A DNA stretch of 64,000 bases, taken from an uncultured Luminiphilus sp. Lineage in GTDB: Bacteria; Pseudomonadota; Gammaproteobacteria; Pseudomonadales; Halieaceae. The stretch covers positions 1 to 64,000 of the forward strand of contig CAJJBO010000015.1 in assembly GCA_905182485.1 (NCBI GenBank), in the 5' to 3' direction. Shown here one piece after another: positions 1 through 64,000 of this stretch (within the stretch, counting starts at the first letter, position 1; each line of letters begins with the position of its first letter). The notes under the pieces are model-generated. The model saw only the letters and a list, made by a program, of their open reading frames with translations. It made no database searches and was not told where the DNA came from. Position numbers and translations under genes: made by a program.

Positions 1-357
1 GATCTCGTGACTCACGCCACGCCCTGATTTCAGTGCGCGTCCTCGGTGCAGACAAGAATTGTGGAACCCCTTTAATTCGCCGGACTCGGTGAGCACCATT
101 AAAATCGAATAGCCAGCAACATCGTGAACATAAAAATCGCCCGCACTGCTGATCTCTGTCTCCCGGCACAGTGACTGCCACACTTTCGGCCACAGTTGAC
201 GCTTTTCCTGTTCGTGATACTCACGCGACAGATAGCGGTCTACTGATAACGGCTCGGAGCCTAGGTAGGTCTCTGTACTTTCTCGCAGTGATTGCGGTAC
301 CGGCCGAGACTCTTGATCAAGCAACTCTTGATAACTCAGAAAATCGGGTCTTTTCAT
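1..357 (-). CDS. Rieske-type ring-hydroxylating oxygenase, N-terminal part
   Basis: The gene runs off the left edge; 119 residues are visible. Residues 101-106 read S-C-L-H-R-G, the first Cys-x-His half of a Rieske [2Fe-2S] site as found in aromatic-ring and sterol-type oxygenase alpha subunits; the second Cys-x2-His pair and the iron-binding catalytic domain lie outside the window. A region typical of the family precedes it (Y-H-E-Q-E-K-R-Q-L-W-P-K-V-W-Q, about 47-61). The ATG follows the P450 stop codon by only two bases, so it is the last visible gene of a leftward unit with P450, ATP-grasp and FAD monooxygenase genes. The family hydroxylates or demethylates organic substrates with electrons from a reductase or ferredoxin. 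The substrate cannot be told from this fragment. Confidence 0.85.
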   Translation of the reverse strand, partial: MKRPDFLSYQELLDQESRPVPQSLRESTETYLGSEPLSVDRYLSREYHEQEKRQLWPKVWQSLCRETEISSAGDFYVHDVAGYSILMVLTESGELKGFHNSCLHRGRALKSGRGVSHEI

Positions 358-359
358 AA

Positions 360-1634
360 CTAAACCTTAAGCATTAATGATGGAGACGGCAGATCACGAA
401 ATCGTCTTGCTAAACGAGATGTGTAGGGTCCGTCAATCCGCGCAAACAGTACATTAGGGCTGTGCTTCAGCGGGTTCTTTCCCTCAACCAGCGCCCAGTC
501 GGTGGTGCGATTCAGCAACCCCGTCAGCGCAACCTGCATCTCCATTCTGGCCAACTGCGCGCCCAAACAAAAGTGCGTGCCCTGCCCCAAAGGCCAGGTG
601 ACTATCAGCATTCTCTCGCGCCACACTCATTGCTCCCGCCGTCAGTGAATATCGACTCGTCACGATTGCCCGCTGCAAAACGGACCATCAAAAAAAGCGC
701 CTTCTGGAATATCTACGCCCCCAATCTCTGTGTCTGCCGTCGCGCGACGCCACATACCACTGGTGGGCGTCTCAAGCCGCAAAATTTCCTCAACCGCTGC
801 CGGTATGAGATCGGGGTGCTGCCGCAACATCGCTTGCTGGTCGGGATTCTGGATCAGCAATAACCACGCCGCCTGCAATCGCGCTGGTCGATGTTTCATT
901 ACCCGCGACGAGAATTTGCTGAATCATCCCCAAGGCCTCTGGCTTGGTCAGCAAGCGACCCCTCATCAATCGTATTGTTAGCCAAATCGGAGATAATGTT
1001 GTCCTCGGGCGCCTCGCGCATGGACATCAACGCAGCAAAATAGTGCTGGAACTCAACAATATCTTTGGCATTTTGAATTTGCTCTTCCTCATCGGCGAGC
1101 CGGCCCAATCGACTCGCTGACGCATCGGAACTAACCTACAACGACAGTTCTGACCGAGGCACACCCAACTGATCTGAGATCACGTAGATCGGTAGCGGCA
1201 CACAGAAACGATTAAGAAGGTCCACCTCAGGCTCATCAATCCACTGATTAATCAGCTCGTTGCTCATCTTCTCAACTTCGCTGCGCATCCCCTCGATACG
1301 CTTATTCGAAAACACCTTATTAACCAGATTGCGATATACCCGGTGTCTCGGCGGGTCCTGAGTTAGCAGGGTCTCGACCATCTCATAACCCTGGCCATAA
1401 ATAGTGTTGACCTCCTCGTTGGAGGAGCCCGTGTTGAGTAGCGCGCTAAAGCTTTTCGCGAATGATTTCGCGAATGATTTCGCGAATATCGTCATACCGT
1501 GTCACTACAAAAACATTGGTGCCCGGCATCTGCCATACCGGCGCCTCTTCTTGCAGCTGCTGGTAGACACGAAATGGACATTCCTGCACTTCAGCGCTGA
1601 AAAAATCCAGTTCCGATAGCTTCACTTTGCTCAT
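360..1634 (-). pseudogene. Cytochrome P450, interrupted by several frameshifts
   Basis: Read across frames, this is a complete soluble bacterial P450 of about 420 residues. It has the N-terminal V-T-R-Y-D-D-I-R-E-I-I, an I-helix A-G-N-E-T-S-T-S (near 890-910), the E-x-x-R of the K helix in E-E-I-L-R-L-E (near 800), and the heme loop F-G-Q-G-T-H-F-C-L-G-A with its Cys ligand (near 560-590). At least five frame changes are needed, near 1455, 1130, 965, 870, 670-630 and 586; the last is explained by an extra G on the coding strand in a run of four. A good Shine-Dalgarno (AAAGGAGG) precedes the ATG at 1634, which overlaps the reconstructed stop of the ATP-grasp gene as ATGA. It may be a decayed gene or an intact gene in poor sequence; the many breaks favour caution. 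A ferredoxin that could serve it lies at 9761. Confidence 0.85.
1456..1492. repeat. 12-bp tandem repeat inside the P450 gene
   Basis: Three consecutive copies of a 12-base unit (GCGAATGATTTC and a final degenerate copy) lie at the start of the P450. In the coding frame they give repeats of I-R-E-I; in the shifted frame they give F-A-K-S. The P450 family has one copy of this helix segment, so the array looks like a local expansion. The first frame break of the gene is immediately next to it. Confidence 0.7.
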
Positions 1635-2930
1635 TTCAGGGCCTCCTTTAAAATCAAATCTGCGTCGGGAAAAGCACTCTCTGGAAGAGAGCGGGTTTTT
1701 GCCTCAACGAATGACGCAAAATCGCCGACCACTATTTGCCACACAAAATAACGTGCTGAACCGCTCTATTTCCATCTCAAACGGGGTAAACCCCATGGGA
1801 ATATACGAAAAGTCAGCCGCCCCATGGGCATACAAATGCTGGCTCTGAAAGGCTTCCAGCGCTTCTCTATCTTGACAATCCACCATATCGAAAAATGCGA
1901 CCGCAGGCTGATCCACGCCGAGTCGCTGCAAGTATTGGGCGGGAAAGAGCCCCCCTGTCCACCGGGCATTGATTTCGGTGATCATGATGTCATCGCCAGA
2001 GATGAAATAGTCGATGCCGCAGTTCACTCCCCTCTCAGAGACATAGCCATGGTGACGCGCATACTCGCCGACCCGATAGAGCATCTCGCGATGCGAGTCC
2101 ATAATCGCCAGCTCAGGAGAGAGGTAATTACCTACCCACTTTCCGCCAGCAAATAGCAGCTGTCGCACATTACTGATCTCGACTCGCTCGGGCGTGATGG
2201 TGAGGTCTACGGTCATTTCTTGCCAGTTGCCCGCATCCAACACCCGTTGCAGTAACACCAGCACCTCATCGTCATACTCCTCGATCCGCTCTAAACACTG
2301 TGCGGTAGAGCTCACCTTGAAGACGTTGCGAGAACCGGCAAGGCCTAACAACTTCATCATCAAACCAGCTGCGTTAGCCTCAAAAAAGTGATCGGCCTCG
2401 CCGGCTGCGATAGCGGATTTGGCGTAGACCTGAGTGTGGGGAACCGGTAACCCCGCCACAGGAGCATGCTGGGCAAAGTGCAACTTAGAATTCACATTAC
2501 GACTCATATCCAGCGCGGATTGATCCTGATGCAGCGGAAAATTGCTTCCACTCCACATATAGAGGTTGAGCAGCTCCACCGTTGGCAGAGTCTGGGAGAC
2601 ACTTTCATAGAAGCCATCGAGGGGATGGTATTGCCAGTGCGATGCCGGCACTGATTCCAACCCCATCTGCTGGAACATGTGGCTGTAATGGCGTAAATGA
2701 GCGTGCCAGGGCGCCTCTTGAAACGCCTCGGCGAGCGCGACATGGTCCACTTTTTTACCCAGACCCGTTAACGCGATCTGCAACGCACACGTCAGCACTT
2801 GATTTTCATAGTGATCGACTTGTTGCTTTGGCGTGAGCGACCCCAGATCGTGATGCAGCGAGCAATCATCGCCGGCCATCGCGTATAAGGCTGAGCCTGC
2901 TTGCTCCGGTACAAATGATCCAACTTGCAT
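1631..2930 (-). CDS. ATP-grasp superfamily protein, one frameshift near the 3' end
   Basis: A predicted ATP-dependent ligase of unknown substrate. The clearest signature is I-T-E-I-N-A-R-W-T-G-G at about residues 317-327, preceded by G-I-D-Y-F at 305-309; this is the metal/ATP-binding strand E-x-N of ATP-grasp enzymes that make amide or thioester-type bonds through an acyl phosphate. About 300 residues of N-terminal sequence match no family I can name. The long frame stops at 1704 after an unconvincing tail; shifting one base near 1765 gives a better C-terminus (S-G-S-A-R-Y-F-V-W-Q-I-V-V-G-D-F) ending E-A-L-K at 1631, where TGA overlaps the P450 ATG. A Shine-Dalgarno AGAGGAA lies before the ATG at 2930. 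Its coupling to P450, Rieske and FAD oxygenase genes suggests a role in building or modifying a specialised metabolite. The ATP-grasp call is confident; the function is not. Confidence 0.75.
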
Positions 2931-3042
2931 TCAAAATTCCTCTTTTGGCGTCGATCCAAGGCGACCCGCCGTCGTGTCACCGCGTCACAATTCCCTACCT
3001 AGCGGGTCGACAGCAGACTGAGCCGTCACTGCCAACCTGCCA

Positions 3043-4224
3043 TTATGCTGAGATCCCTGCCGCTTTGAGACCCATTGCTTCCAGCACGTTAGCGCGAGAT
3101 GAGGCGGCGCGTAGTTGCCCAGTGAGGCCGGCAAACCCATCACCAGCAATCGTATCCATCTGCAGCCCAGCGGCATGATTATCCGAAAGGATCGGCGCTA
3201 AATCACGCGCAAACTGCCGATCAAACTGCTGCAGTATCGGCAACACCTGCCGCTCAGAAAATCCGGGGCTTAGCTCAGCAATCATGTTCGCCAGTTGATC
3301 CGCAACGCGGAAGCACGTGTTCATCCCCATGCTGCGTGCGGGATGCATCGCATGCCGCGCATCTCCCATTAATACCGCAGCGCCCTCGCCCTCATAGGCC
3401 TCACTTTGCTGCGACACAGGCGGATAGAGTGCACCGAACGTCAACGTCTCAAAATCAAGGGTCGGACACCACTGCCGCAGCTGCTCGTGCAACTGCGACT
3501 CTGGCGCATCACGCCAAAGGGTTAACTCCTCTACCGCTATCGGAAACCCAATTTTAGTACCGCCCCCTGTTCGAGGAATCAGTGACAGCATTCTACTTTG
3601 CGTCAGGTGAACGTCGAGCGTTCGCTTTTCGGGAACCGTGCGCTGCCTGCCATAGAGCACTGCAATCGGATGGTGGTAGCGATGGCGCTGAATATCGATA
3701 TCGAGACGGGATCGCACACTCGAGCCGGTGCCATCCGCGCCGACCAGCAGAGTGCAGGATATCTCCTCGGCCCCTTGCGGCGACTCCCAAGACAAATGCC
3801 AACAGGCTTGCGCTCTCGTCAAAGACCAATGTTTTGCACCCAATGTGCACCGTGCGCCATTAACGATGGCCCGATCTAAGAGCACACGACCGATATCCTC
3901 GTGATTCAAGAACAAGAACCACGGCGCGCAGTCTTTATGCTCTGGCACCGGAATCGTGACGATGTGCTCATGGGATGCATCAAACCAGCGAGTACCAAAG
4001 CGCTTTTCCCCGCCTGCTAGCAGTAAGCTATCCCAAATACCCCAGCGCGACAGGACGGGTGCCATTGCCGGCTGAATATGATCGCCCCGCGCCGTATCGA
4101 GCGGCTGATCACTCCGGTCGATCAAACGGACACTGAAACCATTACTTGTCAGTGCCGTTGCCAGGGCAGATCCGGCAATACCCGCACCGATGATGGCAAC
4201 ATCAACCTGCTCCCTGCTGTTCAC
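3043..4224 (-). CDS. FAD-dependent monooxygenase, PHBH/UbiH-like
   Basis: A 393-residue group A flavoprotein hydroxylase. Three family motifs are in order: the dinucleotide fold G-A-G-I-A-G at residues 13-18, the G-A-D-G motif at 162-165 that contacts FAD and NAD(P)H, and G-D-A-R-H-A-M-H-P at 287-295 that binds the FAD ribose. Such enzymes use NAD(P)H and O2 to hydroxylate or epoxidise aromatic or similar substrates in the cytoplasm. The start is the GTG at 4222-4224, with AAGGGGGT upstream; a nearby ATG is out of frame. It is the first gene of the leftward oxygenase/ATP-grasp unit, 112 bases before the ATP-grasp gene, and is divergent from an MFS transporter. It is complete, unlike its neighbours. 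The substrate is unknown. Confidence 0.88.
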   Translation of the reverse strand: MNSREQVDVAIIGAGIAGSALATALTSNGFSVRLIDRSDQPLDTARGDHIQPAMAPVLSRWGIWDSLLLAGGEKRFGTRWFDASHEHIVTIPVPEHKDCAPWFLFLNHEDIGRVLLDRAIVNGARCTLGAKHWSLTRAQACWHLSWESPQGAEEISCTLLVGADGTGSSVRSRLDIDIQRHRYHHPIAVLYGRQRTVPEKRTLDVHLTQSRMLSLIPRTGGGTKIGFPIAVEELTLWRDAPESQLHEQLRQWCPTLDFETLTFGALYPPVSQQSEAYEGEGAAVLMGDARHAMHPARSMGMNTCFRVADQLANMIAELSPGFSERQVLPILQQFDRQFARDLAPILSDNHAAGLQMDTIAGDGFAGLTGQLRAASSRANVLEAMGLKAAGISA

Positions 4225-4401
4225 CAGACCCCCTTAACGTTCATGACACGCCTCCCACAATGCGCTGACGACAGCCTACCTCAAAACACTTTTCGCACTC
4301 AAAAATAAACCCTGCCCTGATGGCTTTCCTGATGACTCTGCGCAGGCCAGCACCGTAAAAACTGCGAGCCTCATCGTTACAATACCGACAAGGGTAGTGT
4401 A

Positions 4402-4411
4402 GTGTCGACAC
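4402..4411. promoter_or_regulatory. Candidate operator palindrome before the MFS gene
   Basis: GTGTCGACAC is a perfect 10-base palindrome in the 209-base divergent region between the FAD monooxygenase and MFS genes, just upstream of the MFS Shine-Dalgarno. A TACAAT hexamer lies about 25 bases before it. This could be a regulator site, but it is short and no regulator gene is adjacent. Confidence 0.25.
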
Positions 4412-4433
4412 AGTGTTAAGGGGAGGCAAATCG

Positions 4434-5591
4434 ATGCCAAAAGCACCTCAGGATCGTCGCAAATGGCCTGTCCTAAGCGGCTTGTTTCTGGTTTACATGG
4501 CCTCTAATGGCATTACGCTGCACACCCTGCCACTGCTCTATCCCGAACTCATCGAAACCTTTGGCTGGCGTGCCAGTGAAGTCACGCTACCCGCGACGGT
4601 TTTCTTCATTGTCGGCGCACTCACCTCGCCACCCGCCGGGTGGTTATTAGATCGCTATTCGTCACGACTGATCATTGCATTGGGCGGACTCTTGCTTTGC
4701 ATTGGATTAGTGGCGTACGGCATGACACAGACCTTATGGCAACTGGTTGCCGTGTATGCCCTACTCGGGCTGGCACTATCCCTGTGCGGCCTCGTCTCCA
4801 ATATGGTCATGCTCACAAGCTGGTTCGCTAGCGGGCGCGGACGCGCTACTGGCATTTTGCTCATGGCCTCGAGCCTGGGGGGGGCGCTGTTCCCGTTTAT
4901 CGTCGGAACGGGGCTAGAGCAGAGCGGCTGGCGCACTACCGTCATGCTTGCAGGAATTGGCGTCGGGATCGCGATACTCGGCAGTGCCTGGTTACTGCTG
5001 CGGGATGGCCGCTTGACGAGCCAGGCCGCTCCGGCGCCATCACCCAGCCCTCGCGGCGTCGGATCACTGAACGCGGCACTCAAAGAGCGACGCTTTTACG
5101 CCATTATCTTTATTACCGGCAGCCTCTGGTTCATCATCATTGCGCTCACGCAACACCAGTCTATCCATCTCGCTCGCGACATTGGCCTCGCTAAAACGCT
5201 GCTGCCGGCGGTATTCAGTCTTTTCTTTGGTAGTTCAGTCATTGGAAAACTGGGCTTTGGCTTGCTGTCAGATCGTTTTGATCTCCATAAAGTGATGGCT
5301 ATTTCGATACTGCTGCTAGCGCTCGCGTTACTCCTTCTGGCCCAGCTATCCGCGCTCGATAGAGTCCTACTGTATCTTTACGCAGTCATGGCAGGCATTG
5401 GCTTCAGCGGGACGTTTACCTGCATCCAGCTTTTGATCGCATCACATTACAGCGGCACTCATTATGGCCGTATTTTAGCCATCGTGGTGCTTATCGATAC
5501 ACTCTGTGGGGCTCTCGGCACAAGAGTCGTCGCGCTACTGCGTGAATCACAAGGCAATTATCAAATGGCGCTGACTATCATGGCTACCTAG
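4434..5591 (+). CDS. MFS transporter, missing the last membrane segment
   Basis: A polytopic membrane protein of about 385 residues with the major facilitator pattern: hydrophobic helices throughout, G-W-L-L-D-R-Y-S-S-R between helices 2 and 3 (the MFS loop motif), and a polar central linker followed by a second half-transporter. I prefer the ATG at 4434 because AAGGGGAGG lies seven bases upstream; a GTG at 4413 would include this site in the protein. The protein stops at about the eleventh helix (S-Q-G-N-Y-Q-M-A-L-T-I-M-A-T), so helix 12 is absent; no continuation is visible in other frames. It overlaps the thioesterase tail to tail by 45 bases. It is divergent from the oxygenase unit and may export or import its product or substrate, which is inference. 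Confidence 0.8.
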   Translation: MPKAPQDRRKWPVLSGLFLVYMASNGITLHTLPLLYPELIETFGWRASEVTLPATVFFIVGALTSPPAGWLLDRYSSRLIIALGGLLLCIGLVAYGMTQTLWQLVAVYALLGLALSLCGLVSNMVMLTSWFASGRGRATGILLMASSLGGALFPFIVGTGLEQSGWRTTVMLAGIGVGIAILGSAWLLLRDGRLTSQAAPAPSPSPRGVGSLNAALKERRFYAIIFITGSLWFIIIALTQHQSIHLARDIGLAKTLLPAVFSLFFGSSVIGKLGFGLLSDRFDLHKVMAISILLLALALLLLAQLSALDRVLLYLYAVMAGIGFSGTFTCIQLLIASHYSGTHYGRILAIVVLIDTLCGALGTRVVALLRESQGNYQMALTIMAT

Positions 5592-6227
5592 GCCTGCGCG
5601 GGTGGAGTTGACGCTATCCAGCGCCTCGCTTAATCGGCCGAGTGAGGCCGCAGCTCCAGCGCTTGATGTAATATCAGTACCTTGTACTAGGGCATGCGAG
5701 CCGCGCGATAGCAAATTCAGCATCGCCTCATCATTGTTAAAAGAGGATTTGTAATGATTCATGAAAGCGACGCCTTCCTCCCGAATGCGACGCCGCTGGA
5801 GCGCACTACAAAACCGACGCACTTCTTCCTCACTTTCTAACACTAAGGGTGGAACCGTAGCAGTTTTTCCATCCGCGCCTTTGGCGACCATTGTGAAATA
5901 ACAGGTGTTCGTGTGCTTACTCATGCCTTCTTGTAAATTTTCGGCCGTCACCTTGATACCCACGACGAGCGACTTATTGCCAACATAGTTTACCGAGCCC
6001 ATCAGCGATACCACCTCGCCCACTTCTACTGGCTGCAGGAACTGCACATTGTCTACCGACACCGTGACGCAGTAATTACCCGCGTGCTTGCTGGCGCATA
6101 CATAGGCGAGCTTATCCATCAGAGACATCAGCGTGCCGCCGTGAACCTTGCCGCCAAAGTTCGCATAACTGGGGACCATGAGCTCAGTGATAACCCGGCG
6201 TGAATACGCGACTGGATGTCCGTCCAT
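5547..6227 (-). CDS. Acyl-CoA thioesterase, hotdog fold
   Basis: A 226-residue protein whose first 150 residues fit the hotdog acyl-CoA thioesterase family. It has N-F-G-G-K-V-H-G-G-T-L-M-S-L-M-D-K, where the Asp is the usual catalytic position, and D-N-V-Q-F-L-Q-P-V-E-V-G-E. These enzymes hydrolyse acyl-CoA to free acid and CoA. The ATG at 6227 has CGAGGAG upstream; longer frames reaching 6467 lack such a site. The C-terminal 60 residues are unlike the family, and the last 15 codons are antisense to the MFS gene, so the 3' end may have been altered by a rearrangement together with the truncated MFS gene. It is divergent from csoR but probably unrelated to metal control. Confidence 0.85.
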   Translation of the reverse strand: MDGHPVAYSRRVITELMVPSYANFGGKVHGGTLMSLMDKLAYVCASKHAGNYCVTVSVDNVQFLQPVEVGEVVSLMGSVNYVGNKSLVVGIKVTAENLQEGMSKHTNTCYFTMVAKGADGKTATVPPLVLESEEEVRRFCSALQRRRIREEGVAFMNHYKSSFNNDEAMLNLLSRGSHALVQGTDITSSAGAAASLGRLSEALDSVNSTRAGLGSHDSQRHLIIAL

Positions 6228-6335
6228 AAAAACTCCTCGCCACTCCTGAGGGGGCAGCTCGATCACCATCTTAGGATAGTCGTTCTTTACCCCTACTACT
6301 GCAATACTTTGACGCCATTGCCAGTCGCTTGCCAA

Positions 6336-6354
6336 TATACCCCATAAGGGTATA
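6336..6354. promoter_or_regulatory. Upstream CsoR-type operator candidate
   Basis: TATACCC and GGGTATA form 7-base inverted arms around a 5-base centre, about 40 bases upstream of the csoR start. C-run/G-run inverted repeats ending in TA are typical of CsoR/RcnR-family operators. Confidence 0.5.
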
Positions 6355-6371
6355 CTTAAGCCTTTCATCAA

Positions 6372-6386
6372 TACCCCCCGGGGGTA
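6372..6386. promoter_or_regulatory. CsoR operator overlapping the csoR translation start region
   Basis: TACCCCCCGGGGGTA is a perfect 15-base palindrome with one central base, seven bases before the csoR ATG. It matches the C-rich/G-rich A-tract-flanked operators known for CsoR-family repressors. The GGGGGT arm would also act as ribosome binding site, so repressor binding at the DNA and the mRNA start lie together. Autoregulation is expected. Confidence 0.65.
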
Positions 6387-6393
6387 GGCTCCT

Positions 6394-6668
6394 ATGCAAA
6401 ACGAGACCAAGCGACGAGCCGATGCACGGCTGGCAAAAATTGAAGGACAGATACGCGCCGTCCGCAAAATGGTGGCAGACGACCGTTATTGTGTTGATGT
6501 CGTCAGGCAAGTCCAAGCGGCCCGCGCCGCCGTCCACGGCGACATTCCGGGATCGTCGAGGACCACGTCGACACATGTGTGCAACATGCCCTCGACAGTG
6601 GCTCACCCGACGACCGCAGAGAAAAAGTCACCGAACTGGTGTCGATTCTGACCGGCAAGAAAAAGTGA
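6394..6668 (+). CDS. CsoR/RcnR family metal-sensing repressor, one frameshift
   Basis: About 90 residues in two frames. The N-terminal half A-R-L-A-K-I-E-G-Q-I-R-A-V-R-K-M followed by Cys33 is characteristic of DUF156 (CsoR/RcnR/FrmR). After a one-base shift near 6545, the second half reads I-V-E-D-H-V-D-T-C, giving the His-x3-Cys that with Cys33 makes the Cys-His-Cys set used by Cu(I)-sensing CsoR; RcnR-type Ni/Co sensors have extra His ligands not seen here. The family is an all-helical tetramer that leaves DNA when metal binds. The gene stops at 6668, overlapping the next start as GTGA. Two palindromes in front of it fit self-repression. Copper as the metal is an inference from ligands. 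Confidence 0.85.
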
Positions 6669-7312
6669 GTCGCCTTGTAGGCACGGTCGCGCTGCTACTG
6701 CTGTCGCTCAACAGCAACATCGGCACCGCTCGCCCGGTCTCCTACACTGGTGGAGTGACGCTGATTGAAGAATCTGATCGGCAGTCGACCTCTTTGCTCG
6801 TCCATTTCACCCCAGCACATCAATGGTCAATTGGTTTACGCGGCGAGCATAACCGCGATCAAGACTACGCCCTTTACACCATGCACCCCACTTGGCTCGC
6901 GAAGCGTTGGTTTGGAGAGAATCATCAAGGCAACCTTTACCTGCATGGTGGAGTCGGCGTCGCAACGGGTGTCAATGGCAATCCCCTCGGCAAAGACATC
7001 GCTGCTCATGGTGGCGTGATGGCTGATTGGGAGACCCGCTCACTCTTCGCAAGTTATCGCTCGCGATATCTCGATGCGGGTCACTTTGGCGCTCAGTTTG
7101 TGCACGCAGCGAGAGCGGGCTTTGCACCGTATATTGGAAAAACGGGTGATCTACACACGTGGCTCATGCTTGAGATAGATCACCGACCTAGCGAACGAAT
7201 CTCCATGACAGCAACGCCCTTGATACGTTTCTTTAAAGGCCCTGTCTTACTTGAACTGGGCTACACCCTCTCAATCAACCAGCCCCTTATCAACTTCACC
7301 TATCGGCTCTGA
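6665..7312 (+). CDS. Predicted outer-membrane or periplasmic protein in the csoR operon
   Basis: A 215-residue protein I do not recognise by name. It begins at GTG 6665, overlapping the csoR stop, with a signal peptide (R-L-V-G-T-V-A-L-L-L-L-S-L-N-S, cleavage near A-R-P). The mature part has alternating polar and aromatic strands rich in Gly, Tyr and Trp (for example W-S-I-G-L-R-G-E-H and L-L-E-L-G-Y-T-L-S-I) and ends F-T-Y-R-L, which suggests a small beta-barrel. Translational coupling to csoR and position before a metal-binding domain protein and a MerT-like protein suggest a part in metal passage across the envelope. No Cys or His cluster is evident in the mature chain. The function is inferred only from context. 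Confidence 0.7.
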   Translation: MSRLVGTVALLLLSLNSNIGTARPVSYTGGVTLIEESDRQSTSLLVHFTPAHQWSIGLRGEHNRDQDYALYTMHPTWLAKRWFGENHQGNLYLHGGVGVATGVNGNPLGKDIAAHGGVMADWETRSLFASYRSRYLDAGHFGAQFVHAARAGFAPYIGKTGDLHTWLMLEIDHRPSERISMTATPLIRFFKGPVLLELGYTLSINQPLINFTYRL

Positions 7313-7328
7313 TAGCAAGGATGAAACG

Positions 7329-7562
7329 ATGAAGCACCTTTTTGTGATCAGCTTTATGACCCTCAATCTACTCATCACGCCAACGGCCGTGAGTGAGAAT
7401 ATCGGGCACAGCGATGCGCACTCGCATCAAGACGTGAGCGCCAACGAGTCAGATAGCTCACACGACGTGCACCATCATCAAAGCCATAGCGTCCACCCTG
7501 TGGAAAGTGAGAGCGACGCAACAGAACCAGACGGTCAGGCAGACGCTGACACGAACCGATGA
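7329..7562 (+). CDS. His-rich exported peptide, probably the N-terminal part of the HMA protein
   Basis: A 77-residue frame starting at ATG 7329 with a signal peptide (M-K-H-L-F-V-I-S-F-M-T-L-N-L-L-I) and then a tail very rich in His, Asp, Ser and Glu (H-S-D-A-H-S-H-Q-D, V-H-H-H-Q-S-H). His-rich segments after a signal peptide are common in periplasmic metal-binding proteins. The next frame, beginning inside it at 7507, has a metal-binding domain but no signal peptide. The simplest reading is one secreted protein split by a one-base error between about 7505 and 7560. Two overlapping genes remain possible. Confidence 0.65.
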   Translation: MKHLFVISFMTLNLLITPTAVSENIGHSDAHSHQDVSANESDSSHDVHHHQSHSVHPVESESDATEPDGQADADTNR

Positions 7563-7836
7563 GATTGATCGGGCCCTAGCTGCGGGCGGCGCGCCGATCG
7601 TCGCCGATGTTCTGGGGGTGGTCTGCGACTTTTGTGCAATTGCCATGAATAAAATTTTTGGCGACCAGCCAGAGGTCGCTGCCGTCTATGTTGACCTTGA
7701 TACCAAAGCACTCAGCCTCGTCTTATCGCCCAGTAGCTCGCTGAGCGATGCGGCAATTGCTGATCTTGCTGTGCAGGCTGGCTACCGCATTGCTGCTATC
7801 CGCCGCGACGAGGCGGCCCTGGGCGTAGCGTTATGA
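7507..7836 (+). CDS. Heavy-metal-associated domain protein, MerP-like
   Basis: A 109-residue frame whose central part resembles an HMA fold: G-V-V-C-D-F-C-A-I-A-M-N-K at about residues 37-49, with the metal-binding C-x2-C, then V-Y-V-D-L-D-T-K-A-L and a final beta-alpha unit with A-G-Y. This is the ferredoxin-like fold of MerP, CopZ and P-type ATPase N-domains, which carry Cu(I), Hg(II) or Zn(II). The GTG at 7507 is a weak start, and the upstream frame supplies a signal peptide and His-rich linker, so the mature protein is likely periplasmic. Its stop overlaps the MerT-like start as ATGA at 7833, indicating coupled translation. The metal is not fixed by sequence; the CsoR type points to copper, the MerT partner to mercury-like soft metals. 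Confidence 0.75.
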   Translation: MRATQQNQTVRQTLTRTDEIDRALAAGGAPIVADVLGVVCDFCAIAMNKIFGDQPEVAAVYVDLDTKALSLVLSPSSSLSDAAIADLAVQAGYRIAAIRRDEAALGVAL

Positions 7837-8213
7837 GAGGGGACTGGCGGGATACGGTACTGCCCAGCCTAGCCTTATTTGGGAGTACCTCTACTTTGTT
7901 ATGTTGTGCGCTCCCGGCCGTACTGATCTCGTTGGGCGCAGGCGCGGTCATGGCCGGTCTGACCTCGGCTATACCAGGGCTCATGTGGCTGTCAGCGCAA
8001 AAGAACGTATTGTTTATCGCGGCGGGTGCCCTCTTGGCTGTCAGCTCTATAGTCGGCTGGCATCAAAGATCCGCGCCCTGCCCGACCGACCCCGAGAAGG
8101 CGGCCAACTGTCTGCAGCTGCGCCGTTTCAATGCCTGGCTACTCACCACGTCATGGCTAGCTTACGGCTGCGGAGTGTTCTTCGCCTATGTTTGGGTGCT
8201 CGTGTTCTTTTGA
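7833..8213 (+). CDS. MerT-like small metal transport membrane protein
   Basis: A 126-residue membrane protein with three to four helices. The first helix carries a vicinal Cys pair (L-L-C-C-A-L-P-A-V-L-I-S-L-G) as in MerT, and a second pair C-P-x10-C sits in the cytoplasmic loop (S-A-P-C-P-T-D-P, then N-C), the other MerT hallmark. MerT-type proteins take metal from a periplasmic HMA protein and pass it inwards through these Cys pairs. It is translationally coupled to the HMA gene (ATGA). No mercuric reductase is present, so classic mercury detoxification is unlikely; uptake or handling of copper or another soft metal is more likely. The 3' end overlaps the convergent PepSY gene by 28 bases. 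Confidence 0.7.
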   Translation: MRGDWRDTVLPSLALFGSTSTLLCCALPAVLISLGAGAVMAGLTSAIPGLMWLSAQKNVLFIAAGALLAVSSIVGWHQRSAPCPTDPEKAANCLQLRRFNAWLLTTSWLAYGCGVFFAYVWVLVFF

Positions 8214-8902
8214 CGATCGGGAAGACGACTCGTTGCTGCAAATAGCCACACCCCCATAACGGCTGTCCCGAGCGCCAACAAAGAGAAACATTTGAGCAGC
8301 CACGTTCCGATCGTATCTCGATCGGAGTAACTCATGATATGAAGGGACCAGAGAAAATCCCACCACCGCCAAGCCTCATGTCTTACCGCGACTAACTCGC
8401 CAGAAGAGGCATTGAGATAAGCAACCTCCGCAGGCGTATCAGCCGAAAATGCCCGCCATAACGGTAACGGCGCTCCCCGATATTCACTGCCCGGAGCGCC
8501 GCGGTCGACCCATTCCACGACATTAGGGTCCAATGTGGTTCGCTGCCGAGCAAGATCCAGCGCCTCAGCTGATGACAAGTAACCCAGTGCATTCCCTTGA
8601 GCGTCCCGCCAGCTCATGCCACCTTCTGAGCGCACTCCAATAATCAATTCGCCCGGCAAACGCTCGAGTATCGTCATCCTTTGCCCTGACAACCGAATTT
8701 TTTGCAACGCGGAGAGATCAAACAACCTGCTCGGGGCCTCCGCTTCGTAATGATGTCCACGAACATAATCAATATCGACAAACGAAAAATAAACACCACT
8801 TAACGTCCACAACAACAGTTGCACTGATGTCAGCATCGCGATGCCCCGGTGCCAACGTCGCACCCGACGTTGGCGTCTTATATGACTTGTCATAAGCGGC
8901 AC
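8186..8902 (-). CDS. PepSY-associated membrane protein
   Basis: A 238-residue protein with an N-terminal basic stretch and helix (R-R-W-H-R-G-I-A-M-L-T-S-V-Q-L-L-L-W-T-L-S-G), a periplasmic region of about 150 residues with PepSY-like repeats (L-L-G-Y-L-S-S-A-E-A type), and a C-terminal segment W-D-F-L-W-S-L-H-I-M followed by a second helix and a basic tail. The paired helices with conserved His around a PepSY domain are typical of the PepSY-TM family, often found next to metal or siderophore genes and thought to handle redox or metal chemistry in the envelope. It is convergent with the csoR cluster and may be functionally linked to it. The precise role is unknown. Confidence 0.7.
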   Translation of the reverse strand: MPLMTSHIRRQRRVRRWHRGIAMLTSVQLLLWTLSGVYFSFVDIDYVRGHHYEAEAPSRLFDLSALQKIRLSGQRMTILERLPGELIIGVRSEGGMSWRDAQGNALGYLSSAEALDLARQRTTLDPNVVEWVDRGAPGSEYRGAPLPLWRAFSADTPAEVAYLNASSGELVAVRHEAWRWWDFLWSLHIMSYSDRDTIGTWLLKCFSLLALGTAVMGVWLFAATSRLPDRQKNTSTQT

Positions 8903-9002
8903 CTCAGTAACCCCTCTGACTTAGGATGAAACAGTTAGTGCAGCGCAAGTAATGGCCATCCTGAAACCCTCTTCATCTATTTCGACTTCGTCCATCGGAA
9001 GA

Positions 9003-9653
9003 CTAATGCTCGCAATGGCTTTCCATCCGGATATTGCGAAGCATCACCATATCGTCATAGCCTTCGACTTCTTCAAAGGTGCGCTCCAGCATCTGGTTTA
9101 TGAGTGAGTGAATCGGATACTCAAGGGATCGCTCCAAAACGGCTACTCGCTCTCTGAACCCGGCATCTGTTTTTTTATTATGCTGCATGGGCGTTCCATC
9201 ATTCAAAGTGGTAAAACACAGTTCCGGATGCGTCTCGAGCCACTCTTGAGCCCGACAAAGCCCTCCGCGTAATAGCGCTTCCGTCTCTCGAATTTTAGGG
9301 AGAAGATGAAAGGCCTGCTTACTCAGGCCCCGATCAAAACGTTGCTTACTCTCTTTGTTCAGCTCTGCGTAGGGGCGATCGGCGAGCGCCATTCTTGGCG
9401 GCGCCGGGAACACGCTACTGCGTCGAGGACCCAATAGCCGGCGAGCCGCCACATCACACTTGCGCACGCCAGTGACCGACAATCCAATGGGCATATCAAT
9501 ACAAACTGTGGCTGTTTGCTGCATGACCGAGACCACATCGGCTAGAGTCTCGACGCGCTCGAGCACCCAGGCAGCGCCATCCCAGCCAGCGATGATCCAT
9601 CCAGCGCGACAGCCATCGATACCGGCCGCAAGAAAACGATCGGGATCAAGCAC
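9003..9653 (-). CDS. DUF429 family protein (predicted nuclease-like)
   Basis: A 216-residue protein with the DUF429 N-terminus [16 protein letters not shown], acidic I-D-M-P-I-G in the next core strand, and [11 protein letters not shown]. The family is predicted to have an RNase H-like fold in which the Asp of G-I-D-G and of I-D-M-P would bind metal; no general function is established. The C-terminus ([10 protein letters not shown]) ends soon after the conserved D-D, so it may be shortened or shifted, but I could not find a clearly better continuation. It lies downstream of the ferredoxin gene in the same direction with a gap of about 100 bases that shows nothing notable. Confidence 0.75.
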
Positions 9654-9760
9654 TGTAATAACTCACCGAAAAAATCAAAGCTGCGGACCCACCACACCAC
9701 ACTCTCGAGATCACGCTCGCCAGACTCGACAAACGCATGACGTTCCTGGCGGTCCCCTCT

Positions 9761-10075
9761 CTACATTTGGAACTCAGGTAATCGTACCGTGAGATCCGCC
9801 GTGTCGGCAGCCACCACAATCTGGCAGGCAAGGCGAGAATTGTCCGCCCGGTCTGGACGCAGCCCCAGCATTGCGCTTTCCTGTACGTCGGGAGCAGGCA
9901 AATCACCTGAAACCTCAACAAAACAATGACAGGTGCCACAGATCGCACCTCCACCACAGTCTGCATCAATGCCCGGCACATTATGCTTGAGCGCCGTTTC
10001 CATCAGCGACAGGCCAACGTCCCCATCAACCATGCTCTCGGCCCCATCATGCTGAATAAAAGTGATTACCGTCAT
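9761..10075 (-). CDS. [2Fe-2S] ferredoxin, adrenodoxin/plant-like fold
   Basis: A 104-residue electron carrier. The cluster ligands are Cys40, Cys46, Cys49 and Cys84 (D-C-G-G-G-A-I-C-G-T-C-H-C, then L-A-C-Q), with the C-x5-C-x2-C spacing of adrenodoxin-type ferredoxins that feed P450s and related oxygenases. I chose the ATG at 10075 (M-T-V-I-T-F), the usual family start; a TTG three codons upstream is possible. It lies just downstream of, and in the same direction as, the diiron oxygenase-like gene at 10173-11351, so it may donate electrons to that enzyme. It could also serve the P450 and Rieske oxygenase in the same window, since no other ferredoxin is present. Confidence 0.9.
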   Translation of the reverse strand: MTVITFIQHDGAESMVDGDVGLSLMETALKHNVPGIDADCGGGAICGTCHCFVEVSGDLPAPDVQESAMLGLRPDRADNSRLACQIVVAADTADLTVRLPEFQM

Positions 10076-10172
10076 ACTTCCCAAACCCTCTCACTACGAT
10101 TGTTGTCGGCATACTGCGCCTTCACGCATCAACATTCATCTCAATAAAGCAACGCCATTCCGCGTTGTGTCG

Positions 10173-11351
10173 CTAGGTCGCGGCCACTTGGTCTGAATGA
10201 AGCGCGTCATGAAACGCCGCTAGCATACTCTGTTCATGACTTTGTGCCTCCCCCGTATCGAGGGGCCGCTCGAGCTTCATCCAGTCGATGTCGCCATCGT
10301 CGGACATGGTCTCATACTCAAGAATCCCAAGCTCTTCAAATTTAGGGCGCACCTTGTCGGTCAACAACCCAATTCTGCGCAAATTAGGCACCACGCGCTG
10401 AAACAGTAGATTGCGAAAAGTCGACATCACGAATCCATCTAGAACCTTTCGTCGACTTTCCTCGACGTCCCAGCCAAAGTGCCGAAAAACGTCAGTCGCC
10501 ACCAGCCGTTCGCGACTGATTGCACACGCTTCAAAAGCAAACAGCGCGCGCTCCTCGCGCTCTTCATCGGATAACGTCGTGATGAATTCTTCGAGATAAT
10601 TCACGCCAAAAGTGACATGCCGCGCCTCATCACGCGTTACCAAGTAGACAATATCTTTCAATACCGGGTCAGGCGTTGTCTCCCTAGCAGTATTGAACGC
10701 TGACAACGCCAAGCCTTCGATCACAATCTGCATGCCAATGAATTTAAGATCCCAGCGGGGGTCGGTGAGAATTTTATCGATGATGCTGTTCAGGTGCGTA
10801 TTGATGGGATACATCAGGCCAATACGCTTCTGGATGTACTGATTAAAGACCTCAACATGCCTCGCCTCATCAAAGGTCTGCGATGCCGCATATAATTTGG
10901 CATTGAACGTTGGTGCGCAGGAACAGAGCTGACTGGCCACTAATAACGCACCCTGCTCGCCATGGAGGAACTGAGACAGACTCCATGCATTCATGTGCAG
11001 CCAAAATTCGTCGCGTTCCTTATCGCTCAGCGCTAAGTAGGGCGGATAGTCGTGCAGATTCATGAGCTCAGCTTGCCCCGCCTCTTCAGGCCAAGGACGA
11101 TCCCAATCGATATCGATCTGCGGATCCCAATTAAGTTGCTTACCCAGCTCATATAACTTTTTTATTCGATCGTCCTGAACCGAATAGTCCCAGTTATAAG
11201 AGCCGGTGAGCGGTGTCTTGAAGATTTGCGCAACATGATCGACATCTTGGCTGGTCAGCACATCCTCTAGATCCGGATTTTCGGTGGGGTAATCAGGATT
11301 CGCAAATTGTTGGATTTTACGTGGCGTTTCAGTGTTCCATTCAATCTTCAT
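10173..11351 (-). CDS. Ferritin-like diiron carboxylate protein, probable oxygenase
   Basis: A 392-residue protein with a four-helix diiron site. The ligand set visible is Glu132 (H-G-E-Q-G-A), Glu162 and His165 (D-E-A-R-H-V-E-V-F), Glu212 (V-I-E-G-L), and Glu242 with His245 (D-E-A-R-H-V-T-F-G), that is E, ExxH, E, ExxH as in ribonucleotide reductase R2 and bacterial multicomponent monooxygenases. The N-oxygenase AurF has an additional His not seen here. R2-type activity is unlikely because no radical Tyr context or NrdA gene is nearby. A strong Shine-Dalgarno (GAGGAG) precedes the ATG. With the ferredoxin behind it and an AraC regulator in front, it is likely an inducible O2-activating enzyme. 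The substrate is unknown. Confidence 0.8.
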   Translation of the reverse strand: MKIEWNTETPRKIQQFANPDYPTENPDLEDVLTSQDVDHVAQIFKTPLTGSYNWDYSVQDDRIKKLYELGKQLNWDPQIDIDWDRPWPEEAGQAELMNLHDYPPYLALSDKERDEFWLHMNAWSLSQFLHGEQGALLVASQLCSCAPTFNAKLYAASQTFDEARHVEVFNQYIQKRIGLMYPINTHLNSIIDKILTDPRWDLKFIGMQIVIEGLALSAFNTARETTPDPVLKDIVYLVTRDEARHVTFGVNYLEEFITTLSDEEREERALFAFEACAISRERLVATDVFRHFGWDVEESRRKVLDGFVMSTFRNLLFQRVVPNLRRIGLLTDKVRPKFEELGILEYETMSDDGDIDWMKLERPLDTGEAQSHEQSMLAAFHDALHSDQVAAT

Positions 11352-11443
11352 GACATTTCTCCTCTAGAGCGTCACATGATCCAGCGGTGCCTCCGAGTCC
11401 TCAAGGTGATTACTTGCCAACGCGAGGTCATTTATGGCCAAAT

Positions 11444-12535
11444 ATGGCGATGCAAGGTAGCTCCATTCCCAGCCAATACGTCCTGCTGCTCGTCGATCTA
11501 GCGGTCGAACGCGGCTGTTCGATAGACGCGATCTGCTCCGGCACACAGTTAACACTGCCCTCACTGTCCCAGCTGGGCGCGAGAGTGGATACGGGTGAGG
11601 TTGATCGCCTCACCATGAACGTGTTGGCACACACCAGCGACCCCCTAATAGGATTGGCGCTGGGACAGCGACTCAATCTCAGCGCTCACGCGGTGATCGG
11701 GCAAGCGTTTCTTACCTGCTCAAACCTAGCTGAAGCGCTCGACCTCTTGGATCGCTACGGCGCATTGCTGATGGGGACTCGCATACAGTTAATTAGGACT
11801 CCGAACAGCGAAGCGGATCGAGATGGCATGATCGTCGTACTAGATCAGACAGAACCAATGAAACGCTTTAATTACGAAGTGATCTTTTCGGCAATACAAA
11901 AAACACTCTCAGATCTACTGGGATCAGCGGTGCCCAATATCAAAGTCTCCTTTCCCTTTTCTGCCCCCCCTGACCTGACCCCCTTTACCCGCATATTTGG
12001 CGAACAAATATTTTTTGACGCCGCGCAGGCCGAGTTCAGCTTGCCACGGGACATTACCAGGCTCACTTTGCCATCCTCAAACCGAACGCTGCGCGAATTA
12101 TATGAGTCAGAGTGCGCACGCTTACTGGCGAGCCTGTCGGACAGCGCGAGCCTCACAGAACAAACACTCGCATTAATAGATAAGCTCGAAGGGCAATACC
12201 CGCAACTCGAGCAGGTGGCGTCAATGCTCAATATGAGCACGCGTAGTTTTAGACGACGCCTCAAATCCGAAGCAGCTTCTTTTCAGGGACTCCTCAATGA
12301 CGTTCGAGTCAAGCACGCGCGACGCTATCTACGAGACACCAACCTATCAGTCGAAGCGATAGCGGTCTCACTGGGATTTAACGACGCCTCCAATTTTCGA
12401 CGTGCCTTTATCCAGTGGACCGGAGAATCGCCGGCAGAGTGGCGACGCACATCGCTGGGTGATAACCCAACGAACCTAGAGAGCCCTGACCTCGAACCCG
12501 CTAATGGGGAAGTGCAGAAACACAGCGTCACCTGA
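11444..12535 (+). CDS. AraC-family regulator with arabinose-binding-like N domain
   Basis: About 363 residues. The N-terminal 200 residues fit the PF12625-type sensor domain found in OruR/ArgR-like AraC regulators (I-P-S-Q-Y-V-L-L-L-V-D-L-A, then H-A-V-I-G-Q-A-F-L-T-C). The C-terminus has the double helix-turn-helix of AraC/XylS: A-S-M-L-N-M-S-T-R-S-F-R-R-R-L in the first and V-S-L-G-F-N-D-A-S-N-F-R-R-A-F in the second. The start is uncertain: ATG 11444 fits the domain, while GTG 11387 would add 19 residues. It is divergent from the diiron/ferredoxin genes, so it probably controls them in response to a metabolite. It overlaps the GST-like gene tail to tail by 60 bases. Confidence 0.85.
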   Translation: MAMQGSSIPSQYVLLLVDLAVERGCSIDAICSGTQLTLPSLSQLGARVDTGEVDRLTMNVLAHTSDPLIGLALGQRLNLSAHAVIGQAFLTCSNLAEALDLLDRYGALLMGTRIQLIRTPNSEADRDGMIVVLDQTEPMKRFNYEVIFSAIQKTLSDLLGSAVPNIKVSFPFSAPPDLTPFTRIFGEQIFFDAAQAEFSLPRDITRLTLPSSNRTLRELYESECARLLASLSDSASLTEQTLALIDKLEGQYPQLEQVASMLNMSTRSFRRRLKSEAASFQGLLNDVRVKHARRYLRDTNLSVEAIAVSLGFNDASNFRRAFIQWTGESPAEWRRTSLGDNPTNLESPDLEPANGEVQKHSVT

Positions 12536-13402
12536 GGGCAGGTTGCGCTTAATGACACATTGATGTTCATCCATAAAGACTAAATGGCCCTCGGTGCTGT
12601 CGCGCGCGTAATCGGTTGGTCTAACAGAGACAAGCGAGTCACGCGCAAAAGCCCCCGACAACTCGCCAACAAAATCCTGAAATCGGTCGCCAGTCACCCT
12701 GTCATAGATTTGGCGCTCGGAGACCAACACTGACCTGCCGTGACCTAGCGCTGCTATTCGCCGCATCCATGCCTGCACCAAAGGCGGCAACGCCAATAGG
12801 GTCTCCCGATTAATGGCTGACGCCATCCACAGCGGATGGTAGCAACATAAATCGAGGTAGCCCGCGTGTGCGTCCCCTAAAAACCGATCTTGCTTGAGCA
12901 GGCCATTTAATTGCTCCACAAAATCTTCAACTAGCCGTGCTGCGGCGCGCTGTGACAGTTTCTCAATTGTCGAGCCTTTCATCATGTCCGAGCGATCCTT
13001 CAGAAATCGAAACAGTCCGAAGAGACCCAAGTCTTGAGCCAGCAATCGCAGCACACTGATCGGTGACGCTGCGGCGATCACAGCAAAAAAGATCCGATCC
13101 TCCGCATGCCGGCGCAATAATTCCTCGGTCTTAGATAAACGGCCAGCCGGCTTCAACCGATCACTGACTCCAGCCAGCGCGTCAAACGCTAATGCTGAAT
13201 CACAGTAAAAATGTGCGCCAATCTGTAGCACCGGAATACGGCGATAACCACTGAGGAAAACATCTAAGAAAGGCCGAGGTGGCTGCGCGGGCACTATAAC
13301 CGAACCCCATTGGATCCCAGCCATGCCCAGCGCCAAGCGCAATTTCTCTGAATAAGGCGAAGCCAAATAATGATACAAAATAGGTGTGTGTGATTCAGAC
13401 AT
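12476..13402 (-). CDS. Glutathione S-transferase-like protein
   Basis: A 308-residue protein. Its N-terminal 75 residues are thioredoxin-fold GST-like: L-Y-H-Y-L-A-S-P-Y-S-E-K-L-R-L-A-L, where the Ser after Pro-Tyr region is the usual catalytic area, then R-R-I-P-V-L-Q-I with the cis-Pro and C-D-S-A-L-A for the gamma-glutamyl contact. A helical C-domain follows. About 80 extra residues at the end exceed typical GSTs (200-230 residues), and this tail is largely antisense to the AraC 3' end. A purine-rich GGGAAGAGGG lies upstream of the chosen ATG; a GTG start at 13450 is possible. It may act on the same substrate class as the diiron enzyme, but this is inference. Confidence 0.75.
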   Translation of the reverse strand: MSESHTPILYHYLASPYSEKLRLALGMAGIQWGSVIVPAQPPRPFLDVFLSGYRRIPVLQIGAHFYCDSALAFDALAGVSDRLKPAGRLSKTEELLRRHAEDRIFFAVIAAASPISVLRLLAQDLGLFGLFRFLKDRSDMMKGSTIEKLSQRAAARLVEDFVEQLNGLLKQDRFLGDAHAGYLDLCCYHPLWMASAINRETLLALPPLVQAWMRRIAALGHGRSVLVSERQIYDRVTGDRFQDFVGELSGAFARDSLVSVRPTDYARDSTEGHLVFMDEHQCVIKRNLPSGDAVFLHFPISGFEVRAL

Positions 13403-13486
13403 GTCCAACGCTAAGCAACCCTCTTCCCAGTAGCCTGGCAAATCGACCACCCGTTAGACCGTCGATTTGGCCGTCGATTTAGCAAT

Positions 13487-13515
13487 AAAAAAAAAGCCGG
13501 CGAATCGCCGGCTTT
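13487..13515 (-). terminator. Rho-independent terminator
   Basis: A perfect 10-bp stem (AAAGCCGGCG / CGCCGGCTTT) with a 3-base loop, followed on the minus strand by a run of nine T. It terminates the H1-like gene, whose stop is 40 bases upstream. Confidence 0.9.
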
Positions 13516-13554
13516 ACATAGCGGTAAACCACTGAAGACAGCGGCAAACCGGCT

Positions 13555-14010
13555 TTAACGCTTTTTCTTGCTAGCAGCTTTTTTCTTTGCGGGTGCTTTC
13601 TTCTTAGCAGCTGCCTTCTTCTTGGCAGGTGCTTTCTTAGCAGGTGCTTTCTTAGCAGGTGCTTTCTTCTTGGCAGCTGCCTTTTTCTTAGCAGGTGCTT
13701 TCTTCTTAGTCAGCTGCCTTTTTCTTAGCAGGTGCCTTCTTCTTGACAGCCGCCTTCTTCTTAGCACTGCCTTCTTCTTAGCAGGTGCCTTCTTCTTAGC
13801 AGGTGCCTTCTTCTTAGCAGCTGCCTTCTTCTTGGCAGGTGCCTTCTTGGCAGCTGCCTTCTTCTTGGCAGGTGCCTTCTTGGCAGCTGCCTTTTTCTTA
13901 GCAGGTGCTTTCTTCGCAGCTGCCTTTTTCTTGGCAGGTGCTTTCTTCTTTGCTACTACTTTTTTCTTTGCAGCGGGTTTCTTTTTTGTTGCTTTCTTTG
14001 CAGCGGCCAT
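13555..14010 (-). CDS. Histone H1-like Lys/Ala/Pro-rich DNA-binding protein (AlgP-like)
   Basis: A 151-residue protein built almost wholly from repeats of K-K-A-P-A-K-K-K-A-A-A, without an N-terminal globular domain. Such proteins (AlgP/AlgR3 in Pseudomonas, Hc1-like elsewhere) bind DNA non-specifically and affect nucleoid structure and some promoters. An ideal Shine-Dalgarno (AGGAGGGACC) precedes the ATG at 14010, and a strong terminator follows, so it is a single highly expressed unit. From about 13700 to 13775 the translation switches to an Arg/Leu-rich stretch (V-L-R-R-R-R-L-S-R-R-R-H), which is the repeat read in the wrong frame: two compensating indels bracket it. In repetitive DNA these may be sequencing or assembly errors or real slippage. 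Confidence 0.85.
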   Translation of the reverse strand: MAAAKKATKKKPAAKKKVVAKKKAPAKKKAAAKKAPAKKKAAAKKAPAKKKAAAKKAPAKKKAAAKKKAPAKKKAPAKKKAVLRRRRLSRRRHLLRKRQLTKKKAPAKKKAAAKKKAPAKKAPAKKAPAKKKAAAKKKAPAKKKAASKKKR

Positions 14011-14094
14011 AGGTCCCTCCTAAAGGTGTCCGTCCCGTTACCAACGCTATCAAGGTTTATATTTATTGACAAGCAAACTGAATGGCATTTAACC

Positions 14095-14730
14095 CTAGCG
14101 CAATACGCCCATTATGTGACGAGTAATGTCATCGACAGCACCGATACCATCAAGTTGGTGATATTGAACGGCATCGAGTGCGCGGTAAAAATTGACCAGT
14201 GGACGCGTTTGCTCATGATAAACACTTAAACGCTTCTTCACTGTGTCCTCATGATCATCCTCACGCTGCACCAGTGGTTCACCTGACTCGTCGTCTACAT
14301 CAGGTCGCGAGGGCGGGCTGTAGTCAACATGATAAATGCGGCCGGACCCCGGATGGACTCTTCGTCCACTCAAGCGCTTAACGATCTCCTCATCCGAAAC
14401 CGTAATTTCCAACACGTGATCAATCGCGATGCCCTCATCCACCATTGCCTGAGCCTGCGGAATAGTTCGAGGGAAACCATCAAATAAACAACCATTTACA
14501 CAGTCTTCTTGCTGTAGTCGCTCTTTTACTAAAGCAATAATGATGTCGTCGGATACTAGGCCACCAGACTCCATAATCGCTTTCGCCTGCTGCCCAAGTT
14601 CAGTGCCCGCAGCGACGGCGGCGCGCAACATATCTCCGGTAGAGATTTGCGGAATGCCGAATTGCTCACAAATAAACTGAGCCTGTGTTCCCTTGCCGGC
14701 GCCAGGCGGGCCAATAAATATGATGCGCAT
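14095..14730 (-). CDS. adk: Adenylate kinase
   Basis: A 211-residue enzyme that converts ATP and AMP to two ADP. It is complete: the P-loop G-P-P-G-A-G-K-G-T at 7-15, the NMP-binding G-D-M-L-R, the F-D-G-F-P-R-T core motif, and a full-length LID ([13 protein letters not shown]) of the long bacterial type. That LID lacks the four zinc Cys, as in most Gram-negative bacteria. The start at 14730 (M-R-I-I-F-I-G) is the family start; the frame extends upstream to 14754 without need. It is a housekeeping gene transcribed leftward between the H1-like gene and mazG. Confidence 0.97.
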
Positions 14731-14811
14731 AAATGAAAAATTCCTGAAATACAATGTGGTCGACGCAGTCCTCAGCCGCTAACGCTACACAGGCCGTCGT
14801 CATGCCGCAAG

Positions 14812-15642
14812 TCATTCAATTTGCGAGCGATCGCGTTTTGCTGCCTGCCAGAGTGCCTCCAACGTACTGACACTTTCATCCTCGAGACGACTTCCGTTGG
14901 CAATGGCCTGCTCTTCCATCAATCGAAAACGACCCTCGAATTTTTTAGTCGCACCTCTCATAGCCGTTTCCGCATCGAAATCTAAGTGGCGGGCGAGGTT
15001 AACCACACAAAACAATACATCGCCCAGCTCGGACTTTATCGCCGCCCCTTCACCTTCGACCAGTGCCTCTTTTAATTCGCAAATCTCTTCCTCGAGTTTT
15101 TCAAAAACGCCCGCCACGTCCGCCCAGTCAAAACCAACGCGCGCCGCCCGCTTCTGTATTTTTTGCGCTCTTGTTAAGGCGGGCAGGTTCAGTGGGATAT
15201 CGTCCAAAATACCTGACTGGTGCTTGCGCTGGCGCTCAATGCGCTTGATTTTCTCCCAGCTGTCAGACACATCAGAAACAACTATTGGCGCCTCGTACTG
15301 CGCGTTGCTGTTGCGCGAAAACACATGCGGATGCCGACGAATTAATTTTTTTGATAAACCATCCACCACGTCAGCAAAGTTGAAGTACTGCTTTTCGTCC
15401 GCCATCTGCGCGTAAAACAAGACCTGAAATAACACGTCACCCGCTTCTTCTCTTATCTGATCGAAATCGTTCGACTCAATCGCGTCAGCCAGCTCATAAG
15501 CTTCCTCGAGTGTATGGGAAACAATGGATTGAAAAGTCTGACCGACATCCCACGGACAACCCTGATCAGGATCTCGTAACCGACGGACAATGCCCAACAA
15601 GTGCTCTATTTGAACCGGCTCAGGGCCACTTTCATCGACCAT
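14812..15642 (-). CDS. mazG: Nucleoside triphosphate pyrophosphohydrolase
   Basis: A 276-residue protein with two MazG domains in tandem, as in Escherichia coli. The first has C-P-W-D and T-L-E-E-A-Y-E-L-A-D-A followed by E-E-A-G-D-V-L-F-Q-V, the EExxE/ExxD metal site; the second has L-E-E-E-I-C-E-L-K-E-A and E-L-G-D-V-L-F-C-V. It hydrolyses NTPs and dNTPs to monophosphate and pyrophosphate, cleaning the pool and affecting the stringent response. The ATG at 15642 has GAGAGGACC upstream. No mazEF toxin pair is next to it. It is intact. Confidence 0.95.
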   Translation of the reverse strand: MVDESGPEPVQIEHLLGIVRRLRDPDQGCPWDVGQTFQSIVSHTLEEAYELADAIESNDFDQIREEAGDVLFQVLFYAQMADEKQYFNFADVVDGLSKKLIRRHPHVFSRNSNAQYEAPIVVSDVSDSWEKIKRIERQRKHQSGILDDIPLNLPALTRAQKIQKRAARVGFDWADVAGVFEKLEEEICELKEALVEGEGAAIKSELGDVLFCVVNLARHLDFDAETAMRGATKKFEGRFRLMEEQAIANGSRLEDESVSTLEALWQAAKRDRSQIE

Positions 15643-15706
15643 TTTGGTCCTCTCTTACTCGTTCAAGCCCAAGCCTCGAAAGAGGCCCTAGGAAAAGAAA
15701 TACCAC

Positions 15707-16612
15707 TCAAGCTGAATCAGTGTTCGAAAATACGCCAGTTGAAAGATAGCGATCACCACGGTCACAAATAATGGCGACAATGACAGCATCCTCAACCTCG
15801 GCGCTCAAGCGCATGGCGGCGGCCACTGCGCCGCCAGAAGAGACGCCGGCAAAAATGCCCTCTTCCCGCGCGAGACGACGCATCATTACCTCAGACTCTG
15901 ACTGCCCAATATCCATGACGCGGTCAACACGATCAGCAGAATAAATTTCGGGCAAATATGCCAGCGGCCACCGTCGTATACCGGGAATTTGCGAGCCATC
16001 TGTGGGCTGCAATCCAATGATTTGTATTACCGGGTTCTGGCTTTTTAAAAAACGCGAAACGCCCATGATCGTTCCAGTCGTTCCCATTGAAGCAATAAAA
16101 TGCGTAATCCGACCTTCCGACTGCTCCCATATCTCCGGGCCAGTCGATCCAAAGTGCCCCACAGGATTATCGGGGTTTGAAAACTGATTCAATACCAAAC
16201 CCTGGCCCTGAGATTGCATGGCCAGCGCGAGATCACGTGCCGCCTCCATACCCTCTTCGGCAGAGACATCGATCAGCTCAGCGCCAAACGCCCGCATCGC
16301 GCCCTTCCGCTCTTCACTTTGATTAGCCGGCATTATCAACTTAATCCGATAACCCTTGATCGCTGCGGCCATCGCTAACGCGATACCCGTATTGCCGCTC
16401 GTGGCTTCGATCAACGTATCACCCGGCGCAATCTCACCTCGGCCCTCCGCCTCTCTGATCATGCTGATCGCAGGGCGATCTTTAACGGATCCCGCCGGAT
16501 TGTTGCCTTCAAGCTTACCTAGAATCAGATTAGAGGTGTCCCCTGGAATGCGCTGCAAACGCACCAGCGGCGTATTACCGATAGTATCCTCAATAGTTGG
16601 AAAATTACTCAC
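15707..16612 (-). CDS. cysM: Cysteine synthase B (O-acetylserine sulfhydrylase)
   Basis: A 301-residue PLP enzyme that makes cysteine from O-acetylserine and sulfide or thiosulfate. The active Lys lies in G-N-N-P-A-G-S-V-K-D-R-P; N-N-P-A with Arg-Pro after the Lys is typical of CysM rather than CysK. The PLP phosphate loop G-T-T-G-T and the substrate loop T-S-G-N-T-G are present. I chose the GTG at 16612 (M-S-N-F-P-T-I-E-D-T-I-G-N-T-P), which matches the start in relatives; a TTG at 16630 would add six residues. It is intact and downstream of recO in the same direction, separated by about 100 bases with no notable signal. Confidence 0.94.
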   Translation of the reverse strand: MSNFPTIEDTIGNTPLVRLQRIPGDTSNLILGKLEGNNPAGSVKDRPAISMIREAEGRGEIAPGDTLIEATSGNTGIALAMAAAIKGYRIKLIMPANQSEERKGAMRAFGAELIDVSAEEGMEAARDLALAMQSQGQGLVLNQFSNPDNPVGHFGSTGPEIWEQSEGRITHFIASMGTTGTIMGVSRFLKSQNPVIQIIGLQPTDGSQIPGIRRWPLAYLPEIYSADRVDRVMDIGQSESEVMMRRLAREEGIFAGVSSGGAVAAAMRLSAEVEDAVIVAIICDRGDRYLSTGVFSNTDSA

Positions 16613-16712
16613 TAGGGTTACTTGCCTCAAGTAAAAAGGGGCTCAGTATACCGACACTCTGACAATTTACTGCGCAGCACCTAATAGCCGCGGCGCACAA
16701 ATACTCGGAGCA

Positions 16713-17441
16713 TTATGTCTTTTTTAGTTGTCGATAAATCTCTCGGCTATGCAACGTGCGGCCAGCAGTCAGCTGATTCAGCGCGGCACGGGTTATCTGC
16801 TTGATCGGTGTCCAATCCAGCGTAGGCGCGACCAGACCAACCGCAAGCCAATCTGCCACCGCAGTCACTTGCGCCCCGGTGATCACAGGCCCCATGGCAC
16901 CGGCCTTCTCGGCTGCCAACACCGGGCAAAAACCGCAACCCACTTCGAAGCGGTATGCGCACTCAGGCTGAATTTCGTCACCCTCGCAATCGCAAAACCA
17001 ATCTATGCGATACCCCAACTCACTCAACAGTGTCAGCTCAAAACGTCTGAGGATCGTCTCAGAGGGACCGTTGCTGAGCGCTTCAACACTTTCTCCATAG
17101 CTTATGAAAACATCAGGATACGGATCGAAGCGTGGCACCACCCGATTAACAAGCTCGTTGACATATAGCCCGCTCATGAGCGCGTCACCGCGCAGAACGT
17201 AAGAAGGCCTCGGCGACTCTGCCGCACGTAACGTCCTTAACTCACCTCGCCCCACCAGAGTGATAAGCAGGGGGGAAAATGGCTGTAGTAAAGCAGCGAG
17301 TGACCCCCCCTGCTTGCGCCGATGAGCACCTCGAACAACCGCACTGCATCGACCTGATTCGGCCGTGAGAAGCTCTATCAAGAGGCCGCTGTCCCCATAC
17401 GCCTTTCGGTTCAGCACCCATGCGGGCTGTAGCATCGTCAT
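16713..17441 (-). CDS. recO: DNA repair protein RecO
   Basis: A 242-residue recombination mediator of the RecFOR pathway, which loads RecA on SSB-coated DNA. The N-terminal OB fold ([17 protein letters not shown]), G-A-H-R-R-K-Q-G and the helical C-domain are present. A four-Cys zinc site can be seen in C-D-C-E-G and C-G-F-C-P. The start is the ATG at 17441, which overlaps the era stop as ATGA, a coupling typical of this operon; the frame extends upstream to 17519 only inside era. It is intact. Confidence 0.95.
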
Positions 17442-18349
17442 GATCCACTCAACGGATCCAGCCCCAGCGTTTTCAAAGCCCTGATGTCGTCGGACCAACC
17501 CGACTTCACCTTCACCCACAGCTTCAGCATCACCTTAGCGTCGAATGCGCGCTCCATATCCTTTCTGGCAGCTGTACCGATCGATTTGAGACGCCCGCCC
17601 GACTCGCCGACAAGAATCTTTTTCTGTCCATCCCGCTCTACCAAAATGAGCGCACTAATATGCAATACGCCCTTCTCATCAGCGCTAAAGTCCTCTATTT
17701 CAACGGCGGTTGCGTATGGCAGTTCATCTCCCAACTGCCTGATGATTTTTTCGCGAACCAGCTCTGCAGCAAGAAACCGCTGACTTCGATCCGTGATCTG
17801 GTCTTCAGGAAATAAGTGGGGGCCCAAGGGAGCGTATTGCTGAACATACTGCGTCAACTCTTCTAGACCACGCCGGCGCAACGCCGACACAGGTAAAACC
17901 GCATCGAATTGGCAACGAGCTGAGAGGCTTTTCGCAAACGGCAACAATACCGACTGATCCTCAAGTAAATCGACTTTATTGATCACGAGTGCGACCGGGC
18001 CGCTTTGCTGCGCTGCCAGTGACAGCACCAATTCGTCCTCATCTGTCCAACGTGTTCGATCACACAATACCAGCGTCACGTCGACGTCATTCATTGCCGC
18101 GGCAGCCGTCCGGTTCATGACCTGATTAATTGCCTTTGACTGCCCCATGTGAATACCTGGCGTGTCCACAAAAACAAGTTGCAGCGAGCCTTCTGTTTTC
18201 ACTCCCAATAGTTGATGCCGCGTTGTCTGGGGCTTTCGAGACGTAATACTCAGCTTTTGTCCCAGTAAATGATTAAGCAGTGTTGACTTGCCAACATTGG
18301 GTCGACCCACGATGGCGACCACGCCACAGTGCTGATCAGACTGGGTCAT
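17438..18349 (-). CDS. era: Ribosome-associated GTPase Era
   Basis: A 303-residue essential GTPase that assists 30S subunit assembly. The G1 motif [10 protein letters not shown]3 D-T-P-G and G4 N-K-V-D are in the first 130 residues, and the C-terminal KH domain (about 200-300) is full length, with [12 protein letters not shown] in the RNA-binding turn. The ATG at 18349 lies 14 bases inside rnc, and the stop overlaps recO, so rnc-era-recO are coupled. It is intact. Confidence 0.97.
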
Positions 18350-19034
18350 GATGCACCAACTTGGCGACCATCAGAGCGGCTGCGCTTTGCTCTGCACGTC
18401 GCCGGCTAGAACCCACCGCCTCAGCGGTCAATTTCCTGCTGGGTAGCCAACACTGCACCTCGAAAGATTGCGCATGATCGCTACCCGAGACGGCGGTAAT
18501 GTTGTACTCGGGAAGTGCTTCTTTTCTTGCTTGAAGCCATTCCTGCAACTGCGTCTTCGCATCAACGACATCATGCGGCGACACTGCCTCAATACTCGAG
18601 ACCAGCCAATGGCCTACGACGATGAGGGCTCGCTCTGTGCAATCATCCAGCACCACAGCGCCTGCTAGCGCCTCAAGTGTATCGGCAAGGATCGATTCCC
18701 GATGCCGCCCACCGCTCTTGCGCTCACTCTCGCCTAAAATGAGGTGCTCAGACAATCCCAGCTCGCGCGCCACCCTCGACAGGGCCCCACCACTGACAAC
18801 ACTTGCCCGCATGCGACTGAGGGTACCCTCGTCAACCTCAGGAAACCGATGGAAATATAACTGTTTAGCAACAATAAAATCCAGAATTGCATCTCCCAAA
18901 AACTCTAATCGCTCATTGTGAACCTTGCCCGCACTGCGATGCGTCAGGGCGCGGACCAATAAGTCGGCATTAGAAAACTCATAGCCCAACTTTGCCTGCA
19001 AAGATTCGACCTCAATCGGTCTAAGCCCCGTCAA
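18336..19034 (-). CDS. rnc: Ribonuclease III
   Basis: A 232-residue double-strand-specific endonuclease for rRNA and mRNA processing. The signature [12 protein letters not shown] at about 40-51 is perfect, the second acidic pair is in L-A-D-T-L-E-A-L, and a C-terminal dsRNA-binding domain follows ([11 protein letters not shown]). The usual I-G-A-x-Y-L-D after E-A-L reads A-G-A-V-V-L-D, an unusual but conservative change. The start is TTG at 19034, overlapping the DUF4845 stop as TTGA. The order lepB, DUF4845, rnc, era, recO is that of many gammaproteobacteria. Confidence 0.96.
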
Positions 19035-19447
19035 GAACGCCCCACGGCAATCGTTTCGATAACCAGATCGTCAAATTGCATTACTCCGTCAAGAATCCAA
19101 AACAACGGAAATCGGGCTTCATAACGCGCATCGACAACGATGACACCTCTCTCTGGGTAGATGGTAATGTCGTTAACCTCGACGCCACGCACTTGGTTCG
19201 TCTCTAACAACGTTGCCAGCCGACTCCTGAGTTGCGGCACGGTCTCGCCAGACACGGGTTGCTCAACCACAGCACGCAGCACGATGTTCTTCACGGTGAC
19301 GTACTCAAAGTAACCTGGCGCCACGCGAAGCGCAGCGATCAAGAGCAACCCGAAAAGAGCCAAGTTCGTTGTGATGGCCCATAAACTCACTGCCGCGTTG
19401 CGGCGTCTTGCGCTTACCTGTGAGCGCTGCAGCTCACGTCTACTCAC
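19031..19447 (-). CDS. DUF4845 membrane protein
   Basis: A 138-residue protein with one N-terminal membrane helix (A-V-S-L-W-A-I-T-T-N-L-A-L-F-G-L-L-L-I-A) after a basic cytoplasmic start, followed by an exported domain of about 90 residues ending in V-G-R-S. It matches the small DUF4845 proteins that always sit between lepB and rnc in gammaproteobacteria; their function is unknown, and position suggests a link to protein export or RNA processing. The start is GTG at 19447 with a G-rich site upstream. The stop overlaps rnc. Confidence 0.88.
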   Translation of the reverse strand: MSRRELQRSQVSARRRNAAVSLWAITTNLALFGLLLIAALRVAPGYFEYVTVKNIVLRAVVEQPVSGETVPQLRSRLATLLETNQVRGVEVNDITIYPERGVIVVDARYEARFPLFWILDGVMQFDDLVIETIAVGRS

Positions 19448-19464
19448 ACCCGCCCCCTAAATCG

Positions 19465-20310
19465 TCAGTCAATGGCACCTGCCCGTTTAAACGAGGGCAC
19501 GCTGAGAAAAGCCTCCCAGTGCATCCAGATCGCTACCGCTTTACCCACAATATCTCGCTCCGGTACCTGACCCCAAACACGACTGTCACTGCTGTTGTCA
19601 CGATTATCACCCATCATAAAATAATGTCCGGGCTTAACGACGACCGAAAAATTACGAGGTGGTCGGCGATTATCGATTTGCATCAAGTGACCATCGGTGT
19701 CGGGCAATGATTCCCGCCCCATTTTTACGGCATAACGCCCCGCCGGTATCTCGGCCAACCACATCTGAGGGACTGGCTCGCCATTCACTGTGAGTTGTTT
19801 GTCGCGATATGCTACGCGATCACCGGGCTTACCAATGACCCGTTTAATGTAATAGGTTTGATTTTGGTGTGGCGGGAAAAAGACCATGACATCACCCCGC
19901 TCTGGCTCGCCTAGCTCGAACACTTTGGTTCGCGTCACGGGCAGTCTTAGGCCGTAGGCATACTTGTTCACCAAAATATAATCGCCGACTTCGAGGGTAG
20001 GCACCATAGAGGACGAGGGGATCTGGAAAGGCTCATATAAAAATGAGCGCAATACCAATACGACCGCCAATACAGGAAAGAATGAACGAGCATATTCAAC
20101 AACCGCTGGCTCAGCCGCCTCAGCAAGACACGCCTCGCTGAAAGCATGCGCCGCCTTTGAGCCCTCTTCCTCGTGCCCAGGAAACCGGGCTGCCAATTCC
20201 TGCCGGCGGGACTGACGTCCCCTAGCCAACAGCAATGTGTCGAGGAGCCAAATCGCCCCGCTGCCCAGCACAACGATCACAAGAATCAGCGGGAAATCAA
20301 TGTTCATCAT
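19465..20310 (-). CDS. lepB: Signal peptidase I
   Basis: A 281-residue inner-membrane serine protease that removes signal peptides. There are two N-terminal helices (I-L-V-I-V-V-L-G-S-G-A-I-W-L-L and F-P-V-L-A-V-V-L-V-L-R-S-F), then the catalytic Ser in P-S-S-S-M-V-P-T-L, the general base Lys in Y-Y-I-K-R-V-I-G, and the conserved M-G-D-N-R-D-N-S-S-D-S. It is complete and lies 72 bases downstream of the reconstructed lepA stop. Confidence 0.97.
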   Translation of the reverse strand: MMNIDFPLILVIVVLGSGAIWLLDTLLLARGRQSRRQELAARFPGHEEEGSKAAHAFSEACLAEAAEPAVVEYARSFFPVLAVVLVLRSFLYEPFQIPSSSMVPTLEVGDYILVNKYAYGLRLPVTRTKVFELGEPERGDVMVFFPPHQNQTYYIKRVIGKPGDRVAYRDKQLTVNGEPVPQMWLAEIPAGRYAVKMGRESLPDTDGHLMQIDNRRPPRNFSVVVKPGHYFMMGDNRDNSSDSRVWGQVPERDIVGKAVAIWMHWEAFLSVPSFKRAGAID

Positions 20311-20382
20311 GCTAAACGCCTCAGGCCAGAGCCCTAATTATCACTGAAACGAGCCGTTCACGCAGAGTAAAACGTGCTGGCT

Positions 20383-22175
20383 TCAATGATCGACCTGCAA
20401 TACAGCCAAGAACGCCGACTGGGGTATCTCAACATTGCCGACCTGCTTCATACGCTTCTTACCGGCCTTCTGCTTCTCTAGCAGCTTCTGGATCACATGG
20501 AAGCGTAACATTTGGCAGTGACATTTTTACGCAACGCCTTGACGGTTTGCCTAGCGACAATCTTGCCTCCCACCGCCGCCTGAATGGCGACATCGAACAT
20601 CTGTCGCGGGATCAATTCTTTCATTTTTTCAGTCAATACGCGTCCGCGAGATTGGACATAATCCCGGTGCACAATAATCGCCAAGGCGTCCACTCGGTCG
20701 CCATTAATCAGCACATCTAGTCTGACCAGGTCTGCAGCCTCAAACCGTTCAAAACTGTAATCGAGAGAGGCGTAACCCCGGCTGACTGATTTCAAACGAT
20801 CAAAAAAGTCTAATACGACCTCCGCCATCGGCACGTCGTAAATTAGCTGCACTTGCTGGCCCAAGAATTGCAAATCAACTTGGGAACCTCGCTTCTCCAC
20901 ACACAGCGTTATGGCAGCACCTAGGTACTCCTGAGGTGTCAGAATAGTGCAGCGCGCAATCGGTTCGCGCATGATTTCAATGTCGCCAGGATCGGGAAGT
21001 TTGGAGGGGTTATCGACATAGATCACCTCATCACCCTTTTTTACGACTTCATAAATCACCGTCGGTGCGGTCGTGATCAGATCTAGATCGTATTCACGTT
21101 CCAGCCGCTCTTGAATGATTTCCATGTGCAGCATGCCCAAGAAGCCGCACCGAAACCCAAAGCCCAGCGCAGCGGAGGTTTCCATCTCGTAGAACAGCGA
21201 CGCATCATTGAGCGTCAATTTACCCAGCGCCTCGCGAAAATCCTCATAGTCGTCAGAGTTGACCGTAAAAATACCCGCATAAACCTGCGGTTTGACCTGT
21301 TTAAAACCGGGCAAAGCCGGCGTCTCTTGGTGTGAGGCTGAAATCAGGGTGTCGCCCACTGGCGCGCCCTTGATGTCTTTAATGCCCGCGACGACAAAAC
21401 CCACCTCACCTGCCATCAGAGAGCCTGTCGTGGTCCGCCGCGGCGTGAACACGCCAATCATGTCCGCTTGGTGCTGCTTGCCGGTAGACGACACCAGAAA
21501 CTTGTCTCGCTTACTGAGCTGCCCATGCATCACGCGGACCAACGACACGACGCCCAAGTAATTATCGAACCATGAATCGATGATAAGTGCCTGTAATGGC
21601 GCGTCGCGATCACCGGTTGGTGCCGGTACTTTTCGAACGAGGTATTCGAGCACATCCTCGATACCCAACCCTGTCTTTGCACTCGTCGGAACCGCCTCCG
21701 TGGCGTCGATCCCAATAATCTCTTCAATCTCCTGCTGCACGCGCTCAGGATCAGCCTGAGGCAAATCCATCTTGTTGAGCACGGGCAGCACATCGACACC
21801 TTGCTCAATTGCGGTGTAACAGTTCGCAACTGACTGCGCCTCGACACCCTGGCCCGCGTCCACCACCAACAGGGCACCCTCGCAAGCAGCCAGTGAGCGA
21901 GAAACCTCATATGAAAAGTCGACGTGCCCAGGTGTATCAATAAAATTCAACTGATACACCTGACCGCTTGCAGACTCATAATCCAGCGTGACGTGTGCGG
22001 TATTGATGGTGATACCGCGTTCGCGCTCCAAGTCCATGGAGTCGAGTACCTGCTCGGCCATTTCTCGCTCTGACAATCCGCCGCAGTGCTGGATAAACCG
22101 ATCAGCCAGCGTCGACTTACCGTGGTCGATATGCGCGATGATAGAAAAATTACGAATATGACTGAGTTCAGCCAC
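20383..22175 (-). CDS. lepA: Elongation factor 4, C-terminal frame disrupted
   Basis: A ribosome-binding GTPase that back-translocates stalled ribosomes. The G domain ([20 protein letters not shown]), domains II to V and the start of the C-terminal domain are intact in a 560-residue frame. That frame ends at 20493 (T-A-K-C-Y-A-S-M). In another frame the conserved tail continues ([17 protein letters not shown]) to a stop at 20383. The joint around 20480-20505 differs from the family by a small deletion and scrambled bases where G-G-D-x-x-R-K-R-K is expected. Because the tail is conserved, this is more likely a sequence error than a true truncation. The neighbours mucD and lepB are as in Pseudomonas. 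Confidence 0.95.
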
Positions 22176-22266
22176 TGCTTGGTCGCCTCAAAAGGAATGG
22201 GGACTGTTAGAAACAACAATCCGTAACATCGAAGCGCACCATTTTAGCACGCTAAACACCCGAGCA

Positions 22267-23667
22267 TCAGTCGCTTTCAGGTATACGAATGCCAATGAAT
22301 AGGGGGCTACGCCCGCGAATCAACCTCGCCGGGACAGAAGCGCCAGGCACCAACTCGTCCGCAACGCCATCAAGATCCGTTATCTGGCTGATCGGACGAC
22401 TGCCCAATCGAGTCAATATATCGCCCTCTTCCACACCCGATTCAGCTGCTGGAGAGCCCGGCTTAACGCCGACCACCCAGACACCACCGGATAATCCCAG
22501 CTCCGACAGTAATTCCGCTTCAACCGGTGCAATACGCATACCCAAGAGCCTCACCGTCCCATCTGATGCGGCCTCTGTCTCAACCCTCGCCACTGCATCA
22601 GCAGCCAGCACACCCACCTCTACTTCAATGGTCTGCTCTTTGCCATCGCGCATAATCACGGCATCCACTGACGTTCCCGGCGCAATGAGGCCGACGATAT
22701 GAGGAAGGTCTGCTGACGTTTCAACGGCATGACCATCGAAGCTCACAATGATATCGCCTGATGCTAGGCCAGCATTTTCGGCAGGTGAATCCTTACCCAC
22801 CTGAGCGATTAAGGCTCCCCGAGGACGATCCAGACCGAAAGAGTCGGCAAGATTGCGGTCGACATCTTGAATACTGACACCCAACCATCCGCGCTCTACC
22901 TCGCCCGTTTCTTGTATTTGAGCGACGACATTGCGGACCACTGAGCTCGGAATCGCAAACGACAGTCCGATTGACCCTCCCGAGCGCGTAAATATCTGAG
23001 AATTGACACCGATGACCTCTCCCTCAAGATTAAATAACGGCCCACCAGAATTGCCGGGGTTAATCGCAACATCGGTTTGGATGAAAGGCACATAGTTGTC
23101 ACCAGCAGTAGTCGGCAAACTTCGCCCTACTGCGCTGACAATGCCAGCGGTAACCGAAAAATCTAGACCAAAGGGTGAGCCGATTGCCAGCACCCATTGC
23201 CCCACCTTAACCGCCTCCTCATCCGCCAAGCGCAGGATGGGCAGGCTATCACCGGCAATCTTTAGCACCGCCAGATCAGAACGCGGATCAGTACCAATGA
23301 TTTCGGCGTCAAATTCCTGCCGGTTGGGCAAACGCACCACGACGTATTTCGCACCGTCGACAACATGATGATTGGTAATCACGAAACCATCGCTGGAGAA
23401 GATAAATCCAGAGCCCATGCCCGCTCGCTCACGCGGCACTGGGGAGCGGCCGCGAAAGTCAAAGAATCTCCGTAAAGATTCGGGTAGCTCCTCTAACTCC
23501 TCTTGATAGCGAGGGTTTTCAGCCTCGTACTCTACAAGTATCTTCACGACTGCGGGTGAGGAAGCTTCGACTATCTCAGTGAAGTCAGGCAGCGCCGCAC
23601 TCGACAGGCTGGCGAAACCATACAGGCCCCAAAAAACAGAAATAAACAAGACAGCGCGTACCATCAT
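22267..23667 (-). CDS. mucD: Periplasmic serine protease, DegP/MucD type
   Basis: A 466-residue HtrA-family protease and chaperone. It has a signal peptide (about 1-25), a trypsin-like domain with His101 (T-N-H-H-V-V), Asp131 (R-S-D-L-A-V-L) and Ser207 (G-N-S-G-G-P), and two PDZ domains (about 260-350 and 370-460). It lies in the rpoE-rse operon in the place of algW/mucD of pseudomonads, where MucD removes misfolded proteins and so damps the sigma-E response. Two consecutive ATG codons give the start; GGAG lies seven bases before the first. It is intact. Confidence 0.95.
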   Translation of the reverse strand: MMVRAVLFISVFWGLYGFASLSSAALPDFTEIVEASSPAVVKILVEYEAENPRYQEELEELPESLRRFFDFRGRSPVPRERAGMGSGFIFSSDGFVITNHHVVDGAKYVVVRLPNRQEFDAEIIGTDPRSDLAVLKIAGDSLPILRLADEEAVKVGQWVLAIGSPFGLDFSVTAGIVSAVGRSLPTTAGDNYVPFIQTDVAINPGNSGGPLFNLEGEVIGVNSQIFTRSGGSIGLSFAIPSSVVRNVVAQIQETGEVERGWLGVSIQDVDRNLADSFGLDRPRGALIAQVGKDSPAENAGLASGDIIVSFDGHAVETSADLPHIVGLIAPGTSVDAVIMRDGKEQTIEVEVGVLAADAVARVETEAASDGTVRLLGMRIAPVEAELLSELGLSGGVWVVGVKPGSPAAESGVEEGDILTRLGSRPISQITDLDGVADELVPGASVPARLIRGRSPLFIGIRIPESD

Positions 23668-23697
23668 GGCCGTACTCCAAATCTAACAAGATTGACG

Positions 23698-24180
23698 TTA
23701 CTGTTTTGCGAGCAGCTCGAAATGCGGCTCCGCAGTTTTAGACGCTAACCGAGGTTCCGCCATGCCGGGCAACCGACCTTGGAAGCGGTAGCTCAGCTGC
23801 CGAAGGATAGCAAACCCGCTCAACAACCCAAGGCAGAACGCACTGGCGGCCCACAAATCACCCCAGGAAGCCGCCCACAATGAAAAGCCTGTCCCCAGCA
23901 TTAGAGGCGAACCGTAGAGCCATAGCGTACCTCCTAGCAAAGTGGAATCGGGAATCTCGATCATGACCTCATCGCCAACTTGACAACTTGATGCCTGCAG
24001 CGTGTCGCTCGACAGTGCCTTCACCCGACCCTTGCCCTGTTGCAACAGGGCTGACAAGGCACCTTGCCCGCAACCCGCGCGCGCTGCACAGCGACCACAT
24101 GCAGCGCTTCGATCGGCTTCCACCCAAACAGCATTGGTCTCTACAGCCACCACAATACCCGGTTCCGTTACCCCGCCCAT
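23698..24180 (-). CDS. rseC: RseC/MucC family membrane protein
   Basis: A 160-residue protein. The N-terminal domain has the RseC Cys cluster C-G-R-C-A-A-R-A-G-C-G (about 28-38), probably binding an iron-sulfur or redox centre, and two membrane helices follow (T-L-W-L-Y-G-S-P-L-M and L-W-A-A-S-A-F-C-L-G-L-L-S-G-F). The family modulates the sigma-E pathway and the reduction of SoxR. The ATG overlaps the rseB stop as TAATG, so the two are coupled. It is intact. Confidence 0.92.
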   Translation of the reverse strand: MGGVTEPGIVVAVETNAVWVEADRSAACGRCAARAGCGQGALSALLQQGKGRVKALSSDTLQASSCQVGDEVMIEIPDSTLLGGTLWLYGSPLMLGTGFSLWAASWGDLWAASAFCLGLLSGFAILRQLSYRFQGRLPGMAEPRLASKTAEPHFELLAKQ

Positions 24181-25064
24181 TATGGCCCTGACCCGGCAGA
24201 ACGCACCGCATCAGCTAACAGTCTTGCCGTGACCACAGGCACCTCTCCCAGCACGCTAATCAACACGCCATTATTGCCAACCCGCGTACCTCGAGTGTAG
24301 GTAAGTGTGGCACCGTCAATGACGGCACCCTCGCCAGAGGGCGCCGTCGGCGGCAACGGCTCAATAAATACAGAAGCAGTAGCCCAGCCATCGCTGACCA
24401 CGAAGACACCTTGCTCATGATTTTCAGCCACCACAAAGTAACCGGGTATCACGCCTCGACCCGGCGCAATCGAGCCGTCCTCCGCCTCTTCAGACTGACC
24501 AACCCCAGACGGAGGCAAATCTCGATAGCGAATGGCGGCAAACTCAAATCGCTCCAGCACTTTTCCGCCCGGTTCAGCAGTTACCATCGCAAGCGCCATA
24601 CCCGTTTGAACATCCACATCAACAAAGTGCGCCAAGCGCAACGTGTCGCGCGGCCGCAGCACCAATTTTTTTGTCAACCGGCCCGCAATGACACGACTCG
24701 AATCGAGGCTCACTGAATAAAATTTGCCGAGATCGCACACGCGGCTCTCCGGGACAAACGCGCTTGGCCAAAATTCCGCCTGGGGATTCACCTTCGCATT
24801 AAGGCGACGCAGCGTTCCCTGACGATTTTCATTAGGGGCATCCCGGCTTGGCCACTTAACCTCTAAAAACTGTCGATTGTCTGCTCGCTCGAACAGCACC
24901 GTTCCCTCATAGGAAATGGCCCTGTGGGCATCCAACAGTTTTGCAAGCGCCTGCTCAGGCTCAGTCGTTAATTCGCAGTCGAGCGCAGAGGCCTGTGCCG
25001 GTAGCGACAGACAGACAACACACAGCGATAGTGCGCCTAAAAACCGCACCCCCCAGTCGCTCAC
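24180..25064 (-). CDS. rseB: Sigma-E factor regulatory protein RseB/MucB
   Basis: About 294 residues. A signal peptide (W-G-V-R-F-L-G-A-L-S-L-C-V-V-C-L-S-L-P-A-Q-A-S-A) is followed by a large MucB/RseB N-domain with a lipoprotein-like fold and a smaller C-domain. In the periplasm RseB binds RseA, protects it from cleavage by DegS and senses outer-membrane lipid or porin damage. I chose GTG at 25064, placing the signal peptide at the start; a longer frame to 25160 runs inside rseA. It overlaps rseA by a few codons and rseC by one base. It is intact. Confidence 0.92.
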   Translation of the reverse strand: MSDWGVRFLGALSLCVVCLSLPAQASALDCELTTEPEQALAKLLDAHRAISYEGTVLFERADNRQFLEVKWPSRDAPNENRQGTLRRLNAKVNPQAEFWPSAFVPESRVCDLGKFYSVSLDSSRVIAGRLTKKLVLRPRDTLRLAHFVDVDVQTGMALAMVTAEPGGKVLERFEFAAIRYRDLPPSGVGQSEEAEDGSIAPGRGVIPGYFVVAENHEQGVFVVSDGWATASVFIEPLPPTAPSGEGAVIDGATLTYTRGTRVGNNGVLISVLGEVPVVTARLLADAVRSAGSGP

Positions 25065-25068
25065 CGGC

Positions 25069-25686
25069 TCACTGCAACGGGGGGTTTTCACCACTAGCCG
25101 CCGGCGCACGAACATAAGAAATATAAGGAGCAGGATGAGTCTGCGCAGCAGCCGATGCATGACGGCGACCCAGATTTAGATATCGATCTTGCGCCAGCCG
25201 CTCATACATAGCCGCCGCTTCTCGTCGCTCATTATCGGCCGAATCGACTTGCCGGCCCGCGACCGGTAATGACCTCGCTCCGAGGCTGGCCTGAACGGGC
25301 TGTGCGCCCAAAACTGGTACGACACCGCCCACCACATCACTGACTACGGCGCCTTGCATGACGCTATTTTGGGGTACCAACAGTTGCTGACCGCCCAGCA
25401 CAACTGCCATGGTCACAGAAGCAGCCACAGCCATACTCCAAAGCGGATTTCTGAGCGCACCGTTTCCGCCAGTTAACGTCCCTTTTACGACAGCGGAAAC
25501 CTCAATGTCGGGCTGACTAATGCGGCGGGTTTGAAGCAATTCCCGCACCATTTGCTGCCGACGCCACTTTGCCCTTAACTCAACGTCGCTGCTGGTAGCA
25601 TCGAGCATACGCCGTAACTCGAGCTCGTCAGCTTCCCCATCCATCACCGCGGACAGCGTTTCGAATTCTCTCTCATTGGTTGTCAT
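25069..25686 (-). CDS. rseA: Anti-sigma-E factor RseA/MucA
   Basis: A 205-residue inner-membrane protein. The N-terminal cytoplasmic part (L-S-A-V-M-D-G-E-A-D-E-L-E-L-R-R-M-L) is the RseA sigma-binding domain, a single helix lies at about 83-103 (S-M-A-V-A-A-S-V-T-M-A-V-V-L-G-G), and the periplasmic half carries the region for RseB and for cleavage by DegS and RseP. The ATG overlaps the rpoE stop as ATGA. The protein ends P-P-L-Q rather than the Y-V-F-type tail recognised by some DegS proteins; in this family the signal is usually in outer-membrane proteins, so this is not a defect. Confidence 0.93.
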   Translation of the reverse strand: MTTNEREFETLSAVMDGEADELELRRMLDATSSDVELRAKWRRQQMVRELLQTRRISQPDIEVSAVVKGTLTGGNGALRNPLWSMAVAASVTMAVVLGGQQLLVPQNSVMQGAVVSDVVGGVVPVLGAQPVQASLGARSLPVAGRQVDSADNERREAAAMYERLAQDRYLNLGRRHASAAAQTHPAPYISYVRAPAASGENPPLQ

Positions 25687-26267
25687 CTGAATCCCGACTC
25701 CCCACTCATTTGCCGCTTAACACGCTCATCAATCGCCTCGCGTGCCCGAAAAATCCTAGATCTAACTGTTCCAACGGGACAGTCCAAAACTGCCGCAATA
25801 TCGTCGTAACTTAATCCCTCAAACTCCCGCAATGTCAGTGCTGCCTGCAGTTCTTCGGGTAGGGCCGCCAAAGCGTCTTCCACCACTTCGGCCAACTCTT
25901 CTCCCATTGCGACCGCCTCTGGGGTTCCCACGTCTGCCAACAACTCGGCCTGCTCGCCCACCTCCGCATCCTCTATTGTGGCGTCAGCTGCCGGCCGGCG
26001 ACTTCTCGACACCAAATAATTTTTGGCGGCGTTGGCAGCGATGCGGAGCGGCTAGAAGGCGCTGTCCCCTCGGAACTTATCGAGGGCCCGGTATGCCTTG
26101 ATAAAGGCCTCTTGCGTAACATCCTCCACCTCAGACCGATCCGACACGTACCGGCTGACCAGCGCGGCGATTCGACCCTGATACTTCAGTACCAAGAGGT
26201 CGAACGCCCGCAAATCGCCGCGTTGTGCCCTCTGAACCAGTTGCTGATCTGTCTCAGAGGCTGTCAA
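25683..26267 (-). CDS. rpoE: RNA polymerase sigma-E factor, interrupted by an in-frame stop
   Basis: An ECF sigma factor of the RpoE/AlgU type for envelope stress. Region 2 (F-D-L-L-V-L-K-Y-Q-G-R-I-A-A-L, V-T-Q-E-A-F-I-K-A-Y-R-A-L) and region 4 (S-Y-D-D-I-A-A-V-L-D-C-P-V-G-T-V-R-S-R-I-F-R) are both excellent. Between them the frame is continuous but contains TAG at 26052, after F-R-G-D-S-A-F; relatives have Y-T-W-L-Y-R-I-A here and this copy has only stop-P-L-R-I-A, two codons short. An error or a real null mutation are both possible. The start is TTG at 26267 with GAAGG upstream. It is divergent from nadB and has a perfect sigma-E promoter. Confidence 0.93.
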
Positions 26268-26329
26268 AATACACCTTCAATTCACCCAATTTGCCAGGCG
26301 ATAACTCTTCCCGGCGATTTACTGACCTA

Positions 26330-26357
26330 TCAGATCGCGTCGCAAGCAAAAAGTTCC
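26330..26357 (-). promoter_or_regulatory. Sigma-E autoregulatory promoter of rpoE
   Basis: On the minus strand, GGAACTT (26357-26351) is followed after 16 bases by TCTGA (26334-26330). This equals the known RpoE/AlgU consensus and lies about 63 bases upstream of the rpoE start. It indicates positive autoregulation of the rpoE-rseABC-mucD operon. Confidence 0.9.
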
Positions 26358-26421
26358 CGATCATTTACACTCACAGGCCATTACTATACAGCACTCACGT
26401 CACACTTACGGTCAACCGAAC

Positions 26422-28069
26422 ATGTCCACCTTTCCTAGCTTTGACGTGCTCATCATCGGCAGCGGCGCCGCTGGGCTGAGTCTCGCGCTGCAACTCCCCA
26501 ACACCCTGCAAATAGCGGTCTTGTCAAAAAGTCAGCTTGGCTCGGGAGTCAACTTCCTGGGCACAAGGCGGTATGGCTGCCGTATTACACGACCGTGACT
26601 CAGTAGAGGCTCATGTAACTGACACGCTCAATGCCGGCGCGGGTCTATGTCATGAGCCCGCGGTGCGCTTTACTATCGGGCGTAGCCGACAAAGTGTCGA
26701 TTGGCTGGTGTCACAAGGCATGGCATTTGATCTAAGAGACGATCAGCCTGACACTGAGTTTCGTGAATTTCACCTCACGATGGAAGGCGGTCACAGCCAC
26801 CGACGTGTCATCCACGCCGCTGACCAAACAGGCCTCGCCATCGCCGAGGTGCTCGCCAATCGCGCCGAGCAGGCGTCTAACATCACACTGCTCACTGACC
26901 TTTGCTTGGTTGATGTGATCAAGTCGGAGGGCCGAGTCTGTGGCGCCCACTTACTCAACACCGAAACCCGACGCGTTGAAACTCTTAGCGCCAATGCGGT
27001 GGTGCTAGCCACGGGCGGAGCCAGCAAAGCGTATCGATACACCACCAATCCCGACGGAGCCAGCGGGGACGGCATCGCGGTGGCATGGCGCGCTGGCTGT
27101 CGAGTGGCTAATCTCGAATTTAATCAGTTTCACCCCACCTGCCTCTACCATCCGAGGACACGCTCCTTTTTAGTCACCGAGGCTTTACGGGGCGAAGGCG
27201 CCACGCTGCACCTCGAGGATGGCGAACGGTTCATGCCACACTTCGACCCTCGGGCCGAACTCGCCCCAAGGGATATTGTCGCGCGGGCTATTGATCATGA
27301 AATGAAGCGACTGGGCGCAGATTGTGTTTATCTTGACATCAGCCACCGCCCCGCCAGTTTTATCACGCGTCACTTTCCTCAAGCCCATGAACGCTGCCTG
27401 GCATTGGGAATCGATATTACGACTGAGCGCATACCGGTAGTGCCCGCCGCGCACTACACCTGCGGCGGAGTCGTCGTGAATCAGCATGGGGCTACCGATA
27501 TTCCGGGGCTCTACGTGGTCGGCGAATCGGCGTGCACTGGACTGCATGGCGCCAATCGAATGGCCAGTAATTCGCTGCTTGAGTGCTTTGTTTACGCACA
27601 ATCCGCCGCGGAGCACATCGCCACCTCACTCTCTAACCCTATCTCTGGCTCTGCCGCCACACCCAGAGCCTGGGACGACAGTCGTGTTCGCGACTCTGAC
27701 GAAAAGGTCGTGATACAGCATAATTGGCAAGAGCTCAGACGCTTGATGTGGGATTACGTGGGCATCGTCCGGACCACACGGCGACTGGAATACGCCGCCG
27801 CGCGCGTCGCCCTGCTTCAGCAGGAGGTCTCTCGTTACTACGGTCGCTTCCAAATTACGCGGCCCTTGCTCGAGATGCGCAATCTCACCCAGGTTTCACA
27901 GCTCATGGTGTCGTGTGCGTCGGGACGGAACGAGAGTCGTGGGCTGCATTTTAACTCAGACTATCCCGACACCCTGCCCGACGCGCGGGACTCAGTATTA
28001 ATACCCCTCAATTTTGATCCAACACTGGCGCTAGACGGTCCGGTGGATCAACTGCCTGAGTATCGATGA
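26422..28069 (+). CDS. nadB: L-aspartate oxidase, one frameshift near the start
   Basis: A FAD enzyme that oxidises aspartate to iminoaspartate for NAD synthesis. The FAD-binding start [20 protein letters not shown] is in the first frame from ATG 26422. A one-base shift near 26540 joins it to the long frame with [11 protein letters not shown], the active-site R-G-E-G-A and H-Y-T-C-G-G-V, and the C-terminal helical domain ending at 28069. It is about 550 residues, normal for NadB. Being divergent from rpoE is the arrangement seen in Pseudomonas. The frame break is likely an error. Confidence 0.95.
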
Positions 28070-28079
28070 TTAACCGCGG

Positions 28080-28337
28080 CTAAACGTCCAGTTGGTGGAA
28101 GCGCCGTATTTCGGCAATCACGGGTTGCCAGCGTGGTTCTGGGGTATCGCTGCGCGCCATGACCCATTCGAGTAAATCTTGATCATCCTGGAATAGCAGC
28201 TCTCGATACATCGCCCGCAACTCCGCACTCATCTGCGCGAACCCGTCATCAACAAACGGCGACAACAGCAAATCTAACTCCAACAGCCCTCGGCGACTGG
28301 CCCATCGTGCTCTGTTCCATTCTTCGCGCTGGTCCAT
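28080..28337 (-). CDS. sdhE: Succinate dehydrogenase FAD assembly factor
   Basis: An 85-residue protein of the SdhE/CptB family that promotes covalent attachment of FAD to SdhA. The hallmark R-R-G-L-L-E-L-D-L-L-L (RGxxE region) is at about 15-25 and the helical bundle ends E-I-R-R-F-H-Q-L-D-V. It is divergent from ygfZ, an arrangement common in gammaproteobacteria. It is intact. Confidence 0.94.
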   Translation of the reverse strand: MDQREEWNRARWASRRGLLELDLLLSPFVDDGFAQMSAELRAMYRELLFQDDQDLLEWVMARSDTPEPRWQPVIAEIRRFHQLDV

Positions 28338-28414
28338 GATAGCGATCCAATCTGCCTACCCAAAGGTGTAGTATAGGCGTCTTCCATTAGCCTTGCCGAG
28401 GACATCATAATCGC

Positions 28415-29353
28415 GTGACTGACATTAGCACCCCACCGCAAACAGTTGCCCCGGCCGACACTGACCTTGTTATGACGTTAGCCGGCGCAGATGCGGTCCA
28501 CTTCCTCCAAGGACAGACGACCGCGGACTTTGAGAATACCGAGCCAGGTGCCGTTCGTTTCGCCGCCTTTTGCAACCCAAAAGGCAGAGTGATCGCAGAC
28601 GTGCTCGCCGTCATCGTTAATGCCGAACACGTCATGATACGGGGTCGGCAAGCCGTCATGGCCGCGCTAGCAGTCCACCTCAAGCCCTATCTTTCTTTTT
28701 CTAAAAGCACGCTGACTCACTCAGACTGGTGCGTTTCATGCCGTACCGTTCAAGCTGCTAAGCCGTCACCAGAACACACCGCACTGATGCACTACGACGC
28801 CGACACGATCGTGGGTATTGAGATACCGCGCGGCGATGGCATCATCGAGCGTTGGCAGGCTAGCGAGTTTTCAGCACCAACCCACGACACGGCGCTCCTG
28901 CCGTTGGCTGAGGTTGACATTATAACCGCTCGGGCCAGAGTGGAACTCGATACGATTGGCGCCTATTTGCCGCAAGATCTGAATTACGACCTCAACGGCA
29001 CCGTCAGCTTCACGAAAGGCTGCTATACAGGGCAAGAGATCGTCGCTCGACTGCATTATCGTGGCACGCCAAAACGGCGCTTGTACCGTGCCTCGCTTGA
29101 CCACACGCTCGACGAGATTCATGACGCGATCGCTCCCGGTGCTCGCCTGAGTAACCAAGCGAATCGGGCTGTCGGTAGCGTCGTCAATCTAGCCAGCCAA
29201 GATGACGCCCAGCAGGTACTGATTGAGCTGACTCCTGAGGCGGCAAGCGACTCGGTATTTCTCGGCGAGCCTGAGCGCGCGCTTTCTACTATTCAAGCGT
29301 GCTTCGAAGAAAGCGACCAATCTACCTCGCCTCGATTTTTAGATTGCAGATAA
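28415..29353 (+). CDS. ygfZ: tRNA-modifying/iron-sulfur repair protein YgfZ
   Basis: A 312-residue folate-binding aminomethyltransferase-like protein that helps maintain enzymes with [4Fe-4S] clusters such as MiaB. The strictly conserved K-G-C-Y-T-G-Q-E-I-V-A-R is present at about 206-217, with the reactive Cys. It begins with GTG at 28415. The 3' end overlaps the convergent ung gene by 61 bases. It is intact. Confidence 0.94.
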   Translation: MTDISTPPQTVAPADTDLVMTLAGADAVHFLQGQTTADFENTEPGAVRFAAFCNPKGRVIADVLAVIVNAEHVMIRGRQAVMAALAVHLKPYLSFSKSTLTHSDWCVSCRTVQAAKPSPEHTALMHYDADTIVGIEIPRGDGIIERWQASEFSAPTHDTALLPLAEVDIITARARVELDTIGAYLPQDLNYDLNGTVSFTKGCYTGQEIVARLHYRGTPKRRLYRASLDHTLDEIHDAIAPGARLSNQANRAVGSVVNLASQDDAQQVLIELTPEAASDSVFLGEPERALSTIQACFEESDQSTSPRFLDCR

Positions 29354-29984
29354 CTATTAGCCACAGAGAAATGGCGACAACCAAAAAAACCACGGTATGC
29401 AGACAGCGGTGAAGGATGTGGCGCACACAATACCTGATGATGTGATGCATCGACCAGCGCAGCCTTTTTCTGTGCATGACTTCCCCAAAGCATAAACACG
29501 ACCGACTCACACTGCTGACTAATCAACGCAATTACCGTATCTGTAAAGCTCTCCCAACCCTGCCCTGCATGGGCACCTGGGTCAGATTCTTCAACGCTCA
29601 GTACCGTATTTAATAGAAATACGCCCTGCTCTGCCCACGCTTTTAAACAGCCGTGATTGGCCGCTGAGATGTGTAAATCAGATTCTATCTCTGAAAAATA
29701 TTGCGCAAAGACGGGGGAGTTCGACCCCCGCCCTTGATCGAAAAACTCAGTCCATGGGCTTGGCCAGGACCATGATACGGATCCTGCCCTAACACCACCG
29801 CTCTAACCGCACTAGGTGGTGTGGCATTTAGGGCGGCAAAGTACTCACCCTCGGCAGGAAAGATCTCTTTCCCAGCCGCCCTCTCAGCTCGTAAAAAGAC
29901 ACTCAGCTCAGACAGGTAAGGTTGTAGAAACTCGTCACCAAGCAGCCCGCGCCACTCCCGCCCCAATGCGTCTAGCTGGACCAT
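29293..29984 (-). CDS. ung: Uracil-DNA glycosylase, one frameshift
   Basis: About 230 residues that remove uracil from DNA. The N-terminal frame carries V-V-L-G-Q-D-P-Y-H-G-P-G-Q-A-H-G-L-S-F-S with the catalytic Asp, and stops after L-R-N-I-F. The second frame begins F-S-E-I-E-S-D-L and holds L-L-N-T-V-L-S-V and the DNA-binding H-P-S-P-L-S-A-Y-R-G-F-F-G-C-R-H-F. A missing T in the T-run near 29697 would join them, the typical homopolymer mistake. The gene overlaps ygfZ tail to tail. Both catalytic motifs are intact. Confidence 0.93.
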
Positions 29985-30074
29985 CGAAACCTGTGATCAC
30001 GAATTATCGCGATGTCTGTTACCTCGCTATATTGACCGCTCACTAACTCAACACCTTTTAATAAACCCTATTTT

Positions 30075-30986
30075 TCAAACCTGTTGCCGACGCTGTCGTC
30101 GAACCCGCAAAAGACCCTGACCAGAGACCAGCACAACACCCATCCAAACGAGCCCAAACGACACAGCCGTTGCTAAATCAATCGATTCTCCCAATGCCGT
30201 TTGCGCGACTAACAACTGTAGCGTGGGTCCCAGATAAGAGGTAAAGCCCACAATACTCAGCGGCAACAATCTGGCCGCCGCAATATAAGTCAGCAGCGGC
30301 GCCGTCGTGTAGACACCCGCCAACAACAGGAACACATCTACACGAAGACCATGCGCCCCCATCCCTGCCCCACCAGTAAACCAAAGCCAACCCAGAGCAA
30401 ACGGTGACATACAGAGGGTCTCTATAAATAAACCCTGCATCGAATCGGCCACAATATTTTTGCGAATGGCGCCGTAAAGCGCAAATGAAGTCGATACGAC
30501 CAGGCTGATCCATGGCAGGCTCCCATAGGCAAGGATCTGCAAAACAACCGCCGCGACGGCTAGCGCAATAGCCAGTCGATGGGCCGTGCTAAGGGTTTCC
30601 TGAAACACAAATCTGCCCACAATGATGGTCAATAGCGGCAACATGAAATAGCCGAGGCTCGCTTCCGTCGCTCGACCCGCGTTCACCGCATAGACAAAAA
30701 CACCCCAGTTAGTGCTCAGTAGTAGCGTGCCCAACGCGCTCCAAAGGAGTGTTTTACGGTGTTTGATCAGGGCCCATGTAGCGGGCAAGCGGCGCATCCA
30801 TAGGAGGATTCCCGTCGCAATCGGCAAACTCCAGATTGCTCTATGGGCGACGACATCAACCGCTCTGACTGGCTGTGTTTCAATCCAATATAACGCCGCA
30901 ACTCCCCAAATAATGTTGGCAATGACCGCCAACGAAAGGCCCATTTTTAACTGCTGCCCAGAGTAATCCAACGTGTTAGACCCCAA
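30075..30986 (-). CDS. EamA/RarD family transporter
   Basis: A 303-residue inner-membrane protein with ten predicted helices in two EamA halves. The start region (I-W-G-V-A-A-L-Y-W-I-E, then H-R-A-I-W-S) matches RarD, named for chloramphenicol sensitivity but of unknown physiological substrate. The start is unclear: TTG at 30986, TTG at 30971 or ATG at 30944; alignment to RarD favours the second. It ends in a basic tail (R-V-R-R-Q-R-R-Q-Q-V). It is intact. Confidence 0.85.
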   Translation of the reverse strand: MGSNTLDYSGQQLKMGLSLAVIANIIWGVAALYWIETQPVRAVDVVAHRAIWSLPIATGILLWMRRLPATWALIKHRKTLLWSALGTLLLSTNWGVFVYAVNAGRATEASLGYFMLPLLTIIVGRFVFQETLSTAHRLAIALAVAAVVLQILAYGSLPWISLVVSTSFALYGAIRKNIVADSMQGLFIETLCMSPFALGWLWFTGGAGMGAHGLRVDVFLLLAGVYTTAPLLTYIAAARLLPLSIVGFTSYLGPTLQLLVAQTALGESIDLATAVSFGLVWMGVVLVSGQGLLRVRRQRRQQV

Positions 30987-31174
30987 TTCTCTCTCTCGGA
31001 CCGCGATGCTCGAATAGCGCCTCTGCGGCCTACATTTCTAGCCGATGAATGTCGTGCACGGCGAGCATACACCAGCTCTGCCCTCATCATGAGCCGTGAG
31101 GCTTAGACAGTGATCCGAGGCCACTTCAATCAGTGCTATGGTCAATCCACCTGCACCAATTCAGCGGAATCGTC

Positions 31175-31924
31175 ATGCGGCCATTTCATGCCACTACAGT
31201 TCTCACCCTCCTGCTAAGTTCTCTGACTTTGCTCATGCTACCGCAGCCACTCACTGCAGACCCAAGGCTTGCCCCAGATCTGCAAGCGCTTTACTGGCAG
31301 TCCGCCATGGTACGCATTGAGGTGCCTGTCATCCGCTCAGTAGAGGGCCGCATGCGCCACTTTACTGAACACTGCAGTGCCACCGCCATCACACCGGGGC
31401 CAGACACGTTACTGCTCAGTGCCTGGCACTGCTTCGAAGATTACGCCGCCACACAAGGGCCCATTCAATTATTCGCGCAACACTCACCTGACACTCCGTT
31501 GCCAGTCCGTCTCATTATCAGCGGCGGCTCGATGTCTGCGGACTGGGCGATTCTCACTCCGGTAGCCAGCACCGTCATCGGCGCTTGGATTCCCCTTTCA
31601 CCCCAACCCGCTCAACGCGGCACTCGCGTCATCGCAGCAGGTTTTGCCCCTACAACTGATTCAGGCAGGTCCGAGGAACCCGGAGAGACGCCACCCTCGC
31701 GAGGGCTGATGTATGATCCGGACTGTGTGGTAATCGCCGCGACTAGCCAGCCTGCACGATCCGACTGTGTGGCCAAAAAAGGCGCATCAGGCGGCCCGAT
31801 TCTGCGACGCACAGCCAGCGGCAGTGTCCGAGTGGTCGGGGTGATATCGGCGGGTGATGGCGCGTCCGTGAGCTACTTTCATCCCACTAACGGGCTAATC
31901 AGTCGCGTTCGCTCACTGCGATGA
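31175..31924 (+). CDS. Secreted trypsin-like serine protease
   Basis: A 249-residue protein with a signal peptide ([20 protein letters not shown]) and a chymotrypsin-fold domain. The triad is visible as S-A-W-H-C-F (His), M-S-A-D-W-A-I-L (Asp) and K-G-A-S-G-G-P-I-L (Ser, in the G-x-S-G-G-P motif). Cys in the His and C-V-A-K-K-G segments could form the usual disulfides. ATG 31175 puts the signal peptide at the start; the frame extends to 31133. It is a single gene convergent with trhO, overlapping it by 12 bases. The target is unknown. Confidence 0.82.
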
Positions 31925-32878
31925 AGCGTCCTTGGTCTGACGAATCGGCGGCTCGCTGCCGATATGCAGCTCACCTCGCAATGCCGCAAGCTCTACCTGC
32001 TTTTGCCGTTCTTGAAAACGCGCCCGCTGGCGGTCGCTGCGCTGGTCGTAACATCGCGGGCAAGAAATACCCTTTTCATACTTTGAGGATTCCTTTGCCG
32101 CCTCTGTGATGGGGTGACGACAGGCATAACACTGGTCAAAACTGCCCTGCTCCAAATCATGATTTACCGCGACACGAGCGTCAAAAACAAAGCACTCCCC
32201 CTGCCAACGCGATTCAGACACCGGCACCTCCTCGAGATACTTCAAAATGCCACCCTGCAAGTGCCAGACTTGCTCAAACCCCTGAGACACTAAATAAGAC
32301 GTCGATTTTTCACAACGTATGCCGCCAGTACAAAACATCGCGACTTTTTTATGGCGAGATGGCTGTAACTGCGTATCGATCCAGCTAGGCAAATCGCGGA
32401 AATGCTCCGTTTCTGGGTTAATGGCACCCCGAAAAGTGCCAATGGCCACCTCATAATCATTGCGAGTGTCGATGACCAGGCAATCGGGATCGTCAATTAA
32501 TGCGTTCCATTGCGCGGGCGTCGCGTACTGGCCTACGCAAACGGTCGGGTCAATATCCTCAACCCCCATCGTTACAATTTCTTTCTTCAACTTTACTTTC
32601 ATGCGATGAAATGGCTCAGCGCCATGAAAAGACTCTTTCCAGTCAAGGCTCGCGAAACGAAGGTCCTGCTCTAACCACGCGATGACGGTATCAACACCCT
32701 TTCGACTCCCAGAAATCGTGCCATTAATGCCCTCTTTCGCAAGCAGTAACGTCCCTTTGACTTGCGCCTCCTGACACACCTCCAGCAAAGGCGCGCGGAG
32801 TAACGCAAAATCATCGAGCCGAACAAAACGATACAAGGCGACAACCACGCGATCCAAGGCGTCGACGTGACTAATCAC
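31913..32878 (-). CDS. trhO: tRNA uridine-34 hydroxylase, rhodanese family
   Basis: A 321-residue YceA-type protein that hydroxylates U34 on the way to cmo5U. An N-terminal acylphosphatase-like domain ([16 protein letters not shown]) is followed by a rhodanese domain with the active loop [11 protein letters not shown] and a C-terminal four-Cys segment (C-Y-A-C-R-H, C-P-R-C-Y). The start is GTG 32878, overlapping the bolA stop by four bases. It is intact. Confidence 0.95.
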
Positions 32879-33183
32879 TTCCCCGTTCCTCCTCGACAGT
32901 CAGGTGACGCCGGTACTGCCGCCACTTGATCCCACTCGTCGGGCGTATAGGTGTGAAGTGCCAGCGCATGGACAGGCCCCGCCAGCCATTCCTTGAGCAC
33001 GGCATAGACCGACTGATGTCGCTTGACACTGCGCTGCCCAGAAAACGCCTCGCTCACTAACGTCACTTTGAAGTGAGTCTCCGAGCCCTCGGGCACGTTA
33101 TGGCGGAAGCTCTCGTTTTCCACTAGCAACGTCTGCGGCGCAAAGGCAACTTGCAACGCCGTGTTGATTTCGTCTTTTATCAT
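32875..33183 (-). CDS. bolA: BolA family protein
   Basis: A 102-residue class II KH-like protein. [18 protein letters not shown] and the C-terminal H-A-L-A-L-H-T-Y-T with the cluster-binding His, plus S-P-D-C-R-G-G, mark true BolA. With monothiol glutaredoxins it binds a [2Fe-2S] cluster; it also affects morphology and stress genes. I use the ATG at 33183 (M-I-K-D-E-I); ATG 33192 is possible. It is coupled to trhO. Confidence 0.94.
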
Positions 33184-33259
33184 GATGGGCATCGATCTTA
33201 TCCAGTTCATGCTAGTTTACGCTGAAATCACGATTTCATCTTTAACGGCCAACGTTACT

Positions 33260-33718
33260 ATGACCCCAGAGTCTGCATCACTGAACCGCCTCCCTACCCC
33301 ACCCATTTGGCGCCATATGCTAGCAATGCTTTACGACTTGCTGCTTATACTACCGTTGTTTATGGCCGCGACCGCCATCTGGGTCGCGATACTGGGGCCC
33401 ACAGACAGTATTGCTCAACCCACTGTGCCGCGAGTACTGCAGTGGGCGGGCTGGCTGCTGATCGTCATCCTGTTCTTCGGCATTTTTTGGCGCAGAGGCG
33501 GCCAGACCCTCGGCATGCAGGCATGGCGCATTAAGCTGATCACTCAGAGTGGCGAACGGCCAACCTGGCGACAAGCACTGATACGTGTAGTGGGCGCTCT
33601 TTTATCAGCGACGCTCCTGGGTCTCGGCTATGCCTGGCGCTTCGTCTCGGCGGACAACGCATACTGGCATGATCAGTGGTCGGGAACGCGGCTGGTACTG
33701 ATTCCCAAAAAGGGGTGA
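33260..33718 (+). CDS. RDD family membrane protein
   Basis: A 152-residue protein with three helices. The name-giving Asp is in M-L-Y-D-L-L-L-I-L-P in helix 1, and G-G-Q-T-L-G-M-Q-A-W-R-I-K lies before the third helix, both typical of RDD proteins. Their role is unclear; some affect ion balance. The start at ATG 33260 fits the domain; a longer frame reaches 33161 into bolA. It is convergent with lptG and intact. Confidence 0.85.
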   Translation: MTPESASLNRLPTPPIWRHMLAMLYDLLLILPLFMAATAIWVAILGPTDSIAQPTVPRVLQWAGWLLIVILFFGIFWRRGGQTLGMQAWRIKLITQSGERPTWRQALIRVVGALLSATLLGLGYAWRFVSADNAYWHDQWSGTRLVLIPKKG

Positions 33719-33728
33719 GCCTGTGCCG

Positions 33729-34790
33729 CTAAGTTCGGCGGAGTAATAACCACAGTCCTCCCAACCAACAGACAACTATCGGTGACAGCGCAGCCAGTAG
33801 CGGGTCATAGCCAAAAATCAGGCTGGCGGGCCCGAAAAAATCTTGGCTGATTCGGAAGGCAACTCCGACAATCACGCCGACAAAGATCTTAGCTCCCATC
33901 GTGCCTTCTCGTAGCGGCCCGAAAATAAATGACATGGCGACGAGTACTAAGCCCAGGGTCGCAAAGGGCTGCAACACCTTCCGCCAGAATGCGAGCTTAA
34001 TATCCGTAAAGACCATGCCCTGATGCTGCAAATATTGCGCGTAAGGCCAAAGCTGCAGCACAGATAACGTCTCTGGATCCACCACATCCAGAGTGAGCAA
34101 CTGGGGTGTAATGGCCGTATCCCACCGCCTTAACGTCTCCTCCAGCACCACTGTGCCATTGGGCTCTAAGCGAGTCAGCTTGACCCGCTCCAACATCCAG
34201 TGATCCCCCGCATGGGTCGCTCGTTCTGCCATCAGCGTGGTGTCTAGGCGCCGGTCCTCAGTAAAATTAAGTAAGGTAATTCCGTAAGCGATGCCGCCTC
34301 TCTGGACTGCGTCGACATGGATAAAAGTATTACCATCACGATTCCACGCGCCAAACCGGCCAGCGACCGCAGACTCGGACCGCTGCGCTAGTGCACGATA
34401 GCTCATCGCCAGTTGCTCCGAGTGCGGCGCAACAAATTCTCCGACTGAAAAACCGAGGGCCGCCACGAGCAGCGCGGGTTTTAACACAGTGACTGCCATG
34501 CGACTGATCGATACGCCTGCGGCACGCATCACCACCAACTCGCTCGAGGCAGCGAGACGACCGAGCGCAATAAGCGCCCCGATTAAAGCCGCAAATGGCA
34601 CGAACTCGTGAATGCGGCGAGGCAAGGTGTAACCGACGTAGACTAAAATATTGAGAAAACCATACCCATCACCGATGTCATCTGTTTCGTCGATGACGGA
34701 GGTCAAAGCGTCCAGCCCCACCAGCAGGAGCAACACACCGAGCGTCGCCATCAACACACCACCGCCGATATAACGATCAAGCTTAGACAT
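33729..34790 (-). CDS. lptG: LPS export system permease LptG
   Basis: A 353-residue inner-membrane permease of the LptB2FG ABC extractor. It has six helices, three at each end (V-L-M-A-T-L-G-V-L-L-L-L-V-G-L-D and others), with a large periplasmic beta-jellyroll in between (about 95-270). S-E-L-V-V-M-R-A-A-G-V-S is the coupling helix to LptB. The start ATG 34790 (M-S-K-L-D-R-Y) lies 8 bases inside lptF, so they are translationally coupled. It is intact. Confidence 0.95.
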   Translation of the reverse strand: MSKLDRYIGGGVLMATLGVLLLLVGLDALTSVIDETDDIGDGYGFLNILVYVGYTLPRRIHEFVPFAALIGALIALGRLAASSELVVMRAAGVSISRMAVTVLKPALLVAALGFSVGEFVAPHSEQLAMSYRALAQRSESAVAGRFGAWNRDGNTFIHVDAVQRGGIAYGITLLNFTEDRRLDTTLMAERATHAGDHWMLERVKLTRLEPNGTVVLEETLRRWDTAITPQLLTLDVVDPETLSVLQLWPYAQYLQHQGMVFTDIKLAFWRKVLQPFATLGLVLVAMSFIFGPLREGTMGAKIFVGVIVGVAFRISQDFFGPASLIFGYDPLLAALSPIVVCWLGGLWLLLRRT

Positions 34791-35871
34791 TGACGATGCT
34801 CCAGCGTTTACTGATGCGCTCCCAATGCAGTAAAACAACAGACAAAACGGCAAAAGCCACGTGCACCGCTAACATGACCCCCGGGCCCTGCCCCGATTCA
34901 ATCAGCCCCCTGCCCTGAGTCAGACCCAGAAAATAGAGCAGCAAAACCACCATCGCAGGCCCAATCTTTGCATAGCGACCTCGCCGGGCATCGGTGCGGC
35001 TCAGCGCCAGGGCGATCATTGCGATGGCCGGCACCATGAGCGGCAAGGACACACGCCACCACAAAGCGCCACGTAATTTTGGATCGCTGCTGTCCCACAA
35101 TGCCTGCGTCGCCATCGCCTGAACTTTAGTGGTGCGCCGAAGACTCCCTTGCGACTCCGGGATCAACTCGCCATACAAATCAAATTGTATTTCTTCGAGC
35201 GCGAGCTTTCCTGGCTCCCCCTGATATCGAGTCCCTCCCCGCAGCTCTAGATACCGACGCCCCGTCGACTCCTGAAAAACAATTTCGCCTTCTTGCGCGA
35301 AAGTGGCGTTGTAGACATCTGATTGCGATCCCGGCTCTCGCTCGAAGACAAAAATATTGTGCATCACACCCGCTTCGTCGATTTGCTCGGCATATGTGAC
35401 GTAATGCCCATCACGCTGCTTCCGGAACCGACCTTCGTTAAGAATATGAAGCCCCTCTGCTGACCGCGGGTTATCCAGCAGCACTTGGGCACGGGCAGAG
35501 CCCTCGGGCGCCGCATAGAGGGATAAGAACGCCACTGCGCCAACCACCACCATGGTGGGCACTAAGACATACCCGGCGAGTCTACCTGGGCCAACACCAC
35601 AAGCTCTGAGCACCACCATTTCGCTCTCAGCATAAAGTCGACCGAGGCTCAGCAAAATACCGATGAAAAGACCAAGCGGCAGAATCATTTCGAAGAACCC
35701 AGGCAACTTGAATAGCATAATCGGCAGCAATACGTCGCCCGTCAGCGAGCCCACTGCCGCCTCAGCCAGATACCGGATGAATCGACCAGCAAACACGACC
35801 AGGAACAGGACAAAACTGACCGCCACCGTATGCAGTAAAATATCGCGTGTTAAGTACCGAAGTATCCGCAT
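34783..35871 (-). CDS. lptF: LPS export system permease LptF
   Basis: A 362-residue partner of LptG. It has three helices at each end with the periplasmic domain in the middle; the coupling helix reads S-E-M-V-V-L-R-A-C-G-V-G. It starts M-R-I-L-R-Y-L-T-R-D, the usual YjgP start. It is divergent from pepA, the same arrangement as in other gammaproteobacteria. It is intact. Confidence 0.95.
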   Translation of the reverse strand: MRILRYLTRDILLHTVAVSFVLFLVVFAGRFIRYLAEAAVGSLTGDVLLPIMLFKLPGFFEMILPLGLFIGILLSLGRLYAESEMVVLRACGVGPGRLAGYVLVPTMVVVGAVAFLSLYAAPEGSARAQVLLDNPRSAEGLHILNEGRFRKQRDGHYVTYAEQIDEAGVMHNIFVFEREPGSQSDVYNATFAQEGEIVFQESTGRRYLELRGGTRYQGEPGKLALEEIQFDLYGELIPESQGSLRRTTKVQAMATQALWDSSDPKLRGALWWRVSLPLMVPAIAMIALALSRTDARRGRYAKIGPAMVVLLLYFLGLTQGRGLIESGQGPGVMLAVHVAFAVLSVVLLHWERISKRWSIVNV

Positions 35872-35978
35872 GAGCTCAATATTGGGTTGAAAGTCCGATA
35901 GATGGTTATTTCGTTAAAGGCTCCGGCATCATACACTAGCGCCCTCCCGCTTCCCGCGTAACAGAATTAGGATATCGC

Positions 35979-37896
<1,918 letters not shown>

Positions 37897-37931
37897 ACGA
37901 TCTGATTAACCATTAGAGGCCCATCACTGCC

Positions 37932-40707
37932 GTGACTATGGACAAGAATTTTTCACCCGCTGACATCGAGGGACGATGGTATGACTATTGGGAGGCCAAT
38001 GGTTACTTTGCACCATCGGGCGAAGGGCCCGCGTTTTGCATCCCCATCCCTCCCCCTAATGTCACCGGCACGCTCCACATGGGGCATGGTTTTCAACAGG
38101 CCATCATGGACGCATTGGTGCGTTATCAACGAATGCGAGGCCACAACACGCTGTGGCAGGTGGGCACGGATCACGCTGGCATCGCCACGCAAATGGTGGT
38201 CGAGCGACAGCTAGAATCAGAGGGCTCCTCCCGTGAAGCACTGGGCAGGGAAGCCTTTATTGAACGGGTATGGGACTGGAAGGCAGAATCGGGCGGAGCC
38301 ATCACGCAACAGTTAAGGCGTTTGGGCACGTCACCGGACTGGAGCCGCGAACGCTTCACGATGGACCCAGGGCTATCACAAGCGGTTCAGCGCGTTTTTA
38401 TCACGCTATTTGAAGAGGGGCTCATTTACCGGGGGCATCGGCTCGTCAACTGGGACCCCACTTTTCACACTGCCATTTCTGATCTTGAGGTTGTGCAAGA
38501 GGAAGAGGCGGGCTCTTTGTGGCACCTGCGATATCCGCTGCAGGGCCGAGACGGGCACCTGGTGGTGGCAACCACTCGCCCGGAGACCATGCTGGGCGAC
38601 GACGGCGGTGCATGAAGCCCGAACAGGCAAACATGTCTTTGGACACGCTATGGAAGCTGCGCTAAAGCCACAGGTTTTAGATCGCTTTGGACATCATTGC
38701 TGACGACTATGTTGATAGCTGAGTTCGGCTCAGGCTGCGTCAAGATCACACCGGCACACGACTTCAATGATTATGCGATGGGAGAGCGTCATCAGCTCCC
38801 AAAAATTAATATCCTCACCGCCAACGCGGCGATCAACGATGCGGCACCAGAGCGGTTCAGGGGCATGGATCGCTTTGATGCGAGAAAGGCGGTCGTTGCT
38901 GAGTTCGAGGCACTGGGGCTACTCGAAAAAATTGAGCCCCACACCCTCAAAGTGCCACGAGGCGATCGCTCGGGCGCCGTCATAGAGCCTTGGCTGACGC
39001 CACAGTGGTATGTCGATGCCAAAAAACTTGCTGTTCCCGCTATCGAAGCTGTCGAACAGGGCGCGATTCAATTCGTACCCAAGCAATGGGAAAACACCTA
39101 CTTCTCATGGATGCGCGATATCCAAGACTGGTGTATCAGCCGCCAGCTGTGGTGGGGACATCGCATACCGGCATGGTATGACGAGGCAGACAACATCTAT
39201 GTGGGTGACTCTGAAGCGGCGGTGCGCGTTAAACATCAACTGCCAGACACCATGATCCTACGACAAGATGACGACGTGCTCGATACTTGGTTTTCCTCTG
39301 CACTATGGACGTTTTCTACCCTTGGCTGGCCAGACAACACCGATGACCTCAAGACGTATTTACCTTCTTCAGTGCTTGTTACCGGCTTTGACATTATTTT
39401 CTTTTGGGTCGCGCGGATGATCATGATGTCGCTACATTTTATGAAGGAAGTACCCTTCGACACGGTATATATTCACGGCTTAGTGCGTGACTTTGAAGGG
39501 CAGAAAATGTCTAAATCGAAGGGAATGTATTAGACCCAATCGATCTGATCGACGGCATATCCCTTGACGCGTTGCTGGCGAAGCGCACTGCCAACCTCAT
39601 GCAGCCGCAGTTAGCCGCTAAAATTGATAAAACCACACGTAAGCAATTTCCAGATGGCATCTTGGGCTACGGCACCGACGCACTGCGCTATGCGTTTTAT
39701 TCATTGGCCTCAACGGGAAGAGATATCAAATTTGATATCGGGCGAATAGAGGGCTATCGCAATTTCTGTAACAAGATCTGGAATGCGTCCCGTTACGTCT
39801 TAAGCCATGCTGAAGGTCATGATCTGCTATCTGAAAGAGGCGAAGACTCACTAGCGGACCGCTGGATCAAAAGCCGCATGGAGTCCACCCTCCAAGAGGT
39901 CGATCGCGCCTATGCTCAGTATCGATTTGACCTAGCATCACAAGCGCTATACGACTTTGTGTGGAATGAATTTTGCGACTGGTACCTCGAACTCTCCAAA
40001 CCCGTACTTTGGGATGAGGATACCAACGCGATGGCGGCACTGGGACACGACAGACACTCATCACGGTACTGGAGCAATCGCTTCGTATGCTGCACCCCTT
40101 TATGCCCTACTTAACCGAAGAGGTTTGGCAGAGCGTCAGCCCGTTCGCCGGCACGCAGGGTGACAGCATTATGCTGGCCCCCTGGCCAACTTACAGCGCG
40201 GAGCAGATCGACGAGGAGTCAGAGAGTGAAATTGAGTGGCTGAAGAAAATAATTATTGCGATCCGCACGATTCGTGCGGAAGCCAACATCCCACCATCAA
40301 CTGAACTGACCGTATTAGTAAGCCACGCATCCGAACAAGACAAAGCGCGCCTGACACGAAATGCAGCTTACCTCGCTAAATTGGCCAAGGTCAGCCAGCT
40401 GACCGCCCTATCACCCGACGCAGAACCCCCTCCCAGCCTAATGGCGCTGTGTGGAGAGCTTGAAATTCGTGTGCCCATGGCAGGGGTCATTGATATCGAG
40501 CAGGAGCTGGTGCGGCTAGACAAAGAGATCACCAAGCACGAGTCTGAACTCGCTCGACTCGAGGGAAAGCTCAACAATAAGGCCTTTGTCGAACGAGCTC
40601 CCGCCGAAGTCGTGGTCGCAGAGCGTCAAAAGCAAGAGCAAGCCGCGGCGTCGATTGCCACACTGAGACGACAAAGATCGCAAATAGAGGTATTGCGTTC
40701 CGCCTAA
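37932..40707 (+). CDS. valS: Valyl-tRNA synthetase, at least three frame breaks
   Basis: A class I aminoacyl-tRNA synthetase of about 920 residues. The HIGH motif (T-L-H-M-G-H) and G-T-D-H-A-G-I-A-T are in the first frame, which breaks near 38610 within the editing domain ([10 protein letters not shown]). The frame resumes at about 38700 ([13 protein letters not shown]) and includes K-M-S-K-S just before a break at 39530. It resumes again to about 40050 and ends with the coiled-coil C-terminal arm ([10 protein letters not shown]). The stretch 38615-38695 is too scrambled to read. An essential single-copy gene cannot be this broken in a living cell, so sequence error is likely. The start is GTG 37932 or ATG 37938. 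Confidence 0.94.
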
Positions 40708-40757
40708 AGCCCTGATAAGACTACACACAATAATAATAGTTATGCGGTGGAGTTTTT

Positions 40758-40970
40758 ATGTCAGACCGCCAGGTAGGAACCGTTAAGTGGTTCAACAACG
40801 CCAAAGGTTTTGGTTTCATCACCATGGCCGATCGGCCAGACGACATCTTTGTGCACTTCAGGGCGATTCAAGGCGATGGGTATCGCAGCCTTAATGAAGG
40901 GCAAGAAGTAGAGTTCGCTTTGGTAGAAGGCCCTAAGGGTCTGCAGGCCGAGGAAGTTACCAAACGCTGA
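40758..40970 (+). CDS. Cold-shock domain protein
   Basis: A 70-residue single OB-fold protein of the CspA family. The RNA-binding motifs are K-G-F-G-F-I-T (RNP1) and D-I-F-V-H-F (RNP2), with F-N-N-A-K in front. It binds single-stranded RNA and acts as an RNA chaperone. GGTGGAG lies before the ATG. It is a single gene after valS; a weak hairpin lies downstream but has no T-run. Confidence 0.94.
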
Positions 40971-41027
40971 TACCCTCGTGTCGGCAGGTTTGTTAAGCTC
41001 GCGCTCCCCGTGAACGCGAGAAGCGCT

Positions 41028-41719
41028 ATGTCAACTTCGAAACCCGCTGCTGCCAGCCAGACCAAGGCGGCGACTGCCCGCCAAAAAAAGTCTCGACCTT
41101 CTGCCGTCAGCGCTAAGAATGTACGCCGTTTTCGGGGTGTCGCAATGCCGTATGCAAGCCATGCCTGCATCCGCGCCGTAAACGAGCAGGTCATGAACCC
41201 AGTATCCACGGGACCAAGCTGTGGAAATCAAGCTGCCTTATCATTGACTACCTCAAAAAGAATACACCACTGCGACGGCAACACATACTTGATGCTGGCT
41301 GCGGATGGGGCATCACTGGAATCTGGTGTGCTCAACGATGGGGCTCAGAGGTCGTTTCAATGGACGCAGATCCCGCTGTATTCCCTTATCTCGATGCCGT
41401 CGCTAAGCTCAATGGGGTCTCCACCACGCCTTGGGTACAGCGCTTTGAAAAGGTGCATAAGAAAGACCTCAAGCAAACCGATATTTTATTCGGCGGCGAT
41501 ATTTGCTTCTGGGACGAACTCGTTAAGCCAGTCGGCACAATGATCGACCGTGCCATCGACGCAGGTGTCGGCACAATTGTGATCGGAGATCCCGAGCGGC
41601 CCACCTTTCACCAAATGGCCGAAAAAGCCATCCAAAGGCACGGCGGCGAGTTGCTGAACTGGCGGCTCACGGGATCAGTGAAAGCAACGGGCGCTCTGCT
41701 CGTCATTCACAACGACTGA
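41028..41719 (+). CDS. SAM-dependent methyltransferase, frameshifted
   Basis: The C-terminal 180 residues are clear. S-I-H-G-T-K-L-W-K-S-S-C-L-I-I-D-Y-L is followed by the SAM-binding I-L-D-A-G-C-G-W-G-I-T-G-I-W, the acidic V-S-M-D-A-D, and G-G-D-I-C-F-W at motif IV. This resembles small Rossmann methyltransferases related to protein or tRNA lysine methylases, but the substrate is unknown. The N-terminal 35 residues from ATG 41028 are Ala/Lys-rich; a break between about 41130 and 41180 joins them to the catalytic frame. The exact N-terminus is uncertain. Confidence 0.75.
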
Positions 41720-42916
41720 TCACTGCGTCAACACAACCTCCATAACCAACGGGCTTAGCGCAGCAGGCTCCACACAGTCACGCAGGGCTGGACGGAAAGC
41801 GGTGTTGCGCAGCAGTCTTTTGACCTTGGCCCCGGCGCGGTCATCACTGGGCGAATTGGAGGCGGTCACCACAACCTCCTTGGCGACACCACGATCCGTC
41901 ACTGAGAGCGTCACCTGAGTCACGGGTAGGCCTGAATCAGGGAGCATAAGCCGCCCTAGAGCGGGGTACTCTGGCAGCGCTCCGGGCTTTTCGAAACGAC
42001 TTGGGTGTATCTGGCAAGCCTGCTCGTACAGTGCCAGAGCACGAGTTTTCTGCCGATAAAACCACCGCCAATCGGCAAGCGCTGAGAGTGCATCATGCTG
42101 AGCAGGCGCGACCCTCAACAACTGCTCAAACAAGTCTTCCCCTTTGCTCATGAGGCGCCTCTGTAACGCCTCGAGCCGCGGTTCTCGCTCTAACGAACTC
42201 CATTCGGGGTCCGAAAAAGTGCGCTCGAACCGCTGATCGTCCACTAATACATCTAACTTGAACTCGAGAACATAATAAAAACCCGCTAGACGAAAGGTAA
42301 AAGGTTGACACCATTGACAGCTACGCGGATCTCTGCCGCAGTCATGTCGTCAAAATCTTTCTGGAACCGAAGTAACTCGCGACCTCGCGGACCCCATTCG
42401 ACATCCATCAAGACGTCCAAAGTGACATCAAAAAACTCGAGTGCCGCCTTAAGCTCTCCCTCTTCGAATGGCGGCAACCCAGATCCGAGTAATCGGAACT
42501 GGTACGCCGCCCTCTCCTCTAGCGCTTCACGGTCACCAGATTCTAGATACAGGGCGATCAAGCCCCGCAAGATGGGTAATTGCTGATCGCCGTAAAGGCC
42601 GTTGTTAACCCGCGCATTATGCAATGCCCGATCATAAAACTCCGCGCGCGAGACAGATCGCCAGATGCAGACGCGATGGCGGCAACCTCTACCATTAGTG
42701 CCGCTAGTGAAGGGTGATAAGGCCCAAGGAACTGCTCTTGCTCAAGCAGAACCGCCTCAGCCGCAGCAAGCTCCGCCCTCGTGCTCAAATCTGGCGGCGC
42801 CCTGCACTGGGATTTTTTGTGGCCTCAGATAACTGCACAAACAGCCCAAAAGGCACCGGCGTCTCGGCTACGGTAAGGTTGCCTGCGAACAGCAACAGGA
42901 GCGTCAGGTATTTCAC
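41720..42916 (-). CDS. Exported TPR-like protein with TonB-like C-terminus, several frame breaks
   Basis: It reads as one protein of about 395 residues in four pieces. It begins at GTG 42916 with a signal peptide (M-K-Y-L-T-L-L-L-L-F-A-G-N-L-T-V-A), followed by helical repeats like TPRs (Y-H-P-S-L-A-A-L-M-V-E-V-A-A-I-A; G-D-L-S-R-A-R). It ends in G-L-P-V-T-Q-V-T-L-S-V-T-D-R-G, which resembles the TonB C-terminal fold with a central V-V-T-A-S-N. Breaks are needed near 42790, 42640 and 42288. No TonB box receptor or ExbB gene is near, so the role is open: perhaps an envelope protein that borrows a TonB-type domain. A hairpin with T-run precedes the start. Confidence 0.6.
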
Positions 42917-42955
42917 AGTGCATGAGCCTAGCGGGGTCGGTAGAGAATATAACGC

Positions 42956-42984
42956 AAAAAAAACCCGCCGAAAAGATCGGCGGG
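42956..42984 (-). terminator. Intrinsic terminator upstream of the TPR/TonB-like gene
   Basis: CCCGCCGA and TCGGCGGG form an 8-bp stem with a 5-base loop, followed on the minus strand by eight T. There is no minus-strand gene to its right, so it ends either a short untranslated leader (attenuator, 40 bases before the GTG at 42916) or a small RNA. Confidence 0.75.
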
Positions 42985-43133
42985 TAAAAGCTTTTACGGA
43001 CTCTGGCCGCGGCGCGCGCTAAGAGAGAACTGAGCGCCCCGCTTAGCCTGTGATTTACTATGAATGAGCTGTATCATTACCGCTAATGTATTTTTTTGAT
43101 TCGACGTAGTCCCCACCGTTATAAGAGAACTCA

Positions 43134-44075
43134 ATGAACCTCAGTCGACTGGCAAAAATTGATCTTAACCTATTGGTTGCACTACATATTTTAATTGAAG
43201 AGGGCAGCGTTTCTAAAGCTGCCAGCAAGTTGTCGATCACCCAACCCGCCATGTCAAAGACGCTGGGGCGGCTGCGGGAGACGTTTGATGACCCGCTATT
43301 CGTTCGTAGCAAAAGAGGGGTACAACCCACGCCTCGAGCCCTTGGGCTCGCCGCGGAATTAAAAGTCACGCTCGAACAAATCGACGGCCTGCTGGACGCA
43401 GGAGAATTTCTACCCGCTTCGTACAGAGGTCAGATCACACTGGCGATCTCTGAGTATGTCGGCTTTACGCTGTTACCACCGCTCTCAGCCAGACTGCAGT
43501 CAAGTGCGCCGAAGCTGCGATTGCGCACCATCACCAGAGCAGAGCGGCAGCTGGATCAGCTAGCGAGTGGAGAGCTCGATTTTGCCATCCAAATTCAGAG
43601 AGAAGACTACGCACCAGAATTCTCAGTTTTACCCTTAGCAGATTCACCACTAGCCATATTCGTGCGGCAAGATCACCCCCTAGTCCAGCTGACGCTCAGC
43701 AAAGAGTTGATCCGCCAGTATCCGCACATCGCGCTCTATGTCGCCGATCGAGAGGAGCTGATCGGCGGACAAGTGCTCGCGAAAGAGTTATTTGAGAGTG
43801 ACAAGGGCATATTGGAAACCTCTCATCTCTTGACCGCCTTTGAGATTCTCAGAGAAACTGACTATCTCCTAATATGCCCCGCCTACCTTGCTCGTAGCGA
43901 GGGGGCCACGCGCGACATTGTGGCACTGACCTTACCGGTTGACCTCACCTTCAGCGTTCAGTACTCACTCATTGCGCATCGACGTACCGATCATTCGCCG
44001 ATGCATCGATGGCTGTGGCAAGAAATTATCGATACGGTTCAGGCGATGCGCTCTCGCACAGTCCATCGCGGATAG
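43134..44075 (+). CDS. LysR-family transcriptional regulator
   Basis: A 313-residue regulator. The winged helix-turn-helix is at about 8-67 (D-L-N-L-L-V-A-L, S-V-S-K-A-A-S-K-L-S-I-T-Q-P-A-M-S-K), followed by the linker helix and a periplasmic-binding-like effector domain. It resembles the NodD/SyrM-type group beginning L-A-K-I-D-L-N-L-L. The target is unknown: its neighbours are the TPR/TonB-like protein (divergent) and tatD. The 217-base region upstream holds the terminator described and otherwise nothing clear. It is intact. Confidence 0.88.
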   Translation: MNLSRLAKIDLNLLVALHILIEEGSVSKAASKLSITQPAMSKTLGRLRETFDDPLFVRSKRGVQPTPRALGLAAELKVTLEQIDGLLDAGEFLPASYRGQITLAISEYVGFTLLPPLSARLQSSAPKLRLRTITRAERQLDQLASGELDFAIQIQREDYAPEFSVLPLADSPLAIFVRQDHPLVQLTLSKELIRQYPHIALYVADREELIGGQVLAKELFESDKGILETSHLLTAFEILRETDYLLICPAYLARSEGATRDIVALTLPVDLTFSVQYSLIAHRRTDHSPMHRWLWQEIIDTVQAMRSRTVHRG

Positions 44076-44146
44076 GATAGCGACTGACTGACAATCCTTG
44101 TCGCAAATTGTGCGATAATTAATATTGATTACTTGTGTTGCCCCAA

Positions 44147-44950
44147 ATGAGCTCATCTACACGCCGTGCCATACCGCGCTTTGACACGCCTATCGTTGAA
44201 ACGCATTGCCATCTCGACTATCTCGGTGATGAGGCGCTAGAAAGCGCCTTACATGCCGCGGAGGATGTCGGTATCGAGCGCATTGTCACGATTGCGGTAT
44301 CAGCAGACAACCTTGATACAGTGCAACGCATCGCCACCGATCACGACCAAGTCTGGTGCACACAGGGAATCCACCCTCACGAAGCCGATAGCTGGGGTCG
44401 TGAGCTCAGCGAACGCATTACCAAAAACTGCAGCAGCACAAAGGTCGTCGCCATTGGCGAGATTGGTCTCGACTATCACTATGACCACGCCGATCGCCGA
44501 ATCCAAGCAGAAGCGTTTGACGCACAGTTGAATATTGCCTCAGAGGCGGGCTTACCCGTCGTCATTCACACCCGCGAAGCCGATGAAGACACTCGCGCTA
44601 TCTTAGCGAACCACAGCCAAACACTGAGAAATAAGGGGGTGATACACAGTTTTACAAGCTCACTATCCCTCGCCGAATTCTGCCTGAGCGAGGGATTTAT
44701 GCTGGGGTTCAATGGCATTATCACCTTCCGTAATGCCGATAATGTCCGCGAGGTCGCTGACGCTACGCCCACTGATCGCATTGTCCTAGAAACTGATGCC
44801 CCCTATTTAACCCCCGTACCCTATCGCGGGCAGCCCAATGAACCACGCTACCTGCCTTTTATTGCTGAAACCTTAGCCGGCATCAAAAAGCTCGATACCG
44901 AAGTGTTTCTTGAGCACGCACGACGCAACAGCTACCAACTGTTTTTCTAG
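44147..44950 (+). CDS. tatD: TatD family deoxyribonuclease
   Basis: About 267 residues, a TIM-barrel metal hydrolase with 3'-5' DNase activity. Metal ligands are seen in V-E-T-H-C-H-L-D, G-I-H-P-H, G-E-I-G-L-D-Y-H, V-I-H-T-R and L-E-T-D-A-P-Y-L-T-P. This copy is 1.5 domains long at most, without the extra radical-SAM fusion found in some relatives. The start at ATG 44147 or 44135 is uncertain. It is followed after 3 bases by rapA. The symbol is by family; YcfH/YjjV paralogs cannot be excluded. Confidence 0.88.
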   Translation: MSSSTRRAIPRFDTPIVETHCHLDYLGDEALESALHAAEDVGIERIVTIAVSADNLDTVQRIATDHDQVWCTQGIHPHEADSWGRELSERITKNCSSTKVVAIGEIGLDYHYDHADRRIQAEAFDAQLNIASEAGLPVVIHTREADEDTRAILANHSQTLRNKGVIHSFTSSLSLAEFCLSEGFMLGFNGIITFRNADNVREVADATPTDRIVLETDAPYLTPVPYRGQPNEPRYLPFIAETLAGIKKLDTEVFLEHARRNSYQLFF

Positions 44951-44953
44951 ACG

Positions 44954-47703
44954 ATGACCGATATGTTTATTCCCGGACAACGATGGGTCAGTCACGCCGA
45001 TAGCACGCTTGGACTAGGGATTGTCACCACCGCCGATACCCGGCGCGTCACACTGCATTTTCCAGCTGTTGAAGAGGAGCGCGTCTACGCGACTGACCGC
45101 GCACCTTTGACCCGGCTGCTATTGAAAACCGGCGATCAATTGATCCGCATGGACGGCGCCTCACTCGTCGTGGTGACGCGCAGAACAGCACGCAGGAATC
45201 ATGGTTTATGCCGCAGAGAATGAGCAGGGTGAGCTCTGCCAGGTCAACGAGGCTGAGCTTGATGCCCATATCGAACTCAACACACCAGTTGAGCGACTAC
45301 TGAACAGTCAGCTGGGCAAGCCTGCCGACTTTGGACTGCGACAAACAACACTAGATCATAATGCCTCAGCTGATGGGTTCGGGCTACGCGGTTTACTGGG
45401 TGCTCGTACCACCCTCCTCTCCCACCAGCTGTACGTCGCTGCCACCGTTGGCGCCCGATTTGCACCAAGAGTCCTACTGGCTGATGAAGTCGGGTTAGGT
45501 AAAACGATTGAAGCTGGCCTCATCGTCAGTCAGCAACTGTTGCGTCAACGCGCGCAGCGCGTGCTCATTCTCACGCCCGAAACGCTGACACATCAATGGC
45601 TCATCGAGATGCAAAGGCGCTTCCACTTGTCCTTCTCGCTATTAAATGCGGCACGACTCGAAGACACCGATCCCAGTGAGGAATTCTCTGAATCCCCTCT
45701 GGTGCTATCGCCCATCAATCTTTTTGAGTCTGACCCAGCGCTTCAGGAGTGTGTTCGGCAAGTGGAATGGGACATGGTTGTGATTGATGAAGCCCACCAC
45801 ATCACCGGCCTGAATCACCCTCGCTCGAGTCTGGGCGAGTTTGTCCATACGCTCTCTCAGCACACCCGAGGGCTTCTGCTATTAACCGCCACGCCCGAGC
45901 AGGCAGGCCTTTTTTTCCATTTTGAACGGCTACAACTCTTCTTGATGTAAAAGATCTATAAGCCTAATTACAGAAAAGAGCAAACTCAGTTTACTGCTTG
46001 GAACCACGCGATCGAGCAGCTCGAACACGGGCTGCCCTGTGATCTTCCCGCCGACATCGACACCAATGCCAATTCCGCAGACCAGATCCAACAGATGTTA
46101 GATCGATACGGCACAGGCAGAGTGCTCTATCGTAATACGCGCCAAGGCATTTCTGGCTTTCCCAATCGGCACCATCAATGCTACCCGCTGGCGGCGCCTG
46201 AACTTTATGTCAGCGACGCAAACCAGCTTCATCCGGAGACGCTGCACCCCGAAGCACATTGGATTGAAGCAGACCCCCGAGTCACTTGGCTTCAAGAGCA
46301 ATTGAAGCAACTGCGGCCCCATAAGGCGCTCGTGATTTGTGCTGACAAGCACACGGCCATGGGTCTTGAGCATCATCTTCACCTCAAAGCGGGCGTCCGA
46401 TGCGCCGCCTTTCATGAAGACCTCAGCCTAATAGAGCGTGATCGAGCGGCAGCCTACTTCGCCGAGGAATCAGGTGGTGCCCAAGCGCTTATCTGCTCTG
46501 AAATTGGCAGCGAGGGGAGAAACTTTCAGTTCGCCAAACACCTTATCTGCTTTGATCTACCGAGGCACCCCGACTTACTAGAACAACGTATCGGACGGCT
46601 CGACCGGATTGGTCAAGGCAGCGATATTTATTTACACCTGCCGATTCTGGAACATACCGCGCAAGCAGTGGTTTACCGCTGGCTGGATGAAGGCCTGAAC
46701 GCCTTCAATGCCACTTGCTCAGTGGGTCATCAGTTGTATTCCGAGTTTGCTGCCGCATTAGCTGCTGCAATGGAGGACGGTAGCGGGCTAGACGATCTGA
46801 TCGAGGCAACGCGTCAGCGGCGACAAGGCTTGCTCCAAGAGTCTGAAAAAGGCCGTGACCGGCTGCTGGAACGCAACTCCCACAACGCTGAGCGAGGTGC
46901 AGCCATAATCACTGCACTCGAACAACGAGAATCCGCGGAAACGTTGCACGCTTTTTGCGAGATGCTGTTTGATCGTATTGGCATTGATCAAGATTATCTC
47001 GACGAGCAATTGACGGTCGTCAAACCCACTGAAAATTTGGTCACCGGACAACTGCCTGGATTGGATGAAAATGGTGCCACAGCGACTTATGACCGGACTA
47101 CCGCATTAAGCCGCGATGACGTTATCTTTTTGACTTGGGAACACCCCATCGTCATGGAGTCGATGGCCACCTTGCTCAGCAGTGATATTGGGAAAGCCAG
47201 TATCGGTACTTTTAAGCACCGAGGCGTACCGGCGGGCACCGTACTCCTCGAAGCCCTTTACCGGGTCGAGTGCCTCGCACCGAGATATTTAGAGACGGGA
47301 CAATTTATCGATCAAACACCCTTGCGAATGCTGCTAACAGCAGAGGGCAAAGAAGTGGGCGACCGACTCTCATCGTCCTACCTCGCGGAGCATTTACAAA
47401 ACGTTCCCACAGCAACCAGCGCTGCAGCGCTCAGCAAACTCCGCCAAACACTTGAATCACTATTTCCTGTGCTTGATGCGGCAGCGGTCAAAACGGTCAT
47501 CGCTCGCCGCGAGCAGGCCGTTGCGCACGCTCAGCAAACACTCAATGCGGAATGGGACCGGTTGCAGTATCTGCAATCCGTCAACCCTACGATTCGAGAA
47601 GAAGAAGTGCTGGCCATGGCACAGCATACAAGACGCCTGTTGCGAGGCGCTCTCCCAAGCCCAGCCAGTGCTGGAGGGTTTGCGGGTCTGCATCGCGGTC
47701 TAA
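44954..47703 (+). CDS. rapA: RNA polymerase-associated helicase RapA (HepA), several frame breaks
   Basis: A Swi2/Snf2 ATPase of about 915 residues that recycles RNA polymerase. The N-terminal Tudor-like part (F-I-P-G-Q-R-W-V-S) is in the first frame, broken near 45190. The second frame has the P-loop L-L-A-D-E-V-G-L-G-K-T, DEAH (V-I-D-E-A-H-H) and L-T-A-T-P-E-Q, and stops in frame at 45948 next to small indels. The third has the C-lobe motifs V (S-E-I-G-S-E-G-R-N-F-Q) and VI (Q-R-I-G-R-L-D-R-I-G-Q). A last break near 47635 leads to the family tail S-Q-A-Q-P-V-L-E-G-L-R and a stop at 47703. The open frame to 47930 is spurious, since it is antisense to the next gene. Confidence 0.93.
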
Positions 47704-47724
47704 GCTGCGATGCCAATTATCAGC

Positions 47725-49557
47725 TTACTCAGGGGACGGCTGGTACCAGATTGGCGAGGTGTACGCACGTTCCTGTATCGTATCAGGCCTGCGGGTATCG
47801 ACATCACCGCCCAAAGCGAGGGCATCGAGCAGTGAGTGCCTTGCAGTCGGTATCTGTAACACACGGACATAGTAGAAAGCCGATTGCAGCGGATCAAAAA
47901 TCGGATCACGCCAGACCACTCGCAAGCTAGGCGCCCCAATGCTATTGGCCGTCAGCCCGGTCTGTAGATCAACCGTTGTGCCAACCGGCAGCAACTCGCC
48001 CTCGTCATCCAGTCGGGCATCACCGCCTGACCAGGCCACATCAACGACCTGCTCTTGTGTCTCGCCTGCGTCATCAAGCCAACCCTTGACCACCTGCACG
48101 CGGTCAAGATAAGCGCCCCGCGGATCCGCTGAGGCCTCAATCATCAGGGTGAATTGATCACCTGACTGGGCCCCCTGTATTTCGCCCCCCATCGGCACAG
48201 CGTCAGCGGCGAGATTATCGGGGAAAGACGCTTGATCAAAACCAGACGCCGCCAAATTCAAACCTGCAAACGTGCGCACCGCAATTCTTGGGCCACTCGT
48301 TGCATACACCTCACGCCGTCGCATCGCGGCCACAATGGCTTCACGAGTATTATCGGTCGCCCAGACCGCCGCAAGACCCGAGGCACTCATTCCCCAGCCA
48401 AACGTCCCACGGGCATCCTCAGACCATCCTCCGGCTTTTCGCGAGGGAATCGAATCGGTTGCCATTTTGCCGTGAAAATTATCTTCCTCTGCCGAGGGCA
48501 GTGCCGTGTGGGCATCGGTAGAGCCAATGACGCCGAACTGATAGGGGTTAAAACCGATTTTTGCGTCCAACTCTAGGCCCACTTTTAAGGCACTGCGAAC
48601 ATAGTCGCCCCGCTGTGGAACATAGTCTGTCCACTCACGCTGAATGTAATAAGGGTAACGCTCGAAGTCTGCGAACGCGTCATCAGGCGCTAGCACTGGG
48701 TGCGTTTCTGAATCGCCCTTGATCTGGGTTATCTCAACAATCGGCTCCCAGTAGCGACGCACCTCAGCGTAATCGCGATCAATGGCCTCTCCGCGAAGGT
48801 CTCGCACATCGAACATTGACCCTTTCGAAATATTAGAGTTGTGCGGTACCGCAATAAAATCGCCGCCGGTAGCGCGGCTGGTCTCTTCTAACCAATCCCA
48901 AAGGTCGCTGGGGAAAGAACTATCATCAAAACCGAAAGGCGCAAAGGTTTGCGCCTGCTCTGCTGTAATATCCGAAATCACCACGCGGTGAAGATTAGCG
49001 CCTCCCGGAATCAAAGAATATTCCCAGCCGATCAGCGCAGTAAAAACGCCCGGGTCATTGTGCCGCTCCGCAGCATCAGTGATCAATTTCCACGTGTCGA
49101 CCTCAACCGTCGGCTGCCGAGGCACCAACCCGCTGACCCGGTCTTCCTCCCAGCCCAACATCGCTTCCACCGCATTTTCTGCCGGTTTTGGCAACACGGT
49201 GGTAAACAACTCTCGACCGGTATCGTTATCTACTGCGTCACGTAATAAATACTGAACGATTCGCGTCCAAATGCGCTCCTTCCAACTCAACCCCTCTGTG
49301 ATCATCGGGTTCAAGTACAAGCTTCTGATGACCCCTAAATACTCGGCGTGGTCTGAGACCACTAGAAAGTCGAGCGGCGTGCCAATTTGGCGTAGCTTCC
49401 GGAACTTGCGATGTTTCCGTAGGCGATATTCATCATTTGGTTGAAGGCCGTGAGGTTGCCATTGGTAGCGACGGAAGAATTTACCGTGTCGTAGTCGTCC
49501 CATTTCCGCTCCTGCGCCTGCGCAAAGTCGGCATGCCCGCATCGTAAGCATAGCCAC
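47725..49557 (-). CDS. DUF3604 protein, N-terminus missing or damaged
   Basis: About 570 good residues of the DUF3604 family, a PHP-like predicted metallohydrolase often exported. Recognisable are T-P-L-D-F-L-V-V-S-D-H-A-E-Y-L-G, W-E-Y-S-L-I-P-G-G-A-N-L-H-R, V-P-H-N-S-N, the F-G-V-I-G-S-T-D-A-H-T-A core and R-R-E-V-Y-A-T-S-G-P-R. The family begins with a signal peptide and a G-D-L-H-x-H-T metal motif; here the sequence before P-N-D-E-Y-R is frame-mixed and I cannot find that motif before the enoyl-CoA hydratase gene. The gene is therefore 5'-truncated or badly read. It is the last gene of a leftward group. Confidence 0.8.
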   Translation of the reverse strand: MAMLTMRACRLCAGAGAEMGRLRHGKFFRRYQWQPHGLQPNDEYRLRKHRKFRKLRQIGTPLDFLVVSDHAEYLGVIRSLYLNPMITEGLSWKERIWTRIVQYLLRDAVDNDTGRELFTTVLPKPAENAVEAMLGWEEDRVSGLVPRQPTVEVDTWKLITDAAERHNDPGVFTALIGWEYSLIPGGANLHRVVISDITAEQAQTFAPFGFDDSSFPSDLWDWLEETSRATGGDFIAVPHNSNISKGSMFDVRDLRGEAIDRDYAEVRRYWEPIVEITQIKGDSETHPVLAPDDAFADFERYPYYIQREWTDYVPQRGDYVRSALKVGLELDAKIGFNPYQFGVIGSTDAHTALPSAEEDNFHGKMATDSIPSRKAGGWSEDARGTFGWGMSASGLAAVWATDNTREAIVAAMRRREVYATSGPRIAVRTFAGLNLAASGFDQASFPDNLAADAVPMGGEIQGAQSGDQFTLMIEASADPRGAYLDRVQVVKGWLDDAGETQEQVVDVAWSGGDARLDDEGELLPVGTTVDLQTGLTANSIGAPSLRVVWRDPIFDPLQSAFYYVRVLQIPTARHSLLDALALGGDVDTRRPDTIQERAYTSPIWYQPSPE

Positions 49558-49660
49558 CCCAGCCGATTCTGAGTAAGAAGAGGCTCACCACTGAGGCCAT
49601 TCATTTTTATTGTTAGCATGACGGGGACTCCTACCAGCCGCGATAAAACGTCAAATCGAT

Positions 49661-50455
49661 TTACTGCCCCTTCCAAGCCGGTGTTCGTTTTTCAAAAAAA
49701 GCCGTAATGGCCTCTTTTGAATCAGCACTACCGATACAAATACTTTGCAGCGCCGCTTCCTTTGAGATCGTGTCACCTAGGTTGTGTGCGGCAGAAAAAT
49801 TAAGGGCCTCTTTAGTATATCGTAGCGCCAACGGAGATCGCTCAGAAAGATCCCGTGCGAAAGCCATTGATGCTTGAGCGAAATCATCGTCGGCCAGCAC
49901 ACGATTAGCGAGCCCCCACTCCACCGCCTTCTCCGCACTGACTTTTTCGCCAAGCGCCATCAGTTCGTAAGCCCGCTTTGAACCGATGAGGTGCGGTAAT
50001 AACCAGGTGGCGCCACCGTCGGGGACCAATCCGATCCCCACGAACGGCTGATAGAGATAACTCGATTCGGCCATCAAAACGAGGTCGCAAGCCATCGCGT
50101 ATGAGTATGAAATCCCCGCACACGGGCCATTAACTGCCGCCACCCAGGGTTTACGCGCATGGTGGATCGCCAGCACGCCCGGCTTGTATTCTGCGTTCAG
50201 TTGATCCTCTACGCCCTCCGCACCTGAAAATCCAGACTCCTCGGTATCAGACAGGTCTGCGCCCGCGCCAAAGGCTCTGCCTGCGCCGGTCAGCACCACC
50301 ACCCAGATGTCTCGGTCGGCATTGACCTCTTGCGCGGCACGGACGAACTCGCGCCGTTGCGTCACATTGAAACTATTCAATTTTTCTGGTCTGTTAAACG
50401 AGACCCGGGCAACTCGCCCCGCTCTCTCTACTAAAATGGTGTCGTATTCACTCAT
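49661..50455 (-). CDS. Enoyl-CoA hydratase/isomerase family protein
   Basis: A 264-residue crotonase. The oxyanion-hole segments are G-A-G-R-A-F-G-A-G-A-D-L and N-G-P-C-A-G-I-S-Y-S. The acidic residues of classical hydratase are partly changed (P-D-G-G-A-T-W), so isomerase or another crotonase reaction is possible. The end K-R-T-P-A-W-K-G-Q is typical. It is part of the acyl-CoA group 49661-59114 and is followed by the CaiB-type gene upstream in the same direction. It is intact. Confidence 0.9.
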   Translation of the reverse strand: MSEYDTILVERAGRVARVSFNRPEKLNSFNVTQRREFVRAAQEVNADRDIWVVVLTGAGRAFGAGADLSDTEESGFSGAEGVEDQLNAEYKPGVLAIHHARKPWVAAVNGPCAGISYSYAMACDLVLMAESSYLYQPFVGIGLVPDGGATWLLPHLIGSKRAYELMALGEKVSAEKAVEWGLANRVLADDDFAQASMAFARDLSERSPLALRYTKEALNFSAAHNLGDTISKEAALQSICIGSADSKEAITAFFEKRTPAWKGQ

Positions 50456-50488
50456 TGCTCTCTCCTAGAACTTGCTATTCACCAGGTA

Positions 50489-51632
50489 TCAATTGTTTTG
50501 GACCGCAGCGCCAGAGGCCAACAACGCCTCCACCTCAGCACCCGATAATCCCGACGCCTGAATCACCGAGACCGTATCGGCGCCAAGGGCTCTCGTGCTA
50601 TGGCGAATGTCAGAGGGGGTTCGCTCAAAACGCGGCGCCGGTGACGGGTGCACTAGCTCATCCACTTGGGTATACACCGCACGTTCGATATTAGCGCCAT
50701 ATTCGGTGGCTTCTTGCATCGTCAACACCGGCGCAAAGCATGCATCGCTACCCGACATAATCTGATCCCACTCATCTCGCGTTTTGGTCATCAGCACTGC
50801 CGCCAACTTTTGCTTGAGATCCGGCCACTGAGTCACGTCATGCTGCGCTGCAAATTGCGGGTCACTAATCTCCGCCCTAGTCATTAGCTCTGCGTAGAAC
50901 TGCGGCTCAATAGCGCCGACAGCGACATATTTCCCGTCAGCACACTCGTAGGTATCGTAAAAATGAGCCGCACCATCGAGCAGGTTAGACTCTCGCTCTT
51001 CTGCATTCCAGGCCCCCATCTGTTGAAAGCCCTGCATCATCCACATGAGCTGCGCTGTCCCATCGACCATCGCCACATCGATCACCTGCCCTTGACCCGA
51101 ACGAGTGGCCTCCAGTAACGCGGCCAGTATGCCCGTTACCAACAGCATACCGCCGCCGCCAAAATCACCCACCAAGTTCAGTGGCGGTGTTGGGCCTCTC
51201 ACCTCGACGGCCAATGGCGTGCAATGCGCCGGTGATCGCGATGTAATTAAGATCGTGCCCTGCGGCTTGCGAGAGCGGGCCCTCCTGCCCCCATCCGGTC
51301 ATCCGAGCGAAGACTAATTTGGGGTTCCTTGCCCGACACACCTCGGGGCCAATGCCCAGCTTTTCGCAAACGCCCGGACGATAGGGATCGATTAAAGCAT
51401 CCGCTCGCTCAATCAATTTCATGAGCGCCTCAAGACCCGCCGGTTGCTTAAGATCTAACACCACCGACTTTTTGTTGCGACCACTGATCGGCTCAGCCAG
51501 CTTCGGATCCAGCGCGCCAGGTCGCTCAATACGAATGACCTCGGCACCCATATCGGCCAACATCATGCCCCCCATCGGCCCAGGACCAATCCCTGCAAGC
51601 TCGATTACCGTGATGCCACTCAAGGTTCCCAT
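50489..51632 (-). CDS. CaiB/BaiF CoA transferase family protein, racemase-like, one frameshift
   Basis: About 380 residues. The start [21 protein letters not shown] is that of alpha-methylacyl-CoA racemase, and [11 protein letters not shown] and G-H-D-L-N-Y-I-A agree. A shift near 51190 joins it to [16 protein letters not shown] and the rest. Racemases of this type invert 2-methylacyl-CoA so that branched chains (isoprenoid or sterol side chains) can enter beta-oxidation. A CoA transferase role cannot be excluded. It is flanked by crotonase and acyl-CoA dehydrogenase genes. Confidence 0.88.
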
Positions 51633-51643
51633 AAACCGACCCC

Positions 51644-52819
51644 TCAGAAATTACGCTGATTAAAGGGCTCGTATTGGTCACCCAAACAATACCGACCAAT
51701 AATCAATTTCATGATTTCAGAGCTGCCTGCATAGATCGTTGCGATTTTCGCATCGGCAGACTGTCGACTGATAGGGTATTCGTCCATAAAGCCTGCTCCA
51801 CCGTGCAGTTGCAAGCCCTCATCCGCCACCCGCTGCTGCAGCTCAGACGTCTTCAGTTTCGCCATTGCGGCATCCTCAGCGCTCAACGTGCCCTCGTTAA
51901 ACGCCAGCGCCGCCTGATCGACGTAACACTGCGTAATATCCAATTCGGCGCGCAGCTCCGCCATCTTGAACTGCGTGTTCTGCATGGCGGCTAGCGGCTT
52001 GCCAAACACTTCACGCTCCTGCACGAAGGTGGCCGTCAGATCCCAAGATAATTGTGCGGCGGCTAAGTAACCCATAGCCCCTAACAACCGCTCTTCAGCC
52101 AGCCCGCTCATTAGATAATAAAAACCTTGATGCGCCTCACCTAACACATTGGCCTTAGGCACCTTGACGTCGTGAAAAAACAGCTCTGCCGTATCCTGCG
52201 CCTTCAGCCCCAATTTCTTCAGATTACGCCCTCGCTCAAATCCCTCCCAGTTTCCCTCAACCAAAAACAATGTCATTGCGTGGGGATTATTGTGTGGATC
52301 AGTCTTCGCTGCTACGACCACGAGATCGCAATTAATGCCGTTAGAAATATAGGTTTTCTGGCCATTGAGCACCCAATGATCGTCCTCCTCGGTCGCGTGC
52401 GTTCGCATGCCCGCTAAATTACTACCCGCATCGGGCTCCGTCATCGCAACGGCCAACACAATGTCACCCGAGACGGCTCCAGGTATATAGCGCTGCATCT
52501 GCTCTTCTGTGCCAAAGCGCGTAATGTAGGGCGCGACGATTCTGCTGTGCAGCGACCCAAACCAATCGCCGCACCGCGCATAAGCCAGCTCTTCAATAAT
52601 GACCTGCTCCCAGCGAATATCGTAGTCATCGAGGCCACCAAATCGCTCTTCTGGCCAGACCATCAAGAATCCTTTCTCACCAGCGGCCTTGAAGATCTCT
52701 CGGTCGACAATGCCTTGCTCTCTAAAGCGCTCCATCTCAGGGACGACGGCTTCAGCGAGGAAACGTCGGTACGCCTCTCGGAACATTTTTTGCTCTTCAG
52801 TAAACTGTCTCGTGAGCAT
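51644..52819 (-). CDS. Acyl-CoA dehydrogenase
   Basis: A 391-residue FAD enzyme introducing the 2,3-double bond into acyl-CoA. Signatures are [37 protein letters not shown] and [10 protein letters not shown] near the end; the catalytic Glu is probably the one in A-G-S-S-E. It is complete. It stands upstream of the racemase gene by 11 bases in the same operon. Confidence 0.93.
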
Positions 52820-52848
52820 CTGGGCTCCTTATCGCTGTGAAATAGTGT

Positions 52849-52878
52849 GCCACCCAGCCACGATGGTGGCTGGGTGGC
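52849..52878. terminator. Hairpin between acyl-CoA dehydrogenase and the hydratase remnant
   Basis: A perfect 12-bp stem (GCCACCCAGCCA / TGGCTGGGTGGC) with a 6-base loop and no T-run. It could terminate the leftward ligase transcript with Rho help or stabilise an RNA end. Confidence 0.5.
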
Positions 52879-52937
52879 AGTCAATCGCTCAATTTGCATT
52901 GCGCGATCTACCCAGCTGGCTGGGGAGATCGATTTCG

Positions 52938-52998
52938 TTATTTGCCCTTCCAGATCGGGTCGCGTTTCTCGGCAAAGGCTTTGGCGCCCTCTAGCTGT
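52938..52998 (-). pseudogene. C-terminal remnant of an enoyl-CoA hydratase
   Basis: Directly after the truncated CoA ligase, one base out of frame, the minus strand reads E-G-A-K-A-F-A-E-K-R-D-P-I-W-K-G-K and stop, the usual crotonase C-terminus (compare F-F-E-K-R-T-P-A-W-K-G-Q in the gene at 49661). Only about 20 codons remain. This looks like the scar of a deletion that removed the ligase end and most of a hydratase gene. Confidence 0.65.
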
Positions 52999-54607
52999 AC
53001 TTGGGCACCTTAAATGCCGCCAACCGGGATCCCATATGCTCACGCAATCCGGGTGCGTCTAACATCGCAGCAGGCTTCAGATGTACCGCTACACCGACTT
53101 CCTCGCCCAATCGATCATCCGGGACCGCAAAGGCGACACCCTCGAGAACCGCTGGATGGGTGTACAAAGCGCTCTCTACCTCAGCACCGTAGATATTTTC
53201 ACCACCGCGCAAGATCATATCTTTCGCACGATCGACGAGATAGAGGAACCCGTCCTCATCAAAATAACCAATATCACCCGTATGCAACCATCCATCAACA
53301 ATCGCCTCAGCGGTTGCCTCAGGGCGATTTAAATAGCCCTTAATCACGGGAGCACCCTTAACGCAGAGCTCTCCCCGCTCACCAACGGGCAACGACTCGC
53401 CGGCCTCGTTAACGATCTTGCCTTCCAGCGTCGGTACCAAGGGTCCGCAACTCGCTGGACGCGCTACAAACAAGTCGCCTGTCGTATAACTGGCAATGCC
53501 ACACACCTCGGTCATGCCATAACCTTGCGCGGGCTTTGCGCGCTTAGTCGTCTCGACGACTTTACTCGGCAAGTCGGGGTGCATCGCGGCACCGCCACCG
53601 CCCAGTGAATTCAAGCTCGAGGTGTCATAGTCATGAAAATCAGGGTGCGCGAGCAGCTCCCGAGTCATCATGGGCACCGCACTGAGCGTATTGACTTGCT
53701 CACGCTCGATCAACTTTAACGCGTCTTCAACATCCCACTTGTACATGAGCACCAGCTTTCCTCCGCCCACCGTGCCACCCTGCATCACACAGTTGTTAGC
53801 AGTGACATGAAACAACGGTGTGGCCACTAACGACGTGGGCGGTGGCGCGGAAACCGGTGCCTCGACCGAGCTATCTCTATTCAGTGCTTGAGTGGTTGCA
53901 AAGATCTGCCCCATTGCAGCGACGTTCAACACATTGTGCACACAGCCTCGATGCGTTAATTGAGCGCCCTTCGGGCGACCAGTGGTACCCGATGTATAGA
54001 AAATACAGGCATCATCATTCTCATCGATGGGCTCCATCACCAGCGCGCCCTCGATGCTCACCACGTCACGCCACTGCGTTGCCTGCACCGATGGCGCATC
54101 GTCTCTCACCGCCACCACCTCAATTTCACTGAAACGGTCTGCAATTTGCGCAAACACTTCTAGCCTGCGGTCATCGGCAATTAATAATCTAGGCTCCGAA
54201 TCTTCGAGCGCGTAGGCCATTTCATCCGCAACCCACCACGCATTCATTCCGACTACCACCGCGCCCACGGCAATGACGCCCCAGTACGCCAATATCCACT
54301 CTGGATAATTGCGCATGGCAATCGCGACTCGGTCACCCGGGCCAATACCCTGGGACGCAAGCCAAGCAGAAAAATTGGCGACAATCTGGCCCGCTTCGGC
54401 ATAGGTCACGCGCTCATCACCGTAGACAATGTATTCTTTGTCGCCGTGGCCCTGGCCCATCAGCCAAAGGTCACGAAGAGAGCCTGGTGCATGTCGATAG
54501 GCCTTGAGCGTACAGCCGCCTTGCTCGATCGTGGTGAGCTCGAGAAACGCCTCGGGAGCGGTAACCATTGCCACCGCCTGCCGATAGTTGTCCATAACCT
54601 GACTCAT
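52991..54607 (-). CDS. Acyl-CoA synthetase (AMP-forming), 3' truncated
   Basis: About 538 residues of an ANL-superfamily ligase that activates a carboxylate with ATP and CoA. It has Y-T-S-G-T-T-G-R-P-K-G (P-loop), Q-G-Y-G-M-T-E, W-L-H-T-G-D-I-G-Y and the hinge D-R-A-K-D-M-I. It ends abruptly in S-R-L-A-A-F-K-V-P-K-Y-S: the last 40 residues with the catalytic Lys (usually P-R-N-x-x-G-K) are missing, replaced by a hydratase remnant. The enzyme would lack adenylation Lys if the sequence is correct. GGGGAG precedes the chosen ATG at 54607. Confidence 0.9.
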   Translation of the reverse strand: MSQVMDNYRQAVAMVTAPEAFLELTTIEQGGCTLKAYRHAPGSLRDLWLMGQGHGDKEYIVYGDERVTYAEAGQIVANFSAWLASQGIGPGDRVAIAMRNYPEWILAYWGVIAVGAVVVGMNAWWVADEMAYALEDSEPRLLIADDRRLEVFAQIADRFSEIEVVAVRDDAPSVQATQWRDVVSIEGALVMEPIDENDDACIFYTSGTTGRPKGAQLTHRGCVHNVLNVAAMGQIFATTQALNRDSSVEAPVSAPPPTSLVATPLFHVTANNCVMQGGTVGGGKLVLMYKWDVEDALKLIEREQVNTLSAVPMMTRELLAHPDFHDYDTSSLNSLGGGGAAMHPDLPSKVVETTKRAKPAQGYGMTEVCGIASYTTGDLFVARPASCGPLVPTLEGKIVNEAGESLPVGERGELCVKGAPVIKGYLNRPEATAEAIVDGWLHTGDIGYFDEDGFLYLVDRAKDMILRGGENIYGAEVESALYTHPAVLEGVAFAVPDDRLGEEVGVAVHLKPAAMLDAPGLREHMGSRLAAFKVPKYS

Positions 54608-54815
54608 ACCTGTTGCGCTCCCCATAACCGTGAGTGTGATCTGGTGGTCCAAATTCAATTTATAAGCCCCCGCAAGATACCCTAATGACCTCGCGGCAAC
54701 CAGTTCACAACAACACCATTTTGGCCTGTATCATACCAAGCGAATAAGCTTGGCCATCAAAACGCCACGGCCCGCGATCCACTCACCGACTATCGCCCCG
54801 TCAAAAAGGAACCCC

Positions 54816-55805
54816 ATGAGCGCACAAGAACTAGATCTAGCAAAACTTGAACCGTGGTTGCGAGAAAAAGTGCCCCCATTCGAGGGCGCGTTATCCGCCG
54901 ATAAATTTGCAGGCGGGCAATCCAACCCCACGTTCAAGTTGACTGCCGGCGCACAACATTACGTACTGCGACGCAAGCCACCGGGCGAGCTGCTCGCATC
55001 AGCCCATGCCGTCGATAGAGAGTTTCGCGTGCTCGACGCCTTAGCTCAGACGGACGTACCCGTACCGAAGGTGGTCGCACTCTGCGAGGACGACAGGCTG
55101 ATTGGCTCAATGTTCTACGTTATGGAACATTTAGAAGGCCGTATTTTCTGGGATCCCACCGTTCCAGAGGTCGGAGACGCCGATCGCGCGGCGATCTACG
55201 ACGAAATGAACCGCGTCCTTGCCGCACTCAGGAGGGTCGATGTCGATGCGGTTGGCAATTTTTCCACCGAGGAAAATTCCGGAAATGATGGCGGTCGGAA
55301 GCCCGACCAAGATACCGTAGAGAGTCTGGTGACCGACTTAGGCGAAAAGTTTCATCTCTATAATGGCAACACGCCTGACAAATTTACGCTGGTGCATATT
55401 GATTACCGGCTCGACAATATGATGTTTGGCGGGCCCTACCCCATTACGGTTGTTGACTGGTCGCCATCCATAGGCACCGGCGGCGCTGATGCGGCCTACT
55501 TTATGGCGTGGCAGTTTCCGAGGCAAGGCGGCATCGTCGGGCTGGAAGGCGTAAAGCGCAGCCCGCTCATGATACCGTCAGACGAGGCGTATATTGAGGC
55601 CTATTGTCAAAGAACCGGTCGAGCAAGTATTGACCACTGGCCGTTCTATATGGCCTTTTGCTTTTTTAGAATCGCCGCCATTCTGCAAGGCATTAAGAAG
55701 CGCGCCTTAATCGGTACGGCATCGAGTGCTGAGGCAGATAGTCGTGCCGTGATGGTCGGGCCTCTCGCCGCCCTCGGTGCCGGCTACATCAAGCAAAGCG
55801 CGTAG
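54816..55805 (+). CDS. APH-like phosphotransferase family protein (ACAD10/11 kinase type)
   Basis: A 329-residue protein with the aminoglycoside phosphotransferase fold. It has G-G-Q-S-N-P-T-F-K-L and Y-V-L-R-R-K-P-P-G-E-L, the catalytic H-I-D-Y-R-L-D-N-M-M-F and V-V-D-W-S, all as in the kinase domain of ACAD10/ACAD11. These are thought to phosphorylate hydroxyacyl-CoA in 4-hydroxy acid degradation. The usual G-D after His is I-D here, a small oddity, and about 15 residues before it differ from the family. AAAAAGGA precedes the ATG at 54816. It is located among acyl-CoA genes, consistent with that role. Confidence 0.85.
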   Translation: MSAQELDLAKLEPWLREKVPPFEGALSADKFAGGQSNPTFKLTAGAQHYVLRRKPPGELLASAHAVDREFRVLDALAQTDVPVPKVVALCEDDRLIGSMFYVMEHLEGRIFWDPTVPEVGDADRAAIYDEMNRVLAALRRVDVDAVGNFSTEENSGNDGGRKPDQDTVESLVTDLGEKFHLYNGNTPDKFTLVHIDYRLDNMMFGGPYPITVVDWSPSIGTGGADAAYFMAWQFPRQGGIVGLEGVKRSPLMIPSDEAYIEAYCQRTGRASIDHWPFYMAFCFFRIAAILQGIKKRALIGTASSAEADSRAVMVGPLAALGAGYIKQSA

Positions 55806-55843
55806 CCCCGAGCTCTTCGGCGCGGCCGCCTCGTAGCGCCTGG

Positions 55844-57484
55844 CTACGCCAAGGCGCCGCGTCGGCTCATGCCGGATCTCTTGGACGAGACGCTGCTGCT
55901 CTTTTGCACTCGCTTGTCGCGCTGTGCTTGACTGCTCACGCGGGCTGCACTCACCTCCGCTTTTAAGGCTTTCATCTGCACTGCGGTGGGCGGCGGGCGG
56001 CGGCGGGAGCTTTTAGGCCGTCGGTAGGTGCCGGGAGCCGGTCTTAAATCACCGTACTCGAACCGGTGCAGGATCACCTCTAGCGTGCTCGAAATCCGCG
56101 TGCATTGCCGAATCGACTCAATCCGACTGTAAGCAGCTCGCTCACCCTCTCGCACCAGGGTTCGCAGCTCCTGCTCACTCGGTTGCGTAATCAGCTGCAC
56201 TGGGTTTTGTAAGCGAAACCTGGGAACTATGTTGATATCGCCCGAATATTCTTGATCAAGCAATCCATGAACTCCGTGCAGCATCATATTGAATTTAGGC
56301 CAATTATCGCCATACCTTTTCGCGACACCACGATAAAAATTGAGCATTTCGCGGCCAATACCCATCCCCAGAGAAGTCGCCGCTTGCCGGAGCGGTCTTG
56401 CTTTATCGTCGCTGGGCAAAAATGCGCGGGCGATGGGATTCACCATACTGACAATGTAGTGGTTGGTTGAAAATAGCCTAGACAGCCGCTTCGCGGGTAA
56501 ATCGTCTGAGACTGAACCATCTACCCAGCGCCGCGCCGGAAGATATGGCTGCGCCTCTCCATGCTCGTTCTTCGCCTCCAACATCACCGCCGGAAACACC
56601 CCAGGTATTGCACAAGAGGCCATAGCCGCCGACCGAAGGTAGACATTGGGAGAAGACACCGCATTGAGTAATCGAGAGCGCTGATGCGGCTCCGCGGGCG
56701 CTACCGTAATGCTGACCTGCCTGCCGGTCTTCGCATAGGCCTCTGCGAAAGTGAGATCGGGAATGGTTGCTTCGATGAGCTGAGCGGTATCCTCGGCGGT
56801 AAAGCGACCTCCCTTACCCGAAAACCATCGCCGAATGAAGTTCTTGGTGTCAGTGCCGCCAGTTTCCATCAACCCGATAAGGTCGGCATCTTTCATCTCC
56901 TCATCGGTATACGCGGCGAGTGCAGCAGCGACAATCGACCCCGCACTGGAACCAGATACCACACGGGGCAGCAGCCCTTGTCGCAATAATTCACCCACCA
57001 CGCCCAAATGCAAAAACCCGAGCACGCCGCCCCCACTCAGCATTAGGGCCGAGCGGCCGTAGCAAACATTACTGCGGTAAAAAAAGTCCAATTTTTGCTG
57101 CGTTGGAATCACATCGCCGGGCAACTCTGCGATCAACAGCAAGGCCTCGTCAATCTCCGTGATGTACTGCTCAATCAGGGTTTTTGTGCCCGCTTTTGCC
57201 TGTCGGTACAAAACACTTTTGCCCATGCCGCCCATGTTGCCGTGTATTCCCTCGTTGAGGGAATACAAAAGACCCGTCCAGTCTTTCTTTTTGCGAAATT
57301 TGCGAAGACGATCCAACCGATAGCGGATCTGCGCGTGATCATACAAACTGGAGGCTTCCTCCTCACGCCACTCTGACATACCGGTCAACTCATCGTGGGC
57401 GTGAGCCGCTTCCAGCCAGCCCTGATAAGACTCAGCAGAGTCCATCCCTTGCTCTAGTTCGCGTAGCTCAGTCTTGACAGTCAC
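55844..57484 (-). CDS. Patatin-like phospholipase with DUF3336 domain
   Basis: A 546-residue lipase. An N-terminal DUF3336 (about 30-140, with L-R-K-F-R-K-K-K-D-W-T-G-L-L) is followed by a patatin domain: oxyanion loop S-G-G-G-V-L-G-F-L-H-L-G, nucleophile G-S-S-A-G-S, and the Asp in W-V-D-G-S-V-S-D-D. This pair occurs in bacterial and yeast triacylglycerol lipases (Tgl3/4/5-like). The last 60 residues are rich in Arg, Lys and Ser and probably disordered. The start GTG 57484 has GGGGAG upstream. It may supply fatty acids to the neighbouring acyl-CoA genes. It is intact. Confidence 0.88.
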   Translation of the reverse strand: MTVKTELRELEQGMDSAESYQGWLEAAHAHDELTGMSEWREEEASSLYDHAQIRYRLDRLRKFRKKKDWTGLLYSLNEGIHGNMGGMGKSVLYRQAKAGTKTLIEQYITEIDEALLLIAELPGDVIPTQQKLDFFYRSNVCYGRSALMLSGGGVLGFLHLGVVGELLRQGLLPRVVSGSSAGSIVAAALAAYTDEEMKDADLIGLMETGGTDTKNFIRRWFSGKGGRFTAEDTAQLIEATIPDLTFAEAYAKTGRQVSITVAPAEPHQRSRLLNAVSSPNVYLRSAAMASCAIPGVFPAVMLEAKNEHGEAQPYLPARRWVDGSVSDDLPAKRLSRLFSTNHYIVSMVNPIARAFLPSDDKARPLRQAATSLGMGIGREMLNFYRGVAKRYGDNWPKFNMMLHGVHGLLDQEYSGDINIVPRFRLQNPVQLITQPSEQELRTLVREGERAAYSRIESIRQCTRISSTLEVILHRFEYGDLRPAPGTYRRPKSSRRRPPPTAVQMKALKAEVSAARVSSQAQRDKRVQKSSSVSSKRSGMSRRGALA

Positions 57485-57587
57485 GTACCACTCCCCTCGA
57501 TCTCTGCCGCTGTGCGGATGTCCTAGCATAGGGCCTAGCTTCAGCGCATGCCAGCTTGACAGTCACAAAAAGACTCAGATGGATTGG

Positions 57588-59114
57588 TTACGCTGCTGTA
57601 TACGAATCGAGTAAATGTCGCTTGTACAGTTTCCCATTATCCATTCTGGGCAGCTGCTCCAAAAAATCGATGGTCTTGGGTACCTTGATACTAGAGAGTC
57701 GATCCCGCATCCACTCCGTTAACTCAGCAGCAGTTTGCTCCGTCGCATCGGCCCAGTTAACCGGCTGGATAACGGCAGTCACCGCCTCACCATACTCAGG
57801 ATGTGGCACTCCAAATACTGCCGCATCCGCCACCTTATCGTGAGACACTAAAAGCCCCTCTATTTCCGCCGGGTAGACATTGACCCCTCCGGTGATGATG
57901 GTGAAGTTTTTACGGTCTGTCAGATAGAGGAACCCCTCCTCATCCAGATAACCCATATCACCGGTGGTTGCCCAACCCTTATCGTTAAAGGCCTCGCGTG
58001 TCTTTTCCGGCTCATCGAAATATTCAAAAGGTCGGCTATCGGCAAAGTAAATCTCACCGACTTCTCCAGCCGCCAATACCTCACCCTCCTCACCAACAAT
58101 TCTAGGATCACCGAAAAGAGGCCGGCCCACCGAGCCTTTGTGAGTGAGCCAAGCTGCAGAATCGATAATGGTGAAGCCGATCGACTCGCTCGCAGCGTAG
58201 TATTCGACGATGACCGGACCCCACCAGTCAATCATTTGCTCCTTGATGTCGATCGGGCATGGCGCTGCCGCATGAATCGCTACTTTCATGGAGCTCAAGT
58301 CATAACCAGAACGGTTCGCCTCCGGCAACTTGAGCATGCGCACGAACATGATGGGCACCCACTGACTGTGGGTCATCTGATACTGCTCGATAAGGGCCAA
58401 CGACCGCTCCGGGTCAAATTGCTCCATGATCACGGAGGTCCCGCCCAATCCCAGTACCATCAAGTTGTAGTGCAAGGGGGCCGCGTGGTAGAGCGGCGCA
58501 GGCGACAGATAGACGGTCTCCTCTCCAAAGCCAAACAGCACACCAATACTACCGGTTAGCGGATGCGGAGCCTGAATGCTATCCGAATGGGGCTGCCAGA
58601 ATACCCCCTTCGGTTTGCCGGTTGTTCCTGACGAGTACAGCATGGGAGCACCCAAACACTCATCTTCAATCGGTGTCTCTGGGCAATCATCTAACAGCCC
58701 AGTTAATGTATCAAAGCCCTCGATATCGCCCCCAACAGAAAGGCAGCGCACTAATCCAGCCGCGCTCCGTGATGCCTCTGACGCCACAGCAGAGAGACTG
58801 GATGACGCGATGAAAACTTTGGCCTGACAGTTATTGATGATGTAGGCCGTCTCGTCTTTCTTGAGATGAGTACTGATTGGCGTAAAAATGATTCCGGCGC
58901 GATTGGCCGCCTGCGCTACCTGCAGGAACTCAGGACAGTTTTTGAGCATCATGGCGATATGGTCGCCCGGTTTCAGCCCCAGTGAGCGCAATAGGTGCGC
59001 AATTTGGTTCGACCGACGATCCAGCTGCCCATAGGTCACCGTCTCGCCAGAGTTGGCCATTATGTAGGCCGGTCGATCTGGCGTCTCGATGGCATAAGTC
59101 GAAAAATGCGTCAT
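57588..59114 (-). CDS. Fatty-acid-type CoA ligase (AMP-forming)
   Basis: A 508-residue ANL ligase. It has Y-S-S-G-T-T-G-K-P-K-G, Y-Y-A-A-S-E-S, G-W-A-T-T-G-D-M-G-Y, D-R-K-N-F-T-I-I-T-G-G-V-N-V-Y-P and the complete C-terminal domain with catalytic Lys in R-M-D-N-G-K-L-Y-K-R. The GGVNVYPAEIE segment resembles ligases for sterol-derived or other bulky acids, but the substrate is not certain. It is divergent from the D-glutamate operon by 55 bases. It is intact, unlike the ligase at 52991. Confidence 0.92.
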   Translation of the reverse strand: MTHFSTYAIETPDRPAYIMANSGETVTYGQLDRRSNQIAHLLRSLGLKPGDHIAMMLKNCPEFLQVAQAANRAGIIFTPISTHLKKDETAYIINNCQAKVFIASSSLSAVASEASRSAAGLVRCLSVGGDIEGFDTLTGLLDDCPETPIEDECLGAPMLYSSGTTGKPKGVFWQPHSDSIQAPHPLTGSIGVLFGFGEETVYLSPAPLYHAAPLHYNLMVLGLGGTSVIMEQFDPERSLALIEQYQMTHSQWVPIMFVRMLKLPEANRSGYDLSSMKVAIHAAAPCPIDIKEQMIDWWGPVIVEYYAASESIGFTIIDSAAWLTHKGSVGRPLFGDPRIVGEEGEVLAAGEVGEIYFADSRPFEYFDEPEKTREAFNDKGWATTGDMGYLDEEGFLYLTDRKNFTIITGGVNVYPAEIEGLLVSHDKVADAAVFGVPHPEYGEAVTAVIQPVNWADATEQTAAELTEWMRDRLSSIKVPKTIDFLEQLPRMDNGKLYKRHLLDSYTAA

Positions 59115-59126
59115 GGCTGCCTCTAT

Positions 59127-59155
59127 TTCAGATTATCATTCCCCTTAACTATACA
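59127..59155 (+). promoter_or_regulatory. Possible sigma-70 promoter of the D-glutamate operon
   Basis: TTCAGA and TATACA are separated by 17 bases in the 55-base divergent gap. The match at -35 is weak and the leader would be very short, so this is tentative. Confidence 0.3.
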
Positions 59156-59169
59156 AGTTCGGACTGGAG

Positions 59170-59969
59170 ATGGTAGTGACCAGCGACAGCGAATCTGGCC
59201 TCGATATCAGGCGCCTCTGCCGCACAGGGGACTTCGTCGAGCCCACGTCAGGGCGTGCGCCTGGGTACGTCCAGTGCAACGTCGTGATGATGCCCGCCGA
59301 TTCAGCACACCACTTTCTGGGCTTCTGCGAGCACAATCCTCGTCCCTGCCCGCTGCTCGCAATGAGCGAGGCGCCCGGCTCTGTCGCGCTAACGGCTTTG
59401 GCAGCGGACATCGATATACGCACTGACCTCCCTCAGTATCGAATCTGGCAAGACGGCATGCTCACTGAACGCTGTGACAACGTGACGCACGTCTGGGAAG
59501 ATGACTGGATCGCTTTTGCGCTTGGCTGTTCCTTTTCGTTTGAAGAGGCACTCATCGGTGCAGGCATAGCCGTTCGCAATATCATTGAGGGAGTCAACGT
59601 CCCGATGTATCGCACTAATATCCCCTGTACACCAGCTGGCCCCTTTGCGGGCAATATGGTGGTCAGCATGCGTCCCATGCCAGCGGCCGACGCCATTGAA
59701 GCGATTCAAATTTGTGCTCGCTTTCCATCTGTTCATGGCGCGCCCATCCATATCGGGGACCCTGGCCACCTCGGCATTGATGATCTCGGCCGCCCTGATT
59801 TTGGCGACCCCGTCACCCTGCACTCCACCGATATGCCGGTATTTTGGGCCTGCGGTGTCACGCCTCAGGTGGCTGTTGAAAATGCTAAACCCGCCTTGCG
59901 ATCACCCACGAACCCGGCCACATGCTTGTGACCGATCTTAAAAACACCGACTTGGCGATATCACGATGA
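59170..59969 (+). CDS. DUF1445 family protein, D-glutamate cyclase N-domain type, one frameshift
   Basis: About 265 residues of the YcsI/DUF1445 family. Conserved stretches are G-R-A-P-G-Y-V-Q-C-N, F-C-E-H-N-P-R-P-C-P-L-L, G-C-S-F-S-F-E-E-A-L, N-V-P-M-Y-R-T-N-I-P-C, F-P-S-V-H-G-A-P-I-H-I-G-D-P and F-W-A-C-G-V-T-P-Q. The mammalian protein DGLUCY, made of DUF1445 and DUF4392, converts D-glutamate to 5-oxo-D-proline. The open frame leaves the family at about 59895; shifted, it gives I-T-H-E-P-G-H-M-L-V-T-D and a TGA at 59969 that overlaps the pxpA ATG. The start may be GTG 59176, which has GGAG six bases upstream. First gene of the operon; DUF4392 is the fifth. Confidence 0.88.
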
Positions 59970-60707
59970 AGGAACACTATAGATTTAAATTGTGATATGG
60001 GCGAAGGCTTTGGCCCCTGGAAGATGGGTAATGACGAAGGCATCATGCCCCTGATCGATGCGGCAAATATCGCCTGCGGCGGTCATGCGGGTGACCCCAG
60101 CACGATGCGTCAGTGCGTTGCGCTGGCGCGCAAGCACAACACCGAAATTGGCGCACATGTATCATACCCGGATAAAGAAGGTTTCGGGCGCAGAGCAATG
60201 GACATCCGCGGGCAAGCGCTCGTGGATTTGATTCACTATCAAGTGGGCGCACTGGACGGTATTGCACGCGCGCACAGTCGCCGCGTTACCTACATCAAAC
60301 CCCATGGTGCGCTGTATCACGCCATACTCGCTGACCCCAGCCTCATGAATGACATCATGCGCGCGGCCGCGAGTTGGCATGCCAACTTAGAGCTCGTAGT
60401 CCTCGCCACCCCGAGAGATCGTAAAACAGTCCAGCTCGCCGTAGAACACGGCCTCAACTTGCGCTACGAAGCGTTTGCTGACCGTGGCTATACGACCCGA
60501 GGGCTCCTTCTGAGCCGAGACAAGCCCGGTGCGGTGCTGACACCTGAGGAGGCGGCACAGCAAGCGATATCCATCACTCACAACAAACTAAAAACATCTA
60601 GGGGAAAACGCATACCCGTCAGTGCCGACACGTTGTGCGTTCACAGTGATTCACCGGGCGCAGTGAAGATGATCCGCGCCATTCGACAGGCCCTGGATCA
60701 ATCGTAA
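59966..60707 (+). CDS. pxpA: 5-oxoprolinase subunit A (LamB/YcsF)
   Basis: A 246-residue subunit of the bacterial ATP-dependent 5-oxoprolinase. The conserved start I-D-L-N-C-D-M-G-E-G-F-G-P-W is present, then A-N-I-A-C-G-G-H-A-G-D-P, I-G-A-H-V-S-Y-P-D and Y-I-K-P-H-G-A-L-Y. The first in-frame ATG (59997) would cut off I-D-L-N-C-D. ATG 59966 overlaps the upstream stop as ATGA and would reach this frame if one extra base near 59976 were removed (M-K-E-T-I-D-L-N). A direct ATA start at 59979 with AAGGAA upstream is the alternative. The rest is intact. Confidence 0.92.
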
Positions 60708-61403
60708 ATGGCATTTACCATCGGACCAGCCGGCGACACGGCGATGCGCCTGAGTTTTCAGGAACCGCCCAGCCCTCGTCTGACTCGATTATTGCTGCAG
60801 CTGCAGCGCACTGCGCAGGACTATTTTTTTAACGCACTCAGTGACAGCGTCGTGGGCTATGCCACCCTCACACTATTTTTTACCCCACTCAGCTTGCAAC
60901 GTGACCAGGTAGCTGCCTGGCTGGAAAAGACAGTCCGCTCGCTGAGCGACTCGCAAGAGACCCAGGCTGCGCACAGCAAAGAGACCGTGGTGCTCCCGGT
61001 TTTTTATGATCCAGCTGTAGCACCCGACCTAGTGACTTTGGCCGACGACCTAGGCATGACCATTGACACACTGACCACCTTGCACAGCGCAACGCCTTAC
61101 TTCGCTTACGCGACTGGATTTGCTCCCGGATTTTGCTACCTCGGCACACTGGATCCACGCCTAAAAACACCGCGACTGAGCACGCCTCGGCAGCGTGTAC
61201 CCGCCGGCGCGGTCGCCATCGCAGATCAACAAACGGCCGTTTACCCCTGTGAGTCGCCCGGTGGGTGGCGAATCATTGGCGCGTGCCCGGTCACGCTGTT
61301 TGATCTTGCCGCCACGCCCTTTAGCACGCTGGCTGTGGGGGATTCAGTGCGCTTTGAGGCCATCGATGAGCAAACCTACCGCTCGCTAGGGGGGCAACTG
61401 TGA
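60708..61403 (+). CDS. pxpB: 5-oxoprolinase subunit B (KipI)
   Basis: A 231-residue subunit. T-P-Y-F-A-Y-A-T-G-F-A-P-G-F-C-Y-L-G is the KipI/AHS1 hallmark, with R-V-P-A-G-A-V-A-I-A and P-G-G-W-R-I-I-G-A-C-P following. With PxpC it forms the ATP-dependent part that activates 5-oxoproline. It starts immediately after the pxpA stop and its own stop overlaps pxpC as GTGA. In Bacillus the same protein was first named for kinase inhibition. It is intact. Confidence 0.94.
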   Translation: MAFTIGPAGDTAMRLSFQEPPSPRLTRLLLQLQRTAQDYFFNALSDSVVGYATLTLFFTPLSLQRDQVAAWLEKTVRSLSDSQETQAAHSKETVVLPVFYDPAVAPDLVTLADDLGMTIDTLTTLHSATPYFAYATGFAPGFCYLGTLDPRLKTPRLSTPRQRVPAGAVAIADQQTAVYPCESPGGWRIIGACPVTLFDLAATPFSTLAVGDSVRFEAIDEQTYRSLGGQL

Positions 61404-62332
61404 GAACGCTGACCCTCGACAAAGCGGGCCTCGCCTCCACCATACAAGACGGTGGTCGACTCGGCATCCTGCACGCCGGCATTGCCGCCGCAGGCGCTAT
61501 GGATCCTCTCGCATTGAAGGCTGGACAGCATTGCCTCGGACATCATGCTGGAGAGGCGGCTATCGAGATCGCTTATGGCAATGTCAGGGCAACGCCGTCC
61601 CACGACTGCGCCCTGGTGGTCACGGGCGCACCCGCGATGCTACTGATTGATAACGAGTCTGTGCCTATGAGGTCCATACAGACACTCAGCGCCGGTCAGA
61701 CACTGACTATCGGCCCGCCGTCAGAGGGCATCTACAGTTACCTCCACGTCTCAGGAGGCTTTAATACTCACCCCATTTTTAACAGTCGGAGTACCTCTCC
61801 AAGAGAGGGCATCGGCGGATTACATGGCGGTTACCTTCGAGATCAAGACACAGTCCCTCTGGGCGACGGCGCACCACCCATCGACACTTGCGGCGCGGAC
61901 CCGGGTCTGTGCAGCATCGAACAACGAGACGTTTTGACGCTTCGCTACGTACCGGGCTACCAATACGATGAGCTTGCCCCTGCGCTCATTCAAAGGCTTA
62001 ACGGGGACCACTTTGAGGTGACCTCGAAAGCCAATCGAATGGGGGTTACCCTCAATGGCCCTCCGTTGAAGACCGGTGTAGAGTCATTACTGTCAGAGGC
62101 AACCTGCCAGGGCGCCATTCAAATTCCACCCGACGGAAACCCTATCGTCCTCATGAAAGATCGACAAACAATGGGTGGCTATCCCATTCCCGGCGCCGTC
62201 ATTGAGAGCGACTGTGTGCGCCTTGCTCAAGCACGGCCAGGACAGAAAATTCGTTTCGCCGCTTGCACTCCGCAGGAAGCCGACAATATCAGGTGGCTAG
62301 AACACCATTATGTTGAGACGCGACTGCGATGA
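61400..62332 (+). CDS. pxpC: 5-oxoprolinase subunit C (KipA)
   Basis: A 310-residue biotin-independent AHS2-domain protein, related to urea amidolyase and allophanate hydrolase halves. Motifs include S-T-I-Q-D-G-G-R, G-A-M-D-P-L-A, R-M-G-V-T-L-N-G-P-P-L, Q-G-A-I-Q-I-P-P-D-G-N-P-I-V-L-M-K-D-R-Q-T-M-G-G-Y-P. The start is GTG 61400 inside the pxpB stop and the end overlaps the next ATG by four bases. It is intact. Confidence 0.94.
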   Translation: MRTLTLDKAGLASTIQDGGRLGILHAGIAAAGAMDPLALKAGQHCLGHHAGEAAIEIAYGNVRATPSHDCALVVTGAPAMLLIDNESVPMRSIQTLSAGQTLTIGPPSEGIYSYLHVSGGFNTHPIFNSRSTSPREGIGGLHGGYLRDQDTVPLGDGAPPIDTCGADPGLCSIEQRDVLTLRYVPGYQYDELAPALIQRLNGDHFEVTSKANRMGVTLNGPPLKTGVESLLSEATCQGAIQIPPDGNPIVLMKDRQTMGGYPIPGAVIESDCVRLAQARPGQKIRFAACTPQEADNIRWLEHHYVETRLR

Positions 62333-63183
62333 GAAATCAAGCCACCCTCACTGTTTCAGAAACGCTTGAAACGCTTTTGGTAGCCCATAATCACCGGGGC
62401 ATGCGGGATGTGCGAGCAACGCTAGAGCCTGGCTACTTGCTGCGCGCTGCGGACATGATTCGCGGCTGCACGGGGCGAGCTTATATCCTAACGGGCTTCC
62501 CTGTAGCCGGCACATTTGAGACAGACGGACCGGCTGGCGCAATGGCGTTATACCAACTTTTACTGCAACGCGGCGCTCAGCCGACGATCCTATCCGACCG
62601 ACCCATTACCCATGCTTTATCGAAAGACTTCCTGTGTACTGAACTCGCTACCGGCACCCGTGGCGAAATTGCTGACGCGGTCTCTTTGCTGTATCAGCAG
62701 GCCCCACCTGACCTAGTGATAAGCATCGAACGCCCAGGGACCGCGGCGGACGGTCACTGTTACAATATGGCAGGCGACGCTATATCAGCGGCTTGCAGCT
62801 CGGCCGAGCCCTACCTTGAGCTCGCCACCTGCCCTACGATTGCGATAGGAGATGGCGGCAACGAGTTAGGCATGGGCAAAGCCCAAGCAGCCCTCACCTC
62901 ACTCAATATCAGGGCGGCGATTAGCGATTGTGATGAATTAATTGTGGCAGACGTGTCGAATTGGGCTGCCTATACTCTCTATGCCCTTGTTCAGTGGTTA
63001 GATAACAACCCGCACGATCTAACGCTCGATATTCAACAGGCGTTGGCCTACCTCGTTGCTGTTGGCGCGGTAGATGGTGTCACGGGGCTGCCCACCCCAA
63101 CCGAAGACGGATTTCCTGCCAACGCCGGCCCCGACCTGCTAGCAGAAGCCAACACCATTCTGACTAGGACGGCAGCGGCATGA
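62329..63183 (+). CDS. DUF4392 protein, D-glutamate cyclase C-domain type
   Basis: A 284-residue protein of DUF4392, the second half of mammalian D-glutamate cyclase (DGLUCY). Key stretches are I-L-T-G-F-P-V at 53-59, T-D-G-P-A-G-A at 65-71, I-E-R-P-G near 133-137 and G-D-G-G-N-E-L-G-M-G-K at 174-184, likely the metal/ligand pocket. In vertebrates this domain is fused behind DUF1445; here it is a separate gene four positions downstream. It overlaps pxpC (ATGA) and the transaminase (ATGA). The predicted reaction is D-glutamate to 5-oxo-D-proline together with DUF1445. It is intact. Confidence 0.88.
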   Translation: MRNQATLTVSETLETLLVAHNHRGMRDVRATLEPGYLLRAADMIRGCTGRAYILTGFPVAGTFETDGPAGAMALYQLLLQRGAQPTILSDRPITHALSKDFLCTELATGTRGEIADAVSLLYQQAPPDLVISIERPGTAADGHCYNMAGDAISAACSSAEPYLELATCPTIAIGDGGNELGMGKAQAALTSLNIRAAISDCDELIVADVSNWAAYTLYALVQWLDNNPHDLTLDIQQALAYLVAVGAVDGVTGLPTPTEDGFPANAGPDLLAEANTILTRTAAA

Positions 63184-64000
63184 CCATTGCTTATCTCAAC
63201 GGCGACTTTGTCCCACTGACCGAGGCCCGCATCTCGCCCATGGACAGAGGCTTCTTATTCGGCGATGGCGTCTATGAAGTCATTCCCAGTTATGAAGGCC
63301 AGTTTGTGGCGCTGGATTATCATCTGGAGCGATTAAGAAACTCCCTTGAGGGCATTGATCTGGCCATCAACCAGTCCAACGAGCAACTGGTCGCCTTGCT
63401 TGACGAACTGTGCCGACAAAATGGTGGCGGTGATCAAGGGGTGTACCTTCAAATCACACGAGGAGTCGTAGAAAAACGACAGCATGCCTTTTCCGCAGAG
63501 AGTACCCCAACAATATTCGCCTACCCTTTTCCGATCGCGTCACCATCAGACGGCTCACCTGCTAATGCAACATGCTTTACTGCGGTAACCCGAACCGATA
63601 AACGATGGGCGCGCTGTGATATTAAGTCGACTGCGCTCCTTGGTAACGTGCTGCATATGATGGAGGCCGTTGATGACGGGGCTCAGGAAGTCCTGTTGTT
63701 CAACGAACGCGACGAGCTCACTGAAGCTGCAGCCTGTAACGTGTTTATTGTCGACGCGGGTAAAATACTCACGCCAGCACTCGATCATCACATTTTACCC
63801 GGTGTGACGCGTCGCCTCTGTCTCGACCTCTTGGCGGCACACACCAACTGGAGCGTCGAAATTCGACCTGTCACGCGTGCGGAAGTCCACAGCGCCGAAG
63901 AAATCTGGCTCAGCTCGTCGACCAAGGAGCTGGCTCCAGTGATTCAGATCGATGGTCAGCCAGTGGGGTTTGGCCAGCCCGGTCCACTGTGGTCTCAGGC
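63180..64000 (+). CDS. D-amino-acid transaminase (class IV), 3' end outside the window
   Basis: 273 residues are visible. The fold-type IV PLP Lys is Lys149 in R-C-D-I-K-S-T-A-L-L-G-N-V-L, and D-R-G-F-L-F-G-D-G-V-Y-E and T-E-A-A-A-C-N-V-F-I are conserved. C-D-I-K-S-x-x-L-L is typical of D-alanine transaminase, which interconverts D-Ala, D-Glu and other D-amino acids with 2-oxo acids; branched-chain (IlvE) and aminodeoxychorismate lyase relatives differ here. ATG 63180 overlaps the DUF4392 stop. In this operon it would supply or remove D-glutamate. Confidence 0.9.
   Translation, partial: MTIAYLNGDFVPLTEARISPMDRGFLFGDGVYEVIPSYEGQFVALDYHLERLRNSLEGIDLAINQSNEQLVALLDELCRQNGGGDQGVYLQITRGVVEKRQHAFSAESTPTIFAYPFPIASPSDGSPANATCFTAVTRTDKRWARCDIKSTALLGNVLHMMEAVDDGAQEVLLFNERDELTEAAACNVFIVDAGKILTPALDHHILPGVTRRLCLDLLAAHTNWSVEIRPVTRAEVHSAEEIWLSSSTKELAPVIQIDGQPVGFGQPGPLWSQ

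Follow-up and report, generated by a model that had tools for sequence, protein, structure and literature searches.

Operons in which genes for an oxygenase-cupin and a Rieske protein accompany those of ATP-grasp peptide ligases have been described previously (Biol Direct 2010, PMC2922099), and they are the nearest published theme to the Luminiphilus gene unit reported here, which likewise places an ATP-grasp ligase beside redox tailoring enzymes, a Rieske protein among them. Those operons are, however, defined by the oxygenase-cupin gene, which is absent from the unit of any congener examined; the Luminiphilus unit instead combines a full Rieske oxygenase alpha subunit with a cytochrome P450 and a FAD-dependent monooxygenase (FMO). 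The carnitine and glycine-betaine monooxygenases (CntA, 6y9c, and GbcA) are among the nearest characterised relatives of the cluster Rieske enzyme, whose bridging Glu aligns with CntA E205, a residue also present in several catabolic paralogues. Nevertheless, the score against the GbcA NCBIfam equivalog is 97 bits, with a cut-off of 670, and the unit, unlike these systems, has no dedicated reductase gene.

As far as the ligase (hereafter ATPG) is concerned, the closest structures are those of SAOUHSC_02373 (PDB 7r8q/7r8p), which we take to be an L-amino acid ligase, and of the Streptomyces ATP-grasp peptide ligase 8ynd. ATPG has in common with both the ATP-grasp fold, as they are its best Foldseek matches (E 1e-13, TM 0.57-0.70), and with 8ynd an EINxRW-type metal-binding motif; it differs from both in showing only 12-15% identity, with no significant sequence match, and in having an N-terminal half of its own (GDDCSL... 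NSK...). A further comparison is offered by a P450-Rieske pair of the K189A clade, which resembles the pair described here in being adjacent, in the same order, 38-40% identical and carried by genomes that also hold ATPG, but in which ATPG lies elsewhere in the genome and which falls, in the trees, in separate long-branch clades. In the literature consulted, no described pathway with the ATP-grasp, P450 and Rieske set was found, and no paper combined the three with a biosynthetic gene cluster and a marine context.

Results

The window analysed, a stretch of 64,000 nucleotides, begins with the first base of contig C15 in the source genome (2.17 Mb, 70% complete), so that the left part of the unit is missing. 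Coordinates and strands, together with the PF01494 and PF07690 matches, bear out the originally predicted arrangement of FMO, ATPG, P450 and Rieske genes in one leftward row with a divergent MFS gene. Specifically, the minus strand carries the N-terminal 119 aa of the Rieske non-haem iron oxygenase alpha subunit (1..357), cut by the contig end and 453 aa long in congeners; the P450 (394..1634), frameshifted in the window and intact in congeners (413-414 aa); ATPG (1631..2930), a ligase outside named families of 432 aa in congeners, whose window ORF ends early at 1704 owing to one extra base near 1763; and an intact, UbiH-like FMO (3043..4224; PF01494, E 7e-27). A divergent intergenic region of 188 bp (4225..4412) separates the FMO from the MFS transporter, of the OFA/monocarboxylate type, on the plus strand (4413..5621). 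Beyond it lies, on the minus strand, a hotdog thioesterase of the YciA-like/4HBT type (5706..6467), a conserved neighbour which adjoins the MFS gene in congeners too and whose membership in the unit is uncertain.

ATPG and P450 do share the predicted ATGA (bases 1634-1631, minus strand), and the same 4-nt stop/start overlap is kept in most congeners, so that the two genes may be translationally coupled. Two other details of the original prediction had to be corrected. The P450 and Rieske genes are not two bases apart, a value due to a wrong-frame reading caused by the frameshifts; the P450 stop lies at 394-396, which leaves 36 nt between the two genes, in the window as in the sister species. 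Likewise, the MFS gene does not end at 5591, since its match runs to 5621, and the stop codon met at 5591, before the match is complete, is probably due to an assembly indel. Across congeners, the gaps within the unit measure -4, about 36-41, 54 and 66-117 bp. Promoter and terminator scans gave nothing above shuffles, also in the FMO/MFS intergenic region, and no Rfam match was found in this region or over the whole window.

The leftward extension that had been suggested could be obtained from a second contig of the same genome, C23, whose end overlaps the C15 start over ~1.8 kb at 97% identity (window 1-1850 = L015 12390-14239). This contig provides the remainder of the Rieske gene (L015 11407-12594), followed by a convergent GST gene, SelU and SelD. 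The two contigs had been left unmerged in the assembly despite their overlap. With respect to C23 and to the sister species, C15 has an extra base at eight places, at seven of which a homopolymer run is lengthened, and most of the ATPG and P450 frameshifts are explained by these single-base insertions. Gene calls close to the C15 end are unreliable; indels occur in the adjoining MFS, DUF429 and copper-associated genes of the window as well. By contrast, the P450 gene lacks 5 nt and contains an in-frame TAG in C15 and C23 alike, and a genuine P450 defect in the strain is therefore possible. The same applies to the Rieske gene, whose codons ~17-75 are unlike those of all congeners in both contigs, giving a mosaic (window 1-330, L015 12390-12730; SRPVPQSLRESTETYLGSEPLSVDRYLSREYHEQEKRQ...) whose extent differs between C15 and C23. 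Such a mosaic might be a chimera of the assembly or the outcome of gene conversion involving a Rieske paralogue.

Gene order is kept in nine or more Luminiphilus species. In nine congeners we observed either the full order, YciA - MFS (divergent) - FMO - ATPG - P450 - Rieske - GST (convergent) - SelU - SelD, with an SRAP gene between FMO and ATPG in some of them, or whatever part of it their contigs show. Because the same order is intact in congeners, the set is more than a chance assembly of neighbours; the genes thus proved to be linked in close relatives, as the original prediction implied. In addition, dN/dS values of 0.01-0.12 for all four enzymes across congeners show that they are under purifying selection.

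The hard core of the unit is the triad ATPG-P450-Rieske, with which FMO, MFS and the convergent GST co-occur. Among 57 genomes of the genus, the cluster-type Rieske and the FMO are both present in 16 and both absent from 38, with the Rieske alone in one and the FMO alone in two (Fisher p about 4e-11, a value which ignores kinship); for the Rieske and the MFS the corresponding counts are 15 (both), 2 (Rieske only), 3 (MFS only) and 37 (neither). The GST was found only together with the triad (14/14 in the genus search, in which species are non-independent), and its convergent arrangement is a feature of the main triad site. Several of the absences counted in these comparisons are due to contig breaks, and none of the p-values takes kinship into account. 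In one genome (G705; L040/L069) the triad occupies another chromosomal site, without FMO, MFS or GST, and at this second site another genome (G033; L025) retains only the ATPG 5' end and Rieske pieces, a deletion remnant; the triad therefore moves, and is lost, as a block. We considered the FMO as a member of the hard core and rejected it, as the FMO-MFS pair stands apart from any triad in G697 and, in G705, FMO and triad are unlinked.

At the loci where FMO and triad are unlinked (L074 1105-3592, L076 1-1824), a GbdR-like regulator gene is divergent from the FMO gene, and the methanethiol oxidase gene MtoX lies nearby in both; the regulator scored in L074 reached 472 of the 480 bits required. 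The SRAP gene (HMCES/YedK-type, PF02586), located between FMO and ATPG (L018 10781-11401, with counterparts at this position in L020, L022, L023, L024, L033 and L079), was rejected as a unit member, as several species have it there but others lack it.

The window ATPG reached no curated Pfam or NCBIfam model, including those of the housekeeping families GAR synthetase, PurK, biotin carboxylase and carbamoyl phosphate synthase, so that the housekeeping match that would have spoken against the original prediction did not occur. Its relatives gave only weak ATP-grasp_3 matches (12/25, best E 1e-5), and a PDB sequence search with ATPG profiles returned nothing significant. As judged from these searches, the family is new to the Pfam and NCBIfam libraries. 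Moreover, since the cluster is found in only 17 of the 57 genus genomes, as counted by the cluster-type Rieske, ATPG is not essential.

An AlphaFold (AF2) model built from 22 natural homologues (pLDDT 85, pTM 0.86) matched many PDB ATP-grasp enzymes in Foldseek with a probability of 1.00, and the predicted structure places ATPG in the ATP-grasp superfamily. Peptide and amino-acid ligases were the closest, with 8ynd (E 1e-13) and SAOUHSC_02373 (7r8q, TM 0.64/0.70) as best matches and PurK and GAR synthetase close behind in the ranking. GAR synthetase, PurK and biotin carboxylase are almost as similar to ATPG in fold as the peptide ligases are (TM ~0.6); therefore, the bond type is weakly supported, and a peptide or amino-acid ligase-type activity of ATPG is to be taken as a lead offered by the model. 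In an alignment of 25 diverse members, down to 37% identity, residues K149, K193, E238, D242, N254, R256, D307, E319, N321 and R323 are invariant. From general knowledge of the superfamily, we assume that K149 and K193 are the ATP-binding lysines and that the set D307, E319, N321 and R323 includes the acidic/Asn Mg ligands, and the invariant residues fit a working ATP-grasp site.

The metal, haem and cofactor motifs of the three oxygenases are intact at the sequence level. In intact copies, the P450 (PF00067, E 2e-28) shows the haem-thiolate motif FGQGTHFCLG (FGxGxHxCxG) and the acid-alcohol pair of the I-helix (AGNETS), and its subfamily matches include pentalenolactone synthase and a cyclodipeptide-associated P450. 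In congeners and on contig C23, the Rieske enzyme (PF00355 and PF00848) has the CxH...CxxH site and the E/D-x-Y-H-x4-H catalytic motif, and the FMO carries the GxGxxG, DG and GD motifs of the class A type, as GAGIAG, ADGTGSSVR and GDARHAMHP. Luminiphilus Rieske paralogues (~42%) are accompanied by thiolase-like, acyl-CoA dehydrogenase and acyl-CoA synthetase genes, and the K189A P450-Rieske pair lies near acyl-CoA synthetase, TetR and other P450 genes; the nearest relatives of both enzymes reside in catabolic-looking, acyl-CoA-type islands. The best scores of the MFS protein were with organic-acid carriers, those for lactate and oxalate/formate included (129 bits with SfMCT vs at most 26 bits with efflux families), and by these scores it resembles carboxylate uptake carriers of the OFA/lactate type much more than drug exporters. 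It reached no NCBIfam transporter cut-off, and the direction of transport is therefore a guess.

The ATPG family was found only in the Halieaceae, nearly all of them Luminiphilus, and in one other gammaproteobacterial family (K189A-type), around L048, where 23 of 121 genomes carry it in up to three copies per genome. Even draws of 398 genomes at the phylum, 295 at the order and 369 at the class level contained no carrier besides the source genome. Many ATPG relatives adjoin acyl-CoA dehydrogenase, SDR or enoyl-CoA hydratase genes. The link with P450 and Rieske genes does not extend to ATPG of the K189A-type family: the cases in which one of these lies near it (L104, L105, L119, L121) were rejected as not beyond chance on a rough estimate, these genomes holding roughly 20-40 P450 and 12-27 Rieske matches. 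At E 1e-20, the oxygenase-rich genomes G715-G719 (those of L048, L044, L041, L042 and L046) hold 23-38 P450 and 12-27 Rieske matches each. In L041, L044 and L048, genes for a Na+-coupled NSS transporter and an acyl-CoA dehydrogenase, plus an SDR gene, precede ATPG in an apparent operon. In two genomes of this second family (L110 8988-10961, L112 8726-10669) a GST gene is found 6-10 bp upstream of ATPG, an echo of the Luminiphilus GST.

Discussion

All together, the set of genes is unusual and reproducible, its ligase family is new to the libraries and it is put together from known kinds of enzyme; the unit points to an undescribed pathway building or breaking down a small molecule. With moderate confidence, we regard it as one pathway. 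In the reading that we prefer, to which we assign a probability of roughly 0.4, this would be a dedicated one-small-molecule pathway, made of the ATPG-P450-Rieske triad with an accessory FMO, the divergent MFS and, at the main site, the convergent GST, for the conjugation and oxidation of an imported carboxylate. The MFS transporter would move an organic acid across the membrane; ATPG would activate its carboxylate as an acyl-phosphate and join the activated acid to an amine, through an amide or dipeptide-like bond, another nucleophile being possible; P450, Rieske and FMO would then oxidise the acid or the conjugate at different positions, with ferredoxin and reductase encoded elsewhere, as no gene for either is present in the unit. 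Bond type, order of steps, substrate and direction are all what we infer. The unit also has no amidase or hydrolase for release of the conjugate, which counts against a conjugation pathway. The more specific proposal, that a new ATP-grasp ligase family confined to marine Luminiphilus and K189A-type bacteria acts in an undescribed conjugate-then-oxidise pathway, in which the substrate is ligated and then meets P450, Rieske and FMO, is tentative and rather unlikely to hold in full.

The original prediction of a dedicated, conserved small-molecule unit with a ligase outside known families and no described counterpart was substantiated; its choice of biosynthesis as the direction was not, given the uptake-like MFS and the catabolic islands of the relatives. 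The biosynthesis of a secreted or signalling molecule, in which ATPG would build an amide or dipeptide scaffold, the three oxygenases would tailor it and the MFS would export it, is nonetheless almost as likely as the processing of an imported carboxylate. The patchy distribution and compact operon would suit it, as would a dedicated ligase combined with several mechanistically different oxygenases, the Streptomyces peptide ligase as top fold match of ATPG and the natural-product P450s among the P450 matches, but precursor-forming, carrier-protein, resistance and pathway-specific regulator genes are all missing from the unit, the MFS is of a non-efflux type and relatives of all three triad enzymes are found in catabolic-looking loci. 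It is because of the MFS type and of the neighbourhoods of the relatives that we lean slightly towards an imported carboxylate. Should the unit be purely catabolic, ATPG could mask an amine by ligation ahead of oxygenation, by analogy with the gamma-glutamylation routes for aniline and isopropylamine. The presence of ligase and Rieske within one operon, the GbdR-like regulator adjoining the FMO in two species, and the NSS transporters and acyl-CoA dehydrogenases adjoining the K189A ATPG genes speak for such a role; it nevertheless seems improbable, as the unit has no amidase, the ligase is an ATP-grasp and not a glutamine-synthetase-like enzyme, and the GbdR context is met only where the FMO is away from the triad.

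Decay, or a chance neighbourhood in which the frameshifts mark dead genes, could draw on the two P450 lesions common to both contigs and on the deletion remnant in G033; we consider it very improbable in view of genes that are intact in congeners, of their dN/dS values and of the fact that the overlapping contig lacks the single-base homopolymer insertions behind most of the window frameshifts. Least credible of all is a RiPP system of the graspetide kind, whose precursor peptide would have escaped notice. The adjacency of ATP-grasp and P450 genes recalls such systems, but ATPG does not match graspetide-type Pfam models, a search of the unit gaps in congeners found no precursor, and what speaks against this reading is that the gaps are too small to accommodate a conserved peptide gene, the FMO-ATPG gap holding SRAP where it is longer. 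A defence-system reading was rejected, with no PADLOC match.

For the preferred reading, as for biosynthesis, the unit is of interest because Luminiphilus belongs to a group (OM60/NOR5 clade) which is abundant in coastal seawater, while little is known of the chemistry of Luminiphilus. Tied to three different oxygen-activating enzymes, a ligase family that present libraries lack constitutes a defined target in the search for either a new marine metabolite or a new route by which dissolved organic matter is processed, and intact copies are complete and, at ~5 kb, short enough to express.

With regard to the redox partners, the nearest ferredoxin gene lies at 9761-10084 and adjoins an AurF-like gene. 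This part of the window (9761-12535) comprises the 2Fe-2S ferredoxin, the AurF-like diiron oxygenase (10173-11351) and an AraC-type regulator (11387-12535). At the same place in other congeners, between DUF429 and the AurF-like gene, a second P450 is found (~27% to the triad P450).
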